From positions 744,001 through 808,000 of the forward strand of contig NZ_JAFMZP010000002.1 in NCBI RefSeq assembly GCF_024436435.1: DNA of 64,000 nucleotides, given 5' to 3'. Both the position numbers and the translations under genes were made by a program. This document shows positions 1-64,000 of this stretch, piece by piece. This DNA comes from Desertivirga xinjiangensis. Its GTDB lineage: Bacteria; Bacteroidota; Bacteroidia; Sphingobacteriales; Sphingobacteriaceae. Under the pieces are notes generated by a model that had not been told where the DNA came from, made no database searches, and saw only the letters and a list, made by a program, of their open reading frames with translations. The stretch's first letter is position 1. Each line of letters opens with the position of its first letter.

Positions 1-2
1 TG

Positions 3-449
3 GGAGGTATGGCGCTTTTGATAATTGGCGCAATGTCCTGGGCTGGTGGCTCTCTGTACTCAAAATACAAATCTAGCGGAGCCGCCACAGTAAATTCAGC
101 CTGGCAAATGATAGCTGCGAGTGTAGCTTTCACAATATCCAGCGTAATCAGTAATGAGCCGGAGGGCTTCAATTGGAGCTCAGTTCCTTCGGAAGCCTGG
201 TGGTCTATCGGCTACCTGGTGATCTTCGGTTCGATCGCAGGATTCAGCGCCTATGTATGGTTGCTCGAAGTAAGACCCGCAACGCAGGTAAGTACCTATG
301 CCTACGTAAATCCGGTGGTAGCTGTTCTCTTAGGCGTCTTTTTCGCTAATGAATCGATCACCTTACTGCAAATCCTTGGTCTGATCATTATTTTATTGAG
401 CGTATTGATGATCAACCTTGCAAAGTACCGAGCGGTTAAGTATAAGTAG
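3..449 (+). CDS. EamA/DMT-family transporter, C-terminal half (5' end outside window)
   Basis: The reading frame is open back to the left window edge, so the gene begins upstream and only about 149 codons are visible. The visible part holds one EamA-type repeat of about five hydrophobic helices. Features typical of the second EamA repeat are SIAGFSAYVWLL followed by the stretch YAYVNPVVAVLLG, then a terminal hydrophobic helix and a short basic tail. Complete members have about 300 residues and two such repeats, and they export small metabolites across the inner membrane. The substrate cannot be told from sequence. The gene converges on rnr, with a GC-rich hairpin between them. Confidence 0.85.
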   Translation, partial: GGMALLIIGAMSWAGGSLYSKYKSSGAATVNSAWQMIAASVAFTISSVISNEPEGFNWSSVPSEAWWSIGYLVIFGSIAGFSAYVWLLEVRPATQVSTYAYVNPVVAVLLGVFFANESITLLQILGLIIILLSVLMINLAKYRAVKYK

Positions 450-471
450 GTCAGGTGTTATTACTATGAAA

Positions 472-499
472 GCCCACGCGGCACACCTGTCGCGTGGGT
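472..499. terminator. GC-rich hairpin between convergent genes
   Basis: The arms cccacgcg (473-480) and cgcgtggg (491-498) form a perfect 8-bp stem around a 10-nt loop. It lies 24 nt after the EamA stop and about 50 nt after the rnr stop, a position suited to a bidirectional 3' end. There is no clear T-run, so it may instead be one of the CACACG-rich palindromic repeats seen elsewhere in this window. Confidence 0.45.
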
Positions 500-546
500 C
501 AAGTTAGCTAACACAGACCTCTGCAATCATCAAACACCTGCTTATA

Positions 547-2706
547 TTAAAAATCCCACTCATCTTTAACGGTTCCGTTCTGAACGAGAGTAAAGTCGAT
601 CTGGCGTTTTGATAGATCTACCTTCTTAACCAGGATCCTCACCTCATCACCAAGCTGATATTTCTTCTTTTTTCGCTGACCGATAATACAGTAGTTTTTC
701 TCATCCAGCACATAAAAGTCGTCGGATATATCTTTCAAGCGGATCATACCTTCACATTTATTCTCGATGATCTCTACATACATACCCCATTCGGTAACTC
801 CTGAAATGATACCATTATACTCCCGGCCTATATTATCTTCAAGAAACTCTGCTTGTTTATATTTAATTGAAGCCCGTTCTGCATCTGCAGCCTTTTTCTC
901 CATTTGGGAAGAATAGAGACTAAGCGCCTCATAGTGCTCTTCGTTCGCTGATTTTCCATCGGCAAGGTATAGCTCCAGCAGCCGGTGTACCATCACGTCC
1001 GGATAACGACGGATAGGAGAGGTGAAGTGTGTATAAAAATCGAAAGCCAGGCCATAGTGGCTCGATTTTTTAGTGGTATAGATAGCTTTTGCCATCGAAC
1101 GAATGGCCAGTTGAGTAAGCACATTCTGTTCTTTTTTACCCTCCACATCTTCCATTAAATGATTCAGTGAACGGGCAATCTCCTTATCAGATTTAGTATT
1201 GATCTTATAACCGAACCTGGCTGCAAAAAGCGCGAAGCTGTTTAGTGTTTGTTCGTTCGGTGCATCGTGTGCGCGATAAACAAACGTGTATTTGTTTTTA
1301 CCCTTGCCCTTTTTAGCAATGAACTCAGCTACCTTGCGGTTAGCGAGGAGCATAAAATCTTCAATCAGCTTGTGCGCATCCTTCCGTTCTTTTACGTATA
1401 CTCCAATAGGCTTCCCTGCATCATCAAGTTTAAACTTGACCTCCGTGGATTCAAAACTAATAGCCCCATGCTTAAACTTTCTGTCCCTTAATTTATAGGC
1501 CAGTGCGTTAAGCTTATGGATCTCATTATAATATTCCTGGGAAGTTCCTTCGATAACTTCCTGTGCCTCCTCGTATGAAAAGCGGCGGTCAGAATGGATG
1601 ATCGTTTTACCAAACCATTGTTCAACAACATTCGCCTCGTTATCTAATTCAAAAACCGCGGCGAAGCATAATTTATCCTCTTTCGGTCTTAATGAGCAAA
1701 CACCGTTTGACAATCTTTCCGGTAACATAGGGATCACCCGGTCGACAAGATAAACAGATGTACCACGTGCATAGGCTTCTTTATCTAAAGCGGAATCGGG
1801 TTTTACGTAATGGGATACGTCTGCAATATGAATTCCGACCTCGTAGTTTCCATTGTCCAGGTATTTAAATGAAATGGCATCATCGAAATCTTTCGCATCA
1901 ACAGGGTCAATAGTAAAGGTCAGAACTTCTCTAAAATCACGTCGTTTACTTATCTCCTCAGCACTTATCTCTTCCGGTATCGCGTTAGCTTCCTCTTCTA
2001 CATCATCAGGAAACTGAAGCGGGAAGCCATATTCGGCCAGGATAGCATTCATCTCTGTATTATTTTCACCCTGCTTTCCGAGCACCCGCGTGATCTGCCC
2101 AATAGGGTTTTTGGCATCCTCTGGCCAGTCTGTTATCTTCGCGATGGCTTTTTCACCATGCTGAGCACCGTTAAGATCGTCCAGTGGAATGAAAATATCA
2201 CGAAGCATTTTTTTATCATCAGGAATGAAGAATGCAAAACGTTCTGATATTTTTACGATACCCGTAAACTCCATCTTAGCCCGTTCCAGGATTTCAATCA
2301 CTTCTCCCTCCTTACGCTTTCCTTTGCTTTTTGCAAAGACGTAAATTTTTACCTTATCACCATTTAAAGCGGTGCGCAGCTTACGGGGGGCAACATATAT
2401 ATCGTTTTCAAATTCATCGTCGGGGATAATAAACGCCGAACCGTCGCTGGTCATGGCTACCCGGCCCGTTAAGAAAGTCTTAAGTTCCTTTAACTGGTAT
2501 TTTCCGGCATCTACCTGTTGGAACAGTCCTTTATTCGTCTCAACTTTAAGTACGTCGAGGATACTTTCTCTCGACTCTGCGTCCTTCAAATTTAGCTTTG
2601 CAGCAACTTGTTTGTAGTTAAGTGGTTTGTTGCCACTTTTCTCAAATACATCTGTTATGAGTTGAGTAAAAACATGTTTTATATGTGAGGCTTTCTTTTT
2701 TGCCAT
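547..2706 (-). CDS. rnr: Ribonuclease R
   Basis: This is a 3'-5' hydrolytic exoribonuclease of the RNB family that degrades structured RNA and takes part in RNA quality control in the cytoplasm. The 719-residue protein has the usual order: N-terminal helix-turn-helix (about 10-70), cold-shock domains, RNB catalytic domain and C-terminal S1 domain (about 620-705). The catalytic metal-binding aspartates are in the TIDPVDAKDFDDA motif, with Asp270, Asp273, Asp275 and Asp276 in numbering from the chosen start. The frame stays open upstream to a TTG at 2793, but the ATG at 2706 (MAKKKASH) matches where family members begin, so it is preferred. Length is normal. The gene follows pbpC on the same strand with a gap of about 110 bp. 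Confidence 0.95.
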   Translation of the reverse strand: MAKKKASHIKHVFTQLITDVFEKSGNKPLNYKQVAAKLNLKDAESRESILDVLKVETNKGLFQQVDAGKYQLKELKTFLTGRVAMTSDGSAFIIPDDEFENDIYVAPRKLRTALNGDKVKIYVFAKSKGKRKEGEVIEILERAKMEFTGIVKISERFAFFIPDDKKMLRDIFIPLDDLNGAQHGEKAIAKITDWPEDAKNPIGQITRVLGKQGENNTEMNAILAEYGFPLQFPDDVEEEANAIPEEISAEEISKRRDFREVLTFTIDPVDAKDFDDAISFKYLDNGNYEVGIHIADVSHYVKPDSALDKEAYARGTSVYLVDRVIPMLPERLSNGVCSLRPKEDKLCFAAVFELDNEANVVEQWFGKTIIHSDRRFSYEEAQEVIEGTSQEYYNEIHKLNALAYKLRDRKFKHGAISFESTEVKFKLDDAGKPIGVYVKERKDAHKLIEDFMLLANRKVAEFIAKKGKGKNKYTFVYRAHDAPNEQTLNSFALFAARFGYKINTKSDKEIARSLNHLMEDVEGKKEQNVLTQLAIRSMAKAIYTTKKSSHYGLAFDFYTHFTSPIRRYPDVMVHRLLELYLADGKSANEEHYEALSLYSSQMEKKAADAERASIKYKQAEFLEDNIGREYNGIISGVTEWGMYVEIIENKCEGMIRLKDISDDFYVLDEKNYCIIGQRKKKKYQLGDEVRILVKKVDLSKRQIDFTLVQNGTVKDEWDF

Positions 2707-2820
2707 TTTATTAGATCTATTTAAAAGTTGTTTTTTGACAACAGACGAAAACTTTATTTTGCTTTTTAATTCCACAAAAAGCACCTTTTTCAACCTGCTG
2801 ATCCTGGCAAGATAGTAAAA

Positions 2821-5229
2821 TTAATTTTTCTCTTTGTCCAGTATCACAAAGGCCTGCTGTAAACGGTTCCCCTGCTGGTCTACCAGGGTGATCTGATGTT
2901 TTCCTGCGGAAGGATTTAGTGCTATTTGGTGAATATCGCGGGTGCTTCCCACGAACTCATCATCCAGGTGCCAGAACACCTTTGTATCGCTCTTTTGGTG
3001 AGCAGCATTAAAGATCACTTGCCCTCGTTTACCATCGAGCTCTACAGGGACATAGATCCTTGCATTGTGACGGGGATAGATCAGTTCCATCACATTGCCT
3101 CCAATGTTTCCCGCACAGTCCTCCCTGAACGGAGGCAGGCTCTGATAGCTGTAATCTTTGGACTTGTAATAATATTCCATCGCCGGGGGCAAAACAAACC
3201 AGCTTTTATGGATCATCTCCGAGGGACTTTCACATTCTGAACTCACCTGGAACCGTCCGCTTCGCTCCAAATGGACCAGCTTATGAAAGTTGCATACGGC
3301 CGCATTAGAGCTTCGTACAGGCAGATGCATTTTTTCTGTAGAAGTACACATGGTCGATGCTTTAAATCCACTTTGTTTGCAAACCTCCAGTAGTTTCATT
3401 TCCGGTGAAGGCATTTCAAACCACTGGGTCGATCCGGGAGGCAACGAGCGGAAGATGTCGAACAGGATAGGTGCCGCGGCATCTATCCCGGTTAAGCCCG
3501 GACGGCCCTCACCATCAGTATTTCCTGCCCATACTGCCACCAGGTATTGCGGCGTAACTCCAATAGCCCAGGCATCTCTGAATCCAAAACTGGTGCCAGT
3601 CTTCCATGCGATCTTTCGTGAGGAGGAGAATTGCTTCCAAAGCAGCTCTTCGCCCGGACGCATCACTTCATTCATAGCCTCAAAGGTATAATATATTGCC
3701 GAGGCGTCCAGTTTGCCGTTCTTTTCCAGTTCTCTGTCGTTTGCTTTATTTGCGAGATAGGTCGGTGGCCTCCAGTCGCTTTTTGCATATTTTCCCCGGT
3801 TTTTCCTATAATGTTTTAGAGTTCTTGCCATGCTGGCATAAATGCCGCTAAGCTCCCACATAGTTGTTTCACAGCCACCAAGTATTAAAGACAGGCCGTA
3901 AAAGTCGGGCGGCTTGATCAGGGTAGAAACACCTGTGCTCTTTAAAAAGTCGTGAAAGCGCTCATATCTGTACTGCTGCAACATGCGCACGGCAGGGACA
4001 TTTAACGACCGTGCTAGTGCTTTTGAAGCAGGCACAGCTCCGTCGTATCCAAGATCATAGTTATTGGGCTGATAGCCGGAGATCTGCGTAGGGATGTCCG
4101 GTATAAGGCTGTTAGGCAGCAGCATGCCCTCATTCAGCATGGCAGCATATAACAGAGGTTTTAAAGTGCTGCCCGGACTGCGGGGCGCCTGGATAACGTC
4201 CACATAACTTTCTGCTTCAGTATTTTCCGGCTGGTATATATTTCCAACATAAGCCAGGGCTTGCCCGCTTTCAACGTCCAAAACCAGGGCTGCGCAATTA
4301 CTAACTTCATTGGCTGCAAGTCGCTGACGATGGCTCCATAAAATATCGCTTACCTGATTTTGAAGCTGACTTTGGATGCTGGACCGGACAAGAGTAGAAC
4401 TGAGTTTATTTTTTTTAAAATCCGACTTAACGAGGCTCATCAAGTGCGGAGCACTTTGAGGCAAAGGGAATGGTTTGCCGGGCAGGGGCTCGATGCTGGC
4501 GAGCATTGCCTCGTCAGCATCGATGACTTTTTCGTGCTCTAAAATGCTGATCAGGCGATCTCGTTTTACGCGAAGACGATCCCTGTTTTTGCCAGGATGA
4601 ACAAGCGAAGGAGAATTAGGCAATACAGCCAGCGTGGCAGCTTCTCCCCATGAAAGGCTGGAGGCGGGCCGGCCAAAATACCTCCAGGCGGCAGCATCCA
4701 GACCAACCACATTCGAGCCAAAGGGAGCGTTAGCCGCATACAAGGAAATGATCTCTTCTTTATTATAGCGAAGTTCCAGCCGGAGCGCTTTGATTGCTTC
4801 AAATAACTTATTAATTAGAGTACGTTTATTTCCCTGGGAAAGCCTGATCACTTGCATACTTAGCGTGCTGCCCCCGCTAACGACCCTTCCCTTGCTGAAA
4901 TTCTGCCTAATCGCTCTTGCGACAGCTAAAATATCAACACCAGGGTGCCTGTAAAAACGTTTGTCTTCAAATGCGATGATACATTGTTTAAATTTCTCAG
5001 GAACTGAATCGTTTTTCGGAAAGCGCCACTGACCATCCCTCGCGGTGGAGGCACTTAGCAATTCACCTTCGACGCTTTCAATCACAAAGGAGGTAGGATG
5101 AACAAACAGGGGCTCAGGTAAGCAAAATGTAAAAGCAGTCAACAGAACCAGCGCACAAAGAAGAGCTGTCTTTTTCGTGCGCGACATGCTGCGAAAGAAT
5201 TCTTTCAGAATTGCCGTGAGCTCCCTCAT
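2821..5229 (-). CDS. pbpC: Penicillin-binding protein 1C
   Basis: This is a bifunctional class A penicillin-binding protein of the PBP1C type, anchored in the inner membrane, with peptidoglycan glycosyltransferase and transpeptidase-like domains. An N-terminal membrane helix lies at about residues 20-40. The GT51 domain follows with the EDKRFYRHPGVD motif that holds the catalytic Glu. The transpeptidase domain has the SxxK motif at Ser354-Lys357 and KTGTS at Lys543. The last 100 or so residues fit the PBP1C C-terminal domain. The start codon overlaps the stop of the upstream alpha-2-macroglobulin gene as ATGA, so the two are translationally coupled. This pairing is classic: the macroglobulin traps proteases while PBP1C is thought to help repair the wall. 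Confidence 0.95.
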   Translation of the reverse strand: MRELTAILKEFFRSMSRTKKTALLCALVLLTAFTFCLPEPLFVHPTSFVIESVEGELLSASTARDGQWRFPKNDSVPEKFKQCIIAFEDKRFYRHPGVDILAVARAIRQNFSKGRVVSGGSTLSMQVIRLSQGNKRTLINKLFEAIKALRLELRYNKEEIISLYAANAPFGSNVVGLDAAAWRYFGRPASSLSWGEAATLAVLPNSPSLVHPGKNRDRLRVKRDRLISILEHEKVIDADEAMLASIEPLPGKPFPLPQSAPHLMSLVKSDFKKNKLSSTLVRSSIQSQLQNQVSDILWSHRQRLAANEVSNCAALVLDVESGQALAYVGNIYQPENTEAESYVDVIQAPRSPGSTLKPLLYAAMLNEGMLLPNSLIPDIPTQISGYQPNNYDLGYDGAVPASKALARSLNVPAVRMLQQYRYERFHDFLKSTGVSTLIKPPDFYGLSLILGGCETTMWELSGIYASMARTLKHYRKNRGKYAKSDWRPPTYLANKANDRELEKNGKLDASAIYYTFEAMNEVMRPGEELLWKQFSSSRKIAWKTGTSFGFRDAWAIGVTPQYLVAVWAGNTDGEGRPGLTGIDAAAPILFDIFRSLPPGSTQWFEMPSPEMKLLEVCKQSGFKASTMCTSTEKMHLPVRSSNAAVCNFHKLVHLERSGRFQVSSECESPSEMIHKSWFVLPPAMEYYYKSKDYSYQSLPPFREDCAGNIGGNVMELIYPRHNARIYVPVELDGKRGQVIFNAAHQKSDTKVFWHLDDEFVGSTRDIHQIALNPSAGKHQITLVDQQGNRLQQAFVILDKEKN

Positions 5230-8200
5230 TTTCCCGCAACACTTTGCGGTTCAGGAAGCGGACTAACTACCTCAACCCATTTCCCCGGTACCGTAGCGCT
5301 GATCTCTGCATTATACATCCCTTCACAATGAGTAGGAGGCAGGTAATACCGGCCAGTATAAGAAGCATTCAGTAACACGAAATAAGTAAGCTCCTTACCT
5401 TCGGCCAGTCCGAAATAGGTGTTTACCCGGTCGTCCCTGATATCCCTGTAATCCGCAGGTGAGGACTTAAATATCGCCTCATTGTCCATCAGCCGGGTAT
5501 TGATAATCTCCCATCCTGAAGGGAACAGCTGGCTTAATGCAAGGTTATCATACCGCCCGCGTTTGCCCGGATTCGAGATATTCACCTGCGCTATAAAGTC
5601 GGTGCCCTGCACAATCCTTGCCGGGTCGATCAGTTGCCCTGCAAGCGAAAAGTATCCCACACGCATACTTAAAATATCCGGATTTCCTGCCGGAATATCT
5701 TCCTGACCAATAGATGGCTTACCCCTGAGCACTAACCTTACGAACAAACGGTTCTTGCCTTTATTACTTAGCATAGCCACATTCTTTAATCCCGATAAAG
5801 CTAGCTGCGATTGCCATACATAGGCGTTTTGATCGATAGTTCCTCCCGCCTTGTTGACGCGATAACTGAACTGCAGCTTTTTCCCGGCCGTACTCGCTCC
5901 GCAATATTTAGCAATGGCGATCAGCGCATACGCGGTCGACTGGGTGCTATACCAGTTATCTTGGGACAACCTCGCCGAAATGCTCCGCATTAAGCCCTCA
6001 GCCTGCTTTTTCTGGTTAAGAAGTGTCAAAGTTTCAAGGATCATCGATTCATCACGCAGATCAGAACCAAAGGTACCGTAGGATTGCTTGTAAGGTTTTA
6101 CATCCAGTGATAAACCCCTGATCAACTGCATCGCAATTCCTGCCTGTCCGGCAAGCCTATAGGCAGCCGCCAGACGCCACTTAGCAGCAGGAGAGAGGTA
6201 CTTAAACTCCCTTAGCCTGTTCATTGCACCCAATTCGGGCAATTTCGCCAGTGCCAGCAGGTACAAACGGTAGGCCTGTAAAAGATCAGCGCCATAAAAA
6301 TTCAGGGTCGAGGGCGCCCAGGATACCGCTTTGTTCTTCTGAAACTTCTTCCACTGCGTTAAATACCCAGGTGGAAGCGAAAACCCGTTCGATTCAGCTT
6401 CCAGCATAAAATGCCCTGTGTAATTAGTGCTCCACTCATCAGCTTCCTTAGCGCCCGGCCAGTAAGCCATGCCGCCATCAGGCAGCTGGTAACCGTTCAG
6501 CCGGGCAATGGCTGTTTTGATATTCCTTTCGGCAAGCGCTTTTCTGGCCTCAGATAGCTCGGTAAGCTTTTGAAGATATAGTTGCGGGAAAGCAGCAGAA
6601 GTGATCTGCTCCACGCAACCATGAGGATATTGGATAAGATAGTTTAATCGTTTATCCAGATTGATGGGGGCTACCGACGAAACCTCAAGCGTCCCGCTGT
6701 TGGTGCCCGCTGTACCGAAAGCCGCGAATGGAACTTGTACAGAGGCTCCCGGTTCGAGGGTCTTCTCTATAACTCTTGTGATCGTTGGATTAGGATTTCG
6801 CACGTCGAGCTCTATGTCAAACTCAGAACTTTCTTTGCCGCTTTTCGCGATGACCTTCAACTTTCCTATACCAGATAAGTTCCGGGTTACGAGATCCAGG
6901 TACACCAGCTGATCGCCAGGTTTACTGAAGGCAACAGAGGTTCGGTTACCCTGAGGGAAGCTGAACATATTCGATCTCAGTTCAAGGCTTACGTTTTTCA
7001 CCGAGCTATTCATCGCAAAGACCGTTATTGGTAAGCGAACCTGCTCACCAGGACTTAAAACCCGTGGCAGTGTAGCCAGCACCATCAAAGGCTTTTTGAC
7101 CTTTATCATTTTCTCTGCAAAGCCGTAGGCCGATTTATGCCCGGCAATCACCATAGCTCTCAGCGAACCCACATATTGCGGTAGTTTAAAACGATGCGTT
7201 TGTTTGCCGCCATCCGAAGTAAAGGGACCCATAAATTTCACAACAGGTTTAAACCTGTTCGCACTTGGGTTTTTACCGCCTTTTCCGGATTGCCTGTCAC
7301 CCCCGATACTTAGAATTCTCTGCAGATCGCCGCCGTACGCGCCAATCACATAATCAAACAGGTCCCAGGTTTTTACGCCTAATCCTTCCCGGGCATAAAA
7401 CGCAGCATGCGGATCAGGGGTAGGGAAGTTGGTGATATCCAGCAACCCCTCATCGACCAGAGCAATAGTATAGGTCATTTTTTTGCCGGATGCTTCAGAT
7501 ACGGTGATACTGGCATTGGTTTCCGGCCGGATCTCATCAGCCATAGAAATGACAGGTTTCAACAGGGTCCCAGGATCTTCTATTTCCAAAGGTATTATTC
7601 CGTACATCCTGATCGGCAGGTCGTTAGCTGTTTGCGAATGAGGCTGAAGGAGAGTGACATTCACGAAGACGTTAGGGCTCATCTCTTTCTCAGCCCTGAA
7701 CCTGAACTGTGTTTGTCCTTTTTTCGCTTCTATCCAAAAAGTTTTAATTACCCCGCTTCCGTTCTCAATGCTGATGAGTGCACGACCCGCATTTCCAGTT
7801 GGTATCGTAAGGGCAATTTCCTCACCTACATTGTAGTTATCCTTATTTGCCGTAAACGACAGCATAGCAGCCTCGCTAGGATTTTCAGTCTGCATCCGCT
7901 CAGCCCAGTTTGGCCAGTCAATGTAAACGATCTTGCCTGTCGAGTGGCCTGTTTCCGGATCCCTTATGCGGATCAGATAACGTCCCCATTCGGGTTCGTC
8001 AACACGGAGGTTCCACTTACCGCGGCCATTGTTCAGCGACACAGAGGCCGTCTGAATCAGTTTATTGTATTCGTCCTGGGTAAAATTGCTTACAGCGCTT
8101 TCATCTTCATCCCACCACCATTGCCACTTCATTTTATACAGTTCGATCTCCACCTGGCGACTTCCGCCCCTGAGTCGTCCGGCTGCGTCTACAGCCACAA

Positions 8201-10862
8201 TGTCGATAGGATGGTTGACACCCGTAACCAGCATCTCCGAGAAACCCTTTCCTTCGGGACTGCGAAGACCGACATAACCATTGTAAACATGGTAAGGCAT
8301 AGAAACCTGGTTAATGCTGAAGTTGCCGCCCGGCTCAAACACCTTGACCATAAAATTAGCATTCAAGCGCCCCGGAGCCTGTTCTTCCACATTTATATTG
8401 GTATTCACAGCGGCAATACCGTTCTCATTCAGCTTTCCGTCGAAGACAGTTTGCAGCTGTGAACTGAACTTCCTTACTGGATCGTCAAATATGAACTGTT
8501 CAAAACCTTTGAAATTAGTTTTTTCCGGCGAAACGTAAGCATCTACCTTCGCATTAAGATTCCGGCCTGCACCACCAAACAACCACTCCGCTTTTAATAG
8601 CCCCCTGGCACTTTGAGATTTCGACAAATACGCCTGCTTAGCAAAGGACAGGTTTATCTTTAGCCTGTTAGGCATGACCGTCTCTATACGGATCCTTTTT
8701 TCAAATACGGCGCCGCCAGCTTTTATCCGGGCAGTCCAGTTGCCCGTTTGAGAGGACTGCTCCGTAGCCGTTCTGAACGTGTAAAAATTATCGACTGATC
8801 TGTTCAGGCTGATCCGTTTAAACAGTTGTCCCTGGGGCGTATATAACTCCAGGTCTACGGGATGTCCAACCGGGAGTTTGTTCTGACTGTCATCAAGAAT
8901 AAAAGAGATAAATAAAGAATCGCCCGGCCGCCATACGCCTCGTTCTGCATAAATAAATCCTTTCAAACCCTTCTGCAACTGCTCGCCGCCAACATCAAAA
9001 CGGCTTAAAGGAAGAGAGCTTCCGTCATCAAGTTTCAGATAAGCCCTTTCATCGCCCTTTTTTGCCACCAGGAGGTACGGTTTACGTTTCAAGCTTAATT
9101 GGGCCAGGCCGTCATTTCCCGAATTGGTGCTGGCTAATACCTGCTGCTGGTAGTCGAGCAATTCCAATTTCACTCCTCCAAGAGGTTCAGCAGACAGAAT
9201 ATCGGTTACGGCGATCAGCAGATTGTTGCTGCTGCCGCGTTTTGCTATAAGCCCAATGTTAGAAGCCAGGACATTTCGCGAAGCCCAGCGTTCCCGGTTG
9301 TAATACGATTTGCTGCATGGATTATTTCTTTCTTCCCAGTTATAGCCGTAAGGATAATAATTATCATAGCGACCCCAGAACTCATCGTCCTCATCAATAT
9401 TGGCCCTATAACCACCATATTCATCATTTTGCTGATCTTCTTCAGATTCGTTGCCAGCTCCACTATTCTCTGCTCCTTTGCAGGTATATACACTATACGC
9501 AGGCCTGAAACCAATGGTGATACGATAGATCGCTCCAGGTTCGGTCCGGATAAGTTTATCGATATCCAGCATAAAGCGGTTCTTTTTATGAAGGTTCAGG
9601 CTTTTATCCTCATCCAGACGGATAGTGGCCTGTTTGATCGGTTTGGCCACCTGCCTCAGTAGATTTTCACCATCGATGGTATTTTGCTGCAGGTACTGTG
9701 GGATGTTATTTTCATAGATCTTAATGATGGTAACATCCACTGCATTCAGGTTTGTCGCTTCAAAAGGCATCATCAATTTGCCTGAATGCGGCAGGATTAC
9801 GCCCTTGCCAGGGATACTCACCGAAGGTTCTGTATTTTCGAAATGCACATTAGCCGAGAAGGAGCGGGGCAGCTTTTTACTCTCAAAGTTCTCTATACCT
9901 TCATTAACAAATGTCGAGTAGTTTCCGTTCAAACGCTCACCTGGATATAATTTTACTTCGCTGCCGTTGATGGTGTAAGCAGGCATGGGCAAGGTACGTA
10001 TACCGAGTAGGCCGGTAAGATCCTGTCCGATACGGATGGGATCAGAAAACAATACTGAGATATACTGTTCTCTATCCTGTACCGGACGAAGCTCCAGTAC
10101 TTTGAACTGCCCTGCAGCCGGTACCATTACTTCTTTTGTACCTTCTCCATCTGCATTAATAGGAGCACCGTCAAAGCTTAGCAGAAGTTTTTTATCATTT
10201 GGATAACGGGTGATGTTATTTACGGTAAAAGTGTGTGTACGCGCTTCGTTGTTATGTTCCCAACTGATCCTGACCTTCCCATCATAGCTAAGCTGCAGCA
10301 TCTTTTCGATATTGCTGCTTTCCTCCGTATCGGCGGTAATGATCCTTCCGCTTAGTTTCATAATGGCTGCAGCGTTTGCCGAAGCCGAGCGCAAGCCAAG
10401 GGTTTCGATAGAAAAATCAGGCTTTATCGTAGTAAAACCAAAATTGAAAACCCTCAGGTTTTCAGGGATCTCCATAATCTCCGAAAGATTAAGGGTGGCA
10501 GTATATTCTTTATCTGGCACCAAAGCTTGTTCCGGACGAAACTCAATGGTCCGGGAATCCAACCAATAAGCCTTCCCCTTGATCTCCGGTGAAAATTCAA
10601 ACAGCTCGCCGGACGCGGGCTCATTGGTCGAGTGCAGTGTTCTTACATCTGTCGCTAGCCTTACCTTAATTGTACTACCCCGCGAGATTATACCCGTAGT
10701 ATAACTTTCAACATAACCGCTGTAGATTTCATAGTTGCTCTGCGCAATCTTTTTTTCCCGGGAACTATGGTAAAAGATAGCAATTATTGCCATTAAAAAC
10801 AGCAGGATTACGGCCAAGTTACTGCCGTGTCTGGCGAGAACGGATTTTTCAGGAGAACTCAT
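5226..10862 (-). CDS. Bacterial alpha-2-macroglobulin, thioester type
   Basis: This 1878-residue periplasmic protease-trap protein belongs to the YfhM/ECAM family. After an N-terminal hydrophobic segment (about 14-30) come an Ig-like MG-domain array, a bait region and a C-terminal thioester domain. The thioester motif PHGCVEQ is intact, with Cys1416 and Gln1419, so covalent capture of an attacking protease is expected. There is no lipobox cysteine after the hydrophobic segment. It is therefore probably held by an uncleaved anchor rather than as a lipoprotein, unlike the E. coli protein. A Tyr/Asn/Asp-rich insertion lies near residues 460-520. The stop codon overlaps the pbpC start by 4 nt, so the two form an operon. 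Confidence 0.93.
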   Translation of the reverse strand: MSSPEKSVLARHGSNLAVILLFLMAIIAIFYHSSREKKIAQSNYEIYSGYVESYTTGIISRGSTIKVRLATDVRTLHSTNEPASGELFEFSPEIKGKAYWLDSRTIEFRPEQALVPDKEYTATLNLSEIMEIPENLRVFNFGFTTIKPDFSIETLGLRSASANAAAIMKLSGRIITADTEESSNIEKMLQLSYDGKVRISWEHNNEARTHTFTVNNITRYPNDKKLLLSFDGAPINADGEGTKEVMVPAAGQFKVLELRPVQDREQYISVLFSDPIRIGQDLTGLLGIRTLPMPAYTINGSEVKLYPGERLNGNYSTFVNEGIENFESKKLPRSFSANVHFENTEPSVSIPGKGVILPHSGKLMMPFEATNLNAVDVTIIKIYENNIPQYLQQNTIDGENLLRQVAKPIKQATIRLDEDKSLNLHKKNRFMLDIDKLIRTEPGAIYRITIGFRPAYSVYTCKGAENSGAGNESEEDQQNDEYGGYRANIDEDDEFWGRYDNYYPYGYNWEERNNPCSKSYYNRERWASRNVLASNIGLIAKRGSSNNLLIAVTDILSAEPLGGVKLELLDYQQQVLASTNSGNDGLAQLSLKRKPYLLVAKKGDERAYLKLDDGSSLPLSRFDVGGEQLQKGLKGFIYAERGVWRPGDSLFISFILDDSQNKLPVGHPVDLELYTPQGQLFKRISLNRSVDNFYTFRTATEQSSQTGNWTARIKAGGAVFEKRIRIETVMPNRLKINLSFAKQAYLSKSQSARGLLKAEWLFGGAGRNLNAKVDAYVSPEKTNFKGFEQFIFDDPVRKFSSQLQTVFDGKLNENGIAAVNTNINVEEQAPGRLNANFMVKVFEPGGNFSINQVSMPYHVYNGYVGLRSPEGKGFSEMLVTGVNHPIDIVAVDAAGRLRGGSRQVEIELYKMKWQWWWDEDESAVSNFTQDEYNKLIQTASVSLNNGRGKWNLRVDEPEWGRYLIRIRDPETGHSTGKIVYIDWPNWAERMQTENPSEAAMLSFTANKDNYNVGEEIALTIPTGNAGRALISIENGSGVIKTFWIEAKKGQTQFRFRAEKEMSPNVFVNVTLLQPHSQTANDLPIRMYGIIPLEIEDPGTLLKPVISMADEIRPETNASITVSEASGKKMTYTIALVDEGLLDITNFPTPDPHAAFYAREGLGVKTWDLFDYVIGAYGGDLQRILSIGGDRQSGKGGKNPSANRFKPVVKFMGPFTSDGGKQTHRFKLPQYVGSLRAMVIAGHKSAYGFAEKMIKVKKPLMVLATLPRVLSPGEQVRLPITVFAMNSSVKNVSLELRSNMFSFPQGNRTSVAFSKPGDQLVYLDLVTRNLSGIGKLKVIAKSGKESSEFDIELDVRNPNPTITRVIEKTLEPGASVQVPFAAFGTAGTNSGTLEVSSVAPINLDKRLNYLIQYPHGCVEQITSAAFPQLYLQKLTELSEARKALAERNIKTAIARLNGYQLPDGGMAYWPGAKEADEWSTNYTGHFMLEAESNGFSLPPGYLTQWKKFQKNKAVSWAPSTLNFYGADLLQAYRLYLLALAKLPELGAMNRLREFKYLSPAAKWRLAAAYRLAGQAGIAMQLIRGLSLDVKPYKQSYGTFGSDLRDESMILETLTLLNQKKQAEGLMRSISARLSQDNWYSTQSTAYALIAIAKYCGASTAGKKLQFSYRVNKAGGTIDQNAYVWQSQLALSGLKNVAMLSNKGKNRLFVRLVLRGKPSIGQEDIPAGNPDILSMRVGYFSLAGQLIDPARIVQGTDFIAQVNISNPGKRGRYDNLALSQLFPSGWEIINTRLMDNEAIFKSSPADYRDIRDDRVNTYFGLAEGKELTYFVLLNASYTGRYYLPPTHCEGMYNAEISATVPGKWVEVVSPLPEPQSVAGK

Positions 10863-11020
10863 TGCTTTGGGTTAATTACTGGAAAAGTAGGAAGTTTTTT
10901 TATGGGAAAAAAATATATAGATCGGATGGAGAGATTATGAATGAACTACCTGTCTTACCAGTCATTCCAGTAAGCTAGCGAACGTGAGTTGCCTGTGCCA
11001 CTTTTCACGACGACAATAGT

Positions 11021-11374
11021 TACCAGCTTGAACTGCTGCATAACAAAGGTTTTCTGGTAAATGGAAACTAGTATTTCCAAGCTTGATGTGCTTCCTTCAT
11101 ATGAAGATAATAAGATCTCCCTTGAAAAACGGGCAAGGTCATACCTGCATGTAAATTACGCCCATTGTCATAGTCCTCAAGGGGTTGCTTCCGATCAAAC
11201 CCTTTCTCTTGACTACCGAACGCCTTTAGGCTCATCAGGACTGATGTTGCATCAACAGGCTATGCCCGTACGAATGAAGGTGATGGGAGAATATCATATG
11301 CCCAAGCTCGGCACAACGGTCCCGGATAGGGAAGGATTGAGTTGATAGAAAGGTATCTCAACAGCTTACGGTGA
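11021..11374 (+). pseudogene. Frameshifted C-terminal relic of a cytochrome-c-domain protein
   Basis: Three overlapping frames together read like the C-terminus of the SO2930-type family, whose members end with a cytochrome-c-like domain. The first frame (from 11021) gives YQLELLHNKGFLVNG and then hits a stop. The second (11061-11344) gives LEKRARSYLHVNYAHCHSPQG, RTPLGSSGL and MPKLGTTVPDREG and then stops at TGA. The third continues with ELIERYLNSLR to a stop at 11372-11374. Family members have a CxxCH heme motif here, but the first Cys is Tyr in this sequence (YAHCH). Two frameshifts plus loss of the heme cysteine mark it as decayed. Nothing of the N-terminal part is recognisable upstream. 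The family assignment is from memory of conserved motifs. Confidence 0.7.
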
Positions 11375-11489
11375 CACTCTGTTGCTAAAGGGAATAATTT
11401 CAATCCAATGAGGTTATTACTTCAAATTTACAAGGTGTTTTTGATTCGACCATACAGGATTATACTTTTTCAAGTCTTTCTTTCAGCAC

Positions 11490-12290
11490 TTAGTATTGTT
11501 TTAAGACTATTGTTTCCATTGAGGTTTTTTGACCCAGGGCTAAAGATACATTGGTGACTGTACTGTCCTTATATCCCTCAAGAGGAACAAATTTCACAGA
11601 ATAGTTTCCGGCTGCTAGTCCGCCAATCGTGAACCTGCCTGTTAAAAGATCAGCTACTGTACCAACGGTATCCTTTCCTGCAATGACAAGTACTTCCGGG
11701 TGGCTTGATAAAGGCAGCACAGTCCCTGAGATTAACCCGGTGGTGGCGGCCGTGATACCCCTGACTACGGGTTTTAACAGGTATTTTCCGTTGCCGGTAC
11801 TTACAATCGATTTTGCAGCATCAAAGTCGAGCAGCAGCGAGTAGGTGGCTCCTGGAACTAAGGTCGGATTGGCGGTCAGTTTGACTTTCCATCCTGACGA
11901 TTGTCCGCTTGGCGTACTCAGCGCAGATTCAACGCCGTCTACTACAATAGTGTTTTCGGAATTATTTAGAACGAGCCTGATCTCCGTAATGTCGCCGCCT
12001 GGCATTTCGCCCGAAGCGACTAATATGTCGGGATTACTGGTTCCCATCCTAAAGTCAAGGATATTAAACCTTGGGACGGTTGCAGTAAATACATAAGGTT
12101 TACCTCCTGATACCAGGACTATCTCTTTTACACTTAGATTGATCTTCTCAAAGTTTCCCGGTGCATCAGTCATCCTGATTTGAACCCTGGAAGTTCCTGA
12201 AAAAGATGTTTCATTATTTTTTTGGCAAGCGGTGAAGGTGCTGATCCCTAGCACCGCTGCAACTGTAAAGTATAAGAATTTCTTTTGCAT
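11490..12290 (-). CDS. DUF4382 domain lipoprotein
   Basis: This is a 266-residue exported lipoprotein of unknown function. The start is set at the ATG at 12290 (MQKKFLYF), because a hydrophobic signal peptide and a lipobox ending TFTAC follow at once; nine codons lie upstream in frame without support. The region SRVQIRMTDAPGNFEKINL is the characteristic opening of DUF4382. It predicts a beta-sandwich, and the C-terminal third resembles an extra carboxypeptidase-regulatory-like beta domain. The protein probably sits on the outer membrane. The gene is monocistronic and divergent from the Lys-rich protein gene. Confidence 0.8.
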   Translation of the reverse strand: MQKKFLYFTVAAVLGISTFTACQKNNETSFSGTSRVQIRMTDAPGNFEKINLSVKEIVLVSGGKPYVFTATVPRFNILDFRMGTSNPDILVASGEMPGGDITEIRLVLNNSENTIVVDGVESALSTPSGQSSGWKVKLTANPTLVPGATYSLLLDFDAAKSIVSTGNGKYLLKPVVRGITAATTGLISGTVLPLSSHPEVLVIAGKDTVGTVADLLTGRFTIGGLAAGNYSVKFVPLEGYKDSTVTNVSLALGQKTSMETIVLKQY

Positions 12291-12439
12291 AAATTGTCGA
12301 TTTAAAGTGAGACTCAAAAGTGCTTTCAGAACATGAAATGATGGTGATGTTTAAGATTTATTTTTCGACAAAACTTCATGTGAATTTCATGTGGGCCGCC
12401 GAATTTTGTAGGAACCGTCGCGGTCTCCAATACAAATGT

Positions 12440-12447
12440 TATTTTTG
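12440..12447 (+). promoter_or_regulatory. Bacteroidota -7 element TATTTTTG
   Basis: An exact TAnnTTTG match lies only 4 nt before the ATG at 12452. No -33 TTTG was found at 17-23 bp. If functional, it would give a nearly leaderless transcript for the Lys-rich gene and the operon behind it. Confidence 0.35.
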
Positions 12448-12451
12448 CAGC

Positions 12452-12772
12452 ATGGGCAGCTCGTTCATTTTCAAAGCATGTTTAATATTCCTATCGATCC
12501 AGAAGGTTTCAATACCTTCTTTGGCTGCTCAACCTTTGATGTTTGCATTTAACGTGACAGAGCAACAAGAAAAAAAAGAACTGGACGAGAAAAAGCAGGA
12601 GGATAAAAAAACACAAAAGAAAGATAAGCAGGAGCCCAAAGCGGATGCTAAGAAACCAGATATAAAAGAGGTGCCCAAGGCTAGAAGACAGTCGCGACCA
12701 AAAGTGGTTACTAAGCCTGATGTGAAAGTCAAGCCTGTCAAAATTAGCCGGCCTAAAATTAAAAAACCTTAA
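12452..12772 (+). CDS. Small secreted Lys/Glu-rich protein, function unknown
   Basis: This predicted protein of 106 residues was not recognised. From the ATG at 12452 it has a hydrophobic N-terminus ending near SLAAQ, which looks like a signal peptide. The rest is a low-complexity, highly charged tail dominated by Lys, Glu, Asp and Pro, with repeated KKQ/KKD and KPD/KPV units. Such tails are often extended rods, as in the TonB linker, but no TonB box or C-terminal domain is present. It lies 9 bp before the outer-membrane barrel gene and heads a four-gene run with a two-component system. The frame is open upstream to 12320, but that part lacks signal-peptide character. Confidence 0.55.
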   Translation: MGSSFIFKACLIFLSIQKVSIPSLAAQPLMFAFNVTEQQEKKELDEKKQEDKKTQKKDKQEPKADAKKPDIKEVPKARRQSRPKVVTKPDVKVKPVKISRPKIKKP

Positions 12773-12781
12773 TGTTAATAG

Positions 12782-13657
12782 ATGAAATCTACATTCCTTC
12801 TGTTAATCACATTTCTGGGTTCGCTGCAATTATGGGCGCAACAGGACACTATAAGTAAAAAAACGACCCTTACTGCGGCCATAGTATACAATAGTGATGT
12901 GAGTTATTATGGTCAGTCTACGAATGAGGAAATGCCTTATATTCTGCTGAATGCTACATTAAGGCTTCCGGCTGGCGTTTACTTTTCTGCCGGATCTTAC
13001 AAGCTGTTCAACTACGGCTCAGGCATTTCGGCAGCCGACCTCGGACTGGGTTTTGACTACGATATTAACGATCAACTTAGTTTTGGCCTTGGTTATTCGC
13101 GTTCTTTTTTTCCCTCAAATTCGCCATTATTACAGGCGTCCAATGAAAATAATCTTAATTTTTCAGCTACATATACCTCACTTTTCTTTAAAACTGACTT
13201 AAATGCCGATTATGCTTTTGGTCAGCAAAGCGATGTCTTTTTAAGCCTGGACACTTCCAGGGAGGTTATTTTAGGCAATTTTTTTAGCGATAAAAATGAA
13301 TTCTATATAGAACCGGCAATAGAAATAGTGGCTGGCAGCAGATCTTTTTACCAGACATACACCATTGCCAAAGGAAAACGTGACAAGGAAAAAGGCAAAG
13401 GCCTTAAGTCTCCTGGTAACTCTGGCAATTCTGGTAATTCAGGCAAGTCAGGATCATCTGCAGCAGAAAGTACTATTACCAGGGAATCCAGGGACTTCAA
13501 TCTTTTGTCTTACAATTTTAAATTGCCCCTTAGCCTTAGCAGGGCCAATTACATTACAGAATTGAGTTATCAATTTTCAGTATTGGGCCGTAAGGCGGAA
13601 GAAGAACTAAAAAAGCAGCAATCCTATTTTGGGCTTGCATTTTACTACCAGTTTTAA
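12782..13657 (+). CDS. Predicted outer-membrane beta-barrel protein
   Basis: This 291-residue protein has a clear signal peptide (MKSTFLLL to LWAQ). The mature part alternates polar and hydrophobic residues with many aromatic residues and ends in YYQF, with the terminal Phe typical of outer-membrane barrels. A flexible insertion of GNSGNSG repeats rich in Gly, Ser and Lys lies near residues 205-225 and probably forms a surface or periplasmic loop. No enzymatic motif is visible. It sits between the Lys-rich protein and the response regulator, with gaps of 9 and 6 bp, so it is probably co-expressed with them. The substrate is unknown. Confidence 0.7.
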   Translation: MKSTFLLLITFLGSLQLWAQQDTISKKTTLTAAIVYNSDVSYYGQSTNEEMPYILLNATLRLPAGVYFSAGSYKLFNYGSGISAADLGLGFDYDINDQLSFGLGYSRSFFPSNSPLLQASNENNLNFSATYTSLFFKTDLNADYAFGQQSDVFLSLDTSREVILGNFFSDKNEFYIEPAIEIVAGSRSFYQTYTIAKGKRDKEKGKGLKSPGNSGNSGNSGKSGSSAAESTITRESRDFNLLSYNFKLPLSLSRANYITELSYQFSVLGRKAEEELKKQQSYFGLAFYYQF

Positions 13658-13663
13658 AGTGCT

Positions 13664-14338
13664 ATGAAAGTATTAATTATTGAGGACGAAAAAACACTGG
13701 CTTATGAAATGGAAGCCTTTCTGAAAAAAAGCTTTTATGTATGCGACCTTGCGCACAGCTTCAGATCGGGGGTAGAACAACTAGAACTGAATCAGTATGA
13801 TTTTGTTTTAATCGATCTGAGCCTGCCAGATGGCGATGGTCTGGACGTTTTAAAACATGCAAAGAAGAGTAATCCTGGCGCCGCTTATATTATCATTACA
13901 GCGCGAACTAACTTGAAAGACAGGGTAAGCGGACTTGACCTGGGGGCCGATGATTACCTTGCAAAGCCTTTTTATCTGTTAGAGCTTCAGTCGAGGATGC
14001 AAGCTATAGCCCGTCGTAAGTTCAATATCACGGAGGAGGCGATTTCGATTGGTGAATTCCAGGTAGACATCCAAAACAGGTTGGTCACTTGTGATGGGCA
14101 GTCAATTGAATTCTCCCGAAAGGAATTTGATCTTCTAAGTTATCTTTTGCTGCACAAGAATCGTGTACTTACTCGTGCACAGCTTAGTGAGCACATTTGG
14201 GGAACGTTTGTGAATGATGATTATGACTCGAATTATATCGATGCACATATCAAAAATATTCGCAAAAAGCTAAATGCCTGCGGAAGTACCGAATGGCTGG
14301 AAACTGTAAGAGGGGTAGGTTACCGAATTAGAAAGTGA
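13664..14338 (+). CDS. OmpR-family response regulator
   Basis: This is a DNA-binding response regulator of 224 residues. The receiver domain (1-120) has the acidic pair Glu7/Asp8, the phospho-acceptor Asp51 in LIDLSLPDGDG and the conserved Lys in LAKPF. The C-terminal winged-helix domain (about 125-223) has the usual RVLTRAQLSEHIWG and ending YIDAHIKNIRKKL, VRGVGYRI. The stop is followed after 1 nt by the histidine kinase start, so the two form a pair. Its targets probably include the barrel and Lys-rich genes just upstream, but no operator could be identified. Confidence 0.92.
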   Translation: MKVLIIEDEKTLAYEMEAFLKKSFYVCDLAHSFRSGVEQLELNQYDFVLIDLSLPDGDGLDVLKHAKKSNPGAAYIIITARTNLKDRVSGLDLGADDYLAKPFYLLELQSRMQAIARRKFNITEEAISIGEFQVDIQNRLVTCDGQSIEFSRKEFDLLSYLLLHKNRVLTRAQLSEHIWGTFVNDDYDSNYIDAHIKNIRKKLNACGSTEWLETVRGVGYRIRK

Positions 14339-14339
14339 T

Positions 14340-15650
14340 ATGAAGCTGTCTACCAAACTCACGCTTTTTATTACCGGGTCTAAGTTGGTCATCGTGCTGC
14401 TTTTTGTGGCGGCCTTGCCTATACTTGTAAAGGAGATAGCCTCGCAGTACACCAATTATACATTGAAACAGCAACGTTCGAAGGTATTGTCTATTGTAAA
14501 AAAAAATGGCCTGGATTATTACCTGCAGGGTGAGGAAAACTATGGCAGCTACACCTTACTGAAAGAAGAGTTCATCGCTTTTCTTCCGGTGAAAACCGGA
14601 TTTAGTTTAGATACGATTAAGGATGCTCAACGACTGATTGAAGGTGATACTTTAAGTTACCGAGTGCTTAGCCATACCTTCAAAAACAAGCAGAAAACCT
14701 ATTTGCTTGAAATTGGTAAAACAACCGCAAGTATCCACCAGTATAATAAGCCCTTGCAGCGTTTCGCCTTATATGTACTCATTACCTTAATTGTGATGAC
14801 AGTGCTGATTGATCTCACCTTTATACGGCTTATTCTTAGACCTCTCGGAAGTATCATCAAGACAAGGCTTGTAAACAGGGTGTTTCCATTTGATGTGGAA
14901 CAAAAGCGAATTCAAACCAACACAACAGATTTCAAATACCTGGATGAATCACTCCTGCTTTTGATGGACCAGATCAATGAGGCCTTTTATAAAGAGCGTG
15001 AATTTACTTCGAATGCTTCTCATGAGCTGATGACGCCCATCAGTATTTTACAGAACAAGCTGGAAAATTTTCTGGCTGAGGAAGGTTTAGATGCTAATCA
15101 GTCTGTCGCCGTAGTGGAAATGATGAAGACGGTTGACCGGTTGAAGAAGATCACTAGTTCCTTATTGCTCATCTCCCGGATTGAAAATGAACAATATATC
15201 AGGAAGGAAGAGCTGAGGCCTATGGAGTTATTTCAGGAAATTGTCGACGAGATCAGGCACCGGCTGGAAGAGAAGAACATCAGCATTTCCCTCGATATTT
15301 CCCCAGACGCTCTTCTTAAGGATGTAAACAGAAATCTTCTATTCCAATTATTTTTCAACCTGATTCATAATGCTATCAAATTCAACCGGCAGGATGGCAG
15401 GATTTTTATCAAAGGAGGAAGATCGAATGATGGCAAGTATTACATACATATAAGTGATACTGGAATTGGAATCCCCAAGGAGGACCTCCCTTTTATTTTC
15501 GACCGCTTTATGAAAACCAATCTTGCTGCCCAGGTTGGGTATGGGTTGGGACTCGCTATTGTAAAAAGCATCGCGATCTATCATCGAATCCAAATAACAG
15601 CGGAATCCGAACCTGGGAAGGGTACGACTTTTAAGTTGAGGTTTAATTAG
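14340..15650 (+). CDS. Sensor histidine kinase
   Basis: This is an inner-membrane histidine kinase of 436 residues and the partner of the preceding response regulator. Two membrane helices (about 8-30 and 142-163) enclose a periplasmic sensor region of about 110 residues with no recognised fold. The DHp domain has the phospho-acceptor His228 in NASHELMTP. The ATPase domain shows the N-box (LIHNAIKFN), G1 (DTGIGIP) and G2 (GYGLGLAIVK). All key residues are present, so it should be active. The signal is unknown; the link to an outer-membrane barrel suggests envelope state or a nutrient. Confidence 0.92.
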   Translation: MKLSTKLTLFITGSKLVIVLLFVAALPILVKEIASQYTNYTLKQQRSKVLSIVKKNGLDYYLQGEENYGSYTLLKEEFIAFLPVKTGFSLDTIKDAQRLIEGDTLSYRVLSHTFKNKQKTYLLEIGKTTASIHQYNKPLQRFALYVLITLIVMTVLIDLTFIRLILRPLGSIIKTRLVNRVFPFDVEQKRIQTNTTDFKYLDESLLLLMDQINEAFYKEREFTSNASHELMTPISILQNKLENFLAEEGLDANQSVAVVEMMKTVDRLKKITSSLLLISRIENEQYIRKEELRPMELFQEIVDEIRHRLEEKNISISLDISPDALLKDVNRNLLFQLFFNLIHNAIKFNRQDGRIFIKGGRSNDGKYYIHISDTGIGIPKEDLPFIFDRFMKTNLAAQVGYGLGLAIVKSIAIYHRIQITAESEPGKGTTFKLRFN

Positions 15651-15690
15651 CGCATTTGAGATTTAATAAATTTGGTTAGTACAAATAAAA

Positions 15691-15864
15691 ATGATTATGA
15701 AAATTATAAACGTATTGGTAGCAGCGCTACTTGTGGCTTTTCTTGGTTCTTGTTACCCTACTCAGACCGCTGGCAATAGTGGGAAACGGCCGCCTGGGCA
15801 GGTAAAAAAGGCTACTGGTTCAAAATCGGCAAAGCCTTATGCTCCTGGTCAGCGGAAGAAGTAA
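15691..15864 (+). CDS. Tiny lipoprotein with PPGQ/APGQ motifs
   Basis: This 57-residue protein starts MIMKIINV (an ATG two codons later is equally possible). It has a hydrophobic signal and a lipobox ending AFLGSC. The mature peptide is only about 37 residues, very basic, and contains GKRPPGQVKK and KPYAPGQRKK. Small lipoproteins with PPGQxKK and APGQ motifs occur in many Bacteroidota as I recall, without an assigned role. The gene lies 40 bp after the histidine kinase and may be part of the same transcription unit. Confidence 0.6.
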   Translation: MIMKIINVLVAALLVAFLGSCYPTQTAGNSGKRPPGQVKKATGSKSAKPYAPGQRKK

Positions 15865-16263
15865 GAAGAAGTAAATAAAAGCAGTTTATAAGCGATACAA
15901 CTAAACAGGGTAAATGACTTGCAGTTCAAGTTGTTTACCCAGCTTAGAACGATACTTACAAGCGGAGTGTTGTTAAGGACTTCACCGTGATATTGCTGAA
16001 TGAAGCATCGATTCTTTCCCCCTGAAGGATATGCCCCAATTGTTATTCTTCTATAAAACCATTAGGAAGGAAATCACCAGATATATTATTTGGACCTTTT
16101 CCTGCTGGAATGACACCTAGCACTTCCAGATACTTTGCCGCAAACGTAGTTAAAAGTAAGGTACCTCCCTTAGAACGAAAAGAAGCAGTTCACCAATCAT
16201 CCTTTCAACGGCATTCAGCAAAATGCTACTTTCAAAAATTTACTTATTCGGAAAAATGTATTT
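15865..16263. other. Region without a confident gene
   Basis: No convincing intact gene was seen here. The only protein-like stretch is a short minus-strand frame at 16043-16174, listed separately as a possible relic. The DNA is otherwise ordinary intergenic sequence. Confidence 0.5.
16043..16174 (-). pseudogene. Possible relic of an unidentified gene (C-terminal end)
   Basis: On the minus strand 43 codons end in TAA at 16043 and read like real protein: KGGTLLLTTFAAKYLEVLG, then VIPAGKGPNNISGDFLPNG and FIEE. The frame is broken upstream by a stop, and no start codon with an upstream domain exists. A neighbouring frame (MIGELLLFVLREVPYF) could be a frameshifted continuation. I do not recognise the family, and the stretch could also be chance. 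Confidence 0.25.
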
Positions 16264-16499
16264 TGCAGCAAAATGTGTTAAGGTCTGTGCAGTCTGATAC
16301 GGAAACTACGCTCGAAGATTTAAAGTTTAGAATACAAGAATATAGGTCGTTGTCGAGTGAGCAGTTGACCATTAATTTAGGGTGGTTTAAAAGAAACGTG
16401 AAGCCTCTTGCAGATTCACTAACGATCAAATTAAATCTTAATTCAGACAATCCGTATAGCAATTTACTGGGTTTGCCTGCAGTAAATTTAGTTGGGTAA
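16264..16499 (+). CDS. Short hypothetical protein, doubtful
   Basis: An open frame of about 78 codons with a plausible composition, including LEDLKFRIQEYRSLSSEQL and a hydrophobic-polar C-terminus ending LVG. There is no ATG near its protein-like part; a TTG at 16264 or GTG at 16276 would have to serve, or the frame starts further up at the ATG at 16110 through less protein-like sequence. A -7-like TATTTTG sits just before it. Not recognised. Confidence 0.3.
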
Positions 16500-16512
16500 G
16501 TCTATGCTGGCG

Positions 16513-16553
16513 TGCTTAGGCAAGAGGTCCTGAAACAAGTTCAGGATGACGAA
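16513..16553. repeat. Partial copy of a dispersed intergenic repeat
   Basis: About 41 bp nearly identical to 45626-45666, differing at one base in the core. It includes the dyad tcctgaa-acaag-ttcagga and ends atgacgaag. Only the right-hand part of the longer element at 45581-45664 is present here, directly after the doubtful short gene. Confidence 0.7.
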
Positions 16554-16586
16554 GAAACGGTGTTGAGTATATATAACAATTGCCTG

Positions 16587-16835
16587 TTATACCTCATGTC
16601 TTTGATAAGCCAGATGGAAATCATTGTTCATGCTTTTAAATCTCCCGACCACAGTTGCAATAAACTCTTCATCGAGTAATTGAAAAACTCCGTCAAGGCC
16701 TCCTGTAACGTCCATTTCAGAGAGCTTAAAAGTTTGCTCCAGAACACCTTGTTCAAATTTGATAACGAACTTCATGTTCATGGAAAATATGGTGATTTTG
16801 CAATCGGGGCGCGGTAGTTCTGCTACAACTCTCAT
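16587..16835 (-). CDS. Small conserved protein of unknown function
   Basis: This is an 82-residue soluble protein starting MRVVAELPRPDCKITIFS. Its composition is that of a real protein: alternating beta-type segments (KITIFSMNMKFVIKFE), then LEQTFKLSEMDVTGG and a helical end with FIATVVGRFKSMN. I recall similar small proteins in other Sphingobacteriaceae, also without a function. There is no signal peptide or catalytic motif. It lies 28 bp after the CrtA-like gene on the same strand, so the two may be co-transcribed. Confidence 0.65.
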   Translation of the reverse strand: MRVVAELPRPDCKITIFSMNMKFVIKFEQGVLEQTFKLSEMDVTGGLDGVFQLLDEEFIATVVGRFKSMNNDFHLAYQRHEV

Positions 16836-16863
16836 AGTTAATACTTTCTAATCTTTATATTTT

Positions 16864-17559
16864 TTAAATTTTTCCTTCCAAAGGATTGATGCCGTTTATG
16901 GTCCCTGTGCAGGAGAGAGTTTTGAACCGAGCAAACAACTCTTCGCTGTACCAGTTTTCCTGCCGTGTCTTTTTAATTACCTCGGTATGCTCTTTTGAAC
17001 CATAGGCGAATGCTTTTACAGAATCAGTATTTTCCCATAAAGAAAAGGTTGCCTGCCTGTAATAGGGGGCTTCTCCAATACCGAAGGAAGTGATATAGCC
17101 TGGTGAAGTATGCATTAAGCGGCTTACCTTGTCAACATTTTGCCAAAAGTTTTTAAGGCGGTTAAGCCGGATCGTTGCTCTTGTCAGTACTGCAACTGGC
17201 CCGTTTAATTCCGTAGATTCCGTTGAATCGAAAGGCTCTTTGTTGTCCCATTTTCCACGGCTTGCTACCGGAATACAGAGTATGGTAAATGTCTCATTGC
17301 AAAATTTCTTCCACCAGCCAGATATAAATGAGTGCTTTTGAAATTTGTTAAACTCATCTTGGTTGTTCCATACCGCAAGTAAGGCCCATTGCTGTAGATC
17401 AGGTTTAATGCTAAACGATCCGTTTTTGCCGCAGCCCATCAATTTCCAAAACTTGCAAGCCGGATTCAGCCATAACGGAAGCCTGTGGATTGCCATGGCT
17501 AAAAAAGCAAGCGGAATGAGAGCTTTTTTATAACGGACAATAGTGAGCGATAGAAGCAT
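16864..17559 (-). CDS. CrtA-like (spheroidene monooxygenase family) protein
   Basis: This 231-residue protein matches the CrtA-type family in its conserved blocks: FWKLMGCGKNGSF, QQWALLAVW, GPVAVLTRATIR, GEAPYYRQATFSLWE and SKEHTEVIKKTRQENWYSEE. CrtA oxidises the carotenoid spheroidene in phototrophs and adopts a ferredoxin-like (ABM/Dabb-like) fold. No other carotenoid gene is nearby, so carotenoids are not assured as substrate here. The N-terminus is hydrophobic (about 14-25) but is probably not a signal peptide. Length is normal for the group. It is followed by the 82-residue protein gene. Confidence 0.75.
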   Translation of the reverse strand: MLLSLTIVRYKKALIPLAFLAMAIHRLPLWLNPACKFWKLMGCGKNGSFSIKPDLQQWALLAVWNNQDEFNKFQKHSFISGWWKKFCNETFTILCIPVASRGKWDNKEPFDSTESTELNGPVAVLTRATIRLNRLKNFWQNVDKVSRLMHTSPGYITSFGIGEAPYYRQATFSLWENTDSVKAFAYGSKEHTEVIKKTRQENWYSEELFARFKTLSCTGTINGINPLEGKI

Positions 17560-17672
17560 TTGGCGATAGTAGAAAAAAAATGTGATAACAGCAATAAATA
17601 CGTTTCTATGTCTGAAAACAATCTAAAGTAACACAAGTTAATTAGTGATTGCTTAAATGTTATACTATATAT

Positions 17673-17864
17673 ATGTCAGGAGATTTTTTCACCGTGTTAA
17701 TTGATAATAAACCTACAAGGTTTGAGAAAAAGAGAGTAGTCGCCATTGAACCGTATGAGTTTGGTGCCAAAATTACTATTGAGGCTTCGCATACAGAGGA
17801 AGAACCTATTCTCTATTTTACATCTGAATCGTATGAAGAGGTTGTTAGGTCTTATTCTTCGTAG
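17673..17864 (+). CDS. Small hypothetical protein
   Basis: A predicted 63-residue acidic protein from the ATG at 17673 (MSGDFFTV). It is rich in beta-type segments and ends ESYEEVVRSYSS. No domain was recognised. The eight codons upstream of this ATG are also open but are AT-rich and look like leader. The gene stands alone between the divergent CrtA-like gene and amtB. Confidence 0.5.
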   Translation: MSGDFFTVLIDNKPTRFEKKRVVAIEPYEFGAKITIEASHTEEEPILYFTSESYEEVVRSYSS

Positions 17865-18049
17865 GTTTTGATGTATTTTTTCTTGATTCCGTTAGTTTTC
17901 GCCTGCGTGTTTTTTTGGTTTCTTGAATAATTGATACAATTTTACGTGTTTTTACTACAATATATGATTGTTTTTTTAGTTAATCGTTGTTTTTGTGGTA
18001 ATATTTTGTCATTTTTATATTTTATATAGAGAAAACATAATTTTTAAAC

Positions 18050-19357
18050 ATGAAAAAAGTATTACCTTTTGTTTTATTACTGGTAGCCGTGGTTTTGGCT
18101 CTTGTTTTTCCCTCTGTTGAGCCGGTAACTGTGGCTGATGCTACTTTCGACACTGGAGATACCGCATGGATGTTAGTTTCCACTGCATTGGTATTATTAA
18201 TGACTCCTGGCTTAGCTTATTTTTACGGGGGGATGGTGCGGAAAAAAAATGTTATTTCCACCATGCTGCAGAGTCTTGTCTGTATGGGGCTGATCACGGT
18301 TCTTTGGGTGATCTTTGGTTTCAGCCTTGCATTTGGTGAAGATATTGGCGGATTAATTGGAAATCCGGCAACTTTCTTTATGATGAAAGGAATGCTTGGA
18401 AATCAGGCCTGGCCGCTGGCTCCCACTATACCATTAGTATTGTTTGCGATGTTCCAGTTAAAATTTGCAGTAATTACTCCTGCTCTAATCACTGGTGCAT
18501 TTGCAGAACGGATCAGGTTCAATTCATATCTAATTTTCTTGTGCTTGTTTATGATCGTAATCTATGTTCCCCTTGCTCATGCTACATGGCATCCTGAGGG
18601 GATTTTATTCCAAAAAGGTGTACTTGATTTTGCGGGAGGAACAGTTGTACATATGTCTGCAGGCTGGGCGGCTTTAGCTTCGGCACTGTTTTTAAAGAAA
18701 CGTACTACGCCTGCACATACACCTGCAAGGGTTTCTTATGTGATCCTTGGAACCGGCTTACTATGGTTCGGTTGGTTTGGTTTTAATGCAGGATCAGCGG
18801 TAGGAGCGGGCGCATTAGCCGCCACGGCCCTGGCTACTACAACTACAGCTTCTGCTGCTGCAGCTATGGCCTGGATTTTCTTTGATATATTCCGGGGAAA
18901 GAAACCTTCAGCAATGGGTGCCTGTATAGGTGCTGTGGTGGGTTTGGTTGCGATTACCCCAGCCGCAGGTTTTGTTACTGTTCCCCATTCTTTGGTAATA
19001 GGTGTTGTTGCGGCCGTGATCAGTAACCTGGTTGTTTTATGGCGTACACGCACCAATATTGACGATACACTTGATGTATTTCCTTGCCACGGTGTAGGCG
19101 GTATGGTAGGTATGCTGTTAACTGGTGTGTTTGCTCATCAGAATGTGAATGCCGGTAACACTACAGGAAACGGTCTTTTTTATGGCGAAACTAAATTGTT
19201 TTTAACTCATTTGGTTGCACTTGTGGTGGTTTCTGTATTTGCCTTTGTTGGTTCGTATATACTCCTGGTTATTACCAATGCCATTAGTCCTCTTAGGGTG
19301 AGTGCGGAAGATGAAGAAGCCGGACTTGACCTTAGTCAGCATGATGAAGAACTGTAG
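18050..19357 (+). CDS. amtB: Ammonium transporter 1
   Basis: This is an inner-membrane Amt/Rh-family ammonium channel of 435 residues with 11 predicted core helices after an N-terminal signal-like helix. The two pore histidines are present: His201 in TVVHMSAG and His347 in PCHGVGG. The signature DFAGGTVVH is intact. The C-terminal tail ends in an acidic, Asp/Glu-rich stretch that in the family contacts PII proteins, but no glnK lies beside it. A rho-independent terminator follows at once. A close paralogue lies at 38582-39895 on the other strand. The long AT-rich leader (about 185 bp) probably carries the promoter. Confidence 0.95.
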   Translation: MKKVLPFVLLLVAVVLALVFPSVEPVTVADATFDTGDTAWMLVSTALVLLMTPGLAYFYGGMVRKKNVISTMLQSLVCMGLITVLWVIFGFSLAFGEDIGGLIGNPATFFMMKGMLGNQAWPLAPTIPLVLFAMFQLKFAVITPALITGAFAERIRFNSYLIFLCLFMIVIYVPLAHATWHPEGILFQKGVLDFAGGTVVHMSAGWAALASALFLKKRTTPAHTPARVSYVILGTGLLWFGWFGFNAGSAVGAGALAATALATTTTASAAAAMAWIFFDIFRGKKPSAMGACIGAVVGLVAITPAAGFVTVPHSLVIGVVAAVISNLVVLWRTRTNIDDTLDVFPCHGVGGMVGMLLTGVFAHQNVNAGNTTGNGLFYGETKLFLTHLVALVVVSVFAFVGSYILLVITNAISPLRVSAEDEEAGLDLSQHDEEL

Positions 19358-19394
19358 TTTTGCGATTCTGTAATCCTAAATCCATGATTAATGG

Positions 19395-19420
19395 AAAAAC
19401 CCGCTTACGTGGGTTTTTTT
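19395..19420 (+). terminator. Rho-independent terminator after amtB
   Basis: The arms aacccgc and gtgggtt pair (one wobble) around a short loop and are followed by a run of seven T. It lies about 40 nt after the amtB stop. Confidence 0.8.
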
Positions 19421-19487
19421 GTTGCCAGTGTTGTTTTATTTTTAAACTTTTGGGGAGGAATATTTTTCTCATTAAAAAGATCAACCG

Positions 19488-20057
19488 ATGTTATCAAAAT
19501 TTAGTAGTAAACATTTTGCAGCAGTTGCATTGACTGTAAGTATGCTCAGTTTTTCTTGTTCAAGTTTAAAAGGAGGCGCTAAAAAGGAAGCAAAAGCTAA
19601 TATAGCTTCAACTAAGACAGGTGTTCCGGGAAGCGGAACCATTAGTTTTGTTCAGAAAGGATCGGAGGTAGAAATGAAGCTTGATATCAGTTTCCCTTCT
19701 AAAGCTAATAAGTCAGTCGCCGTCCATATTCATGAGCATGGTGATTGTGGCAATGAAGGTAATGCAGCTCACGGGCATTGGAATCCTACGAAAAGTAAAC
19801 ATGGCAAATGGGGTAGTGCCGAATTTCATTTGGGAGATATAGGCAACGTACAGCTTGATGCCTCCGGAAAAGGTTCACTTGAGATAAAAACAGACAAATG
19901 GTCTGTTGGTACTGGTGCAGATAATGATGTTACAGGAAAAGGTTTGATTGTTCATGATGGAGTGGACGACTATGTTACACAGCCTACAGGAAATGCCGGC
20001 TCGAGAATTGGTTGCGGTGTAATTGAGTTAGCTTCCAGCAGGGTAAATAGCCTGTAA
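19488..20057 (+). CDS. sodC: Superoxide dismutase [Cu-Zn], lipoprotein
   Basis: This is a periplasmic or surface enzyme that dismutates superoxide to oxygen and peroxide. The 189 residues include a signal peptide with lipobox Cys24 (SFSC). Metal ligands are visible: His80 and His82 (VHIHEHGDC), the bridging-type His at 95-97 (AHGHWNP), His105, His114 and Asp117 (FHLGD), and the copper His156 (VHDGVDDY). Cys87 and Cys176 can form the conserved disulfide, and Arg173 guides the substrate. All essential features are present. It stands alone between amtB and guaB and ends with its own strong terminator. Confidence 0.94.
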   Translation: MLSKFSSKHFAAVALTVSMLSFSCSSLKGGAKKEAKANIASTKTGVPGSGTISFVQKGSEVEMKLDISFPSKANKSVAVHIHEHGDCGNEGNAAHGHWNPTKSKHGKWGSAEFHLGDIGNVQLDASGKGSLEIKTDKWSVGTGADNDVTGKGLIVHDGVDDYVTQPTGNAGSRIGCGVIELASSRVNSL

Positions 20058-20066
20058 ACATTAGTT

Positions 20067-20103
20067 AAAAAACCTGTAAGTTTTTTGAAACTTACAGGTT
20101 TTT
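20067..20103 (+). terminator. Rho-independent terminator after sodC
   Basis: The arms aacctgtaag and cttacaggtt form a perfect stem around a T-rich loop and are followed by TTTTT. It is flanked by A-run and T-run and lies about 10 nt after the stop. The symmetry may let it act in both directions. Confidence 0.88.
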
Positions 20104-20209
20104 CCATTTTGTATGACCTGGTATTGCGCCAGTAATGCGTAGAAATGTAAATTAGATGTTAATTTTCGCGCTGCATGACTGCATATTAGCGATTGCTGCT
20201 TCAAACAAC

Positions 20210-20240
20210 TTGTCAGGAAGGTCGAAAACAACTATCTTTG
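20210..20240 (+). promoter_or_regulatory. guaB promoter (TTG-N20-TATCTTTG)
   Basis: A -33 TTG at 20210-20212, a 20-bp spacer and an exact -7 TATCTTTG at 20233-20240, 27 nt before the guaB ATG. This fits the primary sigma consensus of Bacteroidota. Confidence 0.65.
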
Positions 20241-20252
20241 CCCGGCAAATAA

Positions 20253-21737
<1,485 letters not shown>

Positions 21738-21835
21738 GTTGGGTTGATTGGTTGAATTTCGTTTAACGTTAAACCTTGTTGGGAAAGGGACATTATTGCA
21801 CACACGAGTCGCGTGCCAAAGTTGGCTTATTATCC

Positions 21836-21917
21836 TTTATCGGCTAATGATCCGATATTGTCATTTATCGGGCAATCACCCGATATTTGTATTTATCGGC
21901 TAAAAGACCGATATTTA
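21836..21917 (+). promoter_or_regulatory. Three 28-bp-spaced dyads TATCGG-N8-CCGATA before satD
   Basis: Three near-identical units begin at 21836, 21864 and 21892, exactly 28 bp apart. Each is TTTATCGG, eight variable bases, CCGATATT. All six half-sites are identical. The last unit ends 4 nt before the satD start codon. This looks like an operator array for a dimeric regulator, possibly SatD itself through its C-terminal helix-turn-helix, or three RNA hairpins in the leader. See findings. Confidence 0.7.
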
Positions 21918-21921
21918 TTGA

Positions 21922-22527
21922 ATGATAAGTGTAATCACAGGAGATGTCATCAATTCGCGGCAGGCAAAGTCACCTCAAAGTTGGTTGCCGGTTTTAAAAG
22001 GCGCACTTTCCCGGAACAACATTTGGGAAATTTACCGGGGCGATAGTTTTCAGGCTGAAGATAGTCCTGAAGAAGCCCTGCTTAAAGCTATCTACATTAA
22101 AGCCAATATTAAAACCCTTAAAAATATCGATGTCCGTATTGCAATCGGCATCGGCTGTAAGGATTATAATGGCTCAAGTCCAGGCGAGTCAAACGGGCAG
22201 GCTTTTATATTATCAGGTGAAAAGTTCGAACTACTAAAAAAGGAGCGGCTTACTTTAGCGCTTCATAGCCCCTGGCCCGATCTTGATTATGAAATGAATA
22301 TTGCTATCCGGCTTGCGCTGATAGCAATGGATAACTGGGGGCAAGTGGCAGCCGAAACGGTTAAGCTTGCTATTGAGCATCCTGAAGCTTCACAACAAGA
22401 GTTAGCTGAGATCTCCGGAAGATCGCAGTCCTCGGTAAGCGAGGCTTTAAAACGCGCCAGCTTCTCTGAAATAATGGAGCTGAATGATCTTTACCAAAAG
22501 AAACTAAACCTCTTTATCTCTGCCTGA
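21922..22527 (+). CDS. SatD-family protein with C-terminal HTH
   Basis: This 201-residue protein opens MISVITGDVINSRQ, the hallmark of the SatD family. The N-terminal part (about 1-140) holds conserved GDVI, RGDSFQ and IGIG segments like those of nucleotide-cyclase-related folds. The C-terminal part (about 150-190) is a helix-turn-helix with SQQELAEISGRSQSSVSEAL. It should therefore bind DNA, and its ligand is unknown. The last base of its stop region overlaps the start of the DUF3307 gene (TGATGG), so the pair is translationally coupled, an association that recurs in Bacteroidota. Three dyads lie directly upstream and are natural candidate binding sites. Confidence 0.8.
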   Translation: MISVITGDVINSRQAKSPQSWLPVLKGALSRNNIWEIYRGDSFQAEDSPEEALLKAIYIKANIKTLKNIDVRIAIGIGCKDYNGSSPGESNGQAFILSGEKFELLKKERLTLALHSPWPDLDYEMNIAIRLALIAMDNWGQVAAETVKLAIEHPEASQQELAEISGRSQSSVSEALKRASFSEIMELNDLYQKKLNLFISA

Positions 22528-23246
22528 TGGATATATTCTTAATAAAACTGCTCATCGCACATTTTTTGGGGGATTTCTTTCTACAACCCGATTCCTGGGT
22601 TGTAGAAAAAGAAGCTAAGAAACTCAGGTCGCTGAAGTTGTACCTGCATGTGCTTATTCATGGAGGCTTGGTAATGTTATTACTTGCTGATCTGAACTAT
22701 TGGCGTCAGGCGGTGGCAATCCTGGTGCTGCATGGGTTGATTGATACCGTAAAACTTCTTTTTCAGAGATCATCGACCAAAAGGACCTGGTTCTTTGCCG
22801 ACCAGGTGTTGCACCTGATTTCCATCCTGGCAGTTTGGTATTTGAGCACGAATCCGGTTCTGAGTTTCGACTATTTGAGCAAAGAGGCTTTTTGGATAGC
22901 CGCCCTTGGAATATTATTCTTGTCCTACCCAACATCTCTTATCATTAAAACCCTCATCGCAAAATGGACTCCGAACTATTTGCCGACACAACCGGCGGGA
23001 AGTGTTGCATCCTTGCAAAGTGCAGGCAAATATATTGGAATGATGGAGCGTCTGCTGGTATTACTTTTTGTTTATACCAATCACTGGGAGGCCGTAGGTT
23101 TCTTGATAGCAGCGAAATCGATATTCAGGTTTGGCGATCTTAAAGAAGGAAATGATCTGAAATTAACAGAGTATATATTGATCGGCACTTTTTTAAGCTT
23201 TGGAATTGCGATTGTTGTGGGTATGGTGTGTGTGAATTTGGTATAA
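22527..23246 (+). CDS. DUF3307 membrane protein, SatD partner
   Basis: This is a 239-residue inner-membrane protein with about six hydrophobic helices. The N-terminus IAHFLGDFFLQPDSW and the following HVLIHG and LHGLIDTVK are characteristic of DUF3307. The conserved His and Asp residues inside membrane segments (HFLGDF, HxxIHG, HGLID) hint at metal or substrate binding, which is inference. No function is established. It is coupled to the SatD gene through a 1-base overlap. Confidence 0.8.
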   Translation: MDIFLIKLLIAHFLGDFFLQPDSWVVEKEAKKLRSLKLYLHVLIHGGLVMLLLADLNYWRQAVAILVLHGLIDTVKLLFQRSSTKRTWFFADQVLHLISILAVWYLSTNPVLSFDYLSKEAFWIAALGILFLSYPTSLIIKTLIAKWTPNYLPTQPAGSVASLQSAGKYIGMMERLLVLLFVYTNHWEAVGFLIAAKSIFRFGDLKEGNDLKLTEYILIGTFLSFGIAIVVGMVCVNLV

Positions 23247-23272
23247 TATCCTTTGCGAGGAATTAGTTTTTA

Positions 23273-23285
23273 GCACACGCGTGCC
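23273..23285. repeat. Short palindromic GC-rich motif
   Basis: The sequence gcacacgcgtgcc lies between the convergent DUF3307 and glycosyltransferase genes. Closely related motifs occur at 481, 21798, 32731 and 45498. Confidence 0.45.
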
Positions 23286-23320
23286 GGGTATGCCTAACTG
23301 TTCCTTTCACAAATCAATGT

Positions 23321-24049
23321 TTATTTATACTTCCGGAACCAACTTGTGATCTTCATTTGAATAACCCCTAAAAAGGCTTCTCTAAAGATCTTAGTGCTCA
23401 TCTTGGAGGTACCCTCCGTTCTGTCGGTGAAGATGATGGGAACCTCAACTACCCTAAACCCATGTTGTATGGCAGTAAATTTCATTTCTATTTGAAATGC
23501 ATACCCTACAAAACGGATTTTATTTAGGTTAATAGTGCTTAACACTTTTCGCCGATAGCATTTAAATCCGGCGGTGGCGTCCTGAATATTTATTCCTGTA
23601 ATAAACCGAACATAAACTGATGCAAAATACGACATCAGTACCCTGTCCATGGGCCAGTTCACCACATTTACTCCTTTAATATACCTTGACCCAATAGCTA
23701 CGTCGGCATCTGCTAAACAGGCTTCTCTCAAGCGTACCAGATCTTCGGGATTATGCGAAAAATCAGCATCCATCTCAAAGATAAATTCGTATGTATGTTG
23801 CAATGCCCATTGGAAACCATGGATATAAGCAGTGCCTAAACCAAGTTTGCCGCTGCGTTCCTCAATATGAAGCTTACCGGCAAACTCGCCCTGTAAGTGC
23901 TTAACTATGGAAGCTGTGCCGTCAGGAGAACCGTCATCAATAATAAGAATATGAAATGAATGAGTTAATGAAAATACCTTACGGATTATTTTTTCGATAT
24001 TTTCCTTCTCATTATATGTAGGAATTATTACAAGACTGTCTGATAGCAC
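23321..24049 (-). CDS. Polyprenol-phosphate mannosyltransferase-like GT2
   Basis: This 242-residue family 2 glycosyltransferase is of the dolichyl-phosphate mannose synthase type. It transfers a sugar from a nucleotide donor to a polyprenyl phosphate carrier at the inner membrane. Diagnostic segments are VIIPTYNEKENI near the start, IIDDGSPDGTA, and the metal-binding MDADFSHNPED. DATAGFKCYRR and the ending TDRTEGTSKMS fit the same group. There is no C-terminal membrane domain, so it belongs to the soluble subclass. The start is a GTG at 24049. The next gene upstream on this strand begins 97 bp away beyond the POT gene end. Confidence 0.88.
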   Translation of the reverse strand: MLSDSLVIIPTYNEKENIEKIIRKVFSLTHSFHILIIDDGSPDGTASIVKHLQGEFAGKLHIEERSGKLGLGTAYIHGFQWALQHTYEFIFEMDADFSHNPEDLVRLREACLADADVAIGSRYIKGVNVVNWPMDRVLMSYFASVYVRFITGINIQDATAGFKCYRRKVLSTINLNKIRFVGYAFQIEMKFTAIQHGFRVVEVPIIFTDRTEGTSKMSTKIFREAFLGVIQMKITSWFRKYK

Positions 24050-24145
24050 GGAATATTATTAAGACAGCAAAAGTAAATTTAAAAAGTATAAAAGAAAACC
24101 CCGGGCAGATTTACCAGGGGTTAAATTATGTTAAAGTTTAAAAAA

Positions 24146-25906
24146 CTAGTGGACTCCGTGCATTAGTTTCTTCAGAAGCGGTGTTAGCAGCATAATGAAT
24201 ATCCCCAATCCAACCGGGATGAGGGTGAAGATCAGGAAGAATGTCGACATCGAATATTGTGCGGTGATCTGATCGATCATACCACCCATAGTACCTGCAA
24301 TTTTATTACCGATGGCTATCGCCAGATACCAGATCCCGAACATTATGGCGATCATTCGTCCTGGTACCAATTTGCTGACATACGACAAGCCAACCGGCGA
24401 AATGCATAATTCACCCATAGTATGAAAGAAGTAAGCCAGAACAAGCCAGATCATACTTACAGATGCCACTTTCGCTCCCTGAGGGATATCGGATGCGCCA
24501 AAGGCTAATACTGCAAAGCCTGTGCCCAGTAATATCATGCCAAATCCATTCTTAAACGTAGCAAATGGATTGTATTTACTTTCCCAAATCCTGGAAATAA
24601 GGGGAGCACAAGAGATGATGAACAAAGCATTTAATATCCCAAACCAGGTCGCGGGAACCTCAGCTTTAACATCATAATACTGGCTTTTTAGCATGTAGAT
24701 CACCAGCACCCAGATAATAAGAAAGCCAGATGCTAATATAATGTTGCCGGTGGCAAATCTTTTAAAGGTGTTTAAGAACAACTTAAACAGCACATAAGTG
24801 ATAATGACTAAGGGGATAACCGTAATAAGCGTGTTTACAATATTAAAAACTAATTTATAATTCCCTTCCAGTACTCTTGCGGTATAATCTTTGGCAAAGA
24901 TGGTCATTGAACCTCCAGCCTGCTCAAAACTTGCCCAGAAAAATATGGTGATAAATGCCAGGATGATCACGGCGATCATTTTGTCTCGCAACACCGGTGT
25001 GTATTGTGATATCCTTTTTATCAGGATAAAAATAAAGAGCGCCAACGCAAGCACAATGGCAAAATTGTCACCGCTTACTCCGGCTACCGAAAAGTTAAAA
25101 ACATTCAGGGATGTAATTTTAGAAACCGGATCATTTATCACCCAAACAAGACCTATAACAGAGATCAGGGCTATGAGAACCAGATCAAACTTTGAAAAAG
25201 GGTTACGTTGTGCTTCATCAGGGTGCTCGATTTCTTTTGATTCAGTATTATTAACCGGCTTTAAGCCAATGTCGCCAAAGATGTTTTGGGTGAAATAGAA
25301 CTGAAGCATTCCAACAAACATAAATATACCAGCTAATCCAAAGCCGTAGGTCCATCCCCAATCCGGGCTTTCTCCAATGTATCCGCAAAGGAGCATACCT
25401 AAGAAGGCTCCTGAATTTACTCCCATGTAGAAGATGGTATACGCACCATCTTTCTTTTCAGGATGGTTTTTGTACATCTGTGACAAAACAGAGGTCATGT
25501 TAGGTTTGAAGAAACCATTGCCCAGCACTAATAATCCTAGGCCTATGTACATAAATATGGGGTTGAATTCTAAAGCCATGGAGGCATGCCCGCAGGTCAT
25601 AAGAAATGCGCCGACAATAACTGCCCAGCGGTATCCTATTATCCTGTCGGCAATATAGCCTCCCAGGATAGGCGTTAGGTAGGCCAGGGACGTGTATGAT
25701 CCATAAATGGCAAGAGCGTTCTCCCGCGGCCAACCCCAACCTGGATTGTCGCCAAACATAGATGAAGTCAAAAATATAACAAGCAGCGCCCGCATTCCAT
25801 AATATGAGAAGCGTTCCCACATCTCTGTAAAGAAAAGGACAAATAATCCTTCAGGGTGTCCGAGTACCGTGGATTTAAAAAAGTTATCAGTGGTGTGTGT
25901 CGACAT
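24146..25906 (-). CDS. POT-family peptide transporter (second in operon)
   Basis: This is a proton-coupled oligopeptide transporter of the inner membrane, 586 residues, with 12 to 14 predicted helices. The substrate-pocket and proton motif EMWERFSYYGMRALL (ExxERFxYY) is intact, and FFKPNMTS and GELCISPVGLSYV are conserved POT segments. It lies 17 bp after a second POT gene that follows a dipeptidyl peptidase, so the operon couples peptide cleavage to uptake. It differs from its partner by a longer loop after helix 6 and a larger central insert. Confidence 0.93.
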   Translation of the reverse strand: MSTHTTDNFFKSTVLGHPEGLFVLFFTEMWERFSYYGMRALLVIFLTSSMFGDNPGWGWPRENALAIYGSYTSLAYLTPILGGYIADRIIGYRWAVIVGAFLMTCGHASMALEFNPIFMYIGLGLLVLGNGFFKPNMTSVLSQMYKNHPEKKDGAYTIFYMGVNSGAFLGMLLCGYIGESPDWGWTYGFGLAGIFMFVGMLQFYFTQNIFGDIGLKPVNNTESKEIEHPDEAQRNPFSKFDLVLIALISVIGLVWVINDPVSKITSLNVFNFSVAGVSGDNFAIVLALALFIFILIKRISQYTPVLRDKMIAVIILAFITIFFWASFEQAGGSMTIFAKDYTARVLEGNYKLVFNIVNTLITVIPLVIITYVLFKLFLNTFKRFATGNIILASGFLIIWVLVIYMLKSQYYDVKAEVPATWFGILNALFIISCAPLISRIWESKYNPFATFKNGFGMILLGTGFAVLAFGASDIPQGAKVASVSMIWLVLAYFFHTMGELCISPVGLSYVSKLVPGRMIAIMFGIWYLAIAIGNKIAGTMGGMIDQITAQYSMSTFFLIFTLIPVGLGIFIMLLTPLLKKLMHGVH

Positions 25907-25923
25907 ATTTTAGTTTAATCTTT

Positions 25924-27480
25924 CTATTTAACATCATTCATTAGTTTTCTGACAAGACCCGACGCAATGATCAGTACAATACCCGCGATCAGGGCATATA
26001 TCGCAAGCTGATAATACCCATCAGTAAAAGTGATCAACTTTTGATATAAAGTATCGTTCTCATTACCTTTAGCCATGTCAGCACCTAACAAGCCTGCAAC
26101 ATACTGACCATAGGCACTGGCAAGGAACCACATCCCCATCATTACTCCCTGTAAGCGTGGAGGTGAAAGCTTGGTCATGATTGACAGGCCGATAGGAGAG
26201 AGGCAAAGTTCTCCAAGAGTAATGATCAGGTAAGCCAGCGTGAAGATATCCAGCGAAGTTATTCCCTGTTCATTTGCAAAAAATCTGGTTGCGTAGAACG
26301 TAAAGAAAGCACCGGCCAAAAACAGAAAACCTAGCCCGAATTTGACAACCGTATTAGGCTCTATTCTCCTTTTTGCCATGGCAATCCATAATAAGCCGAG
26401 TAATGGGGCAAAAATAATCACGAACAATGAGTTGGCAGCGTTATTTACACCGTTCGGGTCCAGGGGAATGCCGAGTACTGTCTTCTCAAGATTATTGGCT
26501 GCAAACAAACTCAGGGATCCGCCGCTTTGCTCGAAAAAGGCAAAAAACAATATTGAAAAGAGGATAAATATCAAAGCAGCAAATAGTTTTTTGCGCTCGA
26601 TTACGTTGTATTTAGTCATCTCATAAAAGAGATAGATCAGTGCTGCAGGCCCGATAGTATACATAAACCAGTCGGTATACTGAGTTTTAGAAACCATGAT
26701 CATGATCAGCGGTATCACCGCTATAGAACCCGCATAAACAGCATAACTATACCAGCTGGTGTTTTTTGCTTTTTGTCGAATTGTTGCAGGCTCATTAGCG
26801 ACGTTATGGCCTACGCTCTGTACGATCACAGGCTCAACTGTTGAATTGAAAGCAGGCGGCAGACCGATGGGCCCGAGACTATGTTGCGTAAATAAGAAGG
26901 TGAGAAGGCTGATCGTCATCACAATACCCGCCAGACCAAAAGCCAGGTGCCAGGAATATTCTTTGCCTATAGCGATACAGGCATATCCCCCTATCAGTGC
27001 CCCAATATTAATACCGGAGTAGAATAATGAAAATCCTGCATCGCGACGAGGGTCGTTGTTCTTATACAGCTGCCCAACCATAGTAGATATGTTTGGTTTG
27101 AAAAAGCCGGTACCGACTACAGTAAAGCTGATGCCGAGGAAGAAGAACTCGTGGGGATCATAAGCAAGGATGGCACTGCCAACAATCATAAGCAAGCCTC
27201 CCCAGAACAATGACTTTCTGAATCCCAATATCTTGTCAGCAAACAATCCCCCGATAAATGTAAATGCATATACAAATGCTTGTGTGGCCCCATATTGCAG
27301 GTTGGCCATCTCATCATTCATCAGCAGTTCTGTTACCATGAAATAGGCGAGCATACCACGCATCCCGTAAAAGCAGAAGCGCTCCCACATTTCAGAGAAA
27401 AACAAATACCAAAGCTGCCGGGGGTATTTTCCCTTGAAATCCTGGATCTGTTCTAAGGAAGGGCTGTTGGATTGTTCCAT
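25924..27480 (-). CDS. POT-family peptide transporter (first in operon)
   Basis: This is a second proton-coupled oligopeptide transporter, 518 residues. It has EMWERFCFYGMRGML near the N-terminus (the second Tyr of ExxERFxYY is Phe-Tyr here), TGFFKPNIST and GELCLSPIGLSIM. The ATG overlaps the stop of the dipeptidyl peptidase gene by one base at 27480, so expression is coupled. Two POT carriers in one operon probably cover different di- and tripeptide ranges; this is inference. Confidence 0.93.
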   Translation of the reverse strand: MEQSNSPSLEQIQDFKGKYPRQLWYLFFSEMWERFCFYGMRGMLAYFMVTELLMNDEMANLQYGATQAFVYAFTFIGGLFADKILGFRKSLFWGGLLMIVGSAILAYDPHEFFFLGISFTVVGTGFFKPNISTMVGQLYKNNDPRRDAGFSLFYSGINIGALIGGYACIAIGKEYSWHLAFGLAGIVMTISLLTFLFTQHSLGPIGLPPAFNSTVEPVIVQSVGHNVANEPATIRQKAKNTSWYSYAVYAGSIAVIPLIMIMVSKTQYTDWFMYTIGPAALIYLFYEMTKYNVIERKKLFAALIFILFSILFFAFFEQSGGSLSLFAANNLEKTVLGIPLDPNGVNNAANSLFVIIFAPLLGLLWIAMAKRRIEPNTVVKFGLGFLFLAGAFFTFYATRFFANEQGITSLDIFTLAYLIITLGELCLSPIGLSIMTKLSPPRLQGVMMGMWFLASAYGQYVAGLLGADMAKGNENDTLYQKLITFTDGYYQLAIYALIAGIVLIIASGLVRKLMNDVK

Positions 27481-29654
27481 TATAAGTTATTATATATAAA
27501 AGAAGTTAATTTTGAATACAAGTGAATAGAAGTATTACCACCCCTGATACTATGGTTTTTGTTGGGATAATAGGCTTGCTCGAACGGTATGTTTGCGTTG
27601 ATAAGCGCTTCAGAAAATGCTGCGCTATTTTGAAAGTGTACGTTATCATCGCCGGTACCATGTATCAGTAAAAATTTGCCCTTTAAACGATCTGCAAAGT
27701 TGATAGGAGAGTTGTCATCATAACCCTCTGGATTTTCCTGGGGAGTTTGCAGAAAGCGTTCAGTGTAAATGGTATCGTAAAAGCGCCAGTTAGTTACCGG
27801 GGCCACGGAAATAGCCACTTTAAATATACCATTGCCTTTGGTTGCACAGAGCGCGGACAAATAACCTCCAAAGCTCCATCCCCAGATCCCAATCCGGACC
27901 GGATCAACAAAGCTTTGTTTTCCAAACCATTTGGCTACTTCTATCTGATCGATGGTTTCATATTTACCCAGCGCTTTATACGTCATTTTCTTAAAGGCGG
28001 CTCCTCTGAAGCCGGTTCCTCTGTTATCAACAGAAGCTACTATATAGCCGTTTTGTGCCAGCATCCTCATCCAGGTCATAGATATTCCAGCCCAGGAGTC
28101 TGATACATTCTGGCTGCCGGGACCGCCATAGACAAAAAGTAATACGGGATATTTCTTTGTGGCATCGAAGTCTGAGGGTTTTATCATATACCCGTTCAGA
28201 TCTACACCTTCCGAAGTTTTTAATGTAAAGAAATCGGCCTTTGGTACCTGGTAGCGTTCCAGGTTGTTTTTAAGTGCTGAATTGTCCTCAAGTATCCTCA
28301 GGCGCTCGCCCGCCTGGTTATGAAGACTGATATAGGCAGGCTGATTGATTGTGGAATGTTGTAGTATATAATAGCTGAAATCGCTGCTGAACACCGCACT
28401 GTTTGTTCCGTTTGAAGCACTAAGACGTTTCTTGTCACCACTGCTGAGCTTGATGGAATAAATATCTCTCTGCAAGGGAGATGCCTCCGCCGACTGATAA
28501 TAAACAACCTTGTTCCTCTCATCAATTCCATAAAGCTCCGTTACATCCCATTTACCTGAGGTAAGCTGTTTCAGCACTTTCCCATCCATATTATAAAGAT
28601 AAATGTGATTATAACCGTCGCGCTCACTGGTGTTTATAAACTGGGTTTTATTATCCAGAAAAGTAAGTTGTTCCTGCTCTATGTCGATATAATACTTATC
28701 CTGCTCGGTCAGCATTACCTTCGATCTGCCGCTGAAAGCATCAGCAAGAAGGTAATCGAGCTTGTTCTGGCGCCTGTTTAGACGAAGCACACAGAGCTGC
28801 CCGGGATCAGCCGTCCATTTAATGCGAGGAATATACTGGTCTTTCTCTGAACCCACATCCACATTATGCGTGCTCTTATTTCCCGTATCATAAACATGAA
28901 TGCTCACTATCGAGTTCTTTTCGCCAGCTTTAGGGTATTTGTAAACATATTGAAGAGGATAGAGGGAGTTAAAAACAGTCATCGAGAATTCAGGCACCGC
29001 CCGTTCATCAAACTTATAATAAGCGATCTTTTTACTGTCGGGGCTCCAGAAAAACGCGCGGGCAAAGCTGAACTCTTCTTCATAAACCCAGTCGGAACGG
29101 CCATTAATGATTTCATTCTTCTTACCGTCAGCGGTGACCTGCAGCTCGTTAAGCGAGGCAAGATCTTTAATGAAAATATTGTTGTTTCTCACGAATGCCA
29201 CTTTCATGCCATCAGGAGAGAATGTTGGAAATAGCTGTTTTTCCTTTTCGGACAATGGAATAAGTTTTTTAGTGCTAAGGTCAAGGACGTAGTAGTAAGC
29301 GAGTGTAGAACGTCTGTAAACCGCTTCTTCATCTTTAGATAAAAGCACCTTGCTTTCGTCTTCGTTGAACTCAGTGCTTAGCTCCATGGTGTCTTTACCA
29401 GTAATAACATTTGCTGAAGAATAAATGGTTTCGAGTGTTTTCCCGTCTGCATAACTTTTTCTCAATACCTTCAACAGTCCTGTTTTTCCATCTCTCACAA
29501 TAGAAGCATAACTTTTCCCGTCCTTAAGGGAGTTTAATCCATATATAGTCCGTTGTTGAAAAGTTGTTGCTTTGAAAAGCGAGTCGATTGATATTTTAGA
29601 AGTTTGAGCAAATAGATTTTCACACAGAAACAATAAAAAAAAGAGTTTCTTCAT
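27480..29654 (-). CDS. Dipeptidyl peptidase IV (S9B family)
   Basis: This secreted serine peptidase removes Xaa-Pro or Xaa-Ala dipeptides from peptide N-termini, probably in the periplasm. The 724 residues comprise a signal peptide (MKKLFFLL to LFAQ), an eight-bladed beta-propeller and an alpha/beta-hydrolase domain. The nucleophile is Ser594 in GWSFGG; the Asp is in GTGDDNVH and the His in NKNHSI. The DWVYEEEF motif near residue 190 anchors the substrate N-terminus and separates DPP IV from other S9 enzymes. It is the first gene of the operon with two POT transporters that can import its products. Confidence 0.94.
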   Translation of the reverse strand: MKKLFFLLFLCENLFAQTSKISIDSLFKATTFQQRTIYGLNSLKDGKSYASIVRDGKTGLLKVLRKSYADGKTLETIYSSANVITGKDTMELSTEFNEDESKVLLSKDEEAVYRRSTLAYYYVLDLSTKKLIPLSEKEKQLFPTFSPDGMKVAFVRNNNIFIKDLASLNELQVTADGKKNEIINGRSDWVYEEEFSFARAFFWSPDSKKIAYYKFDERAVPEFSMTVFNSLYPLQYVYKYPKAGEKNSIVSIHVYDTGNKSTHNVDVGSEKDQYIPRIKWTADPGQLCVLRLNRRQNKLDYLLADAFSGRSKVMLTEQDKYYIDIEQEQLTFLDNKTQFINTSERDGYNHIYLYNMDGKVLKQLTSGKWDVTELYGIDERNKVVYYQSAEASPLQRDIYSIKLSSGDKKRLSASNGTNSAVFSSDFSYYILQHSTINQPAYISLHNQAGERLRILEDNSALKNNLERYQVPKADFFTLKTSEGVDLNGYMIKPSDFDATKKYPVLLFVYGGPGSQNVSDSWAGISMTWMRMLAQNGYIVASVDNRGTGFRGAAFKKMTYKALGKYETIDQIEVAKWFGKQSFVDPVRIGIWGWSFGGYLSALCATKGNGIFKVAISVAPVTNWRFYDTIYTERFLQTPQENPEGYDDNSPINFADRLKGKFLLIHGTGDDNVHFQNSAAFSEALINANIPFEQAYYPNKNHSIRGGNTSIHLYSKLTSFIYNNL

Positions 29655-29755
29655 ACAAATTCCGGGGTATAGAAGTAAAAGTAATCATTCTAACGAATTA
29701 GAATGGATGATGTTGGATGTTTAAAGTCTAATTTTTTAAGATTTTACTTAATTCT

Positions 29756-30373
29756 TTACTTTATTAGAGAGTTTTCGTAGGGAATCCTGGTAGCAATAGA
29801 CCTGCCGAGCGTAATTTCATCGACATATTCGATCTCGCCACCAAAAGCAATACCACGGGCAATTGTACTGATCTTTACCGGTAGATCCTTTAATCTTTTA
29901 TACACATAAAAGATGGTTGTATCGCCCTCCATGGTGGCACTTAAAGCGAGTATGATCTCACCAACCCCGCCATTTTTGACACGCCCGATCAAGGATTCTA
30001 TATTCAGTTCGGATGGCCCTACTCCATCCATAGGCGAGATTAGGCCGCCCAGCACATGGTAAACTCCATTGTACTGATTGGTATTTTCGATAGCCATTAC
30101 ATCACGGGTATCCTCAACAACACATATTAAGTCCCGGTCGCGTTTCTTATTTGTACATATTTCGCAAACAGGGCTATCTGATATATTTTGACAAACATCG
30201 CAAAACCTGATGTCATTTTTTAAACGGGTTAAAGCCTCACTAAATCGCTGAACATCCTGCACTGGCTGATTTAACAGATGCAATACTAATCGCAATGCCG
30301 TTTTTTGACCAACACCCGGAAGCCTGGAGAATTCGTTTACAGCATTTTCCAATAATCGGGATGAAAAATTCAT
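29756..30373 (-). CDS. recR: Recombination protein RecR
   Basis: RecR acts with RecO (and RecF) to load RecA on gapped DNA. The 205-residue protein has the N-terminal helix-hairpin-helix ([13 protein letters not shown]), a four-Cys zinc finger ([16 protein letters not shown]) and a Toprim domain that starts [11 protein letters not shown]. The C-terminal end [14 protein letters not shown] is typical. Length is normal. A -7-type TACCTTTG lies only 4 nt before the ATG on this strand, which suggests a leaderless message. Confidence 0.95.
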
Positions 30374-30377
30374 TTTG

Positions 30378-30385
30378 CAAAGGTA
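30378..30385 (-). promoter_or_regulatory. -7 element TACCTTTG next to the recR start
   Basis: On the minus strand TACCTTTG ends 4 nt before the recR ATG. A good -33 TTTG was not found at the usual distance; TTTAATC is the nearest candidate. If used, transcription would begin at or inside the start codon. Confidence 0.4.
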
Positions 30386-30508
30386 TTAATAGGATTACAC
30401 AGATTAAAGCCGCTGGAGGATATTTCCGGTTTCCCGGCGTAATATTTAAAGGATTAACATTTAGTACTTATATTGCGCCGAACCAAATTTGCCCTTAACT
30501 GATAAAGT

Positions 30509-31984
30509 ATGTCGCCTATAGTTTTATTATCGTTTATAATTGGATATTTTGTGATACTTATTACCGTTGCGCATTTCACTTCAAGGAAGTCTTCAGATAA
30601 TTCCACTTTTTTCATCGCTAATCGTAACTCAAAGTGGTATTTGGTGGCATTCGGTATGATTGGTACGGCACTGTCGGGGGTGACATTTATTTCTGTACCC
30701 GGCGCAGTTGGGAACAGCAGTTTCGGGTATTTTCAGTTTGTTTTAGGCAACGCTGTAGGCTTTGTGCTCATCGCAACAGTTCTGCTGCCTTTGTATTATC
30801 GCATGCACCTGATTTCCATCTATACTTATCTGGAGCAGCGGTTAGGATTCTGGAGTTATAAATCAGGGTCCATGATCTTCCTGATCTCGCGTACGATCGG
30901 CTCGGCGTTCCGGTTGTATCTGGTAGCTATCGTTTTGCAGAAGTTTATTTTTGATGCCTGGAACGTTCCTTTTGCCATTACGATACTAATCTGCCTTGTG
31001 TTAATCTGGCTATACACTTACAGGGGAGGACTAAAAACCATTATCATCACCGATACTCTACAAACGGTATTTCTGCTTTTGTCGGTAGTTTTATCTATTT
31101 ATTTTATCTCGAAAAGTCTAAACTTTAGTCTTACAAACGCGTTTGAAGCAGTTAAAAGCAGTTCTTACTCTAAGATCTTCTTTTGGGAGGATTTTGCGGG
31201 AAGTAAGGCGCACTTTCTGAAACAGTTTTTTGGGGGAATATTCGTCACGATAGCCATGACAGGCTTAGACCAGGATTTAATGCAAAAAAATTTAAGCTGT
31301 AAAAATATCGGTGAAGCTCAGAAAAACATGCTCACTTTTACAAGCATATTTGTGGTGATCAACCTGTTTTTCCTTAGCGTTGGCGCCTTGTTGTACATGT
31401 TTGCCGCAAAGAATAACATTGATCTTGCCTCTTTTAAGACTCCTGATCACCTGTTCCCTGAAATAGCACTCAACCATCTTAATATCGTACCAGCGATTAT
31501 CTTTATGTTAGGCTTAACTGCGGCGACCTTTGCTACCACAGATTCGGCGCTTACCGCCTTGACGACATCTTTTTGTGTTGACTTTCTTAATTTTAATAAA
31601 GAAAAGGACCATAATTCGCCTCGTCTGGTCCGTACCAGGCACCTGGTGCATATTTCCTTTTCCTTTTTAATGCTCCTGGTAATACTTGGTTTTAGGGTGA
31701 TCAATAACGACTCGGTTGTAAATGCTATTTTTAAGGCTGCAGGATATACTTACGGCCCCTTACTCGGACTTTTTGTTTTTGGTATGCTCACTAAAAGCAA
31801 TGTAAGAGATCGCCTGGTTCCATATATCTGCATTTTATCTCCGGCAATCTGCTTTTTACTGGATTCTTATTCGGTCCAATGGATAGGGTATGCCATAGGA
31901 TTTGAACTGATAATTTATAACGGATTAATAACCTTCCTGCTTTTGCTAATTACCAGTAAAGGGGAAAATAAAAACAAATACTAA
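30509..31984 (+). CDS. Sodium:solute symporter (SSS family)
   Basis: This is an inner-membrane sodium-coupled symporter of 491 residues with about 13 hydrophobic helices and an N-terminus outside the cytoplasm. Conserved SSS segments are GMIGTALSGVTFISVPG, the helix with LYTYRGGLKTIIITD, TGLDQDLMQK and ATFATTDSALTAL. The substrate (sugar, amino acid or similar) cannot be told. It is followed 20 bp later by a LOG-family gene that may share the transcript. Confidence 0.9.
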   Translation: MSPIVLLSFIIGYFVILITVAHFTSRKSSDNSTFFIANRNSKWYLVAFGMIGTALSGVTFISVPGAVGNSSFGYFQFVLGNAVGFVLIATVLLPLYYRMHLISIYTYLEQRLGFWSYKSGSMIFLISRTIGSAFRLYLVAIVLQKFIFDAWNVPFAITILICLVLIWLYTYRGGLKTIIITDTLQTVFLLLSVVLSIYFISKSLNFSLTNAFEAVKSSSYSKIFFWEDFAGSKAHFLKQFFGGIFVTIAMTGLDQDLMQKNLSCKNIGEAQKNMLTFTSIFVVINLFFLSVGALLYMFAAKNNIDLASFKTPDHLFPEIALNHLNIVPAIIFMLGLTAATFATTDSALTALTTSFCVDFLNFNKEKDHNSPRLVRTRHLVHISFSFLMLLVILGFRVINNDSVVNAIFKAAGYTYGPLLGLFVFGMLTKSNVRDRLVPYICILSPAICFLLDSYSVQWIGYAIGFELIIYNGLITFLLLLITSKGENKNKY

Positions 31985-32004
31985 ATACAATACTTATTGG
32001 GAAT

Positions 32005-32709
32005 ATGACAAGTGACGATAAAATAAGAAGTGCATTCGAGAACCAGAACTGGCATGAAATTAAGGTAACAGACTCGTGGCAGATATTCAAGATAATGGCC
32101 GAATTTGTGGATGGCTTTGAAAAGCTGGCTAAAATTGGCCCCTGTGTGTCGATCTTTGGATCTGCACGAACGCCCAATGACAATAAATACTATAAAATTG
32201 CCGAAGATACTGCGAGGTTGCTTACAGAGCGCGGTTATGGTGTGATATCGGGCGGTGGACCGGGGATTATGGAAGCGGCCAATAAAGGCGCTTATGAGGC
32301 AGGAGGGAAGTCAGTAGGGTTAAATATTGAGTTGCCTTTTGAGCAGTTTCATAACAAATACATTGACAGGGATAAGATCCTGGAGTTCGATTATTTCTTT
32401 GTCCGGAAGGTAATGTTCATGAAATACTCTCAGGGATTTATTGTCCTGCCAGGTGGTTTCGGCACCATGGATGAGATGTTTGAAGCTATTACACTTATCC
32501 AGACAGGTAAAATTGCAAGGTTCCCAATTGTTTTGGTAGGTACCGAATATTGGAAAGGCTTATTAGACTGGGTAGAGAATAATATGCTTGACGCAAAGAA
32601 TATAAGTCCAGATGATCTTGGTCTCTATCGACTGGTAGATACCGCAGAAGATGCTACAGAACACATTTTTAGGTTTTATAATAAGTACGTTCTCAAACCG
32701 AACTTTTAA
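32005..32709 (+). CDS. LOG-family protein (TIGR00730-type Rossmann fold)
   Basis: This 234-residue protein has the lysine-decarboxylase-like fold of the LOG family. The defining motif PGGFGTMDE (PGGxGTxxE) is intact, with the preceding SIFGSARTP and SGGGPGIMEAANKGA segments for nucleotide binding. Many LOG proteins are phosphoribohydrolases that cleave nucleoside 5'-monophosphates, first described for cytokinin activation; bacterial relatives are often called lysine decarboxylases in error. Here a role in nucleotide turnover is likely. The N-terminal extension of about 45 residues is usual for the longer subfamily. Confidence 0.9.
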   Translation: MTSDDKIRSAFENQNWHEIKVTDSWQIFKIMAEFVDGFEKLAKIGPCVSIFGSARTPNDNKYYKIAEDTARLLTERGYGVISGGGPGIMEAANKGAYEAGGKSVGLNIELPFEQFHNKYIDRDKILEFDYFFVRKVMFMKYSQGFIVLPGGFGTMDEMFEAITLIQTGKIARFPIVLVGTEYWKGLLDWVENNMLDAKNISPDDLGLYRLVDTAEDATEHIFRFYNKYVLKPNF

Positions 32710-32730
32710 CGTAGGAAATTTAGTTTCTCA

Positions 32731-32807
32731 GCACACGCGGCACGCGTGCGCTAGCATAGCCGGCATATACCCTAATACGCTTGCTAGTGCACGGGTGCCG
32801 TGTGTGC
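32731..32807. repeat. 26-bp imperfect inverted repeat
   Basis: The arms 32731-32756 and 32782-32807 are complementary at 23 of 26 positions and are separated by 25 bp. The arms themselves are built from CACGCG/CGCGTG palindromes. It sits between the convergent LOG and GT2 genes and can form a long hairpin or cruciform. Confidence 0.7.
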
Positions 32808-32860
32808 TTTACGAGCGGGGATATAAATGCTGGTCGTTAAATTTTTTAGATATCGTTATT

Positions 32861-34033
32861 TTATTTCCTTTTCGATTTTTCCCAGACGGAACTCTGCTGT
32901 TTCTTTATATAGCGTCGAATGCCCGCTAGTACCGCATAGTTCATGATGCAAAAATAATACGGGATAAATAACACCTTAATCCGGAGCTGTTTTTTCTCCA
33001 GCACAAGACCTATAAATGCGAATAAATAAAACAGGATCTGCCCGGCCAGTAAGATCTGGTAAAGCTGCTCTTCTGGCTGCAAGGCAATGATCAGGTTTAG
33101 CAAAAAAGCCAGTATCAGCAAGAACGGAGTGATGGTCCAGCGAAGCACACGATGGCTAATATACTGGAAACTTAAAGTGCCATATTTAAAAATGTTCAGC
33201 AAACTCTTTAGCCATATAATAGATTGTATGCCTCCGGCTGCTATCCTTACTTTACGCTTTAGTTCTTCGGATACGTCGGCTGACGCAGTTTCCGAAGCAT
33301 ATGCTTCAGGTTCATAAATGATCCGGTATCCCTTTTTGGCAATCAGCATGGAGATCATAAAGTCATCAAGTATAGCATTTTTATCCACCGGTTCGTAGAG
33401 CTCTCTGCGTACGCTGAAAAGTTCACCTGCGGCACCAACTACCGAATATAACTCGGAATCCCATTTTTTTAATGTAGATTCATACTTCCAATAAAATCCT
33501 TCACCCGCTGCACTTGCATCGGCTTGTTCATCGGCCATCACCCTTTTTTCGCCGGCAACTGCTCCCACCGTTTTATCAGCGTAATGACGGCAGATATTCA
33601 ACAAGGCGCCTTTATTCAAAAAGGTATTTGCGTCTGTAAATACGATGACTTCAGTATCGATCGTTTCAACTGCACGGTGAACCGCTGCAATTTTACCAAG
33701 ACGTTCCGGTCGGTGCATCAGGCGGATCTCAGGATATGTTGAAATTATCTGAGGGGTCCTGTCGTTCGAGCCATCTGTGACAAAAACGAGCTTAAGGCGG
33801 TCGGCCGGATAGTTTAATGCGAGGGTATCTGCAATTTTTTCCTGGATAAAGCTCTCTTCATTATAGGCAGCTACTACCAGGGTGCAGCTCGGCAGCCTGT
33901 CTGCATCAATAAGTGGCAGGATCCTTTTCCCTTTTAAGATCCTCCTCAGCCTTACAAGGAGATATAGGAGAATTCCATAACCAAGAAAAGTATAGAAAAT
34001 TATAAAAATTGCAAGCCAAAGCGTAAATTTCAT
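32861..34033 (-). CDS. Membrane GT2 glycosyltransferase
   Basis: This is a processive-type family 2 glycosyltransferase of 390 residues. One N-terminal helix precedes the catalytic domain with VVAAYNEESFIQEKI, VFVTDGSNDRTPQ and the metal-binding VFTDANTFLN. Three or four C-terminal helices follow (about 280-370). The catalytic acidic DDFM and a basic segment replace the strict QxxRW motif, so the product is probably not cellulose or hyaluronan. It lies 32 bp after another GT2 gene on the same strand. Together they suggest surface glycan assembly; acceptor and donor are unknown. Confidence 0.88.
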   Translation of the reverse strand: MKFTLWLAIFIIFYTFLGYGILLYLLVRLRRILKGKRILPLIDADRLPSCTLVVAAYNEESFIQEKIADTLALNYPADRLKLVFVTDGSNDRTPQIISTYPEIRLMHRPERLGKIAAVHRAVETIDTEVIVFTDANTFLNKGALLNICRHYADKTVGAVAGEKRVMADEQADASAAGEGFYWKYESTLKKWDSELYSVVGAAGELFSVRRELYEPVDKNAILDDFMISMLIAKKGYRIIYEPEAYASETASADVSEELKRKVRIAAGGIQSIIWLKSLLNIFKYGTLSFQYISHRVLRWTITPFLLILAFLLNLIIALQPEEQLYQILLAGQILFYLFAFIGLVLEKKQLRIKVLFIPYYFCIMNYAVLAGIRRYIKKQQSSVWEKSKRK

Positions 34034-34065
34034 TTTATCTGATTTTATTCTGTAATATCCTGTAG

Positions 34066-34986
34066 CTAAATTTTTTGAATGGAGTAGCCCAGATCTTTAC
34101 TGTCTTTTTTGTGAGTAATATTCCACCAAATTGCTTTGATGAAATTCTGCGCAAGGTCCGGTCGTTTATCACGGAGATAAGTAAACAGATTTCTGGGGGC
34201 TACCAGGCAGCAGAAGTGGAAGTAGAAGAGAAATCTGGCGATCAGCGGGGCATTTCTTCTAATGAACAGAATCCTGTTCCTGTTCATAAAGTATTCTTTC
34301 AGAGAGCTTCTTTTGCCAACGGAAACAGACTCTTTATGATAAATAAGAGCCCCGGGCTCCACCCATATTACATATCCAGACCTCTTTATCCTCTCGCACC
34401 AATCCATTTCCTCATAATAAAGAAAAAAGTGTTCGGCCATTAAGCCTGCTTTTTCAACAGTTTCCTTCCTAACCATCATAGCTGCACCGTCGGCAAAGCC
34501 AGTGGGTTTCGCTGGGCCATCGTATTGGCCTTTGTCGGTTTCATACTCGCCAATCCGCTTGTTACGGGCAGTAAAGTAATTCATTGGTGTAAAACCTGCA
34601 TACTGTATAATGTCTGGTTGATGGAAAAACCGGATCTTCGGCGAAACCATACCGGCGGTAGGGTGACTATCGAGCACAGCAGCAAGCGATTCGATCAAAC
34701 CTGAAGTAAATTCTGTATCATTGTTCACCAAAAACAGGTAATCACCCGTAGCTGCTTTAATTCCTAAATTATTGCCGCCGGCAAAACCTAAATTACTCTC
34801 TGAGCGTATAAAATGGATGTCAGGGTATTTGGACTGCCACTGTGGAACAGGATTAATGACACTACCATTATCGATAACGATGATTTCAGTGTCGGGGTAA
34901 CTGTTTAGAGTTGAAATGGAATGAAGAAGTTCTTCTGTTACCAGGGCTTGATTATAATTAACAGTGACTACTGATACTTTATTCAT
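34066..34986 (-). CDS. GT2 glycosyltransferase (rhamnosyltransferase-like)
   Basis: This soluble or peripheral family 2 glycosyltransferase of 306 residues begins VSVVTVNYNQALV. It has IIVIDNGS, the GFAGGNNLGI loop, and the metal-binding LVNNDTEF. Later come the acceptor-site segments YYEEMDWCERIKRSGY and IYHKESVSVGKR, typical of rhamnosyl and related transferases of polysaccharide assembly. It is upstream of a membrane GT2 gene in the same direction. Confidence 0.88.
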   Translation of the reverse strand: MNKVSVVTVNYNQALVTEELLHSISTLNSYPDTEIIVIDNGSVINPVPQWQSKYPDIHFIRSESNLGFAGGNNLGIKAATGDYLFLVNNDTEFTSGLIESLAAVLDSHPTAGMVSPKIRFFHQPDIIQYAGFTPMNYFTARNKRIGEYETDKGQYDGPAKPTGFADGAAMMVRKETVEKAGLMAEHFFLYYEEMDWCERIKRSGYVIWVEPGALIYHKESVSVGKRSSLKEYFMNRNRILFIRRNAPLIARFLFYFHFCCLVAPRNLFTYLRDKRPDLAQNFIKAIWWNITHKKDSKDLGYSIQKI

Positions 34987-35052
34987 TATACGGAAAAAAC
35001 GTTTTTACGCTATAAAAAAGGGGAAGATACAATTTTATTAAATTAAACAGCT

Positions 35053-35595
35053 TTGGAAAACCGAAAGAGCATTGAAGACCAGGTTAAGCAGTTTGAACAA
35101 CTGGAGGATTCGCAGGTATCTGTTGAGAAAAAACTAGATGAACTTATAATGCTACTTGAAAAAAGTAACCTGGATAGTGAGACATTGAGCCGCTTGCAGG
35201 ATAAGTTTGTTACGGCTGCCGAACAAACGAAATCGTCTAATGATAACTTTAAAGCATTTCAAGGCCTTGATAACAATGGCTCAAGCCGGCTTGAACTGGC
35301 GGACAACCTGGAAAGTTTACTGTCATCTTACAACGTAGACAGTAAGGTCTCAAAAAAATATCTCTTTGCCGAAAGGGTTTCCAAACTTGTATTAATGCTT
35401 ATAGCTGTAGTATTAATGGTGTTTGGCTATGCCCTGATCGTTATGCCTGCTACCCCCGAATTTGAAATGTTTACCATTTTTTATTTTACAAGGGATGATG
35501 GATTTACATTAATGGATCTCATAGCGTTGTTAATTGTCTTTGCTGGTGTATATTTGTTTATTCGTGCTGTTATAAAAACTAATAGTCCGGATTGA
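35053..35595 (+). CDS. Coiled-coil membrane protein, first gene of partner-switching operon
   Basis: A 180-residue protein, not recognised. It starts at a TTG (35053); no ATG is in frame before Met48, which would cut the helical domain, so TTG is preferred though unproven. The N-terminal 100 residues are charged, heptad-like helices (VEKKLDELIMLLEKSN). Two membrane helices follow (about 110-133 and 150-175) joined by a short loop with FYFTRDDG. It lies 4 bp before the REC-PP2C gene, so it may anchor or sense for that phosphatase. This is inference from context. Confidence 0.65.
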   Translation: MENRKSIEDQVKQFEQLEDSQVSVEKKLDELIMLLEKSNLDSETLSRLQDKFVTAAEQTKSSNDNFKAFQGLDNNGSSRLELADNLESLLSSYNVDSKVSKKYLFAERVSKLVLMLIAVVLMVFGYALIVMPATPEFEMFTIFYFTRDDGFTLMDLIALLIVFAGVYLFIRAVIKTNSPD

Positions 35596-35599
35596 TTGT

Positions 35600-36751
35600 A
35601 TGCCTCAAATTCAGAAAAAGATCCTTCTTGTTGATGATGACCGACTAATTCTTATGTTGTTTAACAGGGCCTTGATCGACGGTGGTTTTCAGTGTTCAAC
35701 TGCCCAATCTGTCGAAGAGGCCATGATTTTATTGGGTAACGATACTCCTGATCTCATTCTATCCGACTATCAAATGCCTGGTCAGGACGGTTTTGAATTC
35801 AGAACGAGGGTCTTAAATGATAAACGCTATAAAAATATTCCTTTTGTTTTTTTAACCTCATACACAGACAGGGATCTGATCCAGCGTGGTTTGGATATGC
35901 AGGCTGTTGATTATATCGACAAAGAAACACCTGTTCCATTGGTTGTGTCGAAGCTCAATAATATTCTGCAAGCTATCAGAAAGGAGCACGAAAAGTCCAT
36001 CTATGAAATCCGGGTCGCTGCCGAAGCTCTGAATCTGAGTTCTGTACCGGCAAATCCTCCTGTCATAGAAGGCTTCTCCCTAAACTTTCTATACAAGAGT
36101 TTTGAAGACTATCCTGGAGGCGATTTTATTGACTTTATATGTATTGACAATGATTTTACCTTTGCAGTCCTTGGAGATGTAATGGGAAAGAAATGGGGGG
36201 CATGGTTTTTCTCGTTCAACTTCCTAAGTTATATCAGGTCGGCAATACGTTTATGTGTTTTTGATGGCGATTTGTCGACAGCCAGTATTCTTCAGAAGAT
36301 AAACCGGGTTATTTTCATGGATCCGGTGCTGGGCGATGTACTTTCTACTTTATCTTTACTGATGATAGAGCACAAGACCGGCAAGGTACATTATTCCGGA
36401 GCCGGAGACCTTCCTTTGGTTTACTATAATGCTCATGAGAAAACCTGCCGGCGAATCTGTTCATCGGGCTTACTCCTGGGGGTAATGCAAGACGGCCTTT
36501 ATAATGAGGAGATAATTAACCTCGCAGAGGGCGATCAAATGATAATTGTTTCTGACGGAATGATAGATTTTGAACTTAACGGAGAGAAGAAAAGCGACTA
36601 TGATTTGTTTTTTAATTTCGTAATGCCTATGCTTGGAGAAACAAACTCATTCGATTTAATTAAAAATGTAACCTTTTCTGCAGATAAACGTAAACATCTG
36701 GTAGACGACTGCAGCTTAATTTTTATTGAAAAAATTAAAACTGATAAATAA
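35600..36751 (+). CDS. Response regulator with PP2C/SpoIIE phosphatase output
   Basis: This 383-residue protein joins a receiver domain (1-120, phospho-acceptor Asp56 in LILSDYQMPGQDG) to a PPM/SpoIIE Ser/Thr phosphatase domain (about 165-380). Metal-binding motifs of the phosphatase are visible: GGDFIDF, GDVMGK, VSDGMID and VDDCSLIF. It should dephosphorylate the STAS protein encoded next, under control of an unlinked kinase that phosphorylates Asp56. The stop and the next ATG abut (TAAATG), so the operon is tight. The usual GDVSGHG segment reads GDVMGKKWG. Confidence 0.85.
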   Translation: MPQIQKKILLVDDDRLILMLFNRALIDGGFQCSTAQSVEEAMILLGNDTPDLILSDYQMPGQDGFEFRTRVLNDKRYKNIPFVFLTSYTDRDLIQRGLDMQAVDYIDKETPVPLVVSKLNNILQAIRKEHEKSIYEIRVAAEALNLSSVPANPPVIEGFSLNFLYKSFEDYPGGDFIDFICIDNDFTFAVLGDVMGKKWGAWFFSFNFLSYIRSAIRLCVFDGDLSTASILQKINRVIFMDPVLGDVLSTLSLLMIEHKTGKVHYSGAGDLPLVYYNAHEKTCRRICSSGLLLGVMQDGLYNEEIINLAEGDQMIIVSDGMIDFELNGEKKSDYDLFFNFVMPMLGETNSFDLIKNVTFSADKRKHLVDDCSLIFIEKIKTDK

Positions 36752-37078
36752 ATGATCGAAACTTTTACCCACAGCAATTACACTGTTGCTAAGCTACAGA
36801 TTAAAGAGGCAAATTTAGATGTGGCTGAGCAATTTAAAACCGAAATCCTTCAATTGATTGACAAAGGACAAAATCTTATCATAGTAAGTTTTGAAAATGT
36901 TGCTTATGTAGACAGTTCGTTTTTGGGAGCCCTGGTATCCGTATTAAAATATGCGATGTCTAAGAATGGCGATATTGCAGTTGTTCAGCTAAACAAAGAC
37001 ATTAATAATCTGTTCAACCTTATTAGAATGAACAAAGTGTTTAAGATTTACAACACCCTCCCTGATGTTTTTGCATAA
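36752..37078 (+). CDS. STAS-domain anti-sigma-factor antagonist
   Basis: This is a 108-residue STAS-domain protein of the SpoIIAA/RsbV type. The phosphorylation site lies in YVDSSFLGALV, with Ser56 as the expected phospho-acceptor in place of Ser in DSSGLG. In such systems the dephosphorylated form binds the HATPase partner and frees its target. The gene abuts the phosphatase gene and overlaps the HATPase gene by 14 bp. Confidence 0.85.
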   Translation: MIETFTHSNYTVAKLQIKEANLDVAEQFKTEILQLIDKGQNLIIVSFENVAYVDSSFLGALVSVLKYAMSKNGDIAVVQLNKDINNLFNLIRMNKVFKIYNTLPDVFA

Positions 37079-37649
37079 GAACCAGCTGGCTGTGGCAACT
37101 GAAATCGTAAGGACTTTTCATTTTAACAATGAATCGAAATCCATTCATTCATTGCTTACAGAGATTGTTTCCTTTATAAAAATTCATTTACCTTCTGATA
37201 GTTACGAGGATAAAATAAGTAACTGTAAGCAAATCCTAATTGAGTTGCTGACCAATGGAATTAAACACTCAGATACGGCAAGTTCTGTAATTACGATAGT
37301 TCTGGCCGATAATCAGGTGTCGATCAGTAAATCTGATTCGGGCAGGATGTTCTATTTAGATGATTATACCGGCTGGCCACCTTTACAGTGGCCGCTGGAA
37401 AAAAAATATCTTGGTGAAAAGATAAGGATCTATTCAGACGACATCAATCAACTCTATGCCGTTATTGAAAATGATCAGCGTATATCTTTTGAACTAATTG
37501 AGTACCCAATAGGGACACTTACAAATGACACTCACCTTATGGAGCATTACGGCCTGCTGATTTTGAGAAAGCTGTCTGATGAATTCTTCTATGCATATGA
37601 TCCGTCTACAGGATCAAATCTTTTCAGAGCTACAATTAAGCTTAGCTGA
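37065..37649 (+). CDS. HATPase-domain protein, anti-sigma/serine-kinase-like
   Basis: This 194-residue protein has a GHKL-type ATPase region. The N-box ILIELLTNGIKHSD (Asn64) is clear, and DSGRMF may be the remains of the G1 box. The rest, including the glycine-rich G2, is weak. The protein could be a serine kinase like SpoIIAB/RsbW acting on the STAS protein, or a divergent form that only binds. The ATG overlaps the STAS gene by 14 bp, indicating translational coupling. A C-terminal extension of about 60 residues (IEYPIGTLTND to the end) is longer than in RsbW. Confidence 0.65.
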   Translation: MFLHKNQLAVATEIVRTFHFNNESKSIHSLLTEIVSFIKIHLPSDSYEDKISNCKQILIELLTNGIKHSDTASSVITIVLADNQVSISKSDSGRMFYLDDYTGWPPLQWPLEKKYLGEKIRIYSDDINQLYAVIENDQRISFELIEYPIGTLTNDTHLMEHYGLLILRKLSDEFFYAYDPSTGSNLFRATIKLS

Positions 37650-37697
37650 TCAACCCTATACTTTTTTCTACCTTCGACTTTGTTCTGTCAACTTATA

Positions 37698-38075
37698 CTA
37701 GAATATATCTATAGTGTACTTACAGGCTTCAAAATGATCATCTTCTCTTCCCTCCATAAATAGTACTACTTTATATTCGGTTAGATTATCGTTAAACCCT
37801 AAAAACATTCTGCGCAGGCACCTTTGTATGATAGGACTTAAATAGATGTATAAGTTTTCGCAATAGTGATGGAATTTGGATTTAATAGTCTTGTCGTAGA
37901 AGTCATTTCGGTTGAAATCGGACATATTGATGGTGAGGATACCGGCATTAAAAAAACCGCTTACGATCTCATTTCTGATGCCTGGAGATAGTCGCTCCAG
38001 CCATTCTTCCGGCAGTTCTTCAAAGATTGTATTGTTAAGGGTGTTACTAATAATTTGTCGATAGAGATTGAGCAT
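37698..38075 (-). CDS. Hypothetical protein
   Basis: A 125-residue protein, not recognised. It is mostly helical with acidic and aromatic residues (LPEEWLERLSPGIRNEI, YLSPIIQRCLRRMF). It has no signal peptide. It converges on the partner-switching operon, with 48 bp between stops, and could be an unrelated neighbour. Its frame is the only good one in this stretch. Confidence 0.5.
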   Translation of the reverse strand: MLNLYRQIISNTLNNTIFEELPEEWLERLSPGIRNEIVSGFFNAGILTINMSDFNRNDFYDKTIKSKFHHYCENLYIYLSPIIQRCLRRMFLGFNDNLTEYKVVLFMEGREDDHFEACKYTIDIF

Positions 38076-38581
38076 AATCTGTTTTTACAAAGGTCCTAAA
38101 TGATGTAAATTCTTTTGTCCATTTATTGCCTTTATGTGACTATGAATAGTTACTTCTAAAAAAACAAATTGTTTGTATAAGTTACAAGTATTAATTCAAA
38201 TTAATAAAAACAATGAATGCAGATCTGTACAAGGCTATCCTGTTCAACGAAACTGTTTTAACTGGCAGGTATGGAGCGTATCGGTAATGATTTCATTATT
38301 TGGTGGTTATCCGTGCGCGCCAAAATCTTGTTGTCGCATAAAAAACGGCATTTCCGCAATTACAGAGACATGATTTTTTAAATAAAAAGTTTAAACAGGA
38401 GGCTCGAAATTATATTAATTTACTTTTTTTGGAATAAAATTGCCTGTTTTCTTCCTGAAACTTCTTTTTTGTTCGGTACTAAGAATCTGCAGAAAGAGGT
38501 TTCGAAGAGTTCTAGCAGGGCAGCTGACGAAAAAGGTCCAGCAATATTGCCAGACCTTTAAGGAGGGATAGATCTTATATG
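38076..38581. other. Intergenic region, no confident gene
   Basis: About 500 bp hold no confident gene. Two tiny overlapping frames (38213-38287, 24 codons; 38271-38381, 36 codons) have ordinary starts but no supporting features. An AT-rich stretch near 38150-38215 could hold a promoter. Confidence 0.4.
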
Positions 38582-39895
38582 TTATAAGCTTTCGCCATGC
38601 TGACTAATATCTAATCCAATGCGTTCATCTTCTTCCGACACCCTTAACCGAGTAATCATATCTGTAATTTTTAATAAAGCCCATGATCCAAAAAAAGAGA
38701 ATATTGAGGCTCCAACCAGAGCGACACTCTGTACCAGGAAAAGATGCGTTTCTCCAAATATAAGTCCATTCCCTGTAGTATTTGCCGGATTAATAGCCTG
38801 GGACGCGAATACTCCAGTAAGGATCATTCCGACCATACCGCCCACTCCATGACAGGGAAATACGTCAAGAGTATCGTCTATTGAAGTACGTGTGCGCCAT
38901 TCTACCACAAGGTTACTTACTATAGCGGATATCATACCAATTAGTAGGGAATGGGGAATGGTTACAAAGCCTGCAGCAGGAGTAATGGCTACTAATCCTA
39001 CCACTGCACCGATACATGTTCCCATGGCGGAAGGTTTACGACCTTTAAATGCGTCGAAGAATATCCATGCTAAAGCCGCAGAGGCCGAAGCTGCCATAGT
39101 GGTGGACAATGCAACGATAGATAAACGGCCTACGCCAAAAGCTGAACCTGCATTAAAGCCAAACCATCCAAACCATAACAGTCCTGTACCGAGCATCACA
39201 TAAGTAATACGCGCAGGGTTATGATTTGGCTCATTACGACGTTTAAGATACAGGGCAGAAGCGAGTGCAGCCCAGCCTGCCGACATATGAACCACAGTCC
39301 CTCCGGCAAAGTCTAATACTCCAAATTTAAATAAGATACCCTCAGGGTGCCATGTAGCATGAGCCAGTGGCGCATAAATAAATATAAAGAACAGGCAGAT
39401 GAAGAAGACATAAGAAATAAAACGTATACGTTCAGCAAATGCGCCGGTGATCAAGGCCGGGGTAATGATGGCAAACTTTAACTGGTACATAGCAAACAAA
39501 GCCAGTGGAATGGTTGGTGCCAGCTCCCAGGGCTTGCTGTCAAAAACGTCCTTCATCATGAAAAAGCTTGCCGGGTTTCCTATAATTCCCCAGGTGCTTT
39601 CGCCAAATACCAGGCCAAATCCAAATATCAACCATATTACAGTGATTATTGCCATACAGATGAAACTTTGCAACATGGTTGAGATGACGTTCTTTTTATT
39701 CACCATTCCGCCGTAAAAGAAGGCGAGGCCGGGCGTCATGATCAAAACCATTGCCGTTGCAGTCAGCATCCAGGCAATATCAACGAGATTGTACTCTGTT
39801 AAATCGGTGTTTTTTGGCACCGATGGAAACAAAAAGCAAAATACTGAAAAAAGAATAATAAAAATAAAAGGAATCTTAGACAATTTATTTGCCAT
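38582..39895 (-). CDS. amtB: Ammonium transporter 2
   Basis: This second Amt channel, 437 residues, is closely related to the one at 18050-19357; the two share nearly all core segments. Pore histidines are His203 (TVVHMSAG) and His349 (PCHGVGG). The C-terminal tail ends ERIGLDISQHGESL. Differences cluster in the N-terminal helix and the last loop. No glnK or glutamine synthetase gene lies nearby. Its promoter has an exact TATATTTG element at 39921-39928 on this strand, 25 nt before the ATG. Confidence 0.95.
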   Translation of the reverse strand: MANKLSKIPFIFIILFSVFCFLFPSVPKNTDLTEYNLVDIAWMLTATAMVLIMTPGLAFFYGGMVNKKNVISTMLQSFICMAIITVIWLIFGFGLVFGESTWGIIGNPASFFMMKDVFDSKPWELAPTIPLALFAMYQLKFAIITPALITGAFAERIRFISYVFFICLFFIFIYAPLAHATWHPEGILFKFGVLDFAGGTVVHMSAGWAALASALYLKRRNEPNHNPARITYVMLGTGLLWFGWFGFNAGSAFGVGRLSIVALSTTMAASASAALAWIFFDAFKGRKPSAMGTCIGAVVGLVAITPAAGFVTIPHSLLIGMISAIVSNLVVEWRTRTSIDDTLDVFPCHGVGGMVGMILTGVFASQAINPANTTGNGLIFGETHLFLVQSVALVGASIFSFFGSWALLKITDMITRLRVSEEDERIGLDISQHGESL

Positions 39896-39920
39896 ACTTA
39901 GTTTTGGTTATTAGTGGCCG

Positions 39921-39928
39921 CAAATATA
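39921..39928 (-). promoter_or_regulatory. -7 element TATATTTG of ammonium transporter 2
   Basis: On the minus strand TATATTTG lies 25 nt before the amtB ATG. A TTTA is present upstream at about the -33 position but is a weak match. Confidence 0.45.
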
Positions 39929-40028
39929 TTCTAAATTGTAAAGTTTTAGAATTTTTATTGCTTGTTTGGTAATAAAGTATGTCTAAAATTGGATTTCATT
40001 GGTTTTTCTTAAATGTTTTAAGAATTTT

Positions 40029-40649
40029 CTAATCTTCTTCCTTTGAAATCAGTCCTTCCGTAAGACTTTTCCATTGAGCGCTGGAAATACCTATCATTGC
40101 CCCAATAGCAATGACTGTATTTCTTATTTTGTCCTTGAGAGTTTCAGTGTCAGTGTTTGGCAATTCATTCCGGCCGTGCACTTCTGCTGTCACTGTCTGG
40201 TTCACTCGTTTGATCAGAAAGTAACTGTTGGCATTTTCATCGAAAAAGTGTGAGGTGCTTCTATCTGGTGTTTCCGGATTACTTGCCGGGCAGACTTTCA
40301 CCAGGATATACTCCCAGTTTTCATTCTCATTAACATCTTCTTCAACTGCTTCAACCTGCACCCAATCGAAACCTTCACCAGAATCAGATCCGGGAGCCGG
40401 TATATCTATTTTGAAAAAGTCACCTTTTTGAAGTTGCCGGTCAATTTGCCTTCCGCTGGCATCGGTTAAGGTGAAAGAAGCAGAGGCCTGACCGGCAAGA
40501 CTGTGCCATTGCGACACCCTGAGCAGACGGTCCCTGCAGAGTTGAAAATGATTTAAAGCTTCTTCAGGGGAGGATAAGGTAATGCTGCTGCTGTTGTCGC
40601 TTTTGGCTCCTTGTTGGTTTTCAGGTATGATGTTATCAGGATGTTTCAT
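40029..40649 (-). CDS. Hypothetical protein
   Basis: A 206-residue acidic protein without a signal peptide. The N-terminal 25 residues are Asn/Ser-rich and probably disordered. The middle part predicts beta-strands with GDFFKIDIPAPGS, DWVQVEAVEED and YILVKVCPASNP, a shape seen in small beta-barrel-like proteins. Two short helices end the protein. I recall similar sequences in Sphingobacteriaceae and Chitinophagaceae but no function. It is upstream of purU's stop by 44 bp on the same strand but after it in transcription, so it could be the second gene of a purU transcript. Confidence 0.6.
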   Translation of the reverse strand: MKHPDNIIPENQQGAKSDNSSSITLSSPEEALNHFQLCRDRLLRVSQWHSLAGQASASFTLTDASGRQIDRQLQKGDFFKIDIPAPGSDSGEGFDWVQVEAVEEDVNENENWEYILVKVCPASNPETPDRSTSHFFDENANSYFLIKRVNQTVTAEVHGRNELPNTDTETLKDKIRNTVIAIGAMIGISSAQWKSLTEGLISKEED

Positions 40650-40693
40650 AGTAGATTTTTAGATAAAACATCCTGATAGCAGAAAGTTTGTGT

Positions 40694-41533
40694 TTATTCG
40701 AAAATGATAGTTTTATTTCCGGTTACAAATACTCTGTCCTGAAAAACTAACTGCAATGCTTTGCTGAGCACAGACTTCTCGATCTCTTTGCCAGCAATAA
40801 CCATTTCCGAGACACCAAAGGTATGGTTTACCGGTATAGTTTGCTGAACAATGATAGGGCCCTCGTCCAGATCATTGGTTACAAAATGCGCTGTTGCGCC
40901 AATTACTTTTACGCCACGCTCATAGGCTTGACGGTATGGACTGGCACCAATAAATGCAGGCAAGAAGGAGTGATGAATATTAATGATCTGGTTAGGAAAT
41001 CTGGCAACAAATTGAGAAGAAAGGATGCGCATAAACTTAGCAAGCACTATAAAGTCGGGCTCGTAAGGTTCAACAACGGCTAAAAGCTCCTGTTCAAACT
41101 GCTCCTTCGATTTGTTTTCATGTGTGATATAGTGAAATGGGATATCAAATCGCTCTGCAAAAGTTTTCAGCGAATCGTAGTTGCCCGCTACACAGCATAC
41201 ATTTGCCCCAAGGGTATTAAATGAATGTCGTACAAGAATGTCGGCAAGGCAATGATATTCTTTTGTTACCAGCAAAGCGACAGTTTTTTCAGCTTTTGGG
41301 TTTATGGTTACTTTTGCTTCAAGAGGGAGGGAGGCCTGGAGTTCATCCAACAGCTGGTTTGCACTTTGTACCATTCCGCGACATTCTATTCGGGCAAAAA
41401 AACGATTCGCCGCCTCGTCGACAAATTCCCGCATAGCGGTAATATTTAAATCATGTTTTGATAAGATCTGAGAAATAATAGCAACAAGCCCAACATTATC
41501 CCGGCATTCAATCAGAATCAAGGTTTTATTCAT
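40694..41533 (-). CDS. purU: Formyltetrahydrofolate deformylase
   Basis: The enzyme hydrolyses 10-formyltetrahydrofolate to formate and tetrahydrofolate, balancing the one-carbon pool and supplying formate for purine synthesis. The 279-residue protein has an N-terminal ACT domain (about 5-80; ILIECRDNVGLVAII) and a formyltransferase domain. Catalytic residues are visible in INIHHSFLPAF (His) and GATAHFVTNDLDEGP (Asp), with the conserved Asn in the preceding strand. Length and order are normal. Confidence 0.94.
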   Translation of the reverse strand: MNKTLILIECRDNVGLVAIISQILSKHDLNITAMREFVDEAANRFFARIECRGMVQSANQLLDELQASLPLEAKVTINPKAEKTVALLVTKEYHCLADILVRHSFNTLGANVCCVAGNYDSLKTFAERFDIPFHYITHENKSKEQFEQELLAVVEPYEPDFIVLAKFMRILSSQFVARFPNQIINIHHSFLPAFIGASPYRQAYERGVKVIGATAHFVTNDLDEGPIIVQQTIPVNHTFGVSEMVIAGKEIEKSVLSKALQLVFQDRVFVTGNKTIIFE

Positions 41534-41587
41534 GCCCTAAATATAAAGCAGGATTTTAAATTTCCAAGAGTGTTTTTGCCAGGGGGG

Positions 41588-41622
41588 GCTAAACCCGCAG
41601 TAATTAGGCGGAAGGTTTTAGC
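41588..41622. repeat. Imperfect inverted repeat upstream of purU
   Basis: The arms gctaaacccgc and ggcggaaggttttagc can pair with small bulges. It lies between purU and the preceding gene on the same strand and could end that transcript or belong to a repeat family. No known riboswitch motif was recognised. Confidence 0.35.
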
Positions 41623-41666
41623 ATTTCAGCTTTAATAGTAAAGTTTTCGGGCCACCGTCATAGGAC

Positions 41667-42584
41667 CTAGTTAAGTTTATTAACCTTTTCCTTTAGGGCT
41701 TTAGTAGGATCAATAAAAGAATCGTCCAGCTCTGATGGCGCATTTTTTAATTCGAGATCCTGAACAAATTTCCAGCGGCCATTAGAAAGCTTAAACCCAT
41801 CATAAGACATATCGGGCCCCATTAATTCCGGCTTGTTCGTTATTCTTGGGTCGGGCGCGGCAAGGTGATCAAAAACTATCATTCTTTCTTTGGGCTGATA
41901 ATTCAACATCATAGATACCTGCCGGTTGTATTCAAAGATCACCCTTTTTTTACCCAGCAAGTCTTTATTGCCCTCAAATACAGGTAAACCAAAATACGCT
42001 TTATCATCCTTGAACTGTAGTACTTCAATGACTTTCCTGGTTGTTTTTACGGTATTACCCTTCCAGCCAAGTAGTATGTAATAGGGTGAGCGCACATTTG
42101 CCGTTACCGGAATGATCTTATAATACTGCGCGCCAAACCAGTTCTCATTTGTAGTTAAGGTGTCTTGCGGATTTTTGATAGCCTCTGTATGATCTATTAG
42201 AGGTAACATTTTTAAAGTGCTGCTTCCCGGAGTGTTCATTTGTATTGTGCCATAATAACGGTAACTTCCATTATTATTCATTACATGCCAGGAAAATATT
42301 CTGAAGCGCCTGTCGGGTGATAACTGAATAGAGATTGTCTTAACGGAGTCAAAGCCAAAGTTAAACGAATTAGGTGTTTTAAGAGCTTTAATAAGCGTTC
42401 GTATCATCTTATAACTCGAACTGTATCGCTCAGCTTCATCCGGATTGTTAATGCTCTCATAGCTTAACATTTTTATCGTATCCTGATAACGCAAAATAAG
42501 ATCTTTGTTAGGCGATGAATGCTGCGCCTGTATGGCTTTAAGTCCGCTTAAAAACAGAATTGTAGCTAAAAAAAGTGTTTTCAT
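41667..42584 (-). CDS. Secreted hypothetical protein
   Basis: This 305-residue exported protein begins MKTLFLATILFL and has a signal peptide ending IQAQ. It was not recognised. The mature part has many beta-strand segments and Asp/Asn-Gly turns (FNFGFDSVKTI, RRFRIFSWHVMNNNG, FGAQYYKIIPV). The ATG at 42584 is chosen because the signal peptide starts there; four codons lie in frame upstream. It stands alone between purU and the 7TM-HD gene, from which it diverges. Confidence 0.65.
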   Translation of the reverse strand: MKTLFLATILFLSGLKAIQAQHSSPNKDLILRYQDTIKMLSYESINNPDEAERYSSSYKMIRTLIKALKTPNSFNFGFDSVKTISIQLSPDRRFRIFSWHVMNNNGSYRYYGTIQMNTPGSSTLKMLPLIDHTEAIKNPQDTLTTNENWFGAQYYKIIPVTANVRSPYYILLGWKGNTVKTTRKVIEVLQFKDDKAYFGLPVFEGNKDLLGKKRVIFEYNRQVSMMLNYQPKERMIVFDHLAAPDPRITNKPELMGPDMSYDGFKLSNGRWKFVQDLELKNAPSELDDSFIDPTKALKEKVNKLN

Positions 42585-42757
42585 ATTTGATCTCAACCTA
42601 ACCGCAAAAATGTTCTTCAGTTTGGGCTCCTGTCGGCTTTTTAAACGAAGAAGTGATGTTTGTGGTTACAGTCCTTAATAAAACGCTATTGTACTATAAA
42701 ACAGTATAAGTACTTAATTGATTCTATATATAACAAAATTGATTTTCTTTCTCTTTT

Positions 42758-42791
42758 TTTGTGACCGGGTTTATTAAATCTTATATTTTTG
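42758..42791 (+). promoter_or_regulatory. Promoter of the 7TM-HD gene (TTTG-N22-TATTTTTG)
   Basis: A -33 TTTG at 42758-42761 and an exact -7 TATTTTTG at 42784-42791 with a 22-bp spacer, 18 nt before the GTG start codon. Confidence 0.55.
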
Positions 42792-42809
42792 AAACACTAA
42801 GGAAACAAC

Positions 42810-44885
42810 GTGGCTAAATTCAGGAGAAATTCCCATTTAATACTGTACCGTAAGTATTCTTCCTCGCTTAAATATTTATTGATGGTACTATGCGTACTGA
42901 TAGTTACGCTTTTTTTACCGAAACATGCCCGGTTTAAGTACGAGTATGAAAAGGGAAAACTTTGGATGAACAAGGATCTGGTGTCGCCTTATAGCTTCGC
43001 CATAGAGAAAACCGCTGCAGAACTCGATAAAGACAGAAAAGATGTCCTGGCTTCCGTGTTGCCTGCTTATCAATATGATCCAGATGTTTTTGAGACGGAA
43101 CTTCAGGCTTTTAATGCTGATCTCGATATTAAATGGAATTCAGCCAATGAGGATGCCGAGATGCAGATAGCATACCGCGAAGCGGGCACAAAGATCCTTA
43201 CAGAAATTTATGAGCGAGGTATTATGTCGTTATTCAAAAGATACCAACGGACTGGCGACAATTACAACTTTCTTTTACTAAATAATAATCAGGCCAGGCA
43301 GATGAATACTGTCGGAGTATTTACTTTGGAATCTGCAATTAAGTATGCAGAAAAGCAGGTAAATGAAGACGTTCGCATAACCAACAAACAGTGGTTGGTT
43401 AAGTTACTGGAAGACAGGATAAATCAAAACTATATCTTCGACGAACGTTTAACTGAAAAGCTGGAGGCTGAAGGTCTTCAGAATATATCCACCACCCGTG
43501 GAATGGTGCAAAAAGGTGAATTCATTGTAGGCAACAAAGCGGTGATTACTCCGGAAATCTATCAAAAGCTCGAATCTTTAAAAAATACCTACGAAAAAGA
43601 CTCGAAAATAAGAGGAGACAAGCGGATCATTTTCGCCGGACAGTTTTTACTAGGGGGCTTAGTAGTAATGCTATTGATGGTCTTCCTACGTCTGTTCAGA
43701 AGAGATATCTTCCAGGATAACCGGCAAATTTCGCTGATTCTTATAGTTATCACCTCAATGCTGGTGGTATTATCCTGGTCTATACAGCTTAAAATACCTA
43801 ACCTCTACTACATTCCTTACTGTATAGTGCCAATTATTATCAGGATACTGTTTGACACCCGTCTGGCGCTTAACATACATTTATTAGTTGTGCTCATAGC
43901 TGGCTTTTACGTTCCTAATAGCTTCGAGTTTGCGTTTTTGCAAGTAACATCCGGCATGGTGGCTATTTATAGTATCAAGAACTTGGTAAAACGCGAGCAA
44001 TTTCTGATTTCTGCATTATTAATTCTGGGAAACTATTTTGCTGCCTTTCTAGGTATTTCTTTAATAAGAAACGGTTCTCTGTATGCTATAGACTGGATCA
44101 CGTTTGTCCCTTTTACTATCAGCGTTCTACTGTCATTGCTTGCTTATCCACTTATTTATGTCTTCGAGCGGGTGTTCGGTATCACTTCTGAAGTGAGCTT
44201 GATGGAGATCACCAACACTAACTCAAAACTACTTAGAGAGCTTTCGTACAAGGCACCAGGCACCTTTCAGCATTCTTTGCAGGTGGCTAATCTTGCGGAG
44301 GCTGCCATTTATAACATCGGTGGAAACGGACTGCTGGTTAGGGCAGGAGCTTTGTACCACGACATTGGAAAAATGGAAAACCCCCAGTACTTTATTGAGA
44401 ATCAGAACAAGGGATCCAGTCCGCATGATTCATTGTCATATGAGGCCAGTGCTCAGATCATTATCCGGCACGTTACAAAAGGAGTGGAGATAGCACGCAG
44501 GAATCACCTGCCTGAGATCATAATCGACTTCATCAGAACCCACCATGGCAACACAAGGATGGACTATTTTTATCAATCATACCTTAAAAACTTCCCGGAA
44601 AAGTTCGTGGACGAAAATATTTTCAGGTATCCCGGACCAATTCCTTTTTCGAAAGAAACAGGTGTTTTAATGCTTGCTGATTCAGTAGAAGCTGCATCCC
44701 GAAGTTTAAAAGAACCTGATGCCAAAAGTATTAATGCGCTTGTTGACAGGATTATAGATTATAAACTAGATCAGGGTCAATTAAACAATAGTAATATTAC
44801 CCTTAAAGACGTAGCCATGATCAGGCAGATCTTTAAAAGTATGTTAATGTCAATTTATCATGTTCGGGTGGACTATGACCTATAA
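42810..44885 (+). CDS. 7TM-HD phosphodiesterase (PgpH-like)
   Basis: This is an inner-membrane protein of 691 residues of the PgpH type, a family that hydrolyses cyclic di-AMP. The order is an N-terminal membrane helix, an extracytoplasmic 7TMR-HDED domain (about 45-270), seven helices (about 275-460) and a cytoplasmic HD domain. The catalytic HD pair is His517-Asp518 in YHDIGKMENP, preceded by FQHSLQVANLAEAA and followed by THHGNTRMDYF. The start is a GTG, placed by the spacing to a good promoter. In the family this protein adjusts c-di-AMP and hence osmotic and wall balance. Whether this organism makes c-di-AMP cannot be told here. Confidence 0.88.
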   Translation: MAKFRRNSHLILYRKYSSSLKYLLMVLCVLIVTLFLPKHARFKYEYEKGKLWMNKDLVSPYSFAIEKTAAELDKDRKDVLASVLPAYQYDPDVFETELQAFNADLDIKWNSANEDAEMQIAYREAGTKILTEIYERGIMSLFKRYQRTGDNYNFLLLNNNQARQMNTVGVFTLESAIKYAEKQVNEDVRITNKQWLVKLLEDRINQNYIFDERLTEKLEAEGLQNISTTRGMVQKGEFIVGNKAVITPEIYQKLESLKNTYEKDSKIRGDKRIIFAGQFLLGGLVVMLLMVFLRLFRRDIFQDNRQISLILIVITSMLVVLSWSIQLKIPNLYYIPYCIVPIIIRILFDTRLALNIHLLVVLIAGFYVPNSFEFAFLQVTSGMVAIYSIKNLVKREQFLISALLILGNYFAAFLGISLIRNGSLYAIDWITFVPFTISVLLSLLAYPLIYVFERVFGITSEVSLMEITNTNSKLLRELSYKAPGTFQHSLQVANLAEAAIYNIGGNGLLVRAGALYHDIGKMENPQYFIENQNKGSSPHDSLSYEASAQIIIRHVTKGVEIARRNHLPEIIIDFIRTHHGNTRMDYFYQSYLKNFPEKFVDENIFRYPGPIPFSKETGVLMLADSVEAASRSLKEPDAKSINALVDRIIDYKLDQGQLNNSNITLKDVAMIRQIFKSMLMSIYHVRVDYDL

Positions 44886-44911
44886 AAAAGTGAAATTTTT
44901 TTTTGAAGGGA

Positions 44912-44941
44912 CTACCTTATTACTATATTTGCACACCCTAA
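44912..44941 (+). promoter_or_regulatory. Promoter of the tRNA cluster (TTTG-N18-TATATTTG)
   Basis: A -33 TTTG at 44912-44915, an 18-bp spacer and an exact -7 TATATTTG at 44934-44941. It lies about 110 bp before the tRNA-Ser gene. Confidence 0.7.
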
Positions 44942-45050
44942 AACAAGGGCACGGGATTAAAACACCGGAGTTTAAAAACTCGAAAAATGGTTCTTTAAAA
45001 TACTAGATCTTTAAATTCAGCAGCATCCGGGAAAGCTGTTAAAAATAAAC

Positions 45051-45138
<88 letters not shown>

Positions 45139-45223
45139 AAAAAAGAATTAAAAATCTACTTTTTTTAACGGTTTTAAAACCGTTACTTTGCACTCCCTTA
45201 AAAAGGAGAATAAAGATACCGAT

Positions 45224-45297
45224 CGGGGTGTAGCGTAGCCCGGTATCGCGCCACATTTGGGATGTGGAGGTCGTAGGTTCGAATCCTGCCACCCCGA
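45224..45297 (+). tRNA. tRNA-Pro (anticodon UGG), copy 1
   Basis: A 74-nt cloverleaf with acceptor arms CGGGGTG and CACCCCG, anticodon stem ccaca/tgtgg around the loop ttTGGga, and T-arm GGTTCGAATCC. CCA is not encoded. It is identical to the copy at 45356-45429. Confidence 0.93.
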
Positions 45298-45355
45298 CTA
45301 AAATCAAGATGAGTTTGATTTTAAAATTGAAGTAATAAAAAAGATCGATACTAAT

Positions 45356-45429
45356 CGGGGTGTAGCGTAGCCCGGTATCGCGCCACATTTGGGATGTGGA
45401 GGTCGTAGGTTCGAATCCTGCCACCCCGA
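45356..45429 (+). tRNA. tRNA-Pro (anticodon UGG), copy 2
   Basis: A perfect duplicate of the preceding tRNA-Pro gene, 58 bp downstream of it. Flanks differ, so it is not part of a longer tandem repeat. A terminator follows. Confidence 0.93.
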
Positions 45430-45436
45430 CTTTAAG

Positions 45437-45473
45437 AAGGACAAAGTGGACCAATTCCATTTTGTCCTTTTTT
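45437..45473 (+). terminator. Rho-independent terminator of the tRNA cluster
   Basis: The arms aggacaaagtgg and ccattttgtcct form a 12-bp stem with one G-T wobble, followed by a run of T. It begins 7 nt after the second tRNA-Pro gene. Confidence 0.85.
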
Positions 45474-45497
45474 ATTTCCACGCTTTTGGTACTCCCC

Positions 45498-45514
45498 GGC
45501 ACACCGTGTGTGCC
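45498..45514. repeat. Palindrome GGCACACCGTGTGTGCC
   Basis: A near-perfect 17-bp inverted repeat of the GCACACG family seen at other intergenic places in this window. Confidence 0.5.
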
Positions 45515-45524
45515 AAAAACGGAT

Positions 45525-45697
45525 CAAGTGGAAAAGTTGGGGGCGGCGAAGCGCATTAGTGCCAAACTTTTTAAAACGGTCGTCATGCCGAATTCGATTC
45601 AGCAACTCTTGAACTATAAAGGACATGCTTAAGCAAGAGGTCCTGAAACAAGTTCAGGATGACGAAGGAAAGAACATCCCCCCAACTTTTCCGCTTG
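45525..45697. mobile_element. 173-bp MITE-like element with nested inverted repeats
   Basis: Terminal inverted repeats caagtggaaaagttggggg (45525-45543) and its complement (45679-45697) match at 18 of 19 positions. Inside lies a second inverted-repeat unit from cgtcat (45581) to atgacg (45664), whose 24-bp ends match at about 18 positions. There is no coding capacity. The motif ccaaaaa occurs on both sides (45513 and 45701) and might be a relic of a target duplication. The right part of the inner unit recurs at 16513-16553. Confidence 0.5.
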
Positions 45698-45952
45698 CTC
45701 CCAAAAAATTTTATGCTGGTAAATAGCAATTCCTCCTCCAACTTACGCTTAACCTTATCGTTGCAATATCGCTGCCCATATCCTAAGCTGGAACTGAAAC
45801 GTTTGGTCGTATCCAGCTAATGAATAAACTGCCCGGTTGGGAGTGCCATTCTATGTTAGGATAAAATTATCCGATATATCTCTAATTTAACATTGCTCTA
45901 ACCTACGAGTCCTAATTTTAACATTCTAAATAGATATCCTTAAAATATCCAA
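45698..45952. other. Intergenic region before the TPR regulator
   Basis: No gene or RNA was recognised here. It is ordinary AT-richer sequence and presumably holds the promoter of the TPR-HTH gene, though no exact TAnnTTTG was found. Confidence 0.4.
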
Positions 45953-47623
45953 ATGAATGTTGATTTCGGTAGGTTAACGCAGTGCCCCTTGCTAAAAATA
46001 GCTGCGATAATAAACATTTTCGTCATTTTACAAATCTTCCCGTTAAAGGCCAGTTCCCAGAAGCTTATACTCGAAAAACTGCAGCATTCGCGGTCCCTCA
46101 TTAAACAAAATCCGGATGCAGCATTCCTGGAGATCAAGCGCCTGTTGAAAGAGTCGCAAGATAACATGGATGAATTCGCTATAGCAGTATGCTATGAGCA
46201 GATTGGCGAATTATTTTATTACCAGGCAGCATATTCCCAGGCATTAGACAATTACTATAAGGCTAATAGTATTTTCAGGAAGCACCACTATGATGATGAG
46301 TTGGCTGGGAATCTGAATAAAATAGGAGAGACCTATTATTATAACCGGCAATACGGCATTGCTTTGAAGTCGTTCCAGGAAGCCATCAGTATTTATAAAA
46401 AATCTAATAACCGTAGCGGAATGGCCACTTCCTATGGTTTTATCGGCCAGACTTACGAAAAGAACAATGATGATAAACAGGCTTTCCATTTTCAAAATCT
46501 GGCTCTGGCCGAATTTAGAAAACTGGAAGATCAGACCGGCATTGCCAAGATATACGAGAATTTGGGAAGCATATACGAAGATAAGCTCCAGCTGGATTCT
46601 GCGCTTAGATATTTTAACCTTGCTCTCGACCTGAATAGTTCACGCGATGACCGGATGTCCCAGATCGAAATATTAAATAATATAGGTGATGTATTTCGTA
46701 AATCCGGCCGGTATGTCGAATCGTTGATCTATTCTAAAAAAGCCGAAAAACTAGCCGTTGAACTGAATGAGCCCTATCAGCAAGCCAGTGCCTGCCGGGA
46801 TCTTTCTAAAGCATTTAACCTGATGGGGAAAAATGACAGTGCCTATCACTACAGCGAAGCTGGTAGAGAAGTTTTTATGAGTATCTTTTCTCAGGATAAT
46901 AAAAAACAGCTTCTATTATTGCAGACCTTGTTTGAGATCGAGCAAAAAGACAATACCATCATTCAGTTTGAGAAAGACAGGCAGGCAAACAGATTGTTCG
47001 TAATAGCTGCCATTGTGATCATCGTGCTGCTAATAGCACTTGCAGTAAGTATAATAAGTAAACAGCGACTCAAAATCATCAATCAGCATCAACTAAATCA
47101 GCAAAATCATTCGCTCTTTGAAGCCCAGAAGAAAGTAATGGAGGCTGATCTGTATACCAAGCAGCTTAAAGAGGAGAACCTCAAGGCTGAACTGGAACTG
47201 AAGAGCAAAGAGCTTACCAGTCATACACTTCATCTCATTCAAAAAAATCAACTTCTTGAAGAACTAAAAAATAAGCTCAATGCCATGATCAAAGACGAAA
47301 AGCGGGATCAGCGCAAAGAACTTAAGCAGGTGATAAGCCTGATCAGCTTCAACAACAATCAGGATAAGAACTGGGAAGATTTCCGTGTTGTTTTTGAAAG
47401 AGTGCATGAGCACTTTTTTGAAAGCCTGAAAAAATACTGCAATACCCTAACATCTTCTGACCTTCGGCTTGTGGCGTTGCTAAAGATGAATTTGAGCTCT
47501 TCTGATATTGCAACGATGTTGGGTATATCACAAGACAGTCTCCGGATTTCAAGATACAGGCTCCGTAAAAAACTTAATCTTGAAGAGGGGGAGAATCTGA
47601 GTTCGTTTATTCAGAGGCTATAG
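45953..47623 (+). CDS. TPR-containing membrane regulator with C-terminal LuxR-type HTH
   Basis: This 556-residue protein has an N-terminal signal-like helix (about 15-32), a TPR array of about six repeats (about 45-315), a membrane helix (LFVIAAIVIIVLLIALAVS, near 345-365), a coiled coil (about 370-450) and a C-terminal LuxR-type HTH with LTSSDLRLVALLKMNLSSS and GISQDSLRISRYRLRKKL. Such one-component regulators with periplasmic TPRs are common in Bacteroidota. It lies 230 bp before a TonB-dependent receptor and heads the phytase locus. It probably controls that locus from the inner membrane, which is inference from position. Confidence 0.8.
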   Translation: MNVDFGRLTQCPLLKIAAIINIFVILQIFPLKASSQKLILEKLQHSRSLIKQNPDAAFLEIKRLLKESQDNMDEFAIAVCYEQIGELFYYQAAYSQALDNYYKANSIFRKHHYDDELAGNLNKIGETYYYNRQYGIALKSFQEAISIYKKSNNRSGMATSYGFIGQTYEKNNDDKQAFHFQNLALAEFRKLEDQTGIAKIYENLGSIYEDKLQLDSALRYFNLALDLNSSRDDRMSQIEILNNIGDVFRKSGRYVESLIYSKKAEKLAVELNEPYQQASACRDLSKAFNLMGKNDSAYHYSEAGREVFMSIFSQDNKKQLLLLQTLFEIEQKDNTIIQFEKDRQANRLFVIAAIVIIVLLIALAVSIISKQRLKIINQHQLNQQNHSLFEAQKKVMEADLYTKQLKEENLKAELELKSKELTSHTLHLIQKNQLLEELKNKLNAMIKDEKRDQRKELKQVISLISFNNNQDKNWEDFRVVFERVHEHFFESLKKYCNTLTSSDLRLVALLKMNLSSSDIATMLGISQDSLRISRYRLRKKLNLEEGENLSSFIQRL

Positions 47624-47853
47624 AGGACAAAAGCGGAGGCTTAAAAGTAAAGTAACCGTCCGTTAACGCAAACTTAATGGCTCAATATTAGATATTAAAC
47701 TATTGATGTACAGGTCTTTATTTTTGAAATTGGTGTGATGTTGCTGTTTTGTATACGCTTTTCTGCCCGCTGTATCTTTTTTGTAACGCCATAAAATTGA
47801 TTGCTCGTTTCTCTGCTTTAATCTTTGCCCTTAGAAAAATAAATCACAATTTT

Positions 47854-50562
47854 ATGAATCTTAAAGCATTACTTTTTTGTGTGCCAATTTTGTTTCTTGC
47901 TGCTATGGCTTTTGGTCAGCGAGCAATTGTTAAAGGCAAAATTACTGGCCAGCAAAGTAAAGAACCCCTGACAGGTGCTACCGTTCTGCTTTCCGGAACA
48001 AATAACAGCACAATAACTAACCTTAATGGGGAGTATCAGTTCTATGTAAACTCGGGAAATGTAAATCTTACGGTACGGTATCTTGGTTTCAGAGATACAA
48101 CTTTGACTGTAAATCTGAAAGGAGGTGAGTTGAAAGTACTTAACGTAGCTCTTTCCGGACGCCAGCAGAAATTAAGCGATGTTACCATTACCGGATACAC
48201 GCAGGGCCAGGCAAAGGCGCTGAATCAGCAAAAGAATGCCGACAATATCAAGAACATTATAGCGGCAGACCAGATAGGACGTTTTCCTGACCCGAACGCC
48301 GCCGAGGCATTACAAAGGGTTCCAGGAGTAAATATCGAAAGAGATCAGGGAGAGGGAAGATATGTTTCTGTAAGGGGGCTTGCACCGCAGTTTACTAATA
48401 CAAGCATTAACGGCGAGCAAATTCCTTCCCCTGAAGCGGATGTACGTTTTGTAGCCCTGGACGCTATTCCTTCTGATCAGTTGGCATCGATTGAGGTGAC
48501 CAAAGCCCTGACGCCCGATCTGGACGGCGATGCTATAGGAGGTTCCATTAACCTCATCACCCGTACACCTCAAAGCAGCATTCCGGAAATAAGCGGATCA
48601 TTCGGTGGGGGATATAATAATTTGATGGGAAAGTCAAATTTGCAGGGACAATTGCAATATGGTCAGCGCTTTGGAAAAGATGAAAAGCTTGGCCTCTTAT
48701 TGAACAGCAACTACTACCACAATGATCTTGGTTCTGATAATGTTGAACGTTCAGTTGCAGATAACGAACTGGAATTGCGCGACTACGAGCTCACAAGAAC
48801 ACGTTTAGGCTTGAGTTCATCTTTAGATTATAAATTCAATAATCACCATGAAATCTATTTGAAAGGACTTTATTCGAGGTTTACTGACCGTGAATTCCGG
48901 AGAGCTTATGTTTTTGCTCCCGAAGATGAAGAAATAGTTAAAGCAACTAAAGACAGATTTGAATCGCAATCGGTTATTTCTGTCAATGCCGGTGCTAAAC
49001 ATACATTCAAAAAGTTCTTCCTGGATTATGAAGCCCAATATAGTTACGGGGAACAGAACACTCCCTACGATAATGAGGCAGAATTTATCGCAGGAATTTC
49101 AAGCAACATCGATTTTAGTAATTCTCGTTATCCTGCCTTCCAGGCAGCTGACTATACCAACAATTCATTATACGAGTTTGACGCCGTAGGCTTTGGCAAA
49201 ACCCTGGCAAAGGATAAAAACCTCACTGCAAAATTTAATATCGGTTTGCCGTATAAGTTGGGCGATAATGATGGCCTGATCAAATTTGGGGCAAAAGCAA
49301 GGTCGAAAGATAAAAGCTATCGCATTCAGCAAAACACTGTAGAAAATCTTGGTGGTGTACCAACATTGGATGCTTTTGAAGAGGACCCGGTAAAAGATGA
49401 ATTTTTTTCCGGCCGGTATGAATTAGGCAGACCTCTAAATGTTACCAGCCTGATCGGTTATTATAATGCCAACCCCGGTCAGTTTGAACTACAGGTCGAA
49501 GATAAAGCGATAGACGAAGCGCTGGAATCGTATACTGCAAATGAAGATGTTGTTGCCGGTTACCTGATGGCACGTCAGCAAATAAAGAAGTTAATGGTTT
49601 TAGGAGGCGTGAGGTACGAATACACCAGGGTAAAATACAATTCAAGCGATGTAGTGATCAATGAAGCTGGAGATCTTGAAGATATCTTACCCGTTTCAGG
49701 AAGTTCCACCTACGATTTTATCTTACCTCAGTTACATTTCAAATATGAACTTAGCAAGTTTAGTAATCTGAGAGCAGCACTGACCTGGTCTTATGCGAGG
49801 CCAAACTTTTCAGAGATCATTCCTGCACAGGAGATTAACCGGGAGGATAATGTTGCAACCGTTGGTAATGCAGATCTGATGCCGGTCAGTGCTATTAATT
49901 ACGATTTGATGTTCGAGCGGTACTTCGGTTCTGTGGGGATCGTTTCGGCTGGTTTATTCCACAAAAAACTCGACGATTTTATTTACAGACGAGTCCTTTT
50001 TAATACATCTTACCCCTTAACCGGTCCTGCTGCCGTAACTGGCATCGATGTGGTTCAGGTTCAAAATGGTAATGCGGCTCAGGTAACCGGTTTAGAGTTC
50101 GCTTTCCAAAGAAGATTAACCCTTATTCCGGCATTAAAGGCTTTTAGTTTATATCTTAACTATACCTACACGCACTCTAAAGCAAATATCCAGAGTAGGG
50201 AAGCTACTGAATCAGATTCAAATGTTCAGGAAGAGATCAGGTTGCCGGGACAATCTGCAAATGTGGGAAATGCCTCTCTTGGATATGAAGGCAAAAAACT
50301 GTCTTTGCGTACTTCTATTAATTTCAGCGATAAGTTCCTTTCAGAAGTTGGAGGGTCAAAAGCAGAGGATATTTATGTAAAAAGTCGTCTGCAGCTTGAT
50401 GCGAGCGCCAGTTATGCCTTGAATAAAAAGATCAGGTTGTTTACTGAAGTGCTGAACATTACCAATCAGCCATTACAGTTGTATCAGGGAAATAAATCAC
50501 AGACTATCCAGCGCGAAATGTATTCTTTCTGGACCCGGTTTGGCGTAAAGTTCAATCTGTAA
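47854..50562 (+). CDS. TonB-dependent receptor of the phytase locus
   Basis: This outer-membrane receptor of 902 residues imports a ligand with energy from TonB. The start is the ATG at 47854 because the signal peptide MNLKALLFCV to AFGQ follows; an in-frame ATG at 47749 adds 35 codons without such character. After a carboxypeptidase-regulatory-like domain (about 25-105) comes the plug, with IIAADQIGRFPDPNAAEAL, VPGVNIERDQGEGRYVSVRG and TPDLDGDAIGGSINLITR, typical of the TonB-Xanthomonas/Caulobacter subfamily (TIGR01782). The barrel ends RFGVKFNL. A SusD partner is absent. It precedes phosphatase genes, so the ligand may be phytate, its breakdown products or another organophosphate. Confidence 0.9.
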   Translation: MNLKALLFCVPILFLAAMAFGQRAIVKGKITGQQSKEPLTGATVLLSGTNNSTITNLNGEYQFYVNSGNVNLTVRYLGFRDTTLTVNLKGGELKVLNVALSGRQQKLSDVTITGYTQGQAKALNQQKNADNIKNIIAADQIGRFPDPNAAEALQRVPGVNIERDQGEGRYVSVRGLAPQFTNTSINGEQIPSPEADVRFVALDAIPSDQLASIEVTKALTPDLDGDAIGGSINLITRTPQSSIPEISGSFGGGYNNLMGKSNLQGQLQYGQRFGKDEKLGLLLNSNYYHNDLGSDNVERSVADNELELRDYELTRTRLGLSSSLDYKFNNHHEIYLKGLYSRFTDREFRRAYVFAPEDEEIVKATKDRFESQSVISVNAGAKHTFKKFFLDYEAQYSYGEQNTPYDNEAEFIAGISSNIDFSNSRYPAFQAADYTNNSLYEFDAVGFGKTLAKDKNLTAKFNIGLPYKLGDNDGLIKFGAKARSKDKSYRIQQNTVENLGGVPTLDAFEEDPVKDEFFSGRYELGRPLNVTSLIGYYNANPGQFELQVEDKAIDEALESYTANEDVVAGYLMARQQIKKLMVLGGVRYEYTRVKYNSSDVVINEAGDLEDILPVSGSSTYDFILPQLHFKYELSKFSNLRAALTWSYARPNFSEIIPAQEINREDNVATVGNADLMPVSAINYDLMFERYFGSVGIVSAGLFHKKLDDFIYRRVLFNTSYPLTGPAAVTGIDVVQVQNGNAAQVTGLEFAFQRRLTLIPALKAFSLYLNYTYTHSKANIQSREATESDSNVQEEIRLPGQSANVGNASLGYEGKKLSLRTSINFSDKFLSEVGGSKAEDIYVKSRLQLDASASYALNKKIRLFTEVLNITNQPLQLYQGNKSQTIQREMYSFWTRFGVKFNL

Positions 50563-50589
50563 TTTCTAACAAGCTCATTAAAAGAACAA

Positions 50590-51621
50590 ATGAAAACATT
50601 AAAATATATCTTTTTCGCATCGGTTATCCTGTCAATGACAGCCTGCGATAAAAAGAACGATAACCTGATTGCCCCCATTGTGGAGAACGATTTCCCTCAG
50701 ATCCTGTTACTGGCGGATGAAGGAGACGGTGAGTTAGAGGATGAAGACAAATTCAGTTTTAAAATAACGCTGGCAGACCGGAAAGATCCAGAGGGAAATG
50801 AACTTGGTGGTAAGATCATCCCATTAGAACAGGATGCTACTGTTAACTTCGAAGTTTCAGACACTAAAGGCTTCGATGCCATTTCTTCTTACATCTTAGA
50901 TGCGAAAGCCTTTTACGAGATAGACGACTGCACAAGCTCCGAAGATGCAGACATAGACCTGAACATGGTATTCGATGCACGTACGGGCAAGGGCAGCGTT
51001 ACCTTTCCAAAGGGTGTAGAAGAAATCGAGATCGAGTTTGAAACGGAGGCCAGCCTATTCGACGATGATGTGTTCAATGAAGAAGAGCGCGGCCTGGAAA
51101 TTAAGCTTAGTTCTGTAAATGCTCCGGGACAAAATGTGGTGGTAAATAGTTCAAACGTTTTCGAATACCGGGTATTAGATGATGAGGGTATCTATGGCGA
51201 GTATGAATTGGATATCGATGATGCCAGCCAGTTCCAGAATTACATAAACCTGTTTGGGCTCGTGAATGAAGAGGTTAAAGGTCTTTCTGCTGATGATGTT
51301 GAAGAAATAAAGATCGAATTTCAATACGGTGAATTAAAGGCCCTTGTGGTATTGAAGCAAACAATCCAAGTGAGCGAATGCGGCGAAACCGAAACTGTAA
51401 ACCGCGAAATTGAGATTGAAGCTGATCTTGAAGAGCTGGAAGGCGATAGTCTGAAAGGCGACCTGGAATTAGTGGGTGAAATCGAAGATGATAAAGGAGC
51501 ATCCAAAGAGTTTGTTTATAAAGGGAGCTTTGAAGTGGTCTCTGGTGCACTTACATTGGTATTGCAGGGGGAGTTTGATGACGATGAAACTGAAGAAATA
51601 ACCCTGGCACTGAGTAAATGA
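50590..51621 (+). CDS. Very acidic lipoprotein of the phytase locus
   Basis: A 343-residue lipoprotein: signal peptide MKTLKYIFFASVIL, lipobox MTAC. The mature protein is exceptionally rich in Glu and Asp (for example EGDGELEDEDKF, DDDVFNEEERG, ELEELEGDSLKGD), with many alternating beta-strand segments. I do not recognise a family; it resembles Calx-beta-type or Ca-binding surface proteins in composition. It lies 27 bp after the TonB receptor and overlaps the phosphoesterase by 4 bp. Since beta-propeller phytases act on calcium-phytate, a calcium-binding role is a reasonable but untested guess. Confidence 0.65.
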   Translation: MKTLKYIFFASVILSMTACDKKNDNLIAPIVENDFPQILLLADEGDGELEDEDKFSFKITLADRKDPEGNELGGKIIPLEQDATVNFEVSDTKGFDAISSYILDAKAFYEIDDCTSSEDADIDLNMVFDARTGKGSVTFPKGVEEIEIEFETEASLFDDDVFNEEERGLEIKLSSVNAPGQNVVVNSSNVFEYRVLDDEGIYGEYELDIDDASQFQNYINLFGLVNEEVKGLSADDVEEIKIEFQYGELKALVVLKQTIQVSECGETETVNREIEIEADLEELEGDSLKGDLELVGEIEDDKGASKEFVYKGSFEVVSGALTLVLQGEFDDDETEEITLALSK

Positions 51622-52691
51622 AGCAGCTGAAATTAATCTTAAGTAGATTATCTGGTAAGTTTACATATTCTTTTGTAATACTTATAGTTATCCTGTCTGG
51701 GTCGTTCCAAGGTTTATCCCAGACAGCTTCTCAAGCAAGCTCGCAAAAGTTGTCAAAGATCATTGCTGAAGAGAAAGCATCAGGGTACCAGGGAGGTTTC
51801 ATCGAATCATTGCAAGTGAATGAAGATGCCCTGAACTTCCTGGTGATAGGCGACTGGGGTCGTAACGGGCAGTATCATCAGACGTCGGTGGCTAAGCAAT
51901 TAGCCAATGCTGCAATTACGCTGGACAGCAAGTTTATAATCTCAACCGGGGATAACTTTTATCCAAACGGTGTGCAAAGTATTAGTGATCCGCTATGGAA
52001 AACATCTTTCGAAGATGTTTACAATGACTTTCCTTTACTACAGGACTGGAATGTGGTATTGGGCAATCACGACTACCGGTCGAATCCCGCTGCGCAGATT
52101 GCCTACTCAGCGATCAGCGGCAGGTGGAATATGCCTGACTACTATTTTTCGCAGAAGCTGAGCATTAATGACGATGCCACGCAAAAGGTTTTATTTGTTT
52201 ACATTGATACTAACCCTTTTGTAAAAAAGTATTATAAGGATGATGACTATAAAAAGCAAGTGTCTAAGCAGGATACAGCGGCACAAAAAACCTGGATCAA
52301 CAGCGTGTTGAGTGATCCTGATCCGGCGATAAAATGGAGGATTGTAGTGGGGCACCACCCGCTGTATTGCGGTGGCAAGCGGGTAAAAAGCCTTGAAACA
52401 TTTGACATCCGGAATTGCTTTGAACCCTTGTTTAAGAAGTACAAGGTCGATGCCTACTTGTGCGGCCATGAACACGACCTTCAGCACATCAAGCCGGCCG
52501 GCCAAACTCACTATTTTGTGTCTGGTGCAGGCTGTGAGGTGCGACCAACGGGAAAGCTTCCTGAAAGTCGTTTCGCAAAGGCTGACTTTGGCTTCATGAC
52601 TTTCTCTATCAGCCCTGACAATATGCTGGTGCAGGTGGTAAACGACAGGGGAGAAGTGATCTATACAGATAATATTAAGAAAAAGAACTAA
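51618..52691 (+). CDS. Metallophosphoesterase (purple acid phosphatase-like)
   Basis: This exported phosphatase of 357 residues has a signal peptide (residues 15-35, ending QGLSQ). Metal-ligand motifs of the calcineurin-like family are complete: VIGDWG, STGDNFYPNG, VLGNHDY, VVGHHPLYCGG and CGHEHDLQ. The spacing matches the type 5 (TRAP-like) acid phosphatases. The start overlaps the lipoprotein gene as ATGA. It precedes the phytase gene by 1 nt and could remove the phosphates left after phytase action. Confidence 0.88.
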   Translation: MKQLKLILSRLSGKFTYSFVILIVILSGSFQGLSQTASQASSQKLSKIIAEEKASGYQGGFIESLQVNEDALNFLVIGDWGRNGQYHQTSVAKQLANAAITLDSKFIISTGDNFYPNGVQSISDPLWKTSFEDVYNDFPLLQDWNVVLGNHDYRSNPAAQIAYSAISGRWNMPDYYFSQKLSINDDATQKVLFVYIDTNPFVKKYYKDDDYKKQVSKQDTAAQKTWINSVLSDPDPAIKWRIVVGHHPLYCGGKRVKSLETFDIRNCFEPLFKKYKVDAYLCGHEHDLQHIKPAGQTHYFVSGAGCEVRPTGKLPESRFAKADFGFMTFSISPDNMLVQVVNDRGEVIYTDNIKKKN

Positions 52692-52692
52692 C

Positions 52693-53796
52693 ATGTTGAT
52701 TTTAAATAAACTACACCTATACGCGGCTTTTGCTTCTGGATGCCTGATTGCCCTGAGCATATCCTGTTCAAATAAAATAACAACGAAAACAAACGGTACG
52801 CAAGGACCCGACAATGTTGTAAAACCCCTATATATTACTGAACCTGTGAGATTTGACACGGACGATCCGGCAATATGGATTAATCGGGCGGACCCGGCTC
52901 GGTCACTGGTTATTGGTACCGACAAAGATAAAAACGGCGGGCTTTATATATACGACCTTAAGGGAAAGATAGTCAAGGAGAAAACTGTGAAAGGACTAAA
53001 ACGTCCTAACAACGTAGATGTAGCCTATGGTCTGACTTTAGGTGGGAAGAAATTCGACATTGCCGTGGCTACCGAAAGAATGACCCATAAAATTCGTGTT
53101 TACTCTCTGCCGGATATGAAGCCCCTTGATAATGGAGGAATTGAAGTCTACGAAGGTCAAATGGGCATAATGTTCCGGGATCTAATGGGAATAGCCCTCT
53201 ATACCGATCCCGCAGGAAAGATCTATGCTATTGTAGGCAGGAAAACAGGCCCTACCGATGGCACATACCTCTGGCAATATTTGCTTGAAGACGATGGTAA
53301 TGCACGGTTAAAAGCCACTTTAATAAGAAAGTTCGGAAAATATAGTGGTATCAAAGAAATTGAATCGATAGCGGTCGACAACGAGCTAGGCTATATTTAC
53401 TACTCAGACGAACAGGTAGGCGTACGGAAGTATTATGCCGATCCAGCAAAAGGCAATGAGGAGCTCGCTTTATTTGCCACGGAAGGTTACACCGAAGATA
53501 ATGAGGGCATCAGCATTTATAAAACCTCGGCAACTACCGGCTATATCCTGGTATCTGACCAAAGTGCGAACAAATTCAAAGTATACAGCAGGGAAGGGCT
53601 TAATAACCCTCACAATCATGCTTTGATCGATTCTGTTAAAACGGCAACAGTTAAAAGTGACGGGTCGGATATTGTGTCTGTTCCGTTAAATAGTGATTTT
53701 AAACACGGTTTATTTGTAGCGATGAGTGATGACAAGACTTTCCATTTTTACCGATGGGAAGACATAGCCGGAAGCAAACTGATCATTAATCCTTAG
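52693..53796 (+). CDS. 3-phytase, beta-propeller type
   Basis: This 367-residue lipoprotein belongs to the BPP phytase family, which needs calcium and removes phosphates from myo-inositol hexakisphosphate. The signal peptide ends in a lipobox with Cys (LSISC). Conserved blocks are DDPAIWINRADPARS, IGTDKDKNGGLYIYDL, GLKRPNNVDVAYG, YYSDEQVGVRKYYADP, GYTEDNEGIS and ILVSDQSANKF. Length is normal. It is the last gene of the run that starts with the TonB receptor, and a good terminator follows. Confidence 0.93.
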   Translation: MLILNKLHLYAAFASGCLIALSISCSNKITTKTNGTQGPDNVVKPLYITEPVRFDTDDPAIWINRADPARSLVIGTDKDKNGGLYIYDLKGKIVKEKTVKGLKRPNNVDVAYGLTLGGKKFDIAVATERMTHKIRVYSLPDMKPLDNGGIEVYEGQMGIMFRDLMGIALYTDPAGKIYAIVGRKTGPTDGTYLWQYLLEDDGNARLKATLIRKFGKYSGIKEIESIAVDNELGYIYYSDEQVGVRKYYADPAKGNEELALFATEGYTEDNEGISIYKTSATTGYILVSDQSANKFKVYSREGLNNPHNHALIDSVKTATVKSDGSDIVSVPLNSDFKHGLFVAMSDDKTFHFYRWEDIAGSKLIINP

Positions 53797-53807
53797 ATTC
53801 AAAGACT

Positions 53808-53838
53808 AAAATAGCAGGCTTGATTCCCTGCTATTTTA
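53808..53838 (+). terminator. Rho-independent terminator after the phytase gene
   Basis: The arms aaatagcagg and cctgctattt form a perfect stem around a short loop, followed by T-rich sequence. It lies 12 nt after the phytase stop. Confidence 0.82.
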
Positions 53839-53869
53839 TTGTTCTCAGGAAAGATATGAGCCGGTAAAT

Positions 53870-53993
53870 TTACGAAGGTAATTCTAAATTGAAGTGATTG
53901 TTTTCTGGCAGTTTATTGTATTCGGCCAGAAACTCAAAGCCATACACCTCAGGCATGTTAATGTCAAGAAAAATGTATGCCAGAGAAACAGAT
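53870..53993 (-). pseudogene. Relic of a response-regulator receiver domain
   Basis: On the minus strand about 40 codons ending TAA at 53870 read LAYIFLDINMPEVYGFEF and LAEYNKLPENN. This is the phospho-acceptor region of a receiver domain (LDINMPxxxGFEFL), with the Asp kept. There is no start codon, no N-terminal acidic pair and no C-terminal Lys region; upstream the frame dissolves. It is a fragment of a former gene, adjacent to the RibD-like gene. Confidence 0.6.
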
Positions 53994-54055
53994 AATGCAC
54001 TTGCGCGCCAATGCTGAAATGCAGACGCTTTTCGTCAGCAAATTTTAGAGCTACC

Positions 54056-54604
54056 TCATTTTGGTCGATATTTTAAAACTACGCCACCTGTGGAGAGTTG
54101 TTGCGACGAAATCAACGATAGCTTTTTTGTCGTCAATCCTTTTGGAAACAGGCATCTTCCGCTTCCTGCAATAACAGGTGCTACCCCTATTCTATACTCA
54201 TCAAAGAGGTTTTCTTCAACCAAAGTCTCAGATAGGTATGCACTGCCGAACACATACATGTCTTTATCTCCACCTGACTTCAGCTTTTTAAGTTCTCCTA
54301 CCACATTTTCCTTAATGAGGATGGAGTTATTCCAATCTGCTGATTCCAATGTCCGGGAGATTACTATCTTGGGAGTCGTATTCATCAATCCTGCAATCTC
54401 ACCTTCTGCATTTTTCCAATATGCAGCCATACCCTGAAACGTTATCCGGCCAAATACAAGGTAATCTGCCGACTGCAACTGTTCAACTGATAATTGATGT
54501 AGCTCGGGTCCCCAAACGGTTTCGTGAAAGGGAAGGTCCCAGCTTTTTTCTCCTTCAAAATATCCATCAAGCGTAATGATATTCCACATTATTAATTTTC
54601 TCAT
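54056..54604 (-). CDS. RibD C-terminal/DHFR-like protein
   Basis: This 182-residue protein has the dihydrofolate-reductase-like fold of the RibD C-terminal family. It begins MRKLIMWNIITLDGYFEG and has DYLVFGRITFQGMAAYW, KIVISRTLESADW and DMYVFGSAYLSETL, the conserved NADPH-site segments. The substrate is unknown; these stand-alone proteins are common and are not shown to work in folate or riboflavin synthesis. There is no operon partner. It follows a response-regulator relic. Confidence 0.85.
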   Translation of the reverse strand: MRKLIMWNIITLDGYFEGEKSWDLPFHETVWGPELHQLSVEQLQSADYLVFGRITFQGMAAYWKNAEGEIAGLMNTTPKIVISRTLESADWNNSILIKENVVGELKKLKSGGDKDMYVFGSAYLSETLVEENLFDEYRIGVAPVIAGSGRCLFPKGLTTKKLSLISSQQLSTGGVVLKYRPK

Positions 54605-54807
54605 GTTATTTCTTTTGAAAGTTTATTTAAATAGGCAGCTAACGTTTACTTGCACGGGTGTGTCAGCCAAAATAAATATACGTATTTATATTAGATCCGT
54701 GGCGAATCCTCGGCATTGGACTTTTCCCTACAATTATTCTGCTTGTCTATAAGCGCCAAACAATCTCGGTATGTGTTGTATGCTCGCAGAGCACTAACTA
54801 GCCTCTG

Positions 54808-57024
54808 TTATGTCCGTTTGCAGGCCCTCAGCACCTCCAGCAAACGCGGCACATTTACCGGCTTCGAAATATATTCATCCATACCAGCAGCCAGACAAGC
54901 CTCCCTGTCGCCCGGCATTGCATTTGCCGTCATTGCCACAATCCTCGGTTGCCTGCCCTTGCCGAAACGAATCGTACGTGTAGCTTCCAGACCATCCATA
55001 TTAGGCATCTGAACATCCATCAAAATCAGGTCGTAGGTATTGGTCTGAGCCAAGCTCACCGCCTCGACACCATCATTAGCCAGGTCAATCCTATAACCCA
55101 GCTTGCTAAGGATCCGGTCAGCCAGCTTCTGGTTGATAAGATTATCTTCAGCCAAAAGAATATTTAGTGGAAAATTCAGGGCAAACTCAGCAGAGTACGA
55201 GGAACCAGCATCCTGCCTTCGATGTGCAGGCAAGGGAAGCTTCGTTTTTAATTCAGCCCTTACCGCTTCGAAAAACTGACTCTCCTTCACAGGCTTGGTA
55301 ATAAGTTTTAAAGACAGCTCAGGATACCTCAAACATACATCATCACCCACATCCGACAAGATTAATACAGGAATTTCCGGAGATAGCTTCCTGATTGCAG
55401 CAGCCAGATCAACATCATTCCATTCCGGCACAGACCTGTCCACAATAACAAGACACAAATCCTTGTTTTCAGAAAGGATTTTTAAGGCTTCCTTCCCTGA
55501 AGCAGCCAGCACTGGTGCCAGTCCAAGACGAAGAAGATGAGTTTTTAAAACCTCTCTTAGTGTGGCATTGTCATCCATAACCAAAACCTTTTCCTTGTCA
55601 TTTGGAAAACGCTCCTCAAGATAAAAGTTCCGGCCCGGACTCCTTCCATTGATAAAGTTTAAGGAAAACGAAAAACACGAACCACTTCCCAGTTCACTTA
55701 CAACCTGGATTTCGCCGCCCATCAGATCGATCAGGCGCTGACTGATCGCCAGTCCGAGGCCCGAACCTCCATATTTCCTTGTGGTAGATGAATCGACCTG
55801 GGAAAACGCTTTGAACAGAGCAGGCAGTTTTTCCTCCCGGATTCCTATACCAGTGTCACTCACACTGAACCTAATCTCCGTATGTGAACCAGTAGTATTT
55901 ATCTTACGTACCTGAATAAAGACTTCACCCTTTGAAGTGAACTTCAAGGCATTGCCGGTCAGATTGATCAGCACCTGTGATAAGCGATAACTGTCTCCAA
56001 GCAGATACTCAGGGATTTCCGCATCCACCTGGTATATCAGATCCACGGAGGAACTGCTGTTCCCCGAAAAAATATCCATCACTTTTTCCAGGCAGGCTCT
56101 CAGATCAAATTCCTGCTGCTCTAACTCCATTCTGCCTGATTCAATTTTAGAATAATCTAGAATGTCGTTAATCAAGCTAAGCAAAGATTCACCACTGGAT
56201 TTGATGATTTCAACGTACTCATTCTGCTCAGTACTCAACGGAGTAGAAGATAAAAGTCCCGCCATCCCGATAACACCGTTCATAGGAGTCCGGATTTCAT
56301 GACTCATGGTTGCCAGGAAAGTGCTTTTCGCCTCATTCGCTTTTTCAGCCTCCCGTTTGGAGCGCTCAGCATCCTCGAGTGCTTCGAGGGTGAATTTTTG
56401 CTGCGTCTCCAGTTCACTAAGCATCGATTTGTTTAACCGTGAATACTGTTCGTTGATAATAGAATTCAGGATGACAATGATGAATAATGCGGTTATGGCA
56501 ATACCCGTTCCCATGAAAGCAATCCAACCCTCCCGTAGAATTGAATTGTCTAATTGCAACGAGAAAGACCCAATCAGTGGGTAACTGAAAGCAAGAGAAC
56601 TGTTGAGCAGGAGGGTGCAGGCAATCCAAATCTTTTCGTTGAGAGCAAAGACAAGTAAAGGAAATACTAGTAAGCTCAGCTGAAGCTGGTATAGCGCCGG
56701 AATTAAATCCTCATTCGGCTTCAGTAAGCAGGCATGATACAAAGTTAGAAAGACAGGAATATTAGCAGCCAGCAGGAACCTCGAAAAATTGACTTTTTTA
56801 TAGAAATTTAAAACTAAACAGCCCGTAACAGACAATGCGACTCCCAATGGGCAAAAAAGAAGCTGCGGGAAATAAACCGCAGTCAGCACAATATAAGGAA
56901 TATCAAGAAGAACAGTTAAAAGCGAAGTTTTATTGGTCAGCTTAAGCTTTTGTTGTAACCACTCTTCCTGATCTTCATCAATTCCCAGGGCAAGTAAGGT
57001 ATGTAGCACTGCTGCAGCTTTCAT
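54808..57024 (-). CDS. Hybrid histidine kinase with two receiver domains
   Basis: This 738-residue inner-membrane kinase has about six N-terminal helices (25-190) with no large periplasmic domain, a coiled linker, a DHp domain with the phospho-acceptor His242 ([11 protein letters not shown]), an ATPase domain ([29 protein letters not shown]) and two receivers. REC1 (about 500-610) has [10 protein letters not shown] and [13 protein letters not shown]2 (about 630-735) has [10 protein letters not shown] and the acceptor Asp in [13 protein letters not shown]. All catalytic residues look intact. The output must be another protein, since no DNA-binding domain is present. It stands between a RibD-like gene and a metalloprotease-SusCD operon. 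Confidence 0.92.
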
Positions 57025-57144
57025 TACAAGGAATTTTTTATTTCTACGGTGGGTTTTTATCGGGGTTTCGTATAATTACGAACTATAGGCGAGGCAAGCT
57101 ATGTATGATTTATCCTTATGTTTAGAATCTACATGTACATAATA

Positions 57145-57165
57145 GATCTGATGTTTCATCAGATC
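57145..57165. repeat. Perfect 9-bp hairpin
   Basis: The arms gatctgatg and catcagatc are exact complements around a 3-nt loop. On the + strand a run of six T follows after 5 nt. No + strand gene lies upstream, so it may instead be a protein-binding dyad for the divergent kinase region. Confidence 0.5.
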
Positions 57166-57309
57166 CAATGTTTTTTGAAACCCTTAAAGGATTGTACTAT
57201 TATACTTGTCAGTAAGTCTTATCTGGATTTCTGACAGTGACCACCTGGCTGAAATGTTACCATCGGTATAGAGAACCAAAAAAATTCCTTCCCGGTGGCG
57301 CATTAGATC

Positions 57310-57340
57310 AATGGCCATGCGGAGAACCCGTATGGCCATT
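57310..57340 (-). terminator. Hairpin after the metalloprotease operon
   Basis: The arms aatggccatgcgg and ccgtatggccatt form a 13-bp stem with one G-T wobble around a 5-nt loop. It starts 20 nt beyond the metalloprotease stop on the minus strand. A T-run does not follow, so it may stabilise the message rather than end transcription. Confidence 0.55.
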
Positions 57341-57360
57341 AAATAGTAGAAAAAAAATTC

Positions 57361-59904
57361 TTATCTCGGAATGATACCGTTCCGATCAGCAACAAATTTG
57401 CTTTCAATAAACGCATCCATACGTCTAAGATGACTCCTCGTTTCTTTATTCAAAGTAGTATTAGCTGCTGCTCTTCTGAAGGAGGACTGCAATCTTCGCA
57501 ACTCCTCAGAAAGATAACTTGACAAATCACTGGTAGCAATATTATAGTATCTTCCAAATCCGATCAGGCTGGCTTCGTTAGGAAAAAAATTCATATAGCA
57601 CAACCGATATACATAATTCTTCTGCAGATTCCTGCGATAAAAATCAATATTCCTTGCACTATAGATCTCAGCATTGATACCTTTGTCGAAGTCCCTCAGC
57701 AGGTCTTTGACTGTATATGTCCGCACGCTAAATTCCTGCTCATTGATCAGCAGACGGCTTAAGTTCGCCCGGGTGAACACCGACTCAATAACACTCTTCT
57801 GTAACTGATTCAACTCCACACCGAAACTACTGTTCAGCCGGTTCAGGACAATTTTCGTATTCAACCACATTGGTGTAGAAAAAATCTCTTTATTAAGGAA
57901 GCCGACAGCCTCTTTCTGGATCTCATAAGGCACCGGCTGATACATTAATCCCGGCTCTGCATTGATTTTAACAGTGTGGTATTCCCCGGCAATATTCTTT
58001 GATACATGGCCCAGGTACCTACCGAACTGCAGCCAGAGATCAGAATAAGACATATTAAGTTTTTCCTGGCCTTCGGTTGGAACATTCACCCATTTATGCA
58101 GTTCCGGTGCAATCCTCTTAAGGTTCTTTATTCCATAATAGCCAGCTTTCATCGCGTTGTCTCCCAAGTCCTCATTTTGGGAACGGGGGTCGCTTGCCTC
58201 CAGCTCAGATCCGAACCATAAGTTTTTATTCCTGCGAATTGAATCGGTGACCATCTTAATCAGGTAGGGTGTTTCAGCCTCCGGATTCTGGTAATCCGGC
58301 AGCCAGCTGTATCCCCATTTTATAGCCCAGAGATCATAATCGCCGATTTTAGGAAAAAGACCGCTCTGAGGGATCTTATCCTCCGGCTGTGCAACATAGT
58401 TGAAACGGGCATAATCCATGATAGAAGGCGTATGGCCATGGCTTTCGAGCCACTTTTTATCCCTTAGCTTCTCGACCGGAACTCTAGAACTTGCCCCGAA
58501 ATTATGCAGTAAACCAAGAGCATGGCCTATTTCATGCGAAGAAACAAAACGAATAAGTGTACCCATAAGCTCATCATCGAATTCCGGCTTACGTGCAGCT
58601 GGATCAGCGGCTCCGGCCTGCAGGCGATACCATCTTTGCAACAGAGACATCACATTATGATACCAGAAAATATGACTTTCCAGGATCTCACCGCTCCGCG
58701 GATCAGACGTGCTTGGCCCCATAGCATTGGCCACGGACGACGGGCGGTAAATAATAGCCGAGTGCCTGGCGTCATCAATGCTCCATGTACTGTCCTGCTC
58801 CCGGGTCGGAGCCTCTTTTGCCAATACGGCATTTTTGAAGCCGGCCGCCTCAAAAGCTTTTTGCCAATCGTTCACACCAGCGATCAGATAGGGAACCCAC
58901 TTTTTCGGCGTTACAGGATCGATGTAGAAAACAATCGGTTTGACCGGCTCTACAAGCTCCCCCCGTTTATACTTTTCCATATCTTCGGGTTTAGGTTCAA
59001 GCCGCCATCTTTTGATGTAAGCAGTAGTAGTCACGCCCTGCGGATCAGCACCAAAATCTTTGAAAGCAGTCGTAAAATATCCCACACGTGCGTCCGCCAG
59101 ACGACCTTTCATAGGCTTCAGGGGAAGCAGCACCAATGAAGAGTTCAGCTCGATAGTAAATACGGAACCATTAGGATTAATTCCGGCATTGTATGTTTTC
59201 ACCGCTCTTATTTCAACGTTTGTGTTATACGTATGGACATAATCAATATAACTCCTGTCGTTGATCTGCCCAGCCATGCCAGCCCGTTCCTTGAATATTT
59301 TTTTTTGAAAATATAGGACATCATTATCGCTGTTCAGAAACTCAGTTACATCCACCACGACAGCCGACGAATCTGAAGGCATAGTCAGAACCGGGAATGT
59401 GGCAACTATGGCACTCACATTATTCTTTTCCAGGGCAGCAAACAAAGTCATCGTACTATCCTTGGCGTACTCAGAATAAGATCTGCGTCTGAGAAAAAGC
59501 TTGTTATCGGGACCCTTCTCGAAACTGTAGACAGTTTCCCCGATTTGATCGCCGGCGTAGCCTGAGCTTCCATTTCTCATATCTGAGGAGGCCTTGGCGA
59601 TACGGCTGACCACTAGGATCTCTCTCTTCAGGATATTATTGGGGATTTCAAAGTAAAACTTGTTGTCTTTTTGGTGGACAGTGAAAAAGCCGGTCTGGGT
59701 TTTAGTGCCCTTGCCTACCACATCAGAATAGGGTTTTAAAGCCTTCGCTTTCTTTAAGCTGTCCGCTGTTTTTTTAGCCGGATCAACAGCTTCAATTGGG
59801 CTGATGAGGGAGACCTTTTTTTTCTTCTTAAGGATTGCGCAGCCTGAAATGAGCAAAGCTCCGCAAATAGCTCCGCCTAACAGCGTCTTAGAACTTTTTA
59901 ACAT
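57361..59904 (-). CDS. Zinc-dependent metalloprotease lipoprotein (DUF5117/DUF4953 type)
   Basis: This exported metallopeptidase of 847 residues has a lipobox (LLISGC) followed by Lys residues. The zinc site is HEIGHALGLLHNF with ligands His457 and His461 and the third at His467, and Glu458 as the general base. The rest fits the DUF5117-DUF4953 arrangement of large Bacteroidota proteases. It ends 5 bp from the SusD start region, so it is the third gene of a SusC-SusD-protease operon and probably acts on protein or peptide bound at the cell surface. Substrate is not known. Confidence 0.88.
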   Translation of the reverse strand: MLKSSKTLLGGAICGALLISGCAILKKKKKVSLISPIEAVDPAKKTADSLKKAKALKPYSDVVGKGTKTQTGFFTVHQKDNKFYFEIPNNILKREILVVSRIAKASSDMRNGSSGYAGDQIGETVYSFEKGPDNKLFLRRRSYSEYAKDSTMTLFAALEKNNVSAIVATFPVLTMPSDSSAVVVDVTEFLNSDNDVLYFQKKIFKERAGMAGQINDRSYIDYVHTYNTNVEIRAVKTYNAGINPNGSVFTIELNSSLVLLPLKPMKGRLADARVGYFTTAFKDFGADPQGVTTTAYIKRWRLEPKPEDMEKYKRGELVEPVKPIVFYIDPVTPKKWVPYLIAGVNDWQKAFEAAGFKNAVLAKEAPTREQDSTWSIDDARHSAIIYRPSSVANAMGPSTSDPRSGEILESHIFWYHNVMSLLQRWYRLQAGAADPAARKPEFDDELMGTLIRFVSSHEIGHALGLLHNFGASSRVPVEKLRDKKWLESHGHTPSIMDYARFNYVAQPEDKIPQSGLFPKIGDYDLWAIKWGYSWLPDYQNPEAETPYLIKMVTDSIRRNKNLWFGSELEASDPRSQNEDLGDNAMKAGYYGIKNLKRIAPELHKWVNVPTEGQEKLNMSYSDLWLQFGRYLGHVSKNIAGEYHTVKINAEPGLMYQPVPYEIQKEAVGFLNKEIFSTPMWLNTKIVLNRLNSSFGVELNQLQKSVIESVFTRANLSRLLINEQEFSVRTYTVKDLLRDFDKGINAEIYSARNIDFYRRNLQKNYVYRLCYMNFFPNEASLIGFGRYYNIATSDLSSYLSEELRRLQSSFRRAAANTTLNKETRSHLRRMDAFIESKFVADRNGIIPR

Positions 59905-59909
59905 GTTTT

Positions 59910-61292
59910 TTATCTCGGATTTTGTATTATTTCTGGATTTAGTTGAATGTATTTATCAGCAATCGCGAAAGTATAACGGTTACTTTCCGGCTCAAGCGTA
60001 TAGCTTTCTCCTTTAAATAACCGGGTAACAGGCGAAACCAATCCTGCGTCCTTGCTTAGGCGGCGCTGATCGAACCAGCGCATACCCGTACCTACCAGCT
60101 CACGCCCTCTTTCGTTAATTACATGCTGCAAAGCCTCAGCACGAGAATCTGCACTAAGGTCAGCGCTGTAATTTACCCTTAGATACCTTTTTTTACGAAG
60201 CGCGTTCAGAATGCTGACCGCCCCTGAAGGATCATCAGCCCGGGCCCGGCACTCCGCTTTTATAAGCATCAGCTCGGGTACAGTGGGACCTACCCAGACA
60301 CCGTCCGCCGTTATCCTTGACTTATAATAGAGCTTATTACCATTGCCTGCAGGGAAGTTTCCTCCAGGGATATTTGGATCTGAAAGGTAAAAGGTTGTAT
60401 AACGAAGATCATTTACCTGATCATAAAGGGCGGTGGCCGAAGAACTGATCGCCAGAGAAGTTGGGAACTGGGAGGTACGCTTAAAAAAGATCACTTCCGG
60501 ATTTCTTATTTTAGCCGGGTACGTATTCCTGTTAGCTGCATAATCATTTAGGTCGACCAAAGTGTTCTGAATGCCCAGGGTACGGTCAGCGTATTCTTCT
60601 GCCTGTGCAAACTGACGCATATTTAGGTAAACCCTAGACAGTATGGAGTAAGCCGCCGCTTTGGAAGGGTTAGGACTGTAATCAGGTTTATCCGGCAGGC
60701 CTGTCAAAGAAGCCTTCAGGTCCTCAGATATTTTTTCATATACCTTTTGGACGCTTGCTCGCTCAAGACTGGAATAGAATGAGGTGCTCAGTTGAAGAGG
60801 TACACCTGGATCTGATTCTGCACTTAATGGATCATATTGTTTAGCATAAAGGTTAACAAGGGTATAGTAAGCAAACGCACGGTGTACCCGTGCAGATGCG
60901 AGAACTAACTCCTTCAAAGCTTCAGTTCCGCCTTCACTGTTCATTATCCCTTCTTCTATCAGATTACAGGTATAGATCTGTTTGTATAAATTATTCCAGT
61001 CAACATCCTCTTCGCTTTGACCATATGTTTTCTCCGCCCAGATAAAAGCATTTGCCTGAGAGAGAGATAAACTGTTTTGCCAGCTGAGTATTTCGTTCCC
61101 CGTATCATCCGCAGCAAGGACCGGCAGATAATAAGCAGGGTCGAAAGTGGTCGAGTTGTAAAGAAGCTGCTGAAAATCACTTGTCCGTTTAAGCACGCGA
61201 ATCTGCTCTGGTGAAATCTCAACATACTTCCTGCATGCGGAATGAGCAAGCACGGTAATCAGCATTAGGCCTTTGTAAATATATCGCTTCAT
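59910..61292 (-). CDS. SusD/RagB outer-membrane lipoprotein
   Basis: This surface lipoprotein of 460 residues binds a ligand and closes the lid over its SusC partner. The start is the ATG at 61292 (MKRYIYKG), since the signal peptide and lipobox (LAHSAC) follow; the frame opens 13 codons earlier without support. Mostly helical with TPR-like segments; the ending segments RALQHVINERGRELVGTG and MRWFDQRRLSKD are characteristic of SusD. It ends 5 bp before the metalloprotease starts and follows SusC by 10 bp. Confidence 0.9.
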   Translation of the reverse strand: MKRYIYKGLMLITVLAHSACRKYVEISPEQIRVLKRTSDFQQLLYNSTTFDPAYYLPVLAADDTGNEILSWQNSLSLSQANAFIWAEKTYGQSEEDVDWNNLYKQIYTCNLIEEGIMNSEGGTEALKELVLASARVHRAFAYYTLVNLYAKQYDPLSAESDPGVPLQLSTSFYSSLERASVQKVYEKISEDLKASLTGLPDKPDYSPNPSKAAAYSILSRVYLNMRQFAQAEEYADRTLGIQNTLVDLNDYAANRNTYPAKIRNPEVIFFKRTSQFPTSLAISSSATALYDQVNDLRYTTFYLSDPNIPGGNFPAGNGNKLYYKSRITADGVWVGPTVPELMLIKAECRARADDPSGAVSILNALRKKRYLRVNYSADLSADSRAEALQHVINERGRELVGTGMRWFDQRRLSKDAGLVSPVTRLFKGESYTLEPESNRYTFAIADKYIQLNPEIIQNPR

Positions 61293-61302
61293 TGTACTGT
61301 TC

Positions 61303-63999
61303 TTAAAGTGAAAGATTAAAACTGAAAACATAATTTCTTGTCGGTGGAAGATTCGATAACGTTCCGTCAGCCTGATAGGCGGGATCTATTCCTTCTTTAT
61401 TTGCCACCCATAACAATCCGACGTTACTTACCGTTGCAGCCAGACTGATCCCTTTTATAAACGGGCTCTTCTTGAAGAATGAAGGTGGAAGGTTATAGCT
61501 AAGACTCACTTGCTGCAAGCGGATATGGCCTGCATCCCTTACATTCTCATCCGAGTTTGCGTACCAGAAGATACTGTTGAAATTCGTGTTGCTAAAACCA
61601 GGTACACTCGTCACCGACTCATCACCCGGCTTTCTCCAGCGCATTGCAAGTACGTCAATGTTAGGAATTAAGCCAGAAACAGATCCAGAAGTGGGGTAGA
61701 AGGACGTATTCACTGTTTTATAAAGGAACTTATGTCCAAAGTAGTAGCTGGCCCGCGCTGAAAGGCTCAGATTTTTGTAAGTAAAGGTATTGCTAAGTCC
61801 CCCGAAATAAGGTGCCGTTGTTCTCCCTGCATACTTGCGGTCTTCAGCGGAGATAGATGACGAACCGGAAGACTGTATGACCGAGCCATCTGCTTTATAA
61901 ATTTTCGATTGTCCTTTCTCATCCAGACCAGCGAAGCGGAATACGAAGAAGTTATCAACAGGATAATCATTGATGATCATCCCTGAACCCACCGAAGTAG
62001 AATTGTTTTCAAAGCGAGCATCCGTGACTTTATTGGTATTGTAAGAAACATTACCGTTCATCGTCCATAGAAAGCCCCTGCTTTTAAGAAGGTCTCCCGA
62101 CAAGCTCAGCTCGTAACCATGGGCTGAAAGCGTGGCAGCATTCCTGGCCAGAGAGGTGAAACCATAAGTTCCATTCATCGGAATGCTTACAAAAATACCC
62201 TTGGACCTTTTTTGGAATACGTCGGCCGAGATGGACAGACGGTTATGAAAAAACCGCGCATCAATCCCCTGGTTACTAAGAGCTGTGATTTCCCATCCTA
62301 GATCTCTGTTTGCAGGATTCCCGATGCTGCTGTAAGGCAGCTGGGTGTAGCCGTCGACCAGTCCGACGCTTACTGTTGCATAATTCTGCGAGCTGCCTGG
62401 CGCATTCCCGAGTTTGCCATAAGTTCCCCTCAAACTAAGTGCTTCAAGCCATTGTACCCCTTTCATAAAGTTTTCTTTTTTAAGATCCCAGCGCAACCCC
62501 GCCGACCACAGCGGAGTAGCCCTGTCTTTACGGCTTACACCCAGAATGTTATAGTCATCAAAACGAATGCTTCCCGATAAGAAATATCTTGCCTGATAAG
62601 AGTAGGATGCGGTACTATAGTTAGAAAGGTACCTCACTCTGTTCTTGAATACCGTCCCGTTAGCGGCCGGCAGTAGAGACACCTGACCAAAAATGGTAGT
62701 ATAGCGTGTAACCGTATTGGCATTGATCGAAGTAGAGAGCTCTTCATTGTAGCCATACAGGACCTGGGAGCTGCCCTTAGCACGCTCTTCCCTGATCTCA
62801 GAGCCGGCGATCAGGTTCAGGCTGTGAACATCATTCCAGTTCTTGTTGATGTCCAGTTGAATCCTCAAACCATAATTGTCTTTATTAACCCTGCTGCCAT
62901 TATAAACCGAGCCCTTAGGAAAGCCATATACCGAATTAATAGCAGCGTTACTGCTATTGGCAGTATTGGTGCCATTGTTAATGTTGTTCCTGACTAGGTA
63001 ACTATCCTGATTCTGAACAAGTGTCTGTTCCTCAAGGCTTTTTTGAACCTGTCCCGAAGCGGTTAAACTGGCCCAAGAGCTTAATACACCTTTAACAGAT
63101 CCGTTCACCCTGACGAGATTTCTTCCATTCACCGTGCTATTGTAGTTCAGTTCATCAATAGGATTGTAAGTCCAGGGCAACAGGTTTCTTACCCGGGTAA
63201 GGCTGTCCGAAACACGTGTAGTGTAGTTTACGCCCCGGTAGATCTTATTGCCGTTTTCATCTATGAGCTGGTCATAAGGGGCCATTCCAAGTCCGCTGCT
63301 ACCCATAGCGGCGACAGCTGCACCGTTTACCTTTGCCTTGGAATTCAGATAATTAAGCCCAATGTCTATAACAAGTTTCTTATTCAGATATTCATTGCTG
63401 AGGTTTGATATTACAGAATAGCTTTCAGCATCATTGCTTTTGAAAATGGGCTGATCCTTCGTGTAGTTTCCGGAGATATAGTACGAGCCGTTATCTGAAC
63501 CGCCCGAGAATGAAAGATTGTATTGCTGAGAAACAGCATTCTGTAATAAATTATCCCTGAGCTGATCTCTCCCGGAACGTGCAGTCAGCACCTGTATGGC
63601 AGAATCACGCTGGCCCGTATACAAAGCATTCCGTTTTGCTTTCAGCATCCATTGCTGGCCTTCGCTTACAGGAGCTGATCGGTAACCCTGGATCTCCGGG
63701 TCCAGAATATAGCCCTTATCTACCAGCTCCTGTTCCATTTCAAGGTATTGCTGATTGGACATGGCCCGTACATTGGAAAAATTTCCAGGCGCGGAACTGC
63801 TGACAGCAGAATTGAAGTTAATAGATGTCTGACCTTTTTTACCCTTCTTTGTCGTGATAACAATCACACCATTTGCCGCACGCGCTCCCCAGATGGCAGA
63901 AGCAGCAGCGTCTTTCAGAAAAGTGATACTTTCAATATCTGCAGGATTGAAATTTGTTAAAACAGCATTTCCAGAGTGCGACGGCTGGTTTTTAAACGA
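61303..63999 (-). CDS. SusC/RagA TonB-linked outer-membrane protein (5' end outside window)
   Basis: About 899 codons are visible and the frame is still open at the right window edge, so the signal peptide and N-terminal domains are missing. The visible part starts in the plug with ESITFLKDAAASAIWGARA and NGVIVITTKKG, the SusC signature, and continues through the barrel to a C-terminal FSFNLSL with terminal aromatic pattern. It imports a ligand captured by the SusD partner. The operon partner protease suggests peptides or protein fragments, as in the RagAB peptide importer of oral Bacteroidota. Confidence 0.92.
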   Translation of the reverse strand, partial: SFKNQPSHSGNAVLTNFNPADIESITFLKDAAASAIWGARAANGVIVITTKKGKKGQTSINFNSAVSSSAPGNFSNVRAMSNQQYLEMEQELVDKGYILDPEIQGYRSAPVSEGQQWMLKAKRNALYTGQRDSAIQVLTARSGRDQLRDNLLQNAVSQQYNLSFSGGSDNGSYYISGNYTKDQPIFKSNDAESYSVISNLSNEYLNKKLVIDIGLNYLNSKAKVNGAAVAAMGSSGLGMAPYDQLIDENGNKIYRGVNYTTRVSDSLTRVRNLLPWTYNPIDELNYNSTVNGRNLVRVNGSVKGVLSSWASLTASGQVQKSLEEQTLVQNQDSYLVRNNINNGTNTANSSNAAINSVYGFPKGSVYNGSRVNKDNYGLRIQLDINKNWNDVHSLNLIAGSEIREERAKGSSQVLYGYNEELSTSINANTVTRYTTIFGQVSLLPAANGTVFKNRVRYLSNYSTASYSYQARYFLSGSIRFDDYNILGVSRKDRATPLWSAGLRWDLKKENFMKGVQWLEALSLRGTYGKLGNAPGSSQNYATVSVGLVDGYTQLPYSSIGNPANRDLGWEITALSNQGIDARFFHNRLSISADVFQKRSKGIFVSIPMNGTYGFTSLARNAATLSAHGYELSLSGDLLKSRGFLWTMNGNVSYNTNKVTDARFENNSTSVGSGMIINDYPVDNFFVFRFAGLDEKGQSKIYKADGSVIQSSGSSSISAEDRKYAGRTTAPYFGGLSNTFTYKNLSLSARASYYFGHKFLYKTVNTSFYPTSGSVSGLIPNIDVLAMRWRKPGDESVTSVPGFSNTNFNSIFWYANSDENVRDAGHIRLQQVSLSYNLPPSFFKKSPFIKGISLAATVSNVGLLWVANKEGIDPAYQADGTLSNLPPTRNYVFSFNLSL

Positions 64000-64000
64000 T

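Follow-up and report, generated by a model that had tools for sequence, protein, structure and literature searches.

The dyad array and the operon

The locus raises the question of which protein reads three identical palindromes standing directly before a small gene, and what is controlled by this reading. In the analyzed window (the whole stretch of 64,000 nucleotides from Desertivirga xinjiangensis), the palindromes precede genes for a SatD-like and a DUF3307 protein, which are coupled and little studied.

21838..21857, no strand assigned: dyad 1, TATCGG-CTAATGAT-CCGATA (sequence, pattern search)
21866..21885, no strand assigned: dyad 2, TATCGG-GCAATCAC-CCGATA (sequence, pattern search)
21894..21913, no strand assigned: dyad 3, TATCGG-CTAAAAGA-CCGATA, with 8 nt between the dyad end and the start codon
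21922..22527, plus strand: SatD-like gene, 201 aa, proposed autoregulator binding the array (ORF, profile, model)
22527..23246, plus strand: gene for a DUF3307 membrane protein, sharing one base with the satD stop

The original prediction of three TATCGG-N8-CCGATA dyads with an exact 28-bp period before satD is confirmed: all three are exact matches, the six half-sites are identical, and their orientation flips every 14 bp. The dyad starts had been placed 2 nt too low (21836, 21864, and 21892 instead of 21838, 21866, and 21894), and the last dyad lies 8 rather than 4 nt before the start codon (ATG at 21922). The centers, described as variable, do differ in this window; across the TATCGG relatives, however, they share the consensus (C/G)TAATTA(G/C) (176 dyads).

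The window contains seven sites with at most two mismatches, compared to a mean of 1.48 in shuffled sequences, and none of 100 shuffles reaches seven. Single dyads with at most one mismatch are not enriched in the 5.5-Mb genome (21 vs. 20 for the reversed pattern), and no second double dyad with up to three mismatches is found there. A genome-wide SatD regulon was considered and rejected, as this genome shows no sign of it: the three other exact dyads (L001, L005, and L006) are each located within a long ORF.

Protein families and predicted folds

The assignment of the first gene to the SatD family needs a correction. The protein itself scores below the curated cut-off of PF16264 (29 bits), with no match at E up to 1, and no protein of this genome passes this cut-off; among 21 relatives, 15 match the profile at E up to 1 (best 6e-13). 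Since the cut-off is not reached, we call the window protein SatD-like. Two of its regions are considered below.

21922..22272, plus strand: nucleotidyl-cyclase-fold domain, residues 1–117, with invariant D8 and D41 (alignment, model, fold search)
22426..22455, plus strand: recognition helix, residues 169–178, with half-site covariation at S170, S171, and E174 (structure model)

The AlphaFold2 model, built from 59 sequences, has a pLDDT of 96.5. Its best Foldseek match is the light-regulated adenylyl cyclase 5mbg (E 7.1e-4, probability 1.00), one of only two at E below 0.001; other matches are Cas10 subunits, Ma1120, Rv1900c, a GGDEF domain, and GTP cyclohydrolase III. VIA-align yields Z of 8.3–9.7 among the 50 matches listed, the best being 2qv6 (108 residues aligned), and Y-family polymerases are also present in this list. 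As middling Z values are common, the assignment rests on Z, the Foldseek probability, and the aspartate motifs together. The best solved relative by the N-terminal profile is Ma1120 (E 0.045, not significant alone); in this alignment, D8 and D41 correspond to the FTDIEEST and QGDGF motifs, whose aspartates we take to be the metal sites of Ma1120, and both residues are invariant in the aligned SatD homologs. Thus, the N-terminal domain is predicted to have the nucleotidyl cyclase superfamily fold, and, judging from the alignment, both metal-site aspartates of class III nucleotidyl cyclases are kept. No conserved Asn or Arg was seen by eye in the alignment at the expected transition-state helix.

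The partner protein matches DUF3307 (PF11750) with 103.9 bits, above the curated cut-off of 23 bits, and its N-terminal part matches the phage moron family phrog_2470 (E 2.6e-14). The model is confident (pLDDT 91.9), and Foldseek gives no match to the fold at E 0.001. Eight residues in the first half, H12, D16, H41, H45, H69, D73, D92, and H96, are invariant in 39 aligned DUF3307 proteins, which suggests that this may be a metal-using membrane protein. PADLOC gives no match with a library from 2023, while the papers on Panoptes, a system discussed below, date from 2025.

Conservation of the array upstream of satD

The SatD profile matches 200 of 399 genomes of the family and 49 of 395 genomes of the class. 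For the upstream analysis we retained 80 named loci, the best-scoring of at least 582 confirmed stretches in the species collection, so that this set leans to close relatives. Three successive dyads at 28 bp were scored (maximum 18, threshold 15 or more), with the remaining 200-nt windows from these loci as the control. The threshold is reached upstream of satD in 69 of these best 80 loci and in one of 2203 control windows; the sequence part of the outcome named in the original prediction as refuting it, absence of the dyads before other satD genes with random occurrence elsewhere, is the opposite of what is seen. A DUF3307-like ORF adjoins satD on the same strand in 79 of the same best 80 of at least 582 loci, the exception (L079) being a locus whose sequence ends 176 nt past the satD match; in the 80 loci, the ends of the two ORFs mostly overlap or touch, with start codons chosen by best score.

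The double-dyad pattern (24 fixed bases, at most one mismatch) occurs in 76 of the 399 family genomes and, with up to three mismatches, in 12 of 60 relatives, while the reversed pattern gives zero in each. Two genomes, G040 and G125, have the array and no SatD match. In the former, a three-dyad TATCGG array with some mismatches (L019/L031, G040:C2:326178-326253) lies between an HTH_3 gene on one side and an ECF sigma factor gene on the other.

The geometry was further analyzed with 195 non-identical SatD proteins (213 loci minus 18 with an identical protein). The mean score over these loci peaks at a period of 28 (15.06, compared to 11.15–13.25 at other periods from 20 to 40 and about 10.3 in shuffles), and the peak is obtained with a loop length of 8. 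Half-sites were assigned in 161 of the 195 loci, requiring a TAT anchor and a within-array agreement of at least 0.8; hence, the constancy of TAT at letters 1–3 is no evidence. The other 34 loci, excluded from half-site statistics, comprise some arrays with other letters or just below the threshold, and a few loci where no array is seen by eye.

Among the assigned arrays, 130 have a period of 28 bp and 31 of 29 bp, 99 contain three dyads, and the center is of 8 nt. The letters vary by lineage while this geometry is kept, so that TATCGG, originally taken as the half-site, is only one among many: the classes are TATCGG (62 loci), TATTCC (15), TATCGT (13), TATCAC (9), TATCTG and TATCAT (8 each), TATAGA and TATCTA (6 each), plus others. 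The consensus of their own array is matched by 758 of 1022 half-sites, a number partly due to the choice of arrays with agreement of at least 0.8, and that of another array by a mean of 156.

Correlation of half-sites with the recognition helix

We calculated mutual information between SatD alignment columns and half-site letters in the 161 loci, with weighted sequences (effective number 117). Among all SatD columns, letter 4 correlates most strongly with E174 and S170, and letter 5 with S171 and E174; for letter 6, E174 ranks first and residue 62, outside the HTH domain, second. Helices QSSVSE and QSSISE are commonly paired with TATCGG; Q(D/E/N)A(V/I)SK with TATTCC; QN(A/S)VS(S/G/T/N) with TATCAC or TATCAT; and QNTVSE with TATCGT. 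Exceptions include QSTISE with TATCGT and QSQVST with TATCAT. In Pedobacter jejuensis (L100), six of six half-sites are TATCTG and the helix is QPLVSG, whereas most other Pedobacter among those listed have QSSVSE, QSLVSE, or QSSISE.

The same trend is observed in closely related proteins. When pairs sharing 62% identity or more are compared, a difference at residue 174 is seen in 69% of the 100 pairs whose half-sites differ, compared to 1% of the 594 pairs whose half-site is shared, although these pairs are not independent of each other. On a tree built from the N-terminal part of SatD, with the HTH domain left out (320 branches, 181 columns), residue 174 and the half-site change together on 16.9 branches with 4.8 expected (z 5.8), the highest rank of all columns, whose median is 1.3; residues 34 and 58 follow, residue 170 is fourth, and columns 134 and 137 also co-change. 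In a strict test with independent pairs, TATCG* and E174 agree in 3.5 and disagree in 0.1, the other traits tried being weaker; with only four pairs on well-supported branches, this test cannot reach significance.

Given the array before satD in relatives and its covariation with the recognition helix, it is very probable that SatD binds to the array and regulates the operon that encodes it. The same two results, both obtained from sequences, support the operator-array reading of the original prediction, and the view that SatD reads the array as an autoregulatory operator may be regarded as well supported by comparison.

Arrays on plasmids, in viral contigs, and away from satD

Four plasmids encode SatD-like/DUF3307 pairs, one from Bacteroidota (Segatella copri) and three from Gammaproteobacteria. 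In a Vibrio lentus plasmid, the pair is preceded by three copies of TTAGCC-N6-GGCTAA at exactly 28 bp, and an Enterobacter kobei plasmid has two dyads 29 bp apart; no arrays are found before the Segatella and Salinivibrio homologs (two of the four plasmids).

The exact TATCGG double dyad at 28 bp is also present in 15 viral contigs (L196–L210), while the reversed pattern yields none. With respect to ORFs (ATG starts, at least 45 aa, strongly overlapping ORFs removed), nine of the 15 arrays are clear, four overlap an ORF end by 10–21 nt (L199, L205, L207, and L208), and two (L197 and L210) fall within ORFs, of 53 and 45 aa, which are probably spurious. Four arrays are located between convergent genes (L200, L204, L206, and L208) and the others upstream of genes; since the genes are convergent, a decoy or a terminator fits these four better than a promoter operator, and the viral arrays might generally serve phages as hijacked sites, decoys, or terminators. 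Neither SatD nor DUF3307 is matched in the examined stretches of the 15 contigs, several of which are partial, and tblastn at E 1e-3 detects no SatD in the phages collection. When viral sequences were searched with two peptide patterns, one SatD relative (L211) was confirmed; by eye, it appears to have an array of its own, with three copies led by AACAGC at a 29-bp period. The arrays of L199 and L205 recur identically in genomes G210 and G110, respectively, and each of these genomes has another array of this half-site immediately before its satD.

The neighbors of the viral arrays include a terminase gene (L205) and DUF6965 genes in six of 15 contigs (L197, L199, L200, L201, L203, and L208); in L197 and L203, about 40 nt separate the array from a DUF6965 gene downstream of it. 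Orphan arrays from three genomes belonging to a single genus (L025, L212, and L213, each at 1501–1548) run into the 3' end of a DUF6965 gene of 72 aa. Two of the viral double dyads lie immediately next to tRNA genes, one in L198 (1248–1295), where the contig carries 11 tRNA genes, and one in L202 (4525–4572). Two further TATCGG double dyads with one or two mismatches (L024 and L169) lie away from satD, in neighborhoods that look prophage-like by eye. For other half-sites, viral TATTCC arrays were found in four contigs, all in one 141-aa phage gene, and were dismissed as one coincidence; no viral TATCAC arrays were found.

Promoter, mechanism, and alternative explanations

In Bacteroidota, the –7 box of promoters is TAnnTTTG and the –33 box is TTTG-like. 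A putative promoter of this type can be placed over the end of the array.

21886..21917, plus strand: putative promoter, inferred from sequence; dyad 3 would fill the spacer
21886–21889, plus strand: putative –33 box, TTTG
21910–21917, plus strand: putative –7 box, GATATTTA, weak, with two mismatches

We scanned 161 loci for the –7 box in the region that starts 8 nt before the end of the last dyad and runs to the start codon, with shuffled sequences as the control. The exact TANNTTTG is present in 38 loci compared to 4.2 expected; in 27 of these it overlaps the last dyad and in five it starts within 5 nt of it. No exact box is found at the array in the other 123 loci, this window included. The loci with a recognizable –7 box favor repression, as this box is mostly covered or touched by the array; SatD is likely to be a repressor of its own operon, so far as promoter sequences indicate.

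We therefore consider it probable that the array is the operator of the satD–DUF3307 operon, bound by SatD itself in a repressing manner and released or engaged by a nucleotide through the cyclase-fold domain. Specifically, each 20-bp dyad would be the target of one SatD dimer, in whose C-terminal HTH domain residues 170, 171, and 174 would read half-site letters 4 to 6; the fixed 28-bp spacing of dyads may let dimers bind cooperatively in one geometry; SatD on the array would repress the operon; and the N-terminal domain might bind, and perhaps make, a nucleotide that switches DNA binding. A nucleotide-responsive autorepressor is likely because the N-terminal domain has the predicted cyclase fold with both metal-site aspartates, nucleotide control being plausible. 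SatD would thereby gain a probable job, that of an operator-bound autoregulator, together with a nucleotidyl cyclase fold. The residues and letters listed above constitute a testable specificity code, with a reporter at hand.

The opposite sign of regulation, in which SatD binds the array but activates the operon, or does both depending on a ligand, with an array upstream of the –33 box recruiting RNA polymerase, is unlikely. It would agree with the last dyad being 37–40 nt before the start in many Pedobacter loci, which would place the array just upstream of a promoter, and with the 123 loci lacking an exact box at the array; in most of the 38 loci that have one, however, its position in or next to the last dyad is that of a repressor target. 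Another DNA-binding protein as the main reader might explain the arrays away from satD, in 15 viral contigs and some chromosomes, including the two genomes with no SatD match; nevertheless, the covariation peaks in SatD's own recognition helix, and such a reader seems quite improbable.

An array acting as RNA, with three leader hairpins controlling satD translation, had been the alternative of the original prediction. The strand indeed folds better than shuffles (z –3.86), and the stem arms covary within each dyad, but the minimum-energy fold is a nested structure rather than three hairpins, the fixed 28-bp period would have no reason in RNA, and the sole Rfam hit in 21500–22200 is below the cut-off. 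Moreover, a change in one half-site is mostly shared by the rest of its array and accompanied by changes in the SatD HTH domain, which would not be needed for stems alone; given the missing three-hairpin fold and the unexplained HTH covariation, we reject this explanation as highly improbable. Even less credit can be given to chance or a functionless dispersed repeat family: single dyads do occur at the control rate in this genome, but position and geometry are conserved in relatives, with the single control window among 2203, and the probability of this explanation is negligible.

Comparison with known systems

HTH repressors that regulate their own expression through multiple operators are known, among them antitoxins that repress their own genes. 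The locus resembles them in having satD first in a short operon, a C-terminal HTH domain, palindromes by the promoter, and an overlapping second gene; it differs in the sensor, which has a predicted nucleotidyl-cyclase fold, and in the fixed 28-bp array with lineage-specific half-sites. Among the matches listed in the literature, with subscription journals largely outside the coverage, there is no published SatD operator, and those listed for cyclase-fold transcription factors hold nothing of use. The likeness to class III adenylyl cyclases (Ma1120, Rv1900c, OaPAC) covers the modeled fold and both metal-site aspartate motifs.

The likeness to streptococcal satD goes through PF16264, which 15 of 21 relatives match and the window protein, being below the cut-off, does not. 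The satD gene of S. pyogenes is reported to be apparently essential in emm1, emm28, and emm49 strains, yet it occurs in 178 of 249 genomes, and acid tolerance in S. mutans has been linked to sat genes (PMC11323703). Being essential but accessory is a pattern that the repressor of a harmful partner would show; by analogy, the present system offers a possible lead on this behavior in S. pyogenes.

Panoptes (PMC12657230, PMC12657218) is the nearest precedent, as a system in which a membrane effector is restrained by a small palm-fold enzyme. Like Panoptes (mCpol/OptS with 2TM-beta/OptE), the locus is a two-gene operon encoding a small protein with a predicted palm/cyclase fold and a membrane protein, and Cas10 subunits are among the Foldseek matches of SatD; unlike in Panoptes, SatD carries an HTH domain and has an operator array, and DUF3307 is without the Foldseek match noted above. 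A guard-type system is speculative. It is a rather doubtful, though conceivable, extension that the locus is a nucleotide-guarded, Panoptes-like system wired to transcription, in which the cyclase-fold sensor would itself be the DNA-binding repressor restraining a membrane partner that is harmful or active under stress, while phages with paired SatD operators and no satD would use them as decoys or as hijacked switches reading the state of the host SatD. In any case, phage elements carry the apparent operator of a host regulator.
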